From: Westiellopsis prolifica IICB1
Lineage (GTDB): Bacteria > Cyanobacteriota > Cyanobacteriia > Cyanobacteriales > Nostocaceae
Direction: 5' to 3'
Assembly (NCBI RefSeq): GCF_004323185.1
Contig: NZ_NAPS01000001.1
Span: 2,952,602 to 2,988,642, forward strand
DNA length: 36,041 nt
The notes under the pieces are model-generated. The model was not told where the DNA came from. It did not search any database and saw only the letters and a list, made by a program, of their open reading frames with translations. Below, one piece after another: positions 1-36,041 of the stretch. How positions within the stretch are numbered: the first letter of the stretch is position 1; every line of letters starts with the position of its first letter. A program made the position numbers and the translations under genes.

Positions 1-296
1 TGGAATTAGTTCTGTGTTGTGAGTGAAGGGTTGCCAAAAACTCAACATTTGCTTTCCTACCTGTTGAGGATGGAAATAGTGAAAGAAATGATACCACTAC
101 CCCCACTTCCCCCACTTCCCACACATCCAACACTCCCTTCTTTCTGCTCCCTTGTCCTCCTTCTTTGTTCATCCTTCACAAGACAAACTGAGTTTGGAAT
201 TTGGAATTAGTTCTGTGTTGTGAGTGAAGGGTTGCCAAAAACTCAACATTTGCTTTCCTACCTGTTGAGGATGGAAATAGTGAAAGAAATGATACC
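1..296. repeat. 95-bp exact direct repeat (1-95 and 202-296)
   Basis: Positions 1-95 are repeated exactly at 202-296, an offset of 201 bases. The right copy encodes the C-terminal part of the hydrolase gene at 169-924 (around residues 210-241). The left copy lies beyond that gene's stop codon and is an orphan 3' fragment. Between the copies is a pyrimidine-rich spacer with CCCACTTC-type repeats. The duplicate may continue left of the window, so its full size is unknown. Confidence 0.95.
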
Positions 297-924
297 CTTT
301 CGCACATTCCCAAAGAGTATCTTCTGGTTTCAAAAAGTTTTGCCAGTCTTGTAAGTCTGGTGGAGTCACAACTGAATCATTTTTGCTACCACATACAAAC
401 ATTGGCATGGAAACCCCACCTTTAGATAAGTGAATCAATCGAAATAAAGAATGGGGTGTGGGGGATTCGTCTAAATCTCTGGTGAGTGCAGTCAGTAGCT
501 TTTTAGTATTTGCGGGAGATTGATCACCAAATAGAGTCCGAACGCTGTTAACTAAAATTTGCTCACGGCTGAGAGGAAACAAAAGGCGTTGCTGGTAATA
601 ATGGGCTTGCCAAGTATTTGCGCTTTGAGATGCTACAGCCAACAATGCTAGCGATCGCACTTTTTGTGGATATTGACGAGCGAATAATAAAGCGATCGTA
701 CCACTCATTCCATGACCTGCCAAATGAACCGGGCGATCATGCGATTTTAAAAAATCATACAGTAGCCCCACTGCTCTATCTAGGGAACAAGCTTCATCTT
801 TAGTTTGCAAATATTCCCATCGCGCCACCGACATATGCTTAGATAAGTATTGCAATAATGGTTTGTCTAAACCCTTCAAACTTGGGCTAACATTTAACCA
901 AAGAACGTCAAATAAATCAGACAT
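169..924 (-). CDS. alpha/beta-hydrolase fold protein, isiC-like
   Basis: A 251-residue alpha/beta-hydrolase fold protein, probably cytoplasmic; substrate unknown. The block HLAGHGMSGTIALLFARQYP (68-87) is the strand-5/nucleophile-elbow region, followed by VRSLALLAV. Candidate acid D183 lies in CGSKNDSVV and candidate base H212 in GYHFFHYF. The elbow reads G70-H-G-M-S-G where most relatives have GHSMGG, so the usual serine position is Gly72 and the nearest serine is S74. The protein may be inactive or use a shifted nucleophile. It lies 390 bp downstream of flavodoxin on the same strand. Synechocystis has a hydrolase-like isiC after isiB, so isiC-like is reasonable but rests on context. The last about 30 codons are duplicated at 1-95. 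ATG start at 922-924. Confidence 0.8.
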   Translation of the reverse strand: MSDLFDVLWLNVSPSLKGLDKPLLQYLSKHMSVARWEYLQTKDEACSLDRAVGLLYDFLKSHDRPVHLAGHGMSGTIALLFARQYPQKVRSLALLAVASQSANTWQAHYYQQRLLFPLSREQILVNSVRTLFGDQSPANTKKLLTALTRDLDESPTPHSLFRLIHLSKGGVSMPMFVCGSKNDSVVTPPDLQDWQNFLKPEDTLWECAKGYHFFHYFHPQQVGKQMLSFWQPFTHNTELIPNSKLSLSCEG

Positions 925-1314
925 ACATACCTATTAGGCGTAAAATTAGGAGTTATAAATTTTGATTTATTAGTGAAATCAATGCGTATTTAAAATCTTT
1001 TTTGACTGCAAAACTAGTTATAAATCAGGTATTTATTCTCAATTCATTTCGCTTTTTTTCTCAAATCATAGTGTGAAAATTACGAAAATATTTCTTTTCA
1101 TCTCTTTTTACCAACTGAGCAGCACAGACATAAAATAATGTATTGGAGTCATTTATTTTGAATTTTAGCAACATACCTAATAAACTCAAAATTCAGTATT
1201 TAGTAATATTCTAAAGTCTGAAATACTGAATTTTGATTTTCTTACTTAAAATTTAAACTTTGGTACAGATATGCATTTTGCAGTTTAAAAGGGAATAACC
1301 GCCAAAAAAAGCAT
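925..1314. other. gene-free spacer between isiB and the hydrolase gene
   Basis: This AT-rich spacer holds no convincing ORF. Its clear structure is a perfect 16-bp inverted repeat, listed separately. Both flanking genes are on the minus strand, so the spacer would be the intercistronic region of an isiB-isiC transcript or the site where it ends. Confidence 0.7.
1186..1236 (-). terminator. 16-bp perfect stem-loop downstream of isiB
   Basis: The arm TCAAAATTCAGTATTT (1186-1201) is exactly complementary to 1221-1236, with a 19-nt loop. It starts about 80 nt after the isiB stop on the minus strand. The U-tract after the stem is weak, so it may be a terminator, an RNA-stabilising 3' stem or a processing site that sets isiB and isiC levels apart. 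Confidence 0.5.
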
Positions 1315-1827
1315 TTACAGCTTAAATTCTTTTTTTAACTGACTAACCCACGTTTTTATTCGTTCTGTCGTTAATTCAGATTGATTATCTTCATCAATTG
1401 CTAATCCAACAAACTTACCATCTCTTAATGCTTTAGAATCGTTGAAGTCGTAGCCAGATTTTGGCCAATAACCCACTGTTTTACCACCACGTTCTGAAAT
1501 TTTTTCCTCTAAAATACCAATCGCATCCTGAAAATTATCGGCATAGCCAATCTGATCTCCAGTGCCAAAATAAGCAACTAACTTGTTAGAAAAATCAATT
1601 TCGTCAAGTTCAGGGAAAAAGCCATCCCAATCACTTTGAAGTTCACCTATATTCCAAGTCGGACAACCAATAATTAAATAGTCATACTCGTCAAAATCAC
1701 TGACATCTACTTGGGAAATGTCGTGTAAATTTACTAAATCCTTACCGAATTCATCCTGAATCATTTCAGCAACAGATTCAGTATTACCAGTTTGAGTACC
1801 GTAAAAAAGACCAATTGTTTTTGACAT
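1315..1827 (-). CDS. isiB: flavodoxin, long-chain
   Basis: A 170-residue long-chain flavodoxin. It is a soluble FMN electron carrier that replaces ferredoxin in photosynthetic electron transfer to NADP and other acceptors under iron limitation. The phosphate loop is FYGTQTGNTES (8-18). The isoalloxazine-stacking loops are PTWNIGELQSDW and GTGDQIGYADNF. The segment from about 120, with GYDFNDSKALRDGKFVGLAID, is the long-chain insertion and C-terminal region. Length matches the family. ATG start at 1825-1827 with AGGTG upstream. The usual cyanobacterial partner isiA is not in the window on the promoter side. Iron/Fur control is typical of the family; the sequence offers only a weak Fur-like motif. 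Confidence 0.97.
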   Translation of the reverse strand: MSKTIGLFYGTQTGNTESVAEMIQDEFGKDLVNLHDISQVDVSDFDEYDYLIIGCPTWNIGELQSDWDGFFPELDEIDFSNKLVAYFGTGDQIGYADNFQDAIGILEEKISERGGKTVGYWPKSGYDFNDSKALRDGKFVGLAIDEDNQSELTTERIKTWVSQLKKEFKL

Positions 1828-2463
1828 ATGACACCTGAGTAGAAAAACTTAGAGATTGATGTAAAGTCGATTAGTTAAGGCTTTGACTGTTAAAGAACCA
1901 GACCTTTCAAGATAGGTAAAAACCCTCACAAAAATTACCGAATCTTGGGCTTTTCACCTTCGTGTCTTAGAGCCTTGGTGTTTCAAAAGTCGATTTTTTC
2001 ACCACTATAGAGGTGTAGGGGCTACTGTTAAAGAACCGACTGTGGAGTCACCACAACCATAGTGATCATGGTGTCATTGGATGAGAATTCGGAAGATTTT
2101 ATCCAAATTTAATGATTAATTATCTCAATAAGTAACCAGATCATAGTACCAAACTAGTTGACATTTATTTTTAATAGCAAAGGTTAAGTTTTATAAAGCT
2201 TAACCATTTTTAAAGAACATAGCTCTTGTATTGCTTGCAAAATCAGGAAAACAATCATCTAAATTTATAAATGCCACGTCAGTAGGATTTAATATCCTGA
2301 TCTTCATATTATTGAAATGCAAATTTGTAGCAATAAAGCTGCTATAATTAGCCTTAATGATCAAATCGCAATAAACCTTACTGCAAAAACAAGACTGAAT
2401 CCTTCGTTATGAACTTTGGTGTAGCATGGGAAAGGATTCAGCCTTCTTCCGTGAAAATGCTAA
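1828..2463. promoter_or_regulatory. isiB upstream region with repeated motifs and a weak Fur-like box
   Basis: There is no gene in these 636 bases. AAAGTCGATT followed by ACTGTTAAAGAACC occurs twice in the same order (1863-1872 with 1886-1899, and 1986-1995 with 2024-2037). A TAATGATTA sequence near 2110-2120, followed by ATTATC, weakly resembles a Fur box but lies about 285 nt from the isiB start. A palindrome ACCAT...ATGGT lies near 2056-2072. A 7-bp stem GGTTAAG/CTTAACC (2182-2205) is followed by ATTTTT on the plus strand. Confidence 0.4.
2390..2441 (-). terminator. candidate rimM terminator
   Basis: The 10-bp perfect arms CTGAATCCTT (2395-2404) and AAGGATTCAG (2432-2441) are separated by 27 nt. 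On the minus strand the stem is followed by TCTTGTTTTTG. It lies 23 bp beyond the rimM stop. The long loop is atypical, so this is a moderate call. Confidence 0.45.
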
Positions 2464-3147
2464 TTAGTTAATTTCCAGTAAACCAAGTGGTGGCGTAATT
2501 TCAATCCTGCCAGTTTCTAAATCTATCACTGGCGCGATCGCCTTTACAAAAGGAATCAAAACAGTCTTTTGTTGTTGGTTGCTCCTTAGTGGTTGGTGTA
2601 ACTTGACTTCTAATAAATCATTACCAGCAGCAATCACATCTACTACCGTACCAACAAGTTCACCAGACTCCTGCATAAAAACTTGCAAGCCAATTAAATC
2701 AAGGACATGATATTCATCTTCTCCCAACTGGGGGCGATCGCTTTCGGGAACCATTAACTTACAACCGCGCAATTCCTCAGCTTGATTGCGATTATCCACA
2801 CCAGCCAATTTAATTATGTAGAGATTTTTACCCTCGATATAATGACCTGAAACCAATTCTACAGCTTGCGGTTTCATCTCTGGTGTACGCAACAACCAAC
2901 GCTTTCCCGGAACCTCAAACCGTTCCGGAAAATCCGAATTAGGATACACCCGCATTTCACCGTGTAAACCTTGAGGTGCAACAATCGTACCAATTTCCAT
3001 CCAATCTTCCAATTGAGGAGCGACAGAAGTAGAGATAGAAGGATTGGAAGATAAAGAATCAGATTTTTTTCGATCTTCTTTTTTTTGTTTCCCCTTGTCT
3101 CCTTGTTTCCCTGTCTCCTTTTGTTTTATATTCATCTTTTTCTTCAT
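2464..3147 (-). CDS. rimM: ribosome maturation factor RimM
   Basis: RimM binds ribosomal protein S19 and assists assembly of the 30S head and 16S rRNA maturation. The core begins at [22 protein letters not shown] and contains the RimM N-terminal beta-barrel. The PRC-barrel half follows, with [12 protein letters not shown] and [20 protein letters not shown], ending in [11 protein letters not shown]. The first about 50 residues are a lysine- and serine-rich low-complexity extension absent from most RimM proteins. I chose the ATG at 3145-3147 because GGAG precedes it at suitable spacing. The ATG at 3133-3135 is possible, and a TTG at 3165 is less likely. The extension abuts a pyrimidine-rich repeat region, so it may have arisen by repeat growth into the 5' end. 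Confidence 0.95.
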
Positions 3148-3215
3148 CTTCCCTTGTCTCCCCAATTCCTATTTTCAAGACACTTCCCACACTCCCCAAT
3201 CCCCAATCCCCATTA

Positions 3216-3404
3216 CCCCTTATCCCCAGAGGGGACCCCACCTGCCCCTTATCCCCAAAGGGGACCCCTACCTTCCCCTTATCCCCAAAGGGGACCCCTA
3301 CCTTCCCCTTATCCCCAAAGGGGACCCCTACCTTCCCCTTATCCCCAAAGGGGACCCCTACCTTCCCCAATTCCCGATCCCCGATCCCTGATCCCCTATC
3401 CCCT
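3216..3404. repeat. 30-bp minisatellite (5 units) plus GATCCCC heptamers
   Basis: Four identical 30-bp units lie at 3245-3274, 3275-3304, 3305-3334 and 3335-3364. A 29-bp diverged unit precedes them at 3216-3244. Each unit contains the mini-palindrome TCCCCAAAGGGGA. GATCCCC/GATCCCT heptamers follow to about 3404. The tract fills the gap between the SH3 gene and rimM, where a rimM promoter would be expected. The period is divisible by three, so it creates a repetitive spurious reading frame. Confidence 0.95.
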
Positions 3405-3976
3405 CACGAACAACTAGTCAGGGCCGCACCACATTGATCTTCACTTGCCAACCAACCTTTGATACCCTGATATTCAACCTGCGCCCATTCTCCCTGACAA
3501 CCTAATAATTTGACATTCGTGCTGGAGGGAACTTTGGCAATTTTTTGACTTTTTGGATTTGTACTACTGTAAAGATTGACGCCGTCAGTACCATAACCCC
3601 GCGATGATATACCTAACATTGGTAAATACACCCAACCAGTTCCTGTAAAATCACCAGTGGTATCGGTAATTTTCACCCATTTTCCCGAAGCAGCAACTAT
3701 CTTGACTGTTTCATTAGTAGCTATTTTACCCACAATTTTGTGAGTAGGACTTGCACCACTCCGTACGTTTAAACCTTGTGGTTCTTTGGTGATGACGTAA
3801 GCATCAATATCACACTTTTGTTGCTTAGGTGCTTGTGCTAGGGCGCTGGAATTGGCAATACCAGTATTAACAAGCACGCTAATACTACAAAACCCTAAAG
3901 CGATCGCTTGCTGAAAAACTTGATTATTCAATTGCTTTCTCCGATTTTTAGACACCAGCAAGATCGCTGATGTCAT
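3404..3976 (-). CDS. secreted protein with two bacterial SH3 domains
   Basis: A 190-residue protein with a basic N-terminus (SKNRRKQ), then a hydrophobic stretch and ANSSALAQA, which resembles a signal peptide with cleavage after AQA. Two SH3b-type repeats follow: one around GLNVRSGASPTHKIVGKI to GTGWVYLP, and a second around GVNLYSSTNPKSQKIAKV to KGWLASEDQ. Such domains usually bind peptidoglycan, so a periplasmic or wall role is inferred. Four cysteines in the mature part could form disulfides. I prefer the ATG at 3974-3976, 4 nt after the ubiD stop; a TTG at 3998-4000 would overlap ubiD by 20 nt. The tight spacing indicates co-transcription with ubiD. Function beyond the domains is unknown. 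Confidence 0.8.
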   Translation of the reverse strand: MTSAILLVSKNRRKQLNNQVFQQAIALGFCSISVLVNTGIANSSALAQAPKQQKCDIDAYVITKEPQGLNVRSGASPTHKIVGKIATNETVKIVAASGKWVKITDTTGDFTGTGWVYLPMLGISSRGYGTDGVNLYSSTNPKSQKIAKVPSSTNVKLLGCQGEWAQVEYQGIKGWLASEDQCGAALTSCS

Positions 3977-3980
3977 ATTT

Positions 3981-5489
3981 TTACCGCAAATCGTAGCCAA
4001 ACAAATTCGGATCTACTTCTGTGAGTTGCAAATCTCCCAAGCCATATTCCGCCCAACGTCTTTCCACCATCGCTGCTATTTCTGGATCTGATTCTAAAGG
4101 GGCGCCCCATTCGTGTTCGGTTTCTGGTGGTATCTTTGTAGTTGCATCAATACCCATGCGTCCACCTAAACCAATTTTTTCACTGGCAAAATCTAAGCTA
4201 TCAAAGGGCGTATTTGGTAAAATAAATACATCTCGTTTGGGATCTACTTTAGAACTAATTGCCCACACAACTTGACGCGGATCTCTAATATTGATATTTT
4301 TATCGACTACAATCACGAATTTGGTGTAGGTAAATTGTGGTAGCGCACTCCAAAACGCCAATGCAGCCCGTCGTGCTTGTCCAGGATAGGCTTTATCTAT
4401 AGATATAATCGCTGCTTTGTAACTCAAAGCTTCCATTGGTAAGAAGAAATCGACGATTTCCGAAACTTGTTGGCGTAGTATGGGAGTATAAATCCGATTG
4501 AGAGCGATCGCCATCATCGCTTCTTCTTTGGGTGGACGACCGCTAAATGTGGTTAAATAAATCGGGTCTTTGCGCTGTGTCATGCAGTGGAAGCGAATCA
4601 GCGGTGAATCTTCGACACCACCGTAATAACCCATGTGATCACCAAAAGGCCCATCTGGTAAAATTTCTCCTGGTGTGATCGTTCCTTCGAGGACAATTTC
4701 AGAATCAGCAGGAACTTCCAAATCTACAGTTTTACACTTTGCTAACTGTACACCGGAACCACCGTAAAGTCCGGCGAACAACCATTCAGATAAATCTACC
4801 GGAATTGGTGTGGCTGCTGCCATGATAATTAAAGGATCGACACCCAAGGCGATCGCAACTTCTAATTTTTTGCCATGTTCGGCGGCTTTACGTAAATGTC
4901 TCGCCCCACCCCGCACCGACAACCAATGCACGGTCATTGTTTTTGGAGATTGAAGTTGCAAACGATACACACCTACATTTGGTGTGCCTGTCTCACAATC
5001 CTTGGTAATTACTAGCCCTAGAGTGATGATCTTGCCACCATCACCAGGATAAGGACGTATAAAAGGTAACTTGTTTAAATCTAAATCTTCCCCTTGAATT
5101 ACCACTTGTTGACAAGCGGGGAAAAAATCTCGTCCAGGTTTCGCCTTGAGTACATCAAATAGCACTTTACCAAAATCGATCGCTTGGGAAATTTTTTTAG
5201 GCGGTTTGGGTTGTTGTAGCATCGCCAGCTTTTTCCCCAGTTCTTCCAATTCCTGGGGATGCTGCATATTCATCGCCCAGCATATCCTTTGTACTGTCCC
5301 CATCAGGTTGATCGCCACTGGTATAGATGAACCTTTAACGTTTTCAAATAATAACGCCGGTCCGCCCTTTTGCAGCATTCGATTGGAAATTTCCGCGATT
5401 TCTAAATCTGGATCTACTGGCGCTGTAATTCGCTGTAGTTGTCCCTTTTGTTCCAGAAGTTTGATAAATTCCCGTAAATCTCTTGCCAT
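3981..5489 (-). CDS. ubiD: UbiD-family decarboxylase (prenylated-FMN dependent)
   Basis: A 502-residue UbiD-family protein. UbiD enzymes use prenylated FMN to decarboxylate aromatic or unsaturated acids. Cyanobacterial homologues are associated with 4-hydroxy-3-polyprenylbenzoate decarboxylation in plastoquinone synthesis. Signatures include the N-terminal DLREFIKLLEQKGQLQRI, PNVGVYRLQL, the glycine-rich SVRGGARHLRKA, EIVLEGTITPGE and DGPFGDHMGYYGG, and near the C-terminus KIGLGGRMGIDATTK. Length and motif order are normal. ATG start at 5487-5489. It is followed almost immediately by the SH3-domain gene. The exact substrate is assigned from the family and not from this sequence. Confidence 0.93.
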   Translation of the reverse strand: MARDLREFIKLLEQKGQLQRITAPVDPDLEIAEISNRMLQKGGPALLFENVKGSSIPVAINLMGTVQRICWAMNMQHPQELEELGKKLAMLQQPKPPKKISQAIDFGKVLFDVLKAKPGRDFFPACQQVVIQGEDLDLNKLPFIRPYPGDGGKIITLGLVITKDCETGTPNVGVYRLQLQSPKTMTVHWLSVRGGARHLRKAAEHGKKLEVAIALGVDPLIIMAAATPIPVDLSEWLFAGLYGGSGVQLAKCKTVDLEVPADSEIVLEGTITPGEILPDGPFGDHMGYYGGVEDSPLIRFHCMTQRKDPIYLTTFSGRPPKEEAMMAIALNRIYTPILRQQVSEIVDFFLPMEALSYKAAIISIDKAYPGQARRAALAFWSALPQFTYTKFVIVVDKNINIRDPRQVVWAISSKVDPKRDVFILPNTPFDSLDFASEKIGLGGRMGIDATTKIPPETEHEWGAPLESDPEIAAMVERRWAEYGLGDLQLTEVDPNLFGYDLR

Positions 5490-5557
5490 TGTGTTAGAAA
5501 AATTTTAAGAAATATGAAGCGCTTTTTATATTATCTGTTATTTCTGCTCCAAAATAC

Positions 5558-5983
5558 TTACTTTGGCTTGACCACTAATACAGAACAATGAGCTTCTTCA
5601 ACTACTTGACTACTAACTGAACCTTGAACAATTCGGTTCATACCAGTCAAGCCACGACTACCGATCACAATTAAATCAGCTTTATAAATATTGGCAAGGC
5701 GGATTATTTCTTCTGCTGGATCGCCGGTGACTAATTCTATTTCACTAGCAACAGGTAACTGCGTTTGGTAGGATTGTAATTGTTTTTCGACCTGTAAAGA
5801 AGAAAGAACTTGGGAATCTGAATGAGGCCGATCAGCAGGTAGTTCCATTTCTGAGTCAGGGCGAGGAAAAACATGACAAAGGACTACTTTGCTGTCTTTT
5901 GGTAATACTAAATCGTTTAAAGCCTCAATGACTCGCTCTGCAATACCTGAAGAGTCTAGAGCAACCAAAATAGTCTTTAGCAC
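5558..5983 (-). CDS. universal stress protein, UspA family
   Basis: A single-domain UspA protein of about 141 residues. It opens with the typical TILVALDSSGIAERVIEAL and ends with the ATP-binding signature GSRGLTGMNRIVQGSVSSQV followed by HCSVLVVKP. These features suggest the ATP-binding class of cytoplasmic stress proteins, which generally act as homodimers. I chose the GTG at 5981-5983 because GGAG sits 9 nt upstream and family members start just before this strand. An upstream in-frame ATG at 6014-6016 would add 11 atypical residues. It sits between hisD and ubiD on the same strand. The specific stress role cannot be read from sequence. Confidence 0.9.
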   Translation of the reverse strand: MLKTILVALDSSGIAERVIEALNDLVLPKDSKVVLCHVFPRPDSEMELPADRPHSDSQVLSSLQVEKQLQSYQTQLPVASEIELVTGDPAEEIIRLANIYKADLIVIGSRGLTGMNRIVQGSVSSQVVEEAHCSVLVVKPK

Positions 5984-6179
5984 GGCTTGTATCTCCAAAA
6001 GTGCAAACCCCTGCAATTAAAATTGATTATCTTCAAGATTATACTAAGGTTAGTGTAGACTTAAAGTTTAAGTTTGACGCCAGGATTTGGTTTTTGTCAA
6101 AAGTCTGGAGAAAAATTTAATAATTGTTGTTTGCTAGGCTAACAACCAACTGTTAATTATCAACAACCAACAATATAAT

Positions 6180-7481
6180 TTATTCTTCTTTTTGAACTCG
6201 CCATCTGACTGAATTAGCATGAGAGGGTAAACCTTCAGCTGCTGCTAATGCATCAATTGCACCCGCGACTTTTTCCAAGGCAGTTTGTGAGTACTGGATA
6301 ATACTTGAATGCTTGAGGAAAGTTTCGACTCCTAGTGGCGAAGCGTAGCGGGCTGATCCAGAGGTAGGTAAGGTATGGTTGGGACCAGCAACATAGTCTC
6401 CGACGGCCTCCGGTGTGGAGTAACCCAGGAAAATAGTACCAGCATGACGAATCCATGGTAACACTGCCCAAGGATCTTCAACTTCTAGTTCTAGGTGTTC
6501 GGGGGCAAATTCGTTAGAAAGTTCAGCGGCTGCTTGTAGTGATTCTACAATCACAATTAAGCCGTAGTGGGCAAGTGCTTTTTCTGTGAGGGTGCGTCTG
6601 GGGTGATCTATTAATTGTCTTTCTACAGCAACTTGCACATTCTTAGCTAAAGCTGGATCTGTCGTCAACAAGATTGCTGCTGCCATTGGATCATGTTCAG
6701 CTTGTGCTAGCATATCTGCTGCAACATGAACGGGATTTGCGGTTTCATCGGCAATAATCAGTACTTCGCTTGCTCCTGCCAAACAATCAATTCCGACTGT
6801 GCCATAGACTAGTTTTTTTGCCAAGGTTACATAAATATTACCTGGGCCAGTGATGACATCAACTTTAGGAATTGTTTTTGTGCCATAAGCTAAAGCAGCG
6901 ATCGCTTGCGCTCCCCCAACGCGATAAATTTCTTGTAACCCAGCTTCTTGTGCTGCTACCAACACAGACGGGTAAATTGTTTTACTTGCTCCTGGTGGAG
7001 TCACCATAATTATACGGGGTACTCCTGCCACTTGGGCTGGAATTGCATTCATTAACACCGTGCTTGGGTATGCTGCACGACCACCAGGTACGTATATTCC
7101 GGCGCGGTCTACAGGTGTATACCGTTTGCCGAGAACTACTTCATCATCTTCAAAGTTTACCCAGCTTTTTGGAACTCGTTGGCGGTGAAACGCTTCGATT
7201 TGGCGACAAGCCAATCTAATTGCTTCCACCAGTTCTTTCGAGACCTGTTGATAAGCTGCATCTATTTCTGCTCCTGTAATTCGTAGTTCTTCTGGTCTGA
7301 GAATTTGATGGTCAAATTCTTCTGTGTAATGCAGTACAGCTTTATCACCTTGGCGCTTCACCGCTTGCAACACTTCCCGCACTGTTGCTTCTTTATGAAG
7401 CACCTGTTCGTCATTGGTGCGATCGCAGATCCTTTGTAATTCTGATCTGACGTCTGCCTGCTGAGTAATGATTCGCAGCAT
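6180..7481 (-). CDS. hisD: histidinol dehydrogenase
   Basis: A 433-residue HisD that catalyses the last two oxidations of histidine biosynthesis, L-histidinol to L-histidine, with NAD and a zinc ion. Family motifs are present in order: GLYVPGG-like AGIYVPGGRAAYPSTVLMNA, VTGPGNIYVTLAKK, the AEHDPMA zinc/active-site segment, the FAPEHLEL catalytic Glu-His pair, and GPNHTLPTSGSARYASPL near the end. Length is normal. ATG start at 7479-7481. It is isolated from other his genes, as is usual in cyanobacteria. Downstream of its TAA, TTGGTTG-type repeats occupy part of the gap to the stress protein gene. Confidence 0.97.
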   Translation of the reverse strand: MLRIITQQADVRSELQRICDRTNDEQVLHKEATVREVLQAVKRQGDKAVLHYTEEFDHQILRPEELRITGAEIDAAYQQVSKELVEAIRLACRQIEAFHRQRVPKSWVNFEDDEVVLGKRYTPVDRAGIYVPGGRAAYPSTVLMNAIPAQVAGVPRIIMVTPPGASKTIYPSVLVAAQEAGLQEIYRVGGAQAIAALAYGTKTIPKVDVITGPGNIYVTLAKKLVYGTVGIDCLAGASEVLIIADETANPVHVAADMLAQAEHDPMAAAILLTTDPALAKNVQVAVERQLIDHPRRTLTEKALAHYGLIVIVESLQAAAELSNEFAPEHLELEVEDPWAVLPWIRHAGTIFLGYSTPEAVGDYVAGPNHTLPTSGSARYASPLGVETFLKHSSIIQYSQTALEKVAGAIDALAAAEGLPSHANSVRWRVQKEE

Positions 7482-8318
7482 GGAGTAAGGACAATGCCAA
7501 CTTTAAAATATTCCCGCTTGAGAATGAGCTTTGCTTCTTGCCCCAAGGGAGAAGGGTAGCTAACACTAACTCTCTTTTCTAGCTTAACCTGGATTTTTTT
7601 GATACTTCCAAGATTTGTAGCATAAAATTCTTTACAAAGGCCACTAAATTATGGTTGTTCTGGTCGGTTTTCGGCTTAATGAGCATTACTCAGAAAAATT
7701 TGGCTAGTTGCTCTTAACCGTAAGCAAGCCAACTATTACTTGGTTTATTATTTCGTCATATCCCAAATTCAGGGATATGGTTGGTTTTCACATTATAATC
7801 GGCTGTTGATTCATTAGTAGGCTCTGAGTATACTTTTTGCCTTTTCTTATAATTTAGTAGCTAAAATTACTGTATAGACACAAATACTCGGATGTCTATA
7901 TTTCGAGCTTTACACTTTAGCTGTTCACACTTGATTACCTCTATCAATACATATCATTTGAGGACACATTTAATTTCAGGCTATTGCAACCACTTGATAA
8001 GGGTGGTGAATGAGATAACTAATTTATCGAGTACCTAATTTTAACGTATTTCTAGTGGTGAAAACAAAATATTGAGAGGCTTTCATAAATACTGTCTAAT
8101 CAAATCAAAATTTATATTTTCATCAGGATGAGATCAATTTTCAGCAAATGTTTGCAAATTACCTGAACCAAAAATTTACAGAGTAGATATACTTAATTTA
8201 TCTTCCTACAAATTAGCATGGTATTTCTGTGACTAAATTAACAACATAGATTTTTCTGGAGAGTGTAAGTCCTAGACAGTTATGGGAAAGGCAAAAAATA
8301 GAAGAGAAAATCTGCTTC

Positions 8319-8357
8319 CAATTCTGCTCAGATCAGACAAATCGGTTGACATTTAAA
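8319..8357 (+). mobile_element. degenerate left end of a MITE-like element
   Basis: CAATTCTGCTC followed by GAT, AGACAAATCG, TTGAC and TTTAAA matches the left 39 bases of the element at 32505-32618 with about five mismatches. No matching right end or target duplication was found, so it looks like a decayed or partial copy. It lies about 100 bp from the complete element at 8453-8578. Confidence 0.6.
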
Positions 8358-8452
8358 CCCTGTATAGCAATCCTAATTGAGTTGAGAGAAAATACTAAGA
8401 AACTTAGATGCAGCCTGTTTTTCCGGTTTTGGGTCTGTTGCTTGATTTTGGA

Positions 8453-8578
8453 GAATTGGTATCAATACGCTTGGTGATAAGCCCAAAATCCTTTGTACCA
8501 GACGCGAAATTTCGCGTCTGGTACAGATCAATTTTCGGTACTAAAAATCCTTAACACCAAGCGTATTGGAATTGGTAT
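8453..8578. mobile_element. MITE-like element with 14-bp inverted ends and 10-bp target duplication
   Basis: The inverted ends CAATACGCTTGGTG (8463-8476) and CACCAAGCGTATTG (8555-8568) bound a 106-bp element with no coding capacity. The 10-bp direct repeat GAATTGGTAT abuts both ends exactly (8453-8462 and 8569-8578), as expected of a target-site duplication. In the middle is a perfect 32-bp palindrome (8494-8525) with core GACGCGAAATTTCGCGTC. The ends resemble those of the element at 32505-32618. Confidence 0.8.
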
Positions 8579-8608
8579 TAGTTTTTTCTCAAAAGATATA
8601 AGCCTAAC

Positions 8609-8645
8609 AAAAAGTGGGGATGTAGTGAATTGGCTACATCCCCAC
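8609..8645 (-). terminator. rho-independent terminator of the rpoBC1C2 operon
   Basis: A perfect 12-bp stem GTGGGGATGTAG (8614-8625)/CTACATCCCCAC (8634-8645) with an 8-nt loop is followed on the minus strand by TTTTTG. It lies 22 bp beyond the rpoC2 stop, a textbook intrinsic terminator. Confidence 0.92.
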
Positions 8646-8667
8646 CTATAATTCTGACTACGCTAGT

Positions 8668-11600
8668 TTATTCGTCGTCTTCGTCCTCGAAATCTTCTTC
8701 GTCGTAGTCGTCTTCGTCATCGTCTGTCAGATCGTTGATTTCATCAGGAATCAAATCATCATCATCCAAAATTGATTTTGATCTGCCACCATAAGTAGCT
8801 TCTCCCATTCCTAGAGTTGGAGAGTCTAAGTTGTAGGTACGGGCTGTGCGATCGTCCAGCACCATATCTAATGGATCTTCAACTTCATCCAAGACACTAT
8901 TGCTGAAAGAATCAGTATAGTCTTCGACTATACCAGGTTCTTCGTAAGCATTAAAGCCTGTACCAGCAGGAATCAACCGTCCGATAATCACGTTCTCTTT
9001 CAAACCACGTAACCAGTCAGATTTTCCTTCAATTGCAGCTTCAGTTAAGACCCGTGTCGTTTCTTGGAAGGACGCAGCAGAAATAAAGCTATCAGTATTC
9101 AAAGATGCTTTGGTAATACCCAGTAGTACAGGAGTATATTGCGCTCTTGCACCACCAGTAATTGCCATAGCTTCATTTACCTGCTCGATTTGACGCAGTT
9201 CTACCAATTCACCAGGTAGCATCGTGGTGTCACCACCATCATCGACCCGAACTTTTGCCGTCATTTGTCGGACAATGACTTCAATGTGTTTGTCAGCAAT
9301 ATCAATCCCTTGAGACTGATAAACTAATTGCACTTCATTCACAAGGAAAGTTTGTACTTTCTGTAAAGCATGGCTGGCGCACGCATAAACTCCATCTTCC
9401 GAACCAAGGTTAAAGAAGACTTCTAAGATTTCATGGGGATTAGCAGGCCCATCTGTGAGTGTTTGTCCCGCACTGATTGTTTGACCATCGGTGACTACTA
9501 GGTTTTGTCCTGGGCCGATTGGGTAATCTGTAACTACACCGTTGGGTTCGATCACTTTGACAGCGATCGCTTCATCACCATCACCATAGATGACCTTGAC
9601 TTCTCCTGATCTCTTGGCCAAAATACATGCTTCTTTCGGCTTACGAGCTTCGAGGAGTTCTTCAATTCTCGGTAAACCTTGGATGATGTCTCCTGTCTTG
9701 GCGCGTTCAAACACCAGCAGTACCAAATTATCACCGCGTTGTACCAAATCTCCATCTTCTACTTGTAAGATCGCACCAGCACTGACGCGGTAAGGGCGAC
9801 CAAGACGAATGGTAACAGAGTAGTTTTGAGTTGTGAGTGCTGATTGGTCAGAACCAGTTTCCCCCGTATTTTCTACTTTTTTCACTGCTACAATTTGCCC
9901 TGATTCTTCTGCAAAGACTCCTGGAGCAATTTCTGTACCTTCTACTATCAAGTCACCCGGCTTAAATTTGGGCTGGACAGCAGTACTCATCCTCATCATA
10001 TCGTGTTGTTTACGCAACACTAAGCAACGACGAACAGCTTCTGTACCTTTTTTGACGCCCCGTACGATACCGCCTTCTTTACACAAAATTTGGGTACGTG
10101 CTACCACTGCACCAGGAGCAATAGTTTGTCCGTCTTCAACCTCAAGGGTTGTATTCGTACTACCTTGAGTAGCATCAGCAGTAATATCTCGACGAACTGT
10201 TAAAGATTCCAAAATCACCAGTTGCAAACGCTGAATTTCTGAATCATCAGCATCAGCAACTAATTCAATATCTGCTGCTAAGGGGGAGGCTGTATGGTCT
10301 TGTTCGTCTTCTTGCTCAATTTCCAACACTAGTTGGGTTCGTAGCAGTTCTACACCTTCAACACATTTAACTCGTTCAGAATCTTTGTAGGGTAAACGTT
10401 GTACCGCTCGCAATTCAATCGAACGAGCTGTTTGCTGACTCACAGATGTAGTAGATGGTACATCAGGGTAGTTTGGTACAGCATACTCAACTACTGAGCG
10501 AATCAATAAAGCTGGCCCTTCTGGTGTTTCCACATACTGAATGTAGCGTAGTTCATTAAAGGTTTGTCCCAGTAATTCTTCACCAGGTTGAATAAAAGTA
10601 TTATCTTTGCTCATGACTGCTTCTGGATCATCGACCATCAGCAGTTCGCCGGGCTTAATCACCACTTCCCGCAGAATGTCATTTTTCTGGGTAACTTCGA
10701 TGACGCCATTATTTTGGCAGAAGATATCTTTAACTACCTCAGTACCAGCTTCAACATACTGACCGTCTTCAACCAACAACAAGGAGATGTCTTTGTTAAC
10801 TTCGTGGGTTTCTTCGGGAATCCATAATAAGCTTCCTCCCTGTACCACTTCGTAACCTTGTTTGGCTTTACCTTTTTTCTGGACTTCTACACCAGCGTAT
10901 CTCAGCATTCCACCAGTGCTGGTACGATAGCGATCGTCAATTAACTCAGCAACTACCTGACCATTTTGAACTTTAGTACCTGGGGTAGCTCTGAGGTTGA
11001 ATACTTGGTTGTTACCAGTGCTAACTAAGTAATTATTTTTACCCTGAGAGCTTTGGACAGTTACTGTAGCTTGATCTAAAACTACAGAAGCTGTAATAAT
11101 TTCAATTTCCCGCGTTGACTTACCTGGGGTTGCTTCTGGTACACGCACCACACCACCATGCTGAGTGGTGAGTTTGGTTTCTGCCAAAACACCATTGCTA
11201 GCAATAGTATCGTTTTCCTTGACCACCAATTCGGCACCCGGTGGTAAGTTGTAAACTTCTCCTGACAAAATCCAGATCAAACCACCCCGTGCGGCTGTAG
11301 TGGTGGTGTTACCTTGACGGTCTGTTTTTTGTTCGGCGACAACATCGGCAAACTTAACTTCCCCTGCTAAGTCAGAAGCTACGTCTTTGACGGCTTTTTC
11401 TGTATTAGCACGGGTTGTGCGTCCACCAAGTGCGACTTCTGCGATTAACTGACCCTGCTTGACTTTTTGTCCATCGACAACGTACAGTGTTGAGCCTTGA
11501 GTAAGAGCAATTTCCTTGGTGGTTGAGTTACCAGCATCCAAGGTCAAAGTGTTGTTGGCTTCTACATATAAAGCATCTTCACCGTGGCGGGTACGATAGG

Positions 11601-12714
11601 GTCTTGTCCGCAAGCGGCGAGGGAAACGAACTGTACCATCAATTTCGGCACGTTCTTGTTTCGCAACTTCCCCAGTGAACACACCGCCGGTGTGGAAAGT
11701 ACGCATCGTTAACTGCGTCCCTGGTTCACCGATACTTTGGGCAGCAATAATACCGACAGCTTCACCCAAATCCACCATTTTGGCATGGGCTAGACTCCAA
11801 CCATAGCAATGTTGGCAAACCGATCGCGCAGCTTCGCAAGTTAAGGGCGATCGCACAACGACTTCAGTCACACCTGATTTTTCGATGATTCTTGCCAAAT
11901 CATCAGAAATGGGTGTATTTCGGGCTGCAATGACTTCACCTGTAGTTGGATGTATTACATCTTCCCCTACTACTCGTCCCATGAGGCGGGTTTCCAGCCT
12001 GATCATGACTTTGCTACCTTCAGTCATGGCTCGGATGGGAATACCTCTGGTGGTACCACAATCAAATTCGCGGATAATCACATCCTGGGAAACGTCCACT
12101 AGACGGCGGGTGAGATAACCGGAGTCTGCGGTGCGGAGGGCGGTATCTACCAAGCCTTTACGCGCACCATAAGAAGAAATAATATACTCGGTGACGGTCA
12201 GTCCTTCCCGGAAATTGGTTTTGATCGGCAAGTCGATAATTTCCCCTTGCGGATCTGCCATCAGTCCCCGCATCCCGACCAATTGCCGTACTTGGGAGAT
12301 ATTACCCCTGGCTCCAGAGAATGCCATCATGTACACGGAGTTGAGGGGGTTTGTCTTTCGGAAGTGGGTGACAACTTCGTCTTTCAGGGCTTCGGAAGTA
12401 CCATTCCAGGTATCAATTACTTTTTGAAAACGCTCTACTTCCGTAATTTCACCACGTTGGTAACGTTCTTCAGTGGCGCGAATTTCTGCTTCTGCGGCTT
12501 CGAGGAGCGATCGCTTGGAAGGAGGCACCATCAAGTCTTCTACACTGATCGAAACCCCGGCTTTGGTAGCGTAACGGAAGCCTAATTCTTTTAATTTGTC
12601 CGCCATCACAGCCGTCCGGGCTGTACCATAGTGTGTAAACGACCAAGAAATTAGGTTTCGCAGTTGACCTTTATCAACAACGCGATTGCGGAAAATTATT
12701 TTGTCATTAGTCAT
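8668..12714 (-). CDS. rpoC2: RNA polymerase beta-prime subunit, C-terminal part (RpoC2)
   Basis: A 1348-residue subunit that, with RpoC1, forms the split beta-prime of cyanobacterial RNA polymerase. The zinc-binding cysteines lie in [14 protein letters not shown], and the bridge-helix/trigger-loop start is [29 protein letters not shown] very large insertion (SI3) of roughly 600 residues follows within the trigger loop, built of repeated sandwich-barrel-hybrid-like motifs, as known for cyanobacteria. The remainder of the trigger loop and the jaw resume near [20 protein letters not shown]. The C-terminus is a strongly acidic Asp/Glu tail of about 40 residues. ATG start at 12712-12714. It is last in the rpoB-rpoC1-rpoC2 operon. 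Confidence 0.98.
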
Positions 12715-12829
12715 TTGTCAAGAGTCCTTAGTCAAAAGTCCAGAGTCAAAAGTCCAGAGTCAAGAGTCAATGGTCAATAGTCAAAACTGAGCTAATGACA
12801 ATTGACCAATAACAATTGACAATTGACTA
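12715..12829 (-). repeat. heptamer repeats between rpoC1 and rpoC2, starting at the rpoC1 stop
   Basis: Read on the minus strand, the tract starts with the rpoC1 stop codon as TAGTCAA, then TTGTCAA, TTGTTAT, TGGTCAA, TTGTCAT. After a short gap it continues as TTGACTC/TTTTGAC/TCTGGAC-type 7- and 14-mers to the rpoC2 start. It fills the whole spacer and must be transcribed in the operon mRNA. Confidence 0.9.
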
Positions 12830-14704
12830 ACTTGCGATCGCTTCCTGAATTGCCTTGTTGTAAATTACACGACCTGGAGTTGTATAAATATACTGAGAAA
12901 TGACATTGCCTTGAGCGTCTTCTCTAACTCGACGGTATTTATACAACTTAGTCACGCTACCATCATCATTCTTGGTCACTTCTTGTGGATCATTGTCCGG
13001 TTGACTTGATTCAACTTCACCGTCGTAACGGACATAGACGTAGGCGTGTAGGTCTATTTGATCTTGGTCGAAAGCCATGATTACATCTTCTAAAGAAGCA
13101 AAATATCGTCCTGCACCTTTAGTGGCGTGGGGATTTTCTGCGGTTAAGTAATAGGAACCTAACACCATGTCTTGGCTAGGTGTAATGATTGGCTTACCTG
13201 TAGCAGGAGACAAAATGTTGTTAGAAGCCAACATCAATAATCGTGCTTCTGCTTGTGATTCTAGGGATAAAGGTACGTGTACCGCCATTTGGTCTCCGTC
13301 AAAGTCAGCGTTAAAAGCTGGACATACTAACGGGTGTAGCTGGATGGCTCTTCCTTCTACCAAAATTGGTTCAAAAGACTGAATACCCAAGCGGTGCAGT
13401 GTCGGAGCCCGGTTTAACAAAACGGGATGTCCTTCAATGACTTCTTCCAAGACATCCCAAACACTTGGGTCAGACCGGGAAATAAGTTTTTTCGCAGCTT
13501 TAATATTGTTTACCATGCCACTACGAATCAGGCGGTGGATCACAAATGGCTGGAATAGCTCAATTGCCATTTCCCGTGGTAAACCACATTGGTGGATATG
13601 CAACTTTGGCCCAACCACAATTACAGAACGTCCGGAATAATCTACCCGTTTACCCAACAAGTTTTGCCGGAAACGCCCTTGTTTACCCTCAATAATGTCT
13701 GACAATGATTTTAAGGGACGGTTATTTGCTCCCACTACCGTCCGTCCCCGCCGACCATTATCAATCAATGCGTCTACCGCTTCTTGCAGCATCCGCTTCT
13801 CGTTGCGAACGATAATCTCCGGAGCTAATATCTCTTGTAAACGCGCCAGACGGTTATTGCGGTTAATTACCCGACGATACAAATCATTCAAGTCGCTAGT
13901 TGCAAAGCGCCCACCATCAAGCTGCACCATCGGGCGTAAATCTGGCGGAATCACAGGAATGACAGCCATTACCATCCACTCTGGTTTTGAGCCGGTGGCA
14001 ATAAAGTTGTCAATTACCCGCAAACGCTTAATTAACTTCGCTCGTTTTTGACCTTTGGCAGTGGTAATTTCTTCGCGCAGAGTTTCAGCTTCTTGTTCGA
14101 GGTTAATATCAGCAAGTAGACGCAGTAATGCTTCTGCACCAATGCCGACTTCTACACCTTGTAAAGTAGAATCTTCGCTGTAAATTTGATCTTCAATTTC
14201 TAGCCACTGATCTTCACTAAGTAATTGTTTATAACTTAAAGTTTCCGCATTACCAGGGCTAAGAACGACATAGGAATTGAAATAAACAATTTGCTCAACA
14301 TCCCGCAGGGGCATATCCAAGAGGATGGAGATATAACTAGGAATACCTTTGAGATACCAAACGTGAGCTACAGGCGCAGCGAGTTTAATGAAACCCATGC
14401 GGTGGCGACGGACTCGCGATTCGGTAACTTCCACACCACAACGTTCGCAAACGATACCGCGATGCCGGACTCTCTTATACTTACCGCAATGACATTCCCA
14501 ATCTTTTGCCGGACCAAAGATACGCTCGCAGAACAAACCATCCATCTCTGGTTTCAGAGTCCGGTAGTTAATTGTCTCTGGTTTAGTGACTTCACCAACG
14601 ACTTGGCCATTTGGTAGTGTTCTTTCACCCCACTGACGAATACGTTCGGGCGATGCCAAGCCAATTTTAACGTAGTCAAACTGATTAGTTTGGGCGTTTC
14701 TCAT
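12827..14704 (-). CDS. rpoC1: RNA polymerase gamma subunit (RpoC1)
   Basis: A 625-residue N-terminal half of the split beta-prime subunit, as in cyanobacteria and plastids. The zinc-binding motif is [20 protein letters not shown] (near 72-91). The lid/rudder region includes [20 protein letters not shown]. The catalytic magnesium-binding NADFDGDQM motif lies near residue 465. [20 protein letters not shown] is a typical start, with ATG at 14702-14704. It lies 181 bp after rpoB and 112 bp before rpoC2. Its TAG stop is also the first unit of a heptamer repeat. Confidence 0.98.
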
Positions 14705-14790
14705 TTGTTTAATGCTGCGTTTAAGTTATGACTTCACAAACAGCACAGGCATAATTAACCGTGCTAGTGGGAGGAGTATTTAGTTTTAGC

Positions 14791-14888
14791 CAGTAGTCAA
14801 GGGCCAATAGTAGAGACGCGATGTTCCTCGCGTCTGTACAATGGTCATTTGCTTTGACAATGGACTATTGACAATGGACTATTGACTA
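14791..14888 (-). repeat. heptamer repeats and an inserted palindrome between rpoB and rpoC1
   Basis: On the minus strand the rpoB stop starts the series TAGTCAA, TAGTCCA, TTGTCAA, TAGTCCA, TTGTCAA. Further along, a 30-bp imperfect palindrome (14810-14839) is embedded between related repeats. Its arms are GTAGAGACGCG and CGCGTCTGTAC, with one mismatch and an 8-nt loop. It belongs to the palindrome family also seen at 25648-25675 and 33527-33554. Confidence 0.9.
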
Positions 14889-17800
14889 TTCCTCTTCTTC
14901 TATGGACTCGCGGCTGAGGGATTCGTAGGTTGGACGTGGAGGTGTACGACGGGCGTTATTGTCTGCCATCAAATCAACTTCTACGTCTACGGTACTACCA
15001 TCTGTTTGGGTTTCCACCTTATGGACGGCAATATCCAAACCTAAAGATTGCAATTCTCGCATTAACACTTTGAAAGACTCTGGTGTTCCTGGTCGAGGAA
15101 TGGCTTTTCCTTTGACGATCGCATTAAGCGCTTCATTGCGCCCTTGCATATCGTCGGATTTAACTGTCAGCAATTCCTGCAAAGTGTAAGCTGCACCAAA
15201 GGCTTCCAATGCCCACACTTCCATTTCTCCAAATCGCTGACCACCTTGTTGAGCTTTACCACCCAAAGGCTGTTGAGTTACTAAGGAGTATGGACCAGTG
15301 GAACGAGCATGGATCTTATCATCTACTAGGTGTACCAGTTTCAGCATATAAGCCACACCTACAGTCACCGGTCGGTCAAAGGGTTCGCCAGTACGACCGT
15401 CATAGACCAAAATTTTGCCTGGATCATCTGGGTTAAATACCCAGTTTTTGCCAGTTTCATCCCGTGCTTCTTGCAATTTGCCATGCACAATCGTCCGGGA
15501 TGCTTCTTGACCGTACATTTCATCAAAGGGCGTAATCTTAAATCGCATTCCCATGATGTGGCCAGCCCAACCCAACAGACACTCAAATACTTGTCCGACG
15601 TTCATCCGGCTGGGTACACCCAAGGGGTTGAGGACGATATCGACTGGTGAGCCATCAGGCAAATAGGGCATGTCTTCGATTGGCAATATCTTGGAAATAA
15701 TCCCCTTATTGCCGTGGCGTCCTGCCATTTTGTCGCCGACTTGGATTTTCCGCTTCTGGGCTACATACACCCGCACTACCATGTTGGCTCCGGGCGGTAG
15801 TTCGTCGCCTTGTTCGCGGGTAAAGATCCGTACGTCTACAACACGCCCTTTTTCACCGTTGGGTACACGCAAGGAGTTATCTCGGACATCCCGTGCTTTT
15901 TCACCGAAGATTGCTCGCAATAATTTTTCTTCGGGTGGTTGATCAGATTCACCTTTAGGAGTAACTTTACCAACCAGAATATCTCCGGCTTCTACCCATG
16001 CACCAATGCGGATAATTCCCTGTTCATCTAAATTTCGCAGGGCGTCTTCACCGACGTTAGGGATTTCTCTGGTGATTTCTTCTGGTCCAAGTTTGGTCTG
16101 TCTGGCCTCAATTTCATATTTTTCAATGTGAATTGAGGTGTAGATATCATCTTGTACCAATCTTTCAGAAATCAAAATCGCGTCTTCGTAGTTATAGCCT
16201 TCCCAAGGCATATAAGCGACGACGATATTTTGTCCGAGAGCCAATTCTCCACCTTCGGTTGAGGAACCATCTGCTAGCACCTGACCAGCAACAACCCGTT
16301 CACCCATACGAACGAGAGGTTTTTGGTTGAGGCAAGTATCTTGGTTGGAACGCTGGTACTTAGATATGATGTATTCAATTTCCGCAGGGGGTTTGGCACT
16401 TTCCTCTCCTGGGCGTAGTCGTGGACGTACACGAATTTTGGTCGCATCTGCATAAGTGACGTCGCCGTCGGTGCGGGAGACAATCACCATCCCAGAGTCT
16501 CTAGCTCCTTGAGCTTCTAAGCCCGTGCCTACCAAGGGACGCTCTGGTTTGAGTAGGGGTACCGCCTGCCGTTGCATGTTCGATCCCATGAGAGCGCGGT
16601 TGGCGTCGTCATGCTCTAGGAAGGGAATCATGCTCGTAGCTACCGACACAATTTGTACCGGAGAGACTGCGATATAGTCTACTTGTTCTGCTGTTGTGGT
16701 GGAGAATTCCTGACGATAGCGTACAGGTACTTCAGGACCAATGAGATGACCATTTTCATCAATTGGCGCATCTCCCGCCGCCACCCGAAAGTCGTCTTCT
16801 TCATCGGCGGTCATGTAAGTTGGTTGGATATCGTACCTGACGCGCCCATTTTCTACAGGACGGAAGGGTGTTTCTAAAAAGCCGTATAGATTCACCCGTG
16901 CATGGGTTGCCAAGGAACCAATCAAACCAGCGTTGGGACCTTCTGGTGTTTCGATTGGGCAAATACGTCCGTAGTGTGATGGGTGAATATCTCGGACAGC
17001 GAAACCGGCACGTTCGCGGGTCAAACCACCAGGGCCAAGGGCAGACAGACGGCGTTTGTGGGTCAATTCTGCTAAGGGGTTGGTTTGATCCATGAACTGG
17101 GACAGTTGGCTGGAGCCAAAAAATTCTTTAATTGCTGCTACCAAAGGTTTAGGGTTAACCAAGGATGCAGGGGTGAGAACTTCGGCATCGGATACAGTCA
17201 TCCGTTCGCGAATAATCCGCTCCAAACGGTTTAAACCAACTCTGACTTGGTTTTGCAGCAACTCACCGACGCTTCTCACTCGGCGATTACCGAGGTGATC
17301 AATGTCGTCTATGCTACCAATATCATATTCCAGGTTAATGAGGTAATCCACCGCCGCCAAGATATCTTGGGGGGTGAGTACCCGCATTGTTTCTGGTACT
17401 TGTAGACGCAGTTTTTTGTTGAGTTTATAGCGTCCGACTCGCCCTAAGTCATAACGCTTGGGATCAAAGAAGCGAGAGTCTAGGAGTTGTTGTCCACCTA
17501 ATACTGTCGGTGGTTCACCCGGACGCAGTTTGCGATACAGTTCCATTAGGGCTTCTTCTTCGGAGAATTGCCCTTCTTTTTCGATGGTTTTTTGGAAATA
17601 TTCGGGGTGGCGCAGGGCGTCGAAGATTTCGTTGTCTGACAATCCCAATGCTTTTAATAGCACTTGGGCCGACAATTTGCGGGTTTTGTCGATGCGTACC
17701 CACACTAAGTCGTTACGGTCTGTTTCAAATTTCAGCCAAGCCCCTCGGTTAGGAATTAAACTAGCTGAATAAGTACGCCGTCCGTTTTTGTCAATTTCTG

Positions 17801-18209
17801 ATTTGTAGTAAACTCCTGGCGATCGCACTATCTGGTTGACAATGACTCGCTCTGCACCGTTTATAATAAACGTGCCGCGATCTGTCATCAGAGGCAGATC
17901 TCCAATAAATACTTCTTGTTCTTTAATTTCCCCCGTTTCTTTATTGATCAAACGTGTGGGTACATACATTTGGACAGCGTAAGTGCTATCCCGCCGCTTG
18001 GCTTCGTCAACGTCGTACTTTGGTTCCTTCAGTTTGTAATTCTGACCTAAAAAGTGCAGTTCTAGTTTGCCAGTGTAGTCAGTAATGGGACTAAAGGAGT
18101 TAAGTTCTTCGATTAGCCCTTCTTCTAAAAACCAACGAAAACTAGAACGCTGGATTTCAATTAAGTCGGGCAACAAAAAGGCGGGTTCCATTATTGTGTC
18201 GTTAGTCAT
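14886..18209 (-). CDS. rpoB: RNA polymerase beta subunit (RpoB)
   Basis: The beta subunit (1107 residues from the chosen start) forms the catalytic cleft with RpoC1/RpoC2 and contains the rifampicin pocket. Evidence includes [18 protein letters not shown] at the N-terminus, [20 protein letters not shown] and [16 protein letters not shown] (rifampicin region), [31 protein letters not shown], and the C-terminal [20 protein letters not shown]. The chosen ATG (18207-18209) gives [11 protein letters not shown], the usual cyanobacterial start. The ORF stays open 31 codons further upstream to 18302, but that part does not resemble RpoB. First gene of the operon. Confidence 0.98.
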
Positions 18210-18861
18210 GCCTCTACCTTTGTCAACCTGGTTAAACTTGTCGGTGTGTGGGAACTTCTCCTTACACCACCTGCTGTGTGCAGGTGCAGGCAAACGGAGC
18301 AATTAAACCTGGAAATAGCAATTTTGGCAAGAGGGTATTTGTTCCCTTTGCTGGATTTCCAAAAATAGAAGATGCTTCAGTTTTACCCTAGTGTGTTTTG
18401 CTCTGTTCACTTCTCCTCCGAAAACCGTCTCCTGCATTGACGCAGTTTTTTTGACAGTTACCTTTCATAAGACTGTGGTGTCTTTAACCCAAAGCGATGA
18501 TATCCTAGTACTGAGCAAATGATTTTCTCAGCTTGCGGCTTATCTATGTAGCTTGAGGTTTGCGGATAATACTCACAAAAAAATTTCGTTTATAAATTTG
18601 TATAACTTTAATGATGGAGCCAAAATCTAGCTCTACCTGAGTTGAAAGTGGGTAGTTATAGATTTTTAGCATCATTTATGGAGTTTAGGAGGATGATCAA
18701 TTGAATAGTTGTACAACGAAAGCACAGAAGTCAGTAATTTGCCTCCTTAAACATTATGGCGCAAGTCAATATTTTTTGGAGGGTACAATAATATCATATT
18801 TTTGTCACCTCAAATTTTCTTTTACATAAATAGTCATAAAAAATACACGTATTACATGATT
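18210..18861. promoter_or_regulatory. gene-free region upstream of rpoB
   Basis: These 650 bases must carry the rpoB operon promoter and leader, but no confident -35/-10 pair was found on the minus strand. A stem-loop CACCTGC/GCAGGTG with a 5-nt loop lies at 18268-18286, about 60 nt before the rpoB start, so it would be in the leader RNA. A larger inverted repeat has arms GTTTAGGAGG (18683-18692) and CCTCCTTAAAC (18742-18752). Confidence 0.4.
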
Positions 18862-19647
18862 TTATAGCGTCAAACCGAATAATTTGCAGGCATTTTGGGT
18901 AGTAAGAGCTGCGATCGCATCAGTGGTTTCACCTCGGAGGCGTGCTACTTGTTCAGCTACGTAGCGAACATAGGCTGGTTCGTTACGTTTTTCACCTCGT
19001 TTTGGCACTGGTGCGAGAAAAGGACAGTCTGTTTCAATCAACAAGCGATCGCTTCTCACCATCGCAGCAGATTCTTGAATTTGTTTAGCGTTTTTAAAGG
19101 TGACAGTACCGCTAAAGCTAATATAAAAACCTAAATCTAGAAACCATTGAGTTTCTTCTGGCGTTCCACCCCAGCAGTGCATGACACCTCGTACAGTCTC
19201 ACCTTTAAGATTTTTCCATTTTTGCAGTACTTCCCTAACTTCTGACGTCGCATTACGGCAATGTATGATCACTGGTAAATCAAGCTCAGCTGCTAAATTC
19301 AGCTGTGCTTCAAATACCAGGTATTGCTGTTCGTAATTGTCAGCTTTGTAAAAATCTAGCCCCATTTCCCCAATTGCTACTACTTTCGGTTCAGATAGAG
19401 CCAGAGATTTGATCTCATCTGCTGTTTGATTGTTCCATTTGTCTACATCTAAAGGATGTAAACCTACAGCAAAGCTAAGTTCGGGAAACTGATGAGCTAA
19501 AGTCGCAATACTAGGAAATTCCGCTGGTTCGACACAGGAGTGGACTAAATGCACTACACCCGCTTCTTGCCATCGCGCTCGTACTGTTTCTAAATCTGAC
19601 TGGAAAATATCAAAGTTGATATGAACGTGAGTATCTATTAGCTGCAT
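18862..19647 (-). CDS. tatD: TatD-family metal-dependent hydrolase/DNase
   Basis: A 261-residue TIM-barrel metal hydrolase of the TatD family. Members show metal-dependent 3'-5' exonuclease activity and are linked to DNA repair; they are cytoplasmic. Metal-ligand motifs appear in order: IDTHVHINF (His-x-His), [10 protein letters not shown] (Glu), PVIIHCRNA (His), GVMHCWGG (His) and [11 protein letters not shown] (Asp). Length is normal. ATG start at 19645-19647. It lies between rpsT and rpoB, an order common in cyanobacteria, with a heptamer-repeat hairpin upstream. Confidence 0.95.
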
Positions 19648-19660
19648 TGTTTAGTTTTTT

Positions 19661-19726
19661 GTTTTTTGTCCTTTGTCCTTTGTCGTTATAAATCACAAAG
19701 GACAAAGAACCAATGACCAATGACTA
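19661..19726. repeat. heptamer repeat tract forming a 13-bp hairpin, starting at the rpsT stop
   Basis: On the minus strand the rpsT stop begins TAGTCAT, TGGTCAT, TGGTTCT, TTGTCCT. The arms CTTTGTCCTTTGT (19671-19683) and ACAAAGGACAAAG (19695-19707) are perfectly complementary with an 11-nt loop. It is transcribed between rpsT and tatD. Confidence 0.9.
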
Positions 19727-20029
19727 TGATGCAGTTACTGCTGGTTGGGTGTGGGCTTTTAATTTTTGAGCTAGTCTAGATTTTTTTCTCGCTCCATTGT
19801 TGGGATGGAGGACACCCCGCTTCACAGCTTTATCGATTTTGCTGTAAGCTTCCGACATCCGGGTTTGGACTTCTTGCTGTGATTCAGGGCTTGGGTTAGC
19901 TGCATAGGTTTCTACCGCAGCCAAGTATTTTTTCATCAGCGTCTTAACAGCTGATTTATAAGATTTATTCCTTAAACGATTGCGCTCTGCGATTTTGGCG
20001 CGCTTGAGAGCAGACTTTGTATTCGCCAC
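19724..20029 (-). CDS. rpsT: 30S ribosomal protein S20
   Basis: S20 binds 16S rRNA early in 30S assembly. The mature start [21 protein letters not shown] is the family hallmark, followed by the helical [16 protein letters not shown], the segment [25 protein letters not shown] and a short C-terminal tail. The GTG at 20027-20029 was chosen because S20 proteins start [13 protein letters not shown] lies about 10 nt upstream. An in-frame ATG at 20060-20062 would add 11 atypical residues. Length of 101 residues fits cyanobacterial S20. Confidence 0.97.
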
Positions 20030-20151
20030 AGTCAGTTCCAGAAAGACTATAAATATGTACACACACTACTAGACTTACTAATATAGCATCCAAAACGCCA
20101 ATGTTAAGATTTCTGAGAAAAAAGTCAGCTATTTGTGTTTGAGTCTACATT

Positions 20152-20252
20152 CTTGGGGGTAGGGGATCGGGGATCGGGCGGGGGTTAGTATTTTTTCCTT
20201 GTCTTCCTTGTCCCTCTTGTCCCCTATTCCTGATCCCCCATCCCCTATCCCC
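20152..20252. repeat. G-rich and C-rich heptamer tracts in inverted order
   Basis: The spacer between rpsT and the GIY-YIG gene contains GGGGATC-type repeats (about 20155-20185). A T/C-rich stretch and CCTATCC/GATCCCC-type repeats (about 20220-20252) follow in the opposite sense, so the two could pair. These are the same heptamers as near 3370-3404, in hetC and at the right edge of the window. Confidence 0.8.
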
Positions 20253-20306
20253 ATCTTCACAATCTTTGTATCCCTACTAACGACTTGTTACTGACTACTA
20301 TTTATT

Positions 20307-20849
20307 ATGACTACAGACACAAACATTCCTTATTTAGCAAACTTAGAGTATATTCCCTATATTGATGAAGCTGGTCAGTTACCTGAATATCTACAAAGCA
20401 AAATCGGAGTCTACGCGATTTTTGACCAGCAAAAAGTTCTGCAATTTGTGGGGTATTCTCGTGATGTTTATCTTAGCCTGAAACAGCACATAGTCCGCCA
20501 GCCACAACAATGTTATTGGGTGAAAGTCCAAACAATTGAACGCCCTAGCCGCGCAGTGTTAGAAAATATTGAAAAGGTTTGGATAGAAGAAAATGGCTCT
20601 GTACCTGCTGGTAATGGGGATGATAAAGACAAATGGACACAGCCAATAGATGCTAAAGCATTAATGACGGCTGAAGAACAGGCAAATTATGAAAATTCTA
20701 TTGATGAAATCACGAAAATCAAAATTATTAAAAATGTAGCGCGGCGAGTCGAGGCGGAGATTTTAAAAGTTTTAGAAGTACGGGGTTTGCAAACCCAAGT
20801 GCGATTTAATCCCAAGTTGAAGGAAGAGGGGTTATTGGATTTGAAATAA
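20307..20849 (+). CDS. GIY-YIG nuclease-domain protein
   Basis: A 180-residue protein with a GIY-YIG-like module: IGVYAIFDQ (33-41) supplies the first strand, FVGYSRDVYLSLKQH gives the second strand with the conserved Arg region, and RAVLENIEKVWIEENG supplies the candidate metal-binding glutamate. The C-terminal half is charged and helical (ITKIKIIKNVARRVEAEILKVLE). Such stand-alone proteins occur widely in cyanobacteria without a known role, so nuclease activity is inferred from the fold only. ATG start at 20307. First plus-strand gene of the window, divergent from rpsT. Confidence 0.8.
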   Translation: MTTDTNIPYLANLEYIPYIDEAGQLPEYLQSKIGVYAIFDQQKVLQFVGYSRDVYLSLKQHIVRQPQQCYWVKVQTIERPSRAVLENIEKVWIEENGSVPAGNGDDKDKWTQPIDAKALMTAEEQANYENSIDEITKIKIIKNVARRVEAEILKVLEVRGLQTQVRFNPKLKEEGLLDLK

Positions 20850-21107
20850 ATCTACTTATAAATTTAACAGGTCTAACCCTACTGCGTTTATCATTCACTG
20901 TCAAAATCTAGCCGAATTAGAAAGCGATCGCGTAATTGCAACAAGAATTTTTTTTAGAAGCCAGCTTTGATTTCTGCGCTTTCATATCTTTATAGGATGG
21001 CGCTTAAGTAGATGTGCAAAATTAAATATACATGCACGCTTCCATCAGTTGTGCGTTTTCTAAGTTATCTTTTAGCCTAGGACAGGAAACACTCGGTTGT
21101 CTTTTTG

Positions 21108-22019
21108 ATGAACAGCAAGAACACTGAACTAGATTTAACGATTGACTTTAGAAGTGATTGGACTGAAATTTTACGTCAGAAATTAATAGAAGCTGGTTAT
21201 TCTGTAGACTCAAATCAAGCTCCAGATGCCATCTGTATTCAATACTTTAATACTCTCAAACGAAGAATAGAGCCAAGGTCTCGAAAAGTTTTGATTGCCA
21301 AAGAGTTTAAATGTCCAACTGAACATACAGAGGGAGTCAATATTGTTTGTCAAAAAGCAGAAAGCGGAGAAGACCTTACACCACATCTCAATAAAATTCA
21401 CTCTCCAGACGATCCTGACCCTCTCTTAAATGCCTGGGGGATTTACCACTTTCACCTAGGGACTTTAGTAGATAAATCTGGCTTCATGAAGCGAACGGGA
21501 CCGTTACTGTTTGCTCGTGTCACTGATGATTCCTTCTATATGCTTGATGTTCTTGGACATGGTAGCTGGTATCAGCAAAGGTTGATTGACATCATCCACA
21601 ATAACTGGCGAGAATCTATTGAGATGTACAAAATTCGAGGAGTAGATCGGCTTACAATTCCATTACCGACTGATGAAGATGTGGCGAAATTTCGCAAGAG
21701 CAACATCAACATTCCTCTTCAAGTTTCTGATGGTACGATTTACGCTCCACTTGGAGGAGGTCAAACGATTTCTGGGATTGATTTAGATGTTAGAGTAACA
21801 TGCAGTTGTTATAGGGGAACAATCAGAAATCTTGAGAAGCACGTTAGGAATAACTTAGCTCATTTCAGAGACATTGCACGTCAGCATGATCTGGAATTAC
21901 CACCACAACCACATTTTCAGTTGCAGTTAGTAGATGGCAACGCCTATGCTGTTGAATTGAATGTTAGAATCTCTTACAAGCTATGCGAGATGCCTCTGCA
22001 AATATTGATGAGTCTGTAA
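21108..22019 (+). CDS. conserved hypothetical protein upstream of hicBA
   Basis: I cannot assign this 303-residue protein. It has no signal peptide or membrane segment. The conserved-looking centre reads DPLLNAWGIYHFHLG, then FMKRTGPLLFARVTDDSFYMLDVLGHGSW and LIDIIHNNWRESI. This His-rich arrangement (H-x-H-L-G, then RTG-LLF, D, H, W) looks like an active or metal site. I believe similar cores occur in uncharacterised bacterial proteins. The C-terminal third (GTIYAPLGGGQTISGIDLDV onward) is a separate segment. The ATG at 21108 follows an in-frame TTG at 21105; the ribosome site is weak. It ends about 70 bp before hicB on the same strand, which suggests an accessory module. A defence or toxin role is speculation. 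Confidence 0.6.
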   Translation: MNSKNTELDLTIDFRSDWTEILRQKLIEAGYSVDSNQAPDAICIQYFNTLKRRIEPRSRKVLIAKEFKCPTEHTEGVNIVCQKAESGEDLTPHLNKIHSPDDPDPLLNAWGIYHFHLGTLVDKSGFMKRTGPLLFARVTDDSFYMLDVLGHGSWYQQRLIDIIHNNWRESIEMYKIRGVDRLTIPLPTDEDVAKFRKSNINIPLQVSDGTIYAPLGGGQTISGIDLDVRVTCSCYRGTIRNLEKHVRNNLAHFRDIARQHDLELPPQPHFQLQLVDGNAYAVELNVRISYKLCEMPLQILMSL

Positions 22020-22089
22020 TAGCTAGCAGTCCAACACTACGTTGGTGTGGATGGAACAGAAGCGACACTTTTTGATGAGGAAATATGTT

Positions 22090-22296
22090 ATGAGGTTTAG
22101 CGTAACACTTGATCGTGATGAGGATGGAATTTGGATTGTGGAGTGTCCCAGTATTCCAGGATGTGTGAGTCAAGGTCAGACGAAACAAGAAGCTCTTGAA
22201 AATATCAAAGATGCCATCTCAGCTTGCCTACAGGTTCGTGCAGAGCGTGGAATGCCACTTACAGTAGAGACATATCAGGTTGAGGTCGTAGCCTAA
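22090..22296 (+). CDS. hicB: HicB-family antitoxin
   Basis: A 68-residue HicB-like protein that should neutralise HicA and autoregulate the operon. The partial RNase H-like HicB fold is recognisable: MRFSVTLDRDEDGIWIVECPSIPGCVSQGQ is typical, followed by TKQEALENIKDAISACLQVR. The ATG at 22090 is preceded by GAGGA with 8-nt spacing; the reading frame extends upstream to a TTG at 22042 with no family similarity. Its stop overlaps the hicA start (TAATG). No separate C-terminal DNA-binding domain is present, so this is the short HicB form. The order antitoxin-toxin is one of the two known for this family. Confidence 0.9.
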   Translation: MRFSVTLDRDEDGIWIVECPSIPGCVSQGQTKQEALENIKDAISACLQVRAERGMPLTVETYQVEVVA

Positions 22297-22520
22297 TGGG
22301 TTCTGCGTTACCTGTAATGAGTGGGCGCGAAGTTGTGGGCGTCTTTGAATCGTTGGGTTGGGAAGCTGTGCGGCAGACGGGTAGCCACATCATCATGACG
22401 AAAGATGAGGAACTCGTAACGCTTTCGGTTCCTGATCATCGTGAAGTGGCGAAGGGAACTTTGCGAAGTTTAATTCGCACTGCTGGATTAACCATAGAGG
22501 AATTTGTTGCTGCTAAATAG
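22296..22520 (+). CDS. hicA: HicA-family toxin (mRNA interferase)
   Basis: A 74-residue HicA protein, a double-stranded-RNA-binding-like fold that cleaves mRNA. The pattern LPVMSGREVVGVFESLGWEA, then RQTGSHIIMTK with the catalytic histidine in GSH, then LSVPDHREVAKGTLRSLIRTAGLTIEEF matches the family along its length. The ATG at 22296 overlaps the hicB stop by one base, giving translational coupling; an internal ATG at 22317 is the alternative. The gene appears intact and probably active. It is followed by a sequence with attC-like features. Confidence 0.92.
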   Translation: MGSALPVMSGREVVGVFESLGWEAVRQTGSHIIMTKDEELVTLSVPDHREVAKGTLRSLIRTAGLTIEEFVAAK

Positions 22521-22531
22521 GGTGTGAATCG

Positions 22532-22610
22532 CAGGCTAACAACTACAGTGGAGCGGACAGTATAAAGTTTTCGCGCTTCATTTATGAGTAATTTGCCGTC
22601 CATCACTGAA
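22532..22610 (+). other. imperfect inverted repeat with weak attC-like features
   Basis: Just after hicA, GCTAACAACTACAGTGGAGC and GGACAG resemble the left half of an integron attC site. CAGTG (22546-22550) pairs with CACTG (22604-22608) and GGAC (22555-22558) with GTCC (22598-22601), leaving unpaired bases on one side as in attC hairpins. The terminal GTTRRRY box is missing, so the call is tentative. Confidence 0.25.
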
Positions 22611-22671
22611 AAACGAAAACATTATAAGCATTGGGAAATTCAGGGCGGGCTTGAAGCCTTTCGGAATCAAA

Positions 22672-22986
22672 TTAACCCACACCAGCAATAATCTGCCCAA
22701 TATCTTTAGGAGTTGCACCTGTAGCCAACATTGCTCGGATCAATAATTCAACTGAGACCGAAGCATCGCCATTTTCAGCTTTAGCAATCCGAGGTTGGCT
22801 GGAGCCAATTTTAGAAGCGAGTTCACTTTGAGTCATCATTTTCTGCCGCCGATCCTTCAAACTGTTGCTAAGAGCCAGCTTGATTTCAACAAAGATTGTT
22901 TCTTCCGGTGTTAATTCTAAAAAGTCTGAGACTGTTCCAATTTTCCAGCCTTTAGATTCCAAAAGTTCTTTTTTAGTTTGCTCCAT
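22672..22986 (-). CDS. XRE-family regulator, HigA-like antitoxin
   Basis: A 104-residue protein with a C-terminal helix-turn-helix of the XRE/Cro type: MTQSELASKIGSSQPRIAKAENGDASVSVELLIRAMLATG. The N-terminal part (MEQTKKELLESKGWKIGTVSDFLELTPEE) resembles HigA-type antitoxins paired with RelE/HigB toxins. The ATG at 22984-22986 was chosen because AGGAG lies 8 nt upstream. No toxin gene lies upstream (only about 230 bp to the next gene) or downstream, so it appears solitary. It converges on hicA, so the two modules lie side by side. Confidence 0.82.
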   Translation of the reverse strand: MEQTKKELLESKGWKIGTVSDFLELTPEETIFVEIKLALSNSLKDRRQKMMTQSELASKIGSSQPRIAKAENGDASVSVELLIRAMLATGATPKDIGQIIAGVG

Positions 22987-23217
22987 AACTTTACTCCTGT
23001 TGATCAGTGTCGTATTTGCAATTTTGAAATTGAGGTGAAGTGTAAGTTTCCTGACAAGTATCAAAATTCTGGCAGTATTTGAGTGAGAGTAAAAACAAGC
23101 ATCCTGCCTACTTTTTATATATCAAATGGCAGGATACCTGTTTGCCAGACAACTTGAGAAAATTTACACATCGCGTTAGTCTTCTTTAATTGTGACTGCA
23201 CACTGTCAACTCAGGCG

Positions 23218-25689
23218 ATGACAAATCAAACCTCCCCGCAAATCCCCTCTTGTACTTGGAATCGTCCCATTGGTTTAGGCTGGGATCAACCCTACACTGT
23301 TCGTTACGCTAGTAATATAGATGATGGCCCTTGGCACGGAATGCCTTTAGGTGGCTTTGGCGCAGGTTGTATCGGTCGTTCTTCGCGAGGAAATTTTAAT
23401 TTCTGGCACATTGACGGTGGCGAACATGTGTTTCAAGCGATCGCCCCTTGTCAATTTAGTGTATTTGAATCTAATAGTACTAATTCCCAGACTTATGCTT
23501 TATGTACACAGCCACCAGAGGATGGTAGCTTGGCTGCATGGGAGTGGTATCCAACAATTAAAAATGAAAAATCAAAAATTACTGGAACCTATCATGCTCT
23601 TTATCCGCGCAGTTGGTTCGTTTATGAAGGGGTATATAAAGCTCAGTTAACCTGTGAACAATTTTCTCCAATCTGGGCAAATAATTACCAAGAAACTAGC
23701 TACCCTGTTGCAGTGTTTGTCTGGACTGCACACAATCCAACTAACGCACCTATTACTTTAAGTATTATGCTCACTTGGCAAAATATGGTGGGCTGGTTTA
23801 CCAATGCTTTGAAATCCCCAGAAGTACGGATGCGGGATGATGGTAGTCCAGTTTACGAGTATCAGCCACGTTTGGGCGAAAGTAAAGATAATTTTAATCA
23901 ACTAGTTGAAAATACTGAATATATTGGTTGTGTTTTGGGTCGTGTTGGTATTGATGAACCTGTCCAAGAAGGAGAAGGACAATGGTGCATTGCTACCCGC
24001 AAACATCCCAAACTAAAAATTTTTTACCATAGCCGTTGGCAGCCTACAGGCAGTGGTGAGGATGTATGGCAAAGCTTTGCTCAAGATGGATCGTTACCAA
24101 ATTGTCTAGACCACTCCCCAGCAGTAGAAAATGAACAGATTGCAGCAGCTCTTGCTATACGTTTCACTTTGTTACCAGGAGAAACACTAGAGATTCCTTT
24201 TGTTCTCAGTTGGGATTTTCCGGTAACAGAATTTGCTGCTGGCATAAATTATAACCGCAGATATACAGACTTTTTTGGTAATAACGGTCAGAATGCGTGG
24301 GCGATCGCATCAACAGCACTACAACAGTACCAAGCTTGGCAAGCGCAGATTCAAGCATGGCAACAACCCATTCTTGACCGTGCAGATTTGCCAGACTGGT
24401 TTAAGATGGCTTTATTTAATGAGCTTTACGATCTTACTGCTGGTGGTACTCTCTGGAGTACAGCAACTGAACGCGATCCTATCGGACAGTTTGCGGTGTT
24501 GGAGTGCCTAGACTACCGTTGGTATGAAAGTTTGGATGTGCGGCTTTATGGTTCATTTGCTCTGTTGATGCTGTTCCCAGAATTGGAAAAGGCGGTAATG
24601 CGTGCTTTTGCACGGGCTATTCCCATGAGCGATACTAATACTCGTGTCATTGGTTACTATTATACCATCGGTGCAGAAAGTCCTTTTGCTGTCCGAAAAG
24701 TTGCAGGAGCAACACCTCATGATTTAGGCGCACCAAATGAACACGTTTGGGAGAAGACAAATTATACCAGCTACCAAGATTGCAACTTGTGGAAGGATTT
24801 AGGTAGCGACTTTGTTTTGCAGGTATACCGCGATTTTCTGTTTACTGGTGCTGACGATATTACATTTCTAGCAGACTGTTGGAATGCCATTGTAGAAACC
24901 CTCAACTATCTAAAAACTTTAGACATAGACAAAGACGGAATTCCGGAAAATTCTGGTGCGCCTGATCAAACTTTTGATGACTGGCGACTACAAGGAGTCA
25001 GTGCTTATTGTGGTGGATTATGGTTAGCAGCGTTAGAAGCTGCGATCGCAATTTGTGATGTTTTGATAACAAACCGCAGAGATATAGAGAACACGGAAAA
25101 TTTTCTTGGCGATCTTGGCGACTTGGCGGTTCAAAAATCGATCTACGAAACTTGGTTAACACAATCTCTCCCCATTTATGAAGAAAAACTCTGGAATGGT
25201 CAATATTATCGACTAGATAGCGAAAGTGGTTCGGATGTGGTAATGGCGGATCAATTGTGTGGACAGTTCTACGCTAGACTGCTGGGATTACCTGATATTG
25301 TCAAAGGCGATCGCGCTTTGTCTGCATTACAAACTGTCTACAACGCTTGTTTCCTCAAGTTTCATCATGGTCAGTTTGGTGCTGCTAATGGTCTTCGTCC
25401 TGATGGTTCACCAGAAAACCCCAAAGCTACCCATCCCTTAGAAGTCTGGACGGGAATCAACTTTGGTTTAGCAGCTTTTATGGTGCAGATGAACATGAAA
25501 GACGATGCTATGAAGTTGACAGAAGCTGTAGTTCGGCAAGTTTATGAAAATGGATTACAATTTCGCACACCAGAAGCGATCACTGCTGTCGGTACTTTCC
25601 GTGCTAGTACCTATCTACGCGCGATGGCTATTTGGGGAATTTATTTAGTAGAGACGCGATTAATCGCGTCTGTACAATCGTCAGATTAA
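23218..25689 (+). CDS. GH116 family glycosidase (GBA2-like beta-glucosidase/glucosylceramidase)
   Basis: An 823-residue protein of glycoside hydrolase family 116, related to human non-lysosomal glucosylceramidase GBA2. The N-terminal beta-sandwich begins with GMPLGGFGAGCIGRSSRGNFNFW. The (alpha/alpha)6 catalytic domain starts near LPDWFKMALFNELYDLTAGG. By family pattern, the candidate nucleophile is E429 (in VLECLDYRWYES) and the candidate acid/base is D583 (in PDQTFDDW). Other hallmarks are HDLGAPNEHVWEKTN and TGINFGLAAFMVQM. There is no signal peptide, so it is probably cytoplasmic; its substrate could be a beta-glucoside or glucosylated lipid. The last codons (VETRLIASVQS) are encoded by a dispersed palindromic repeat, so the tail has been altered. 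ATG start at 23218. Confidence 0.93.
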   Translation: MTNQTSPQIPSCTWNRPIGLGWDQPYTVRYASNIDDGPWHGMPLGGFGAGCIGRSSRGNFNFWHIDGGEHVFQAIAPCQFSVFESNSTNSQTYALCTQPPEDGSLAAWEWYPTIKNEKSKITGTYHALYPRSWFVYEGVYKAQLTCEQFSPIWANNYQETSYPVAVFVWTAHNPTNAPITLSIMLTWQNMVGWFTNALKSPEVRMRDDGSPVYEYQPRLGESKDNFNQLVENTEYIGCVLGRVGIDEPVQEGEGQWCIATRKHPKLKIFYHSRWQPTGSGEDVWQSFAQDGSLPNCLDHSPAVENEQIAAALAIRFTLLPGETLEIPFVLSWDFPVTEFAAGINYNRRYTDFFGNNGQNAWAIASTALQQYQAWQAQIQAWQQPILDRADLPDWFKMALFNELYDLTAGGTLWSTATERDPIGQFAVLECLDYRWYESLDVRLYGSFALLMLFPELEKAVMRAFARAIPMSDTNTRVIGYYYTIGAESPFAVRKVAGATPHDLGAPNEHVWEKTNYTSYQDCNLWKDLGSDFVLQVYRDFLFTGADDITFLADCWNAIVETLNYLKTLDIDKDGIPENSGAPDQTFDDWRLQGVSAYCGGLWLAALEAAIAICDVLITNRRDIENTENFLGDLGDLAVQKSIYETWLTQSLPIYEEKLWNGQYYRLDSESGSDVVMADQLCGQFYARLLGLPDIVKGDRALSALQTVYNACFLKFHHGQFGAANGLRPDGSPENPKATHPLEVWTGINFGLAAFMVQMNMKDDAMKLTEAVVRQVYENGLQFRTPEAITAVGTFRASTYLRAMAIWGIYLVETRLIASVQSSD
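25648..25675. repeat. 28-bp dispersed palindrome inside the GH116 3' end
   Basis: GTAGAGACGCGAT followed by TAATCGCGTCTGTAC forms a near-perfect palindrome. It is almost identical, in reverse orientation, to 33527-33554 and related to 14810-14839. It supplies the final codons of the GH116 gene, 14 bases before the stop. Confidence 0.92.
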
Positions 25690-26492
25690 TCCAAAATCCA
25701 CGCATCCAAAATCCTGTTAGAGGATGACCCCTGATCTCTTGATCCCCATCTTTAATTTGATCATTAAGATAAAAAATCCGGTTTTTATCTTAATTGCTTG
25801 TAATGGACTAATATGAATTCTCCAAATAAATGCACCAAAGTTATGGATGCATGACTACTTGCTCAGACAACTATTTATTGCATTCTCCCGGAGAAATAGT
25901 AATACAATAGTTTCTCTGTATATTGTCACAGATCCAAGACATTAAGCCCCAAGAAAAATCAAAGGGGCGATTTATGCAAATAATTCACACTGTTCTGAAT
26001 TTTGTTAATTCAGAATCGGAGTTTGTTGTTTACGCGTTGAATTTTGAGTTTTAGCCTTTGGAACAGTCAACGACCCAACTCATTTATCTAACCAGCAAAC
26101 TAGAATTTCTAAGAATTGCAAACCTGTATCAAAGTGCTGGAAGAACCAAATCAAGAAGAAACAAGATGGTAAACACGGATTCAAAGCTTGGTAAAATTTT
26201 GGGAAATTGCCAAAAAATCTTGACTCAATTTATCAAAATTCTATAACAATGCTTCCAAACAGGTGGTAAATAACTAACAAAAAATTAAATAATGTTTTGT
26301 TAGTGAGAATTTTTTGACAAACAATCGTTCTTAAAAACAGACTGCAAAAACAAAGGAAAGTGATTAAGTGATCAAAAATACAAAAAATCGAGATTGGCGA
26401 AGGCTCAAACTGTCCTTATGAAGCCAACGCTATTGAGTTTGACTTTATCAACAAAAATTCTATCAGCTTACCCAAGCATCAGAGACTAAATC
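25690..26492 (+). promoter_or_regulatory. 800-bp upstream region of hetC rich in hairpins
   Basis: There is no credible gene. Structures in order: the stem at 25763-25794 (listed separately); a palindrome TTCTCCCGGAGAA (25883-25895); a 9-bp stem TTCTGAATT/AATTCAGAA with a 5-nt loop (25993-26015); and a 10-bp stem ACTAACAAAA/TTTTGTTAGT (26273-26304). Anabaena hetC has an NtcA-dependent promoter far upstream of the gene. I found no exact GTA-N8-TAC here; the nearest, GTAAATAACTAACA at 26266, is only partial. Confidence 0.45.
25763..25794 (+). terminator. candidate terminator after the GH116 gene
   Basis: The arms ATTAAGATAAAAA (25763-25775) and TTTTTATCTTAAT (25782-25794) are perfectly complementary with a 6-nt loop. 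It lies about 75 bp after the GH116 stop. There is no U-tract beyond the stem, but the 3' arm itself starts with five T residues. Confidence 0.45.
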
Positions 26493-29400
26493 ATGAACTC
26501 GTATTCGTCGTTACGGGGTCAGGGAGAGTCTATTTATACCAATAATGGACGTTTTCCCAATCCAAAGGAGACTATCCTCAAGCTTTTAAGGATAGCTACA
26601 GAAGATACAACCCTCGCATCCGACTTTACTCAAGTTTGGGTTTTGCGTGAGTTTCAATTAGGAGATGATCTGGCTAGTTGTGCGATCGCTAGACAAACAG
26701 AAAATTATGATGATTTTCTTTTCTTAGTTTGCCAAGGTCGAGTCCGGTTACTAGGATTTGATCCAAAATTGGAACGAGAAGTATCTACTCAGTTGCTATT
26801 GGCACAGCAAACCTTCGGAGTAGATTACTTATTCCAGCGTCAGTCTCTATCTTATCGAGCAGTTGCAGCTAGTGATGGTTTGTTAGCATCTATACATGTA
26901 GATGAACTCAAACAATGGTTACAAGAACTACCTAACTTGAAAAGCTATTTGCAAAAAATAACCTGCGATCGCCAAACTTTGATTTTTTTCAAAGTTGCTA
27001 CAGAATTACGTTCGCATACTAGCCATTCTTTGCAACAGCTTTTACCTTACTTGCAACAAACCCAGGTCAGTGCTGGCTCAACCCTTGTGCAAGCAACTCC
27101 CCCCTCAAAGGGACGATTTTGGCTGATGTGTGGAAAAATTGTTAGTCCCACGTCAGAAATTCAGCCACCACAAATAGGAGAAGGCTGGGGATACCCAGAT
27201 CTCACAATCCCAGGCTGGATTGCCGAAACCGATTTGCAAGTATACCACCTACCTCAAGAAATAGCAGAAGGGGAGCGGGGATTGGGGATCGGGGATAAGG
27301 GATCGGGGACAAGGGAGCGGGGACAAGGGGGACACAGGGACGCGGGGATACATAGAAGCGGAGATACACGGAGACGGGGATACACAGATGCGGGAAGAGG
27401 ACGGGAACAGGAGGAAGATCCAGCTGGTGTTTCTGTTGCTGTGTCTTCTGAAAATACCCATGCAGAGATAAATTTTCGGCAACCAAGAAGCCAAGGTTGG
27501 TCAGTAAGTAAACTGTGGCGTCGCTATCCTTTTATTCAACAACAGAGTTCGTCTGATTGTGGTGCTGCGTGTTTGGCGATGATTAGCCTCTATTGGGGTA
27601 AGCGTTTTAGCCTGAACACGTTACGAAACCTCGCACAGACAGACCGCATGGGTGCTTCTCTTTCGGCTTTGGCTGATGCAGCAGAAACTCTGGGTTATGA
27701 TGCTTTACCAGTCAGGGCTTCTTTGGGTAAATTAGAGTTGCAGGCTAACCCTTGGATTGCTCATTGGCAAGGGATTCACTACGTAGTTGTTTGGCGAGTT
27801 AAAGGCGATCGCGTCTTGATTTGTGATCCAGCAATTGGTAAGCGATCGCTTCTGCGTGAAGAGTTTGAAACTCACTGGACAGGATACGCCCTGCTTTTAT
27901 TTCCAACTAAACACTTAAACGCTCAAAAGCACAAAAAAGTTTCCTTGGGAGAATTTTGGCACGCTTTTTGGCATCACCGGGAATTACTTGGTCAAATCGT
28001 TCTAGCTTCAGTGCTGTTAACAGTGTTTGGTCTAGCTGCACCCCTGATTACTCAAGTTGTAGTTGACCAAGTTCTACCATATAAAAGTTCTCTGACTCTG
28101 AATATATTCGCCTTTGGGTTTCTCTTTTTTGGCATCTGGCGGATTATCGTCCAAGCAGTGCGTCAATATCTGCTGGACTATTTTTCCAACCGTATGGATT
28201 TGACGTTACTGGGTGGTTTTATTAGCTATACCCTGCGTTTACCATTGGAGTTTTTTGCATCCCGTCAGCCAGGAGACATTATTAATCGGATTCAAGAAAA
28301 CCGCAAAATTCAAGTATTTTTCACCAAACAAGCAGTTAGCACTACCCTAGATGCGCTGATGGTGGTTGTTTTCTTAGGATTAATGGCGTATTACAACTTA
28401 AGCCTGACTCTGCTCGTCTTGGTTGTGATTCTACCAATTGTGATTGTGACTGCTGCAACTAGTCCACTTCTCAAAAATGCTTCGCGAGAACTCTATCAAA
28501 AATCGGCGGTGCAGTATTCCACAATCAGAGAAATTATTACTGGTGTCACCACTGTGAAAACAACTGCTGCTGAACGTCCGATGCGTTGGCGATGGGAGGA
28601 AAGTTTTACCGACACCGTCCAAACAAGATTTCGGGGTCAAAAACTAGCTAATAATTTACAGCTAGCAACTAGTTTGATTAATCATCTGGGGATCACGTTT
28701 TTACTATGGTATGGGGCAACCTTGGTCATAGGCAACCAAATGTCAATTGGTCAATTTGTTGCTTTTAATATGCTTATTGGCAGTACGATCAATCCTGTTT
28801 TAGCACTGGTGAAGTTGTGGGATGAATTGCAAGAAGTATTGATTTGTGCTGAACGTTTAGATGATGTTCTAACTACCCAACCAGAAGAACATAGCGAAAA
28901 ACCACAAATGGCGTTACCTCAAGTTCGGGGTGATATCCAGTTTGAACGAGTTTGTTTTCGTTACAATGCCAATGCGGAACAGGATACCTTGCACAATATT
29001 TCTTTTCACATCAAAGCAGGGCAAACTGTAGGAATTGTTGGTAATCGTGGTGCTGGGAAAAGTACCTTAGTTAATTTACTGGGTGGTTTATATCGTCCCA
29101 GCAGCGGATGTATTTTAATTGATGGTCACGATATTGCTGATGTTTCTCCCCAATCCTTGCGTAGTCAGTTAGGGGTAATATCGCAGGATATTTTTCTATT
29201 TGCTGGCAGCATTTTAGAAAATATCACAATGTTTAATTCTGAGATTTCACCAGAAGAAGCGATCGCCGTCGCAAAAGTTGTAGAAGCACACAGCTTTATC
29301 CAAGCACTACCTTTGGGTTACGACACCCGGATTGGTGAGGGAGGAATGATGCTAACTGGTGAGATGCGCCAAAAGATTGCGATCGCCCGCGCCTTAATCA

Positions 29401-29672
29401 AAAATCCACCGATTCTAATTCTAGATGAAGCTACTAGTTGCCTAGATAACGCCTTTAAACACCAATTTTCACAAAATCTCGCTCGCTTCCATCACTCCAG
29501 CAGCATTCCCATTCATCAAGCACGTACCATTTTCTTTGTTTCTAATAATCTTTCTACTATTCGCCATGCTGACCATGTTCTGGTTTTAGACCGAGGTATC
29601 CTTATTGAACAGGGAAATCATCAAGAATTAATGACAATTCAGGGACTTTATTACCATTTAGCTCAAAAATAA
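26493..29672 (+). CDS. hetC: HetC-like C39-peptidase ABC exporter
   Basis: A 1059-residue ABC exporter resembling HetC, needed early in heterocyst differentiation in Anabaena. Order: cyclic-nucleotide-binding-like region (about 20-250); a 50-residue Gly/Arg-rich stretch encoded by G-rich heptamers (257-308); a C39 peptidase with C356 (SSDCGAACLAM), H429 (WQGIHYVVVW) and D445 (CDPAIG); transmembrane segments (about 490-780); and an ATPase domain. Walker A GNRGAGKST (850-858) and Walker B with D978-E979 are intact. The signature reads LTGEM (954-958) where LSGGQ is usual, and the H-loop has N1018 (VSNNLS) in place of His. Such exporters cleave double-glycine leaders; ATPase activity is uncertain here. 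The hetC call rests on domain order, length and the nearby hetP. Confidence 0.88.
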   Translation: MNSYSSLRGQGESIYTNNGRFPNPKETILKLLRIATEDTTLASDFTQVWVLREFQLGDDLASCAIARQTENYDDFLFLVCQGRVRLLGFDPKLEREVSTQLLLAQQTFGVDYLFQRQSLSYRAVAASDGLLASIHVDELKQWLQELPNLKSYLQKITCDRQTLIFFKVATELRSHTSHSLQQLLPYLQQTQVSAGSTLVQATPPSKGRFWLMCGKIVSPTSEIQPPQIGEGWGYPDLTIPGWIAETDLQVYHLPQEIAEGERGLGIGDKGSGTRERGQGGHRDAGIHRSGDTRRRGYTDAGRGREQEEDPAGVSVAVSSENTHAEINFRQPRSQGWSVSKLWRRYPFIQQQSSSDCGAACLAMISLYWGKRFSLNTLRNLAQTDRMGASLSALADAAETLGYDALPVRASLGKLELQANPWIAHWQGIHYVVVWRVKGDRVLICDPAIGKRSLLREEFETHWTGYALLLFPTKHLNAQKHKKVSLGEFWHAFWHHRELLGQIVLASVLLTVFGLAAPLITQVVVDQVLPYKSSLTLNIFAFGFLFFGIWRIIVQAVRQYLLDYFSNRMDLTLLGGFISYTLRLPLEFFASRQPGDIINRIQENRKIQVFFTKQAVSTTLDALMVVVFLGLMAYYNLSLTLLVLVVILPIVIVTAATSPLLKNASRELYQKSAVQYSTIREIITGVTTVKTTAAERPMRWRWEESFTDTVQTRFRGQKLANNLQLATSLINHLGITFLLWYGATLVIGNQMSIGQFVAFNMLIGSTINPVLALVKLWDELQEVLICAERLDDVLTTQPEEHSEKPQMALPQVRGDIQFERVCFRYNANAEQDTLHNISFHIKAGQTVGIVGNRGAGKSTLVNLLGGLYRPSSGCILIDGHDIADVSPQSLRSQLGVISQDIFLFAGSILENITMFNSEISPEEAIAVAKVVEAHSFIQALPLGYDTRIGEGGMMLTGEMRQKIAIARALIKNPPILILDEATSCLDNAFKHQFSQNLARFHHSSSIPIHQARTIFFVSNNLSTIRHADHVLVLDRGILIEQGNHQELMTIQGLYYHLAQK
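27262..27412 (+). repeat. G-rich heptamer repeat tract inside hetC
   Basis: About 150 bases of GGGGATT/GGGGATC/GGGGACA-type heptamers, grading into GGAGATACACGG-like units, lie in frame within hetC between the N-terminal and C39 domains. They encode Gly-, Arg- and Asp-rich low complexity. The same heptamers occur in intergenic tracts at 20155-20185 and 36002-36041. Confidence 0.9.
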
Positions 29673-30204
29673 TTGCATCTGTAATCGCACCTATATCAAT
29701 CAGTTGTAGTGCAGAAAGGATGCAAATCATGTTTGAAGATACTTAGGAATATCAATTGCGACTCATTTTATTTGCAGTCGCGGCATTTCATGACTTCCTA
29801 CAAGCGTTAACCGCTACTTTTGCTGTGTCAAAATTTTTTTTGTGATGATTTTACTTTATTACACATATATTGTTTTAAGTGCCTTAAAAAGCATACCATA
29901 AAAGTGTAAAATCCACAACTATTTATCAGAGTATTGCGTTTATTTTCAAGTAAAATTAACAAGAGTTTCACCGTAAATTTGCAATAAAATGCTAATCTGG
30001 AAGTCTGACCAGATAAGCTTTTGGCTGGAAAAGCAAACAACATTATCTAGCAATGAAAGTAAAAAACATTATCAATTTTCCGGTCACGTAAACCTGGATG
30101 ACATCACACATGCGTATTTATATTTATCGAGAAATCATCAATAAAGTACATAATGAATTTCCCGATAGTTGAAAAAAAATACAAGGAACAAATTAATAGT
30201 GGGT

Positions 30205-30221
30205 GAGGGGCGAAACCCCTA
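30205..30221. promoter_or_regulatory. candidate HetR-binding inverted repeat
   Basis: GAGGGGCGAAACCCCTA is an inverted repeat (AGGGG/CCCCT) with the same arms and spacing as the HetR operator reported upstream of hetP in Anabaena PCC 7120 (GAGGGG-N5-CCCCTC, from memory). A TATAAT lies 35 bp downstream. Position upstream of hlyD-hetP strengthens the call. Confidence 0.6.
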
Positions 30222-30255
30222 CTGTATTTAACACTAGTGGACAAAATCTGAGTTG

Positions 30256-30261
30256 TATAAT
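30256..30261 (+). promoter_or_regulatory. candidate -10 box of the hlyD-hetP promoter
   Basis: TATAAT lies 35 bp after the putative HetR operator. No matching -35 hexamer is present at 17 bp, which fits an activator-dependent promoter. The start of transcription would be near 30268. Confidence 0.4.
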
Positions 30262-30655
30262 AATTATTTAAATAGGAAAGCATATTAACTACATTGAACG
30301 AAAAAAATGAAAAATCGGCAGATGACATTTATGGGAAAAAATAGTATAAATACGAATGTTGCCCTTGAACATCAAGAATGAATATTGTTTCATTGCTCTT
30401 GTAGATGAATAGCAGTGTTACTTAATAAACTTCTAATTTTTGGTGTAAATAACTACATAAAAAAACCAGGGGAAAGTAATTAAATTAGGAGTGAGCCTAA
30501 TATTTAAGAGGGCAAAACTGCATCTACTAAGAGCCGAACGGAGACTTATTTCATACCAATCAAAAAAGATGACCCAAGGTAAATTTTTGCCTCAGTCATT
30601 ACCTTATCAAACCTAAAACTCATACATAGTCAGGTTTCCGATTTTAGGTCAGCTC

Positions 30656-31534
30656 ATGGACAGAATCATCAGGTTAAATGCAGTCGAAGCCTCAAGCCAA
30701 TCAGGATGTTTAGAAATTAACTTACAGGACGTGCATCCCTGTTACGCTTTAACTCCTGAAATGGCATCAATCTACGGGGGTAGTGTCGCTTCACCAGAAG
30801 CGGTTTTATCAAAACTACCTAGAAATATCCAAACCGCTACAACCAAAACTTTCCAGACAGGAATTACAAGTACAAGTAATTACTCTAGATCTTTGCAAAA
30901 AGTATTAGAACAGCAGCCTTCTATTGTTCCTCACCTAATTTTGTTAGGCGGTCTAGCTTTTTTTGCAACTGTATTCACTTGGGCTTGTACTGGAAAAATA
31001 CAACAAGTCACTCAAGTTCAAGGAAAGTTTGCACTATCACAACAGCTTGCTCAACCTCAACCACCGCGAAAATCTCTTTATGAACCTGTAGATGGGGTTG
31101 TGTCCTCTTTAAATAACCCTAGTGGTGAGGAAGTTAAACCCAAGCAAATCATCGCTGAAATTACTCCAACCGATGCATCTCCAGTTTTATTGACTATACA
31201 ACCCTCCCAAAAAACAGCCTTTGTTGATCGAGGAGATTTAGTAGAAATCAAGCTCAATGTTGACTCCCAACCCCTAGAACTTGACAAGGCTGGTCAAAGC
31301 GATCGAAATCACAACATTCTCTCAGGAAAGGTTGTATCAGTCTCCAGCGATGCTCAAACAGATAAGAAATTAGGTTGGGTTCATCACTTACAAATAGCCT
31401 TGGATGGCAATAATCCAACCATCAAACTCACGGATGGACAAGTAGTTACAGCCAAAATCATTCACAATCGCCGTGTTGCAGATCTGTTCCTTAGACCAAT
31501 CAAGGAATTGCACAACAGCGAAAGCGATTTCTAA
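30656..31534 (+). CDS. short HlyD-like membrane fusion protein
   Basis: A 292-residue HlyD-family protein. It has a cytoplasmic N-terminus of about 90 residues and one membrane segment (LILLGGLAFFATVFTWAC, about 95-112). A periplasmic part follows with a biotinyl-lipoyl-like half-motif (LYEPVDGVVSSLNNPSGEEVKPKQ) and a beta-barrel-like region ending IIHNRRVADLFLRPIKEL. HlyD proteins are usually 400-480 residues and carry a long coiled-coil hairpin between the lipoyl halves. Here lipoyl leads directly into the barrel, so the hairpin that reaches a TolC-like outer-membrane channel is missing. It probably partners the HetC-like exporter encoded upstream. It lies 69 bp before hetP on the same strand, likely one transcript. 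ATG start at 30656 with AGG upstream. Confidence 0.8.
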   Translation: MDRIIRLNAVEASSQSGCLEINLQDVHPCYALTPEMASIYGGSVASPEAVLSKLPRNIQTATTKTFQTGITSTSNYSRSLQKVLEQQPSIVPHLILLGGLAFFATVFTWACTGKIQQVTQVQGKFALSQQLAQPQPPRKSLYEPVDGVVSSLNNPSGEEVKPKQIIAEITPTDASPVLLTIQPSQKTAFVDRGDLVEIKLNVDSQPLELDKAGQSDRNHNILSGKVVSVSSDAQTDKKLGWVHHLQIALDGNNPTIKLTDGQVVTAKIIHNRRVADLFLRPIKELHNSESDF

Positions 31535-31603
31535 ATTTTGATTGGGTTACTCTTCACTACAGCAACTAACACACTTATTGACTTTATCTAGGACAACAAC
31601 ACC

Positions 31604-32074
31604 ATGAACCAAAATATCTCTAGCGCTACTAGCAACTTCGAGAAAACTCTTAACCCAGAACAATTTGATCAGTTAGTTGAAGCGATTCTCGCAGGTAAGT
31701 ATTCTTGGGCTTGTGTTTTGATACTGCGTTTTGCTGGCTACAATCCTTTGCATTACATTCCTTACCGCACCTACAACCGATTGATCAAAGAAAATTCACA
31801 ACTCAAAAGAGTTAACCAACAGCGCAACGACAATCTCAAAGTTGCTAAACTACCCTCTGAGAAAAAATCTGATAGCAATCCTCCACAAAGTTGCTTAAGC
31901 AAAATTAAGGATCTTGCCTATCTGGAGGTAGTTGGTAAACAAAAAAGAGAAATTCGTGGTGGTCATCAAGATCAGTGGCTAGCAACTCAAGTTCACGAAT
32001 ATGAATCAATTCAAGCGGAACTCAGACCAGATAAGACTCAAGATTTATCATTCAAATACTGTGAAGCTAACTAA
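31604..32074 (+). CDS. hetP: heterocyst differentiation protein HetP
   Basis: A 156-residue HetP-family protein. HetP acts after HetR to commit cells to heterocyst formation in Anabaena; its biochemical activity is not established. The conserved core is [20 protein letters not shown] followed by [20 protein letters not shown] and TYNRLIKEN (residues 17-65). The C-terminal two-thirds is charged and variable, as in homologues. Length is close to the Anabaena protein. ATG start at 31604 with AGGA about 9 nt upstream. It follows the hlyD-like gene closely and lies downstream of hetC. The candidate HetR operator at 30205 would control it through a long shared transcript. Confidence 0.93.
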
Positions 32075-32325
32075 ACTATCTCTTGAGTCGAGAAATTCAG
32101 AAATATACCTGGTTGAGTTTCGTATCAGCTGCCATGCTAGTACTCCACCACACAAATTATGCGGAGTTTGTAGTCAGGGCTGAAGCCTTTAAAGTAGTGA
32201 TCAAAGAGGACTAAAATTCACCCTATGGGAAGCCGCTCTCACGAGCGTCAACACTACAAACCTCCCATGACCTAACAAAATTGATGTGACAGAGTATTAG
32301 CTGCAATCTATGCTATGGCAGGCTG

Positions 32326-32449
32326 ATCAGTTATCAGTGAGTAGATTTAAAGTTATCTGGTGCTATTAGATTTATTGAGGTAGAAAAATACAATTTGTTA
32401 CTTATTTCAATTCCCTAATTTTAGTTATGGGTATTCACTGATAACTGAT
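32326..32449. repeat. 15-bp inverted repeat built from CTGATAA-type heptamers
   Basis: ATCAGTTATCAGTGA (32326-32340) and TCACTGATAACTGAT (32435-32449) are exact reverse complements separated by 94 bp. Both arms are short TTATCAG/CTGATAA repeats. It lies about 250 bp after hetP. Confidence 0.85.
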
Positions 32450-32494
32450 AAATTATAACTCTTAAAAAGATTTAATGTCTTTTCGCTAAAATCA

Positions 32495-32628
32495 GGTTAC
32501 AGATCAATACTGCTCGGATAAGACAAATCGCTTGACTTTTAAAATTTTTAGAGACGTGCCATGGCACGTCTCTAAATATTCAAAATTATGACCGATAATC
32601 CTATCCCTTGCAGTATTGGGTTACAGAT
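32495..32628. mobile_element. MITE-like element with 9-bp inverted ends and 10-bp target duplication
   Basis: CAATACTGC (32505-32513) and GCAGTATTG (32610-32618) bound a 114-bp non-coding element. GGTTACAGAT abuts both ends exactly (32495-32504, 32619-32628), a 10-bp target duplication. The centre is a perfect 30-bp palindrome (32547-32576) with core GAGACGTGCCATGGCACGTC. End sequence and architecture match the element at 8453-8578. Confidence 0.82.
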
Positions 32629-32651
32629 GTGTTCTCACAAAATAAAAAAAA

Positions 32652-32674
32652 CCCGATTTCTTGAAGAAATCAGG
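32652..32674. repeat. palindrome with core GATTTCTTGAAGAAATC
   Basis: A 23-bp palindrome with one mismatch; outer bases are CC and GG. It is a stand-alone hairpin-forming repeat between the MITE-like element and further AT-rich sequence. Confidence 0.75.
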
Positions 32675-33022
32675 GAAAATACGTCTATTATTTTTTACAT
32701 CTAAAATTCAATTATTTTCCGTAATTAATAGAAAATAATCTGCCAAAATGGCAGAGCAAAGACGATTTATTTTTATACATTAAAAATAAGAACTTAGACA
32801 TCTAATTTACCTAATAAGTTAATACTCAGGAGAAAGTAAATGAATAATTATTTATGATTGTAAAATAAAGACATTATTTTTGAATAGGCGAAATTATCAA
32901 ATAATACAGTTCAGTTAGTAAAGTCAGATTATTAATTCTTCCACTAAATCTTGTTTAGCAAAGCTTGAATTAATAAAAAACTTTACTGAACTTGTGGAAT
33001 TATCAAGAATGATTCTTACCTA

Positions 33023-33144
33023 ATACCAATTTAATATGAAGACGCATACAAAGACCCCACCCGCCCTAAGGCGCATCCTCCCCTTGCTAAGGGGAGGGTT
33101 GGGGAGGGGTAAAATTCGGGAGCAGCTTCACGAAGAATTGGTAT
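33023..33144. repeat. repeat element with ATACCAATT/AATTGGTAT ends and a CCTCCCCTT stem
   Basis: ATACCAATT (33023-33031) and AATTGGTAT (33136-33144) are inverted ends of a 122-bp unit. Inside, CCTCCCCTT (33077-33085) and AAGGGGAGG (33089-33097) form a perfect 9-bp stem with a 3-nt loop. The end motif AATTGGTAT equals most of the target duplication of the element at 8453-8578. Confidence 0.7.
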
Positions 33145-33499
33145 AAAGCTGTTACTACTGGTGGTTATTTTTCTGTTCAAGTCTAAATATTACTTACAAG
33201 AGTTACAACATTGTGGTGGATGTTGTTTTCGCAGAAATAAGTTAATACTTAAGACAACTAAGTAACAGAAAATTAAAAAGTAATAGTTAGATCATTTTTG
33301 TGGCTGGTAGGATTTATGTCTATATTTCGCTTCTCTTTCAAAAATCCTAATCCTCCCTGTTAGGGTTATACCTAGTTTTAAACTTGCTCTTTAAAGAACA
33401 AACAATCACTGGAAGCTACACAAATCTTGTAGGCTTCCATTTTTTTATCAGTAATAAGTAAGTCATACTCTAACAGGATTTTGGATTCCCTTATCAATA

Positions 33500-33570
33500 A
33501 CCAATGACAAATGACCAATGATCATTGTACAGACGCGATTTATCGCGTTTCTACCAATGACCAATGATAA
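33500..33570. repeat. CCAATGA heptamers interrupted by a dispersed palindrome
   Basis: Heptamers of the CCAATGA/CAAATGA type flank a 28-bp palindrome (33527-33554, GTACAGACGCGAT...ATCGCGTTTCTAC). The palindrome is the reverse-oriented relative of 25648-25675. The layout suggests insertion of the palindrome into an existing heptamer tract. Confidence 0.88.
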
Positions 33571-33637
33571 TTTAAAAGCGCCAAGCAGTATAAAGGTACT
33601 ACCCGGCGCTTAGAACATTGTGAGTTTTATTTTACTG

Positions 33638-33667
33638 GGAGTCTTTGAATGATTTTGACTCCTTTTT
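33638..33667 (+). terminator. weak hairpin followed by T-run
   Basis: GGAGTC (33638-33643) and GACTCC (33657-33662) are followed by TTTTT. It has terminator form, but the stem is short and no gene ends nearby. Confidence 0.25.
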
Positions 33668-34219
33668 AATATGATGGTTTATATTCAGGGTCTTTATATT
33701 AGCTGACCCCGTTTGAACAATTTCTAGTTTTGCAGAAAATTTTGATTATTTTGATTTCCTCATATTTTTTTTATTTTTTATCTATTTGTGTTTCTGGTTA
33801 TGTACTAATGTTAAGTTTTTAAATCAAAGTACTGATACTTTCATATACATTATTTTTGCTAAGGATACACGGGACTAAGAGTGTTTACGAGAGGTTGATA
33901 CAGTACAAGAGTATAGATATTCTCTATAAAGAAGGCGATCGCTTGCCATATTCGTAAGCATCGCTTAATCTAAATGTAACTAAAATTGTGCCAGCAATAA
34001 ACGCTCAAATGCTTGCCAATATTAAGTTTGCGTGTTTCACTTTCTTGTGCATCTTGGCTGAGTTTGCAAAACAGAAATTAAATTTTGCATGGGAACTCAG
34101 CTGCAAAGGTGCATGTCATCCGCTATAGTTTTGCATGTGTTTAGTAAATGATATGGCTAAAATTGACACATTTCTAAACATGCGGTAAATCAGCACACCA
34201 CAAACGTAATAAATAAATT

Positions 34220-35998
34220 ATGAAACATCAGGGTTTTCCTATTCAACAAAAAAATATTCGCTCTGTTGTTGGTAAAAACCTTTGCACTACTATGCGAGTG
34301 CCTATAACACTCACTACTTTGTTTTTACTATCTAGTGGTTCTCTGCTTTTGCCTGTTGTGGTAAACGCTGATACTACTCAAATAAATAATCAGAATACAA
34401 CTCAAACAGGAAATCAGAATACAACTCAAATAGAAATTCAAAACACAACTCAAACAGGAAATCAGAATACAACCCAAACAGGAAATCAGAATACAACTCA
34501 AGGAACACCAGTTCCGGTCACAGGAAACATTGTTTACGTTAATCCTACCAATGGTTCAGATAGCGCTGGTGCTGGTACATCACAAGCACAGCCCTATAAA
34601 ACTATTACCTATGCTCTGAGTCAAGCCCAATCAGGTACAACTGTTCAATTAGCACCTGGTACATATAACAAAGAAAGTGGAGAAGTCTTTCCACTTACAA
34701 TTAAGCAAGGTGTTACCTTACGAGGCGACCAAAATACCAGAGGTCAAGGGGTAGTGATTGTCGGTAGTGGAAAGTATGTCAGTCCGACATTTGCCAGTCA
34801 AAATGTGACTATTAAGACTGAAAACAATAGCACAATTTCAGGAGTTACAGTTACCAACCCAGATAGTCGTGGTACTGCTGTATGGGTAGAATCAACTAAT
34901 CCCACAATTACCAGTAGCGTATTTACTAATAGCGCCAGAGATGGCATTTTTGTCACGGGTAAAGGTACTCCCACCATTGAAAACAACATCTTTGTCAAAA
35001 ACACAGGTAACGGAATTTCTGTAGCTAAAACTGCTGCGGGAGTCATTCGGAATAACGTGTTTGAAGACACTGGTTTTGGCTTGGCGATTGGTGGTACTTC
35101 TACACCTTTAGTAGAAGGAAACCAGATTATCGGCAACCAAGACGGTATTTACATTAACGACACAGCCAAACCAATCCTGCGTAAAAATATTATTCAGGGT
35201 AATAAACGGGATGGTGTGGTAGCAACTATCAATGCTGCACCCGATCTGGGTACAAGCAACAGCCCTGGTGGTAATTTGATTCGTAGTAATACTCGCTATG
35301 ATCTCAACAACGCCACCAAAACTATTAAAATTTTGGCTGTTGGTAACGATATTGATACCAAGAAAATCGCTGGTTCAGTTGAATTTGTTGCTTCTAGTGT
35401 TGTAGTAGCTGGCAATTTCAAAGATGTCACAGCTACTTATTGGGCAAAACCCTACATCGAAGCTTTAGCAGCTAAGAATATTATTGCCGGTTTCCCTGAT
35501 GGAACTTTTAAACCCAATGATCCTGTAACACGCGCTCAATTTGCTGCAATAGTTACTAAAGCCTTTGCTCAAACTCAACCGAAACGTGAAGCTACTAACT
35601 TCAACGATGTAAATAGTAAATTCTGGGCTTATGATGCCATCAGAAATGCGTATAGATTCGGTTTTGTCTCTGGTTATCCCGATCGCACTTTTAAACCACA
35701 ACAACAAATTCCGCGAGTACAGGCGCTTGTCTCCTTATCCAGTGGCTTGAATTTAACTGCAAATAACCAAAATGTGCTTTCCTTCTACTCAGATGCAGCC
35801 CAAATTCCTAGCTATGCTACTAATCAAGTAGCAGCAGCAACTGTCAAAGGGTTAGTAGTCAATTATCCAAACGCTAAACAACTAAATCCCAACCGTGAAG
35901 CAACTAGGGCAGAAGTAGCAGCCTTTGTTTACCAAGCATTGGTCAACACCGGACAAGTTCAGGCTGTTTCCTCACCATATTTGGTGACAGTGCAGTAG
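34220..35998 (+). CDS. secreted beta-helix (DUF1565) protein with three C-terminal SLH domains
   Basis: A 592-residue surface protein. The N-terminus has a basic start and a hydrophobic segment (ITLTTLFLLSSGSLLLPVVV) with likely cleavage near NADTT. A Gln/Asn/Thr repeat of about five units of GNQNTTQT follows (about 55-95), encoded by 24-bp repeats. Residues about 104-345 form a DUF1565/parallel beta-helix domain (IVYVNPTNGSD, PYKTITYALSQA, GVTLRGD, then NNIF/NNVF-type coils). Three SLH motifs follow, starting near 400 (FKDVTATYWAKPYIEALAAK), 461 (FNDVNSKFWAYDAI) and 521 (FYSDAAQIPSYA); these usually bind wall polymers. The C-terminal position of the SLH block differs from cyanobacterial SLH-porins. 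The ATG at 34220 was chosen because it opens the signal peptide. A polysaccharide-related role is inferred only. Confidence 0.88.
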   Translation: MKHQGFPIQQKNIRSVVGKNLCTTMRVPITLTTLFLLSSGSLLLPVVVNADTTQINNQNTTQTGNQNTTQIEIQNTTQTGNQNTTQTGNQNTTQGTPVPVTGNIVYVNPTNGSDSAGAGTSQAQPYKTITYALSQAQSGTTVQLAPGTYNKESGEVFPLTIKQGVTLRGDQNTRGQGVVIVGSGKYVSPTFASQNVTIKTENNSTISGVTVTNPDSRGTAVWVESTNPTITSSVFTNSARDGIFVTGKGTPTIENNIFVKNTGNGISVAKTAAGVIRNNVFEDTGFGLAIGGTSTPLVEGNQIIGNQDGIYINDTAKPILRKNIIQGNKRDGVVATINAAPDLGTSNSPGGNLIRSNTRYDLNNATKTIKILAVGNDIDTKKIAGSVEFVASSVVVAGNFKDVTATYWAKPYIEALAAKNIIAGFPDGTFKPNDPVTRAQFAAIVTKAFAQTQPKREATNFNDVNSKFWAYDAIRNAYRFGFVSGYPDRTFKPQQQIPRVQALVSLSSGLNLTANNQNVLSFYSDAAQIPSYATNQVAAATVKGLVVNYPNAKQLNPNREATRAEVAAFVYQALVNTGQVQAVSSPYLVTVQ

Positions 35999-36001
35999 AG
36001 A

Positions 36002-36041
36002 GCGGGGATTGGGGATTGGGGATTGGGGATCGGGGATTGGG
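36002..36041 (+). repeat. GGGGATT heptamer repeats at the window edge
   Basis: At least five GGGGATT/GGGGATC units begin 4 bp after the SLH gene stop and run off the window. They are the same unit as the tract inside hetC. Confidence 0.95.

Follow-up and report, generated by a model that had tools for sequence, protein, structure and literature searches.

A conserved putative HetR operator upstream of a shortened hlyD and hetP in Westiellopsis prolifica

Does HetR, the master regulator of heterocysts, switch on a membrane fusion protein homologue together with the commitment gene hetP, and would such shared control couple secretion to commitment? The question is raised by a 36,041-nt stretch of the genome of the nitrogen-fixing cyanobacterium Westiellopsis prolifica IICB1 (contig NZ_NAPS01000001.1, positions 2,952,602 to 2,988,642, forward strand; hereafter the window), in which hetC, an inverted repeat, a short hlyD and hetP follow one another in this order on the forward strand. 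The initial annotation had picked out the repeat, a TATAAT at 30256, a short HlyD-like open reading frame and hetP 69 bp further on, and direct reading found all of them in place, the hlyD–hetP gap occupying 31535–31603 (69 nt).

26493–29672, forward strand: hetC, 1059 aa, with cNMP-like domain, C39 peptidase and ABC exporter (Pfam)
30205–30221, no strand assigned: putative HetR operator GAGGGGCGAAACCCCTA, recognized by its GGGGN5CCCC form
30256–30261, forward strand: TATAAT, the hexamer of the initial annotation, mostly CACAAT in relatives
30656–31534, forward strand: hlyD, 292 aa, membrane fusion protein homologue without the hairpin region (Pfam HlyD_3)
31604–32074, forward strand: hetP, 156 aa (NCBIfam HetP_family NF037966, 122.4 bits, cut-off 45; dN/dS 0.05–0.16)

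The C39, ABC membrane and ATPase domains of the window HetC all score above their Pfam cut-offs, and the cNMP-like N-terminal match lies just below its own (25.3 bits, cut-off 27.5). The gene is 87–89% identical to hetC of three genomes of the same genus, and in the HetC tree the nearest neighbours of the host are Pelatocladus and Fischerella (Hapalosiphonaceae). Between the cNMP-like and C39 domains, 27270–27400 forms a G-rich, in-frame repeat stretch. Elsewhere in the window, 34220–35998 encodes an SLH-domain protein that matches DUF1565/beta-helix models; its translation shows an NTTQTGNQ repeat at the N terminus.

Comparison drew on 80 named hetP loci, the top-ranking ones of 343, and on a combined set of 89. 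Twelve hetC–hlyD–hetP loci (L092–L103) served as a paralogue/outgroup set. The operator-bearing clade is called heterocyst-type from the names of its organisms.

The inverted repeat as a probable HetR site

The repeat at 30205–30221 encloses the core GGGN5CCC. In PCC 7120, according to PMC4192349, HetR binds GAGGGGTCTAACCCCTC upstream of hetP and GGGN5CCC is required. The resemblance to that site claimed by the initial annotation agrees with the published form: both repeats belong to the same class and lie between hetC and hetP, whereas the window has the spacer CGAAA in place of TCTAA and an HlyD-like gene between the operator and hetP. In Nostoc parmelioides (L149), for which no hlyD was found, the sequence is GAGGGGTCTAACCCCTC itself, its 17-bp operator core identical to that of PCC 7120. 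HetR is encoded in the host genome (HetR_C, 160.5 bits, above cut-off).

All 80 named loci, and 88 of the 89 combined, carry GGGGN5CCCC no more than 2 kb upstream of hetP; a lack of conservation in close relatives, which would have spoken against the initial annotation, was thus not observed. Conservation extends into the spacer, with A at position 8 in 87 of 88 sites and T (77) or C (11) at position 4, and into the flanks, where T, G and A/G occur in 78, 78 and 86 of the 88 loci. None of the paralogue/outgroup loci L092–L103 carries GGGGN5CCCC in the 2.6 kb searched upstream of hetP; the looser GGGN5CCC occurs in five of the 12, without operator-type flanks. Because the repeat is conserved at hetP loci and absent from these 12, its reading as a HetR site is strongly supported by comparison.

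The sole locus without the operator, L084 (genome G011), retains islands I1, I2 and I3, described below, and a 258-aa hlyD. This tells against a strict unit model, as such a unit can exist without an operator. The HetC of L084 sits on a long branch of the HetC tree. Also against that model, hetC is detected upstream in 61 of the 89 loci, so that not every operator–hetP locus is shown to adjoin hetC.

Taken by itself, the pattern is unremarkable: a scan of the window allowing up to two mismatches gave two rows, both for the 30205–30221 site, with 4.4 expected. The 7.31-Mb genome holds 24 exact matches to GAGGGGN5CCCCT, of which 17 have the spacer TGTCA and one TGACA. Seven of these 18 were read (six loci, L003 and L005–L009) and all seven lie within one dispersed repeat; the remaining six rows of matches correspond to four distinct sites, among them the operator. 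The operator as a copy of the dispersed repeat was rejected, the seven copies read having different flanks and TGTCA or TGACA spacers.

Two side observations concern other sites of this kind. The dispersed repeat carries GAGGGGTGTCACCCCT (17 in the genome plus the one TGACA form), and such HetR-site-like copies might act as decoys. A further full HetR-like site, GAGGGGTTAAACCCCTC, lies at about 1243–1261 of L001, between phosphofructokinase-like and PAS/sensor-like open reading frames (names read from their translations).

An inverted repeat downstream of hetC could also be a terminator of hetC transcription, and the present one scores as terminator-like (5-bp stem, loop of 5), two such sites being found against 1.8 in shuffles; at least five T follow within 10 nt in 32 of 88 loci. 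The mean, by contrast, is 3.9 T of 10, and the repeat lies 500–599 nt beyond hetC in 43 of the 60 loci with a hetC end. A terminator reading also has to contend with the near-invariant A of the spacer, with the use of a sequence of the same form as a HetR site in PCC 7120 (PMC4192349, as excerpted) and with the lack of the repeat at all 12 paralogue/outgroup loci. We consider it very improbable.

Conserved elements between the operator and hlyD

Alignment of the leaders identified several islands of conservation downstream of the operator.

30322–30350, forward strand: promoter-like element ATGACA-N17-TATAAA (within island I1, 30320–30358), put forward on spacing and column conservation
30443–30456, forward strand: NtcA-like site GTGTAAATAACTAC (GTN10AC), a pattern match
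30514–30535, forward strand: island I2, AAAACTGCATCTACTAAGAGCC, single copy in the genome
30646–30700, forward strand: island I3, about 55 bp, the hlyD ribosome site and first 15 codons, recognized by conservation

The TATAAT that the initial annotation had offered as a promoter is not a conserved −10: the hexamer aligned to it reads CACAAT in 37 of 88 loci and TATAAT in 8. The candidate promoter element begins 66 bp downstream of it. For I1, 17 nt separate the best-scoring hexamers in 75 of 88 loci, and the distance from the first G of the operator to the start of the pair is 114–118 nt in 74 of 88. The hexamer score is weak (58% of shuffles pass, and a consensus promoter scan omits I1); it is spacing and column conservation that carry the promoter case. 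The same scan returned eight promoter-like matches against 8.0 in shuffles, and between hlyD and hetP (69 bp) it picked up neither a terminator-like nor a promoter-like match.

Two features of this region count against HetR control of a single unit. The start predicted for the promoter-like element is some 145 bp downstream of the operator, a long reach for a simple activator, and the nearer CACAAT/TATAAT may be the real target. In addition, one of the eight promoter-like matches, of the chance-level class, falls inside hlyD (31387–31414) and could allow separate transcription of hetP.

Within bounded stretches, the NtcA-like patterns GTAN8TAC and GTN10AC occur in 35 and 52 of 88 loci, respectively, against shuffled rates of 1.5% and 12%; the label of 30443–30456 follows the NtcA consensus. 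At least 16 of the 21 bases of island I2 (AAAACTGCATCTACCAAGAGC) are matched in 72 of 89 loci, and the spacing of I2 from I1 is 189–197 nt in 63 of 88 loci, both islands being clear inside bounded stretches. Several candidate explanations of these islands were rejected. I2 is not a short open reading frame, as neither frame nor start is retained across the 88 loci; a structured leader RNA from I1 to I2 has 0 predicted pairs over 57 sequences; and a dispersed repeat or shared motif does not account for I2 or I3, each being single-copy in the genome at up to three mismatches.

An old hlyD, shortened and repeatedly eroded

The window HlyD matches HlyD_3 at 24.0 bits (cut-off 22.2), which indicates HlyD-type lipoyl/barrel sequence. 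It fails the type I model TIGR01843 (type_I_hlyD), with 43.1 bits against a cut-off of 208.65 and a match to positions 270–413 only, whereas the full-length relative P0001 reaches 247.2 bits. Along the profile it covers positions 1–134 and 399–548; the hairpin region, 135–398, is missing, and the protein has 292 aa against 459–639 aa in full-length forms. A profile of the short forms matches the HlyD structures PDB 8dck_C and 7sgr_H over the membrane-helix and C-terminal lipoyl/barrel part. Two features of the N-terminal half were placed on the DNA.

30926–30991, forward strand: predicted transmembrane helix, HlyD residues 91–112 (AlphaFold, low confidence, mean pLDDT 53.7)
30758–30781, forward strand: codons of EMASIYGG, a double-glycine-leader-like motif in the N-terminal tail (consensus as given in the excerpt of PMC3140520)

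The coiled-coil hairpin of type I HlyD docks the outer-membrane channel. Since the window HlyD is without the part that would do so, secretion to the outside by this protein is not likely.

The order hetC–hlyD–hetP is an old arrangement, because full-length HlyD is found between hetC-like genes and hetP both in the outgroup/paralogue loci and across the class. All 12 loci L092–L103 combine a full-length HlyD (459–639 aa) with HetP, and 10 of them show a hetC-like end; a search of 145 genomes of the class supplied 30 HlyD loci, in 18 of which HetP comes next, and 12 of these 18 have a HetC-like end in the 1.5-kb upstream flank. In the HetC tree of 57 loci, the nine with full-length HlyD are split from the other 48 by a branch with SH-aLRT 100.

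Within the operator clade HlyD is reduced to 412 aa in F. muscicola PCC 7414, 310 aa in F. thermalis and 292–293 aa in the window's group, and further erosion leads to remnants or to no hlyD found. Among the 48 clade loci in the tree, the frame from the I3 start is at least 200 aa long in 23, 90–179 aa in 11 and 41–83 aa in six, I3 being below threshold in the other eight; an HlyD-profile match is present in 20/23, 6/11, 2/6 and 0/8 of these classes. As the matches are incomplete within length classes, frame length is no proof of HlyD content. One of the eight loci without I3, L170, shows a broken copy, and the other seven fall in three places on the tree. The hlyD states need 12 changes on the HetC tree, against a mean of 30.5 when shuffled. 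In comparative terms, hlyD is an ancestral member in the course of being lost and not an addition.

Is the remaining gene then a passenger? With an HlyD-profile match left in 39 of 89 loci and the operator in 88, the operator may effectively control hetP only, hlyD being a decaying piece of the leader. For the window and its three closest relatives (five pairs), dN/dS is 0.28–0.46 for hlyD, some 3–8 times that of hetP (0.05–0.14), and 0.21–0.25 for hetC. These hlyD values are nevertheless well below 1, the frame is open in all four genomes of the genus, and the start region is the best conserved part of the gene. Per site, synonymous changes exceed non-synonymous ones in hlyD in six of six pairs (Fisher p from 4e-6 to 0.016, the pairs not being independent). 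Selection on hlyD in this genus is relaxed but present. We regard the passenger explanation as possible, at less than even weight. Control of hlyD shared with hetP is likely, and the short HlyD of the window's genus probably partners HetC in the membrane or periplasm, no longer bridging to the outer membrane.

The start of hlyD, island I3, behaves differently from the rest of the gene. At least 36 of its 55 bases are matched in 57 of 89 loci, shuffled regions reaching 23–29, and in none of the 12 full-length-HlyD loci L092–L103 (best scores 25–28). Synonymous choices are near-fixed (AGG 47/48, GCA 48/48, AAT 50/51, Ile ATC 50/55 and 51/56), while, in those genomes, each invariant residue of HetP except Trp is encoded by two to six different codons, some two-codon ones being near-fixed likewise (CAT 55/57). 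Within the genus, codons 1–17 of hlyD hold zero synonymous differences against 0.10–0.14 per site elsewhere, a comparison over 17 codons only. I3 is kept in the six loci with frames of just 41–83 aa. It is missing from many Nostoc/Anabaena loci that have short leaders and keep hetP, and in L170 and L175, both below the threshold and outside the 57, the copies are broken by indels. A role at the level of translation or of a small RNA seems the most likely reason for this conservation.

In a more radical version, the protein product of the hlyD frame is of secondary importance: the frame would serve chiefly as a nucleotide-level leader (I3, with I2) governing how the hetP message is translated or how stable it is, perhaps by being a small-RNA target or a translated leader. 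It draws on the near-frozen codons set against the variable ones of most invariant HetP residues, on the survival of I3 where hlyD is almost gone, on the synonymous silence within the genus and on the small RNA NsiR1, which in the excerpt of PMC9045159 acts on another member of the hetP family, at its start region. The near-fixed two-codon HetP residues weigh against it, as do the many loci that keep hetP without I3 and the purifying selection on hlyD beyond I3 in the window's genus. Moreover, no conserved RNA structure was predicted around I3 (alifold 0 kcal/mol, 55 sequences) or at I1–I2, and Rfam gave no match above cut-off, the one hit reaching 20.5 bits where the gathering score is 54. 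On balance this version is doubtful.

Regulation, export and relation to known systems

Comparison supports the regulatory reading well and the coupling to an exporter in part. We think it probable that the repeat is a HetR operator driving one hlyD–hetP unit in an old export operon, and that hlyD has been eroding since. The proposal of the initial annotation, that HetR switches on a membrane fusion protein together with hetP, survives in its regulatory half, given a conserved repeat upstream of both genes, a gap free of terminator or promoter matches and an encoded HetR; its other half has to be revised, as an hlyD without the hairpin region is not a full membrane fusion protein. The suggestion that secretion acts with HetP in commitment fares worse: an outward export step tied to commitment is probably not a general feature, because the hairpin (positions 135–398) is missing and hlyD decays repeatedly.

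The history could have run as follows. The ancestral hetC–hlyD–hetP would have been a type I/C39 export operon with full-length HlyD. In the ancestor of the clade, to judge from their distribution, a HetR operator, the promoter-like element and the NtcA-like site would have arisen in the hetC–hlyD gap, which would have placed hlyD and hetP under developmental control. As HetR builds up in a differentiating cell, it would occupy GGGGN5CCCC and switch on transcription from 30322–30350, and the transcript would run through a leader of about 300 nt, hlyD and hetP. Since then hlyD has lost its hairpin region and has been eroding lineage by lineage, and in Anabaena and Nostoc sensu stricto the leader is joined directly to hetP; the short HlyD of the window's genus is still under selection, as a probable HetC partner without an outer-membrane bridge.

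Parts of this picture have been published: the HetR site at hetP (PMC4192349) and clusters of C39 exporter, HlyD and HetP (PMC3140520), both as excerpted. The locus shares with the group I/II bacteriocin clusters a C39 exporter with a CAP_ED-type N-terminus, HlyD, and HetP with KIxDLxYLEx10GG (PMC3140520); in contrast, the HetR operator and the shortened HlyD are absent from the published descriptions in the parts seen, and dedication to heterocyst development would be a further difference. In the excerpt of PMC4558948, each Subsection V genome has one HetP-type precursor, located within a group I cluster, and the window-type locus of Fischerella-type genomes may already be listed there. A full-text search for hetC and hlyD as whole words gave no match, most subscription papers lying outside its scope, and a HetR operator before hlyD is not described in the portions seen of the literature matching hetP, hlyD and heterocyst.

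Like the window gene, HetC of Nostoc PCC 7120, studied as a PCAT, is a C39 peptidase ABC exporter adjoining hetP (PMC10986499, as excerpted). That paper reports no membrane-fusion gene near hetC in PCC 7120, in agreement with the initial annotation, which had hetP following hetC there without hlyD, and from this absence it argues for periplasmic export by HetC; the window, by comparison, would represent a half-way state.

The double-glycine motifs touch on possible substrates. [IVL]xGG occurs in the N-terminal tail of HetP-linked HlyDs in 10 of 12 cases (L092–L103) and in 6 of 18 class-wide (L200–L229), one locus being in both sets, and in none of 16 and none of 12 HlyDs not adjoining hetP, with one protein and one locus counted twice and a few starts uncertain. 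YGG as a general feature of HetP-linked HlyDs was rejected on the class-wide 6/18. The [IVL]xGG tail resembles a C39 double-glycine leader. In HetP, KIxDLxYLEx10GG, proposed as a cleavage motif in the excerpt of PMC3140520, is complete in 46 of 81 proteins and [IV][RH]GG is present in 58 of 81; other HetPs have decayed forms (RGR, RGS, RAG), and several outgroup HetPs have a similar GG.

A further-reaching interpretation, which we judge unlikely as a whole, is that of a peptide-export operon captured by development: HetR would control hlyD–hetP, HetC, after loss of the outer-membrane hairpin of HlyD, would deliver into the intercellular periplasm, the opening codons of hlyD would persist, even where the protein has gone, as nucleotide-level control of the hetP message, and ExxIYGG of HlyD and x10GG of HetP would be double-glycine signals readable by the C39 domain of HetC. 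If this were true, the HlyD tail and HetP would be two candidate substrates or docking sites for HetC.

The mechanism of HetC, its exported substrate and the destination are named as open questions in PMC10986499. Living intermediates, from the full HetC–HlyD–HetP set through a hairpin-less HlyD to loci in which none is found, fit the idea of periplasmic export, and this graded hlyD series supplies strains for testing the partner of HetC. The near-frozen start of hlyD, in turn, points to an unrecognised layer of control on the commitment gene hetP.
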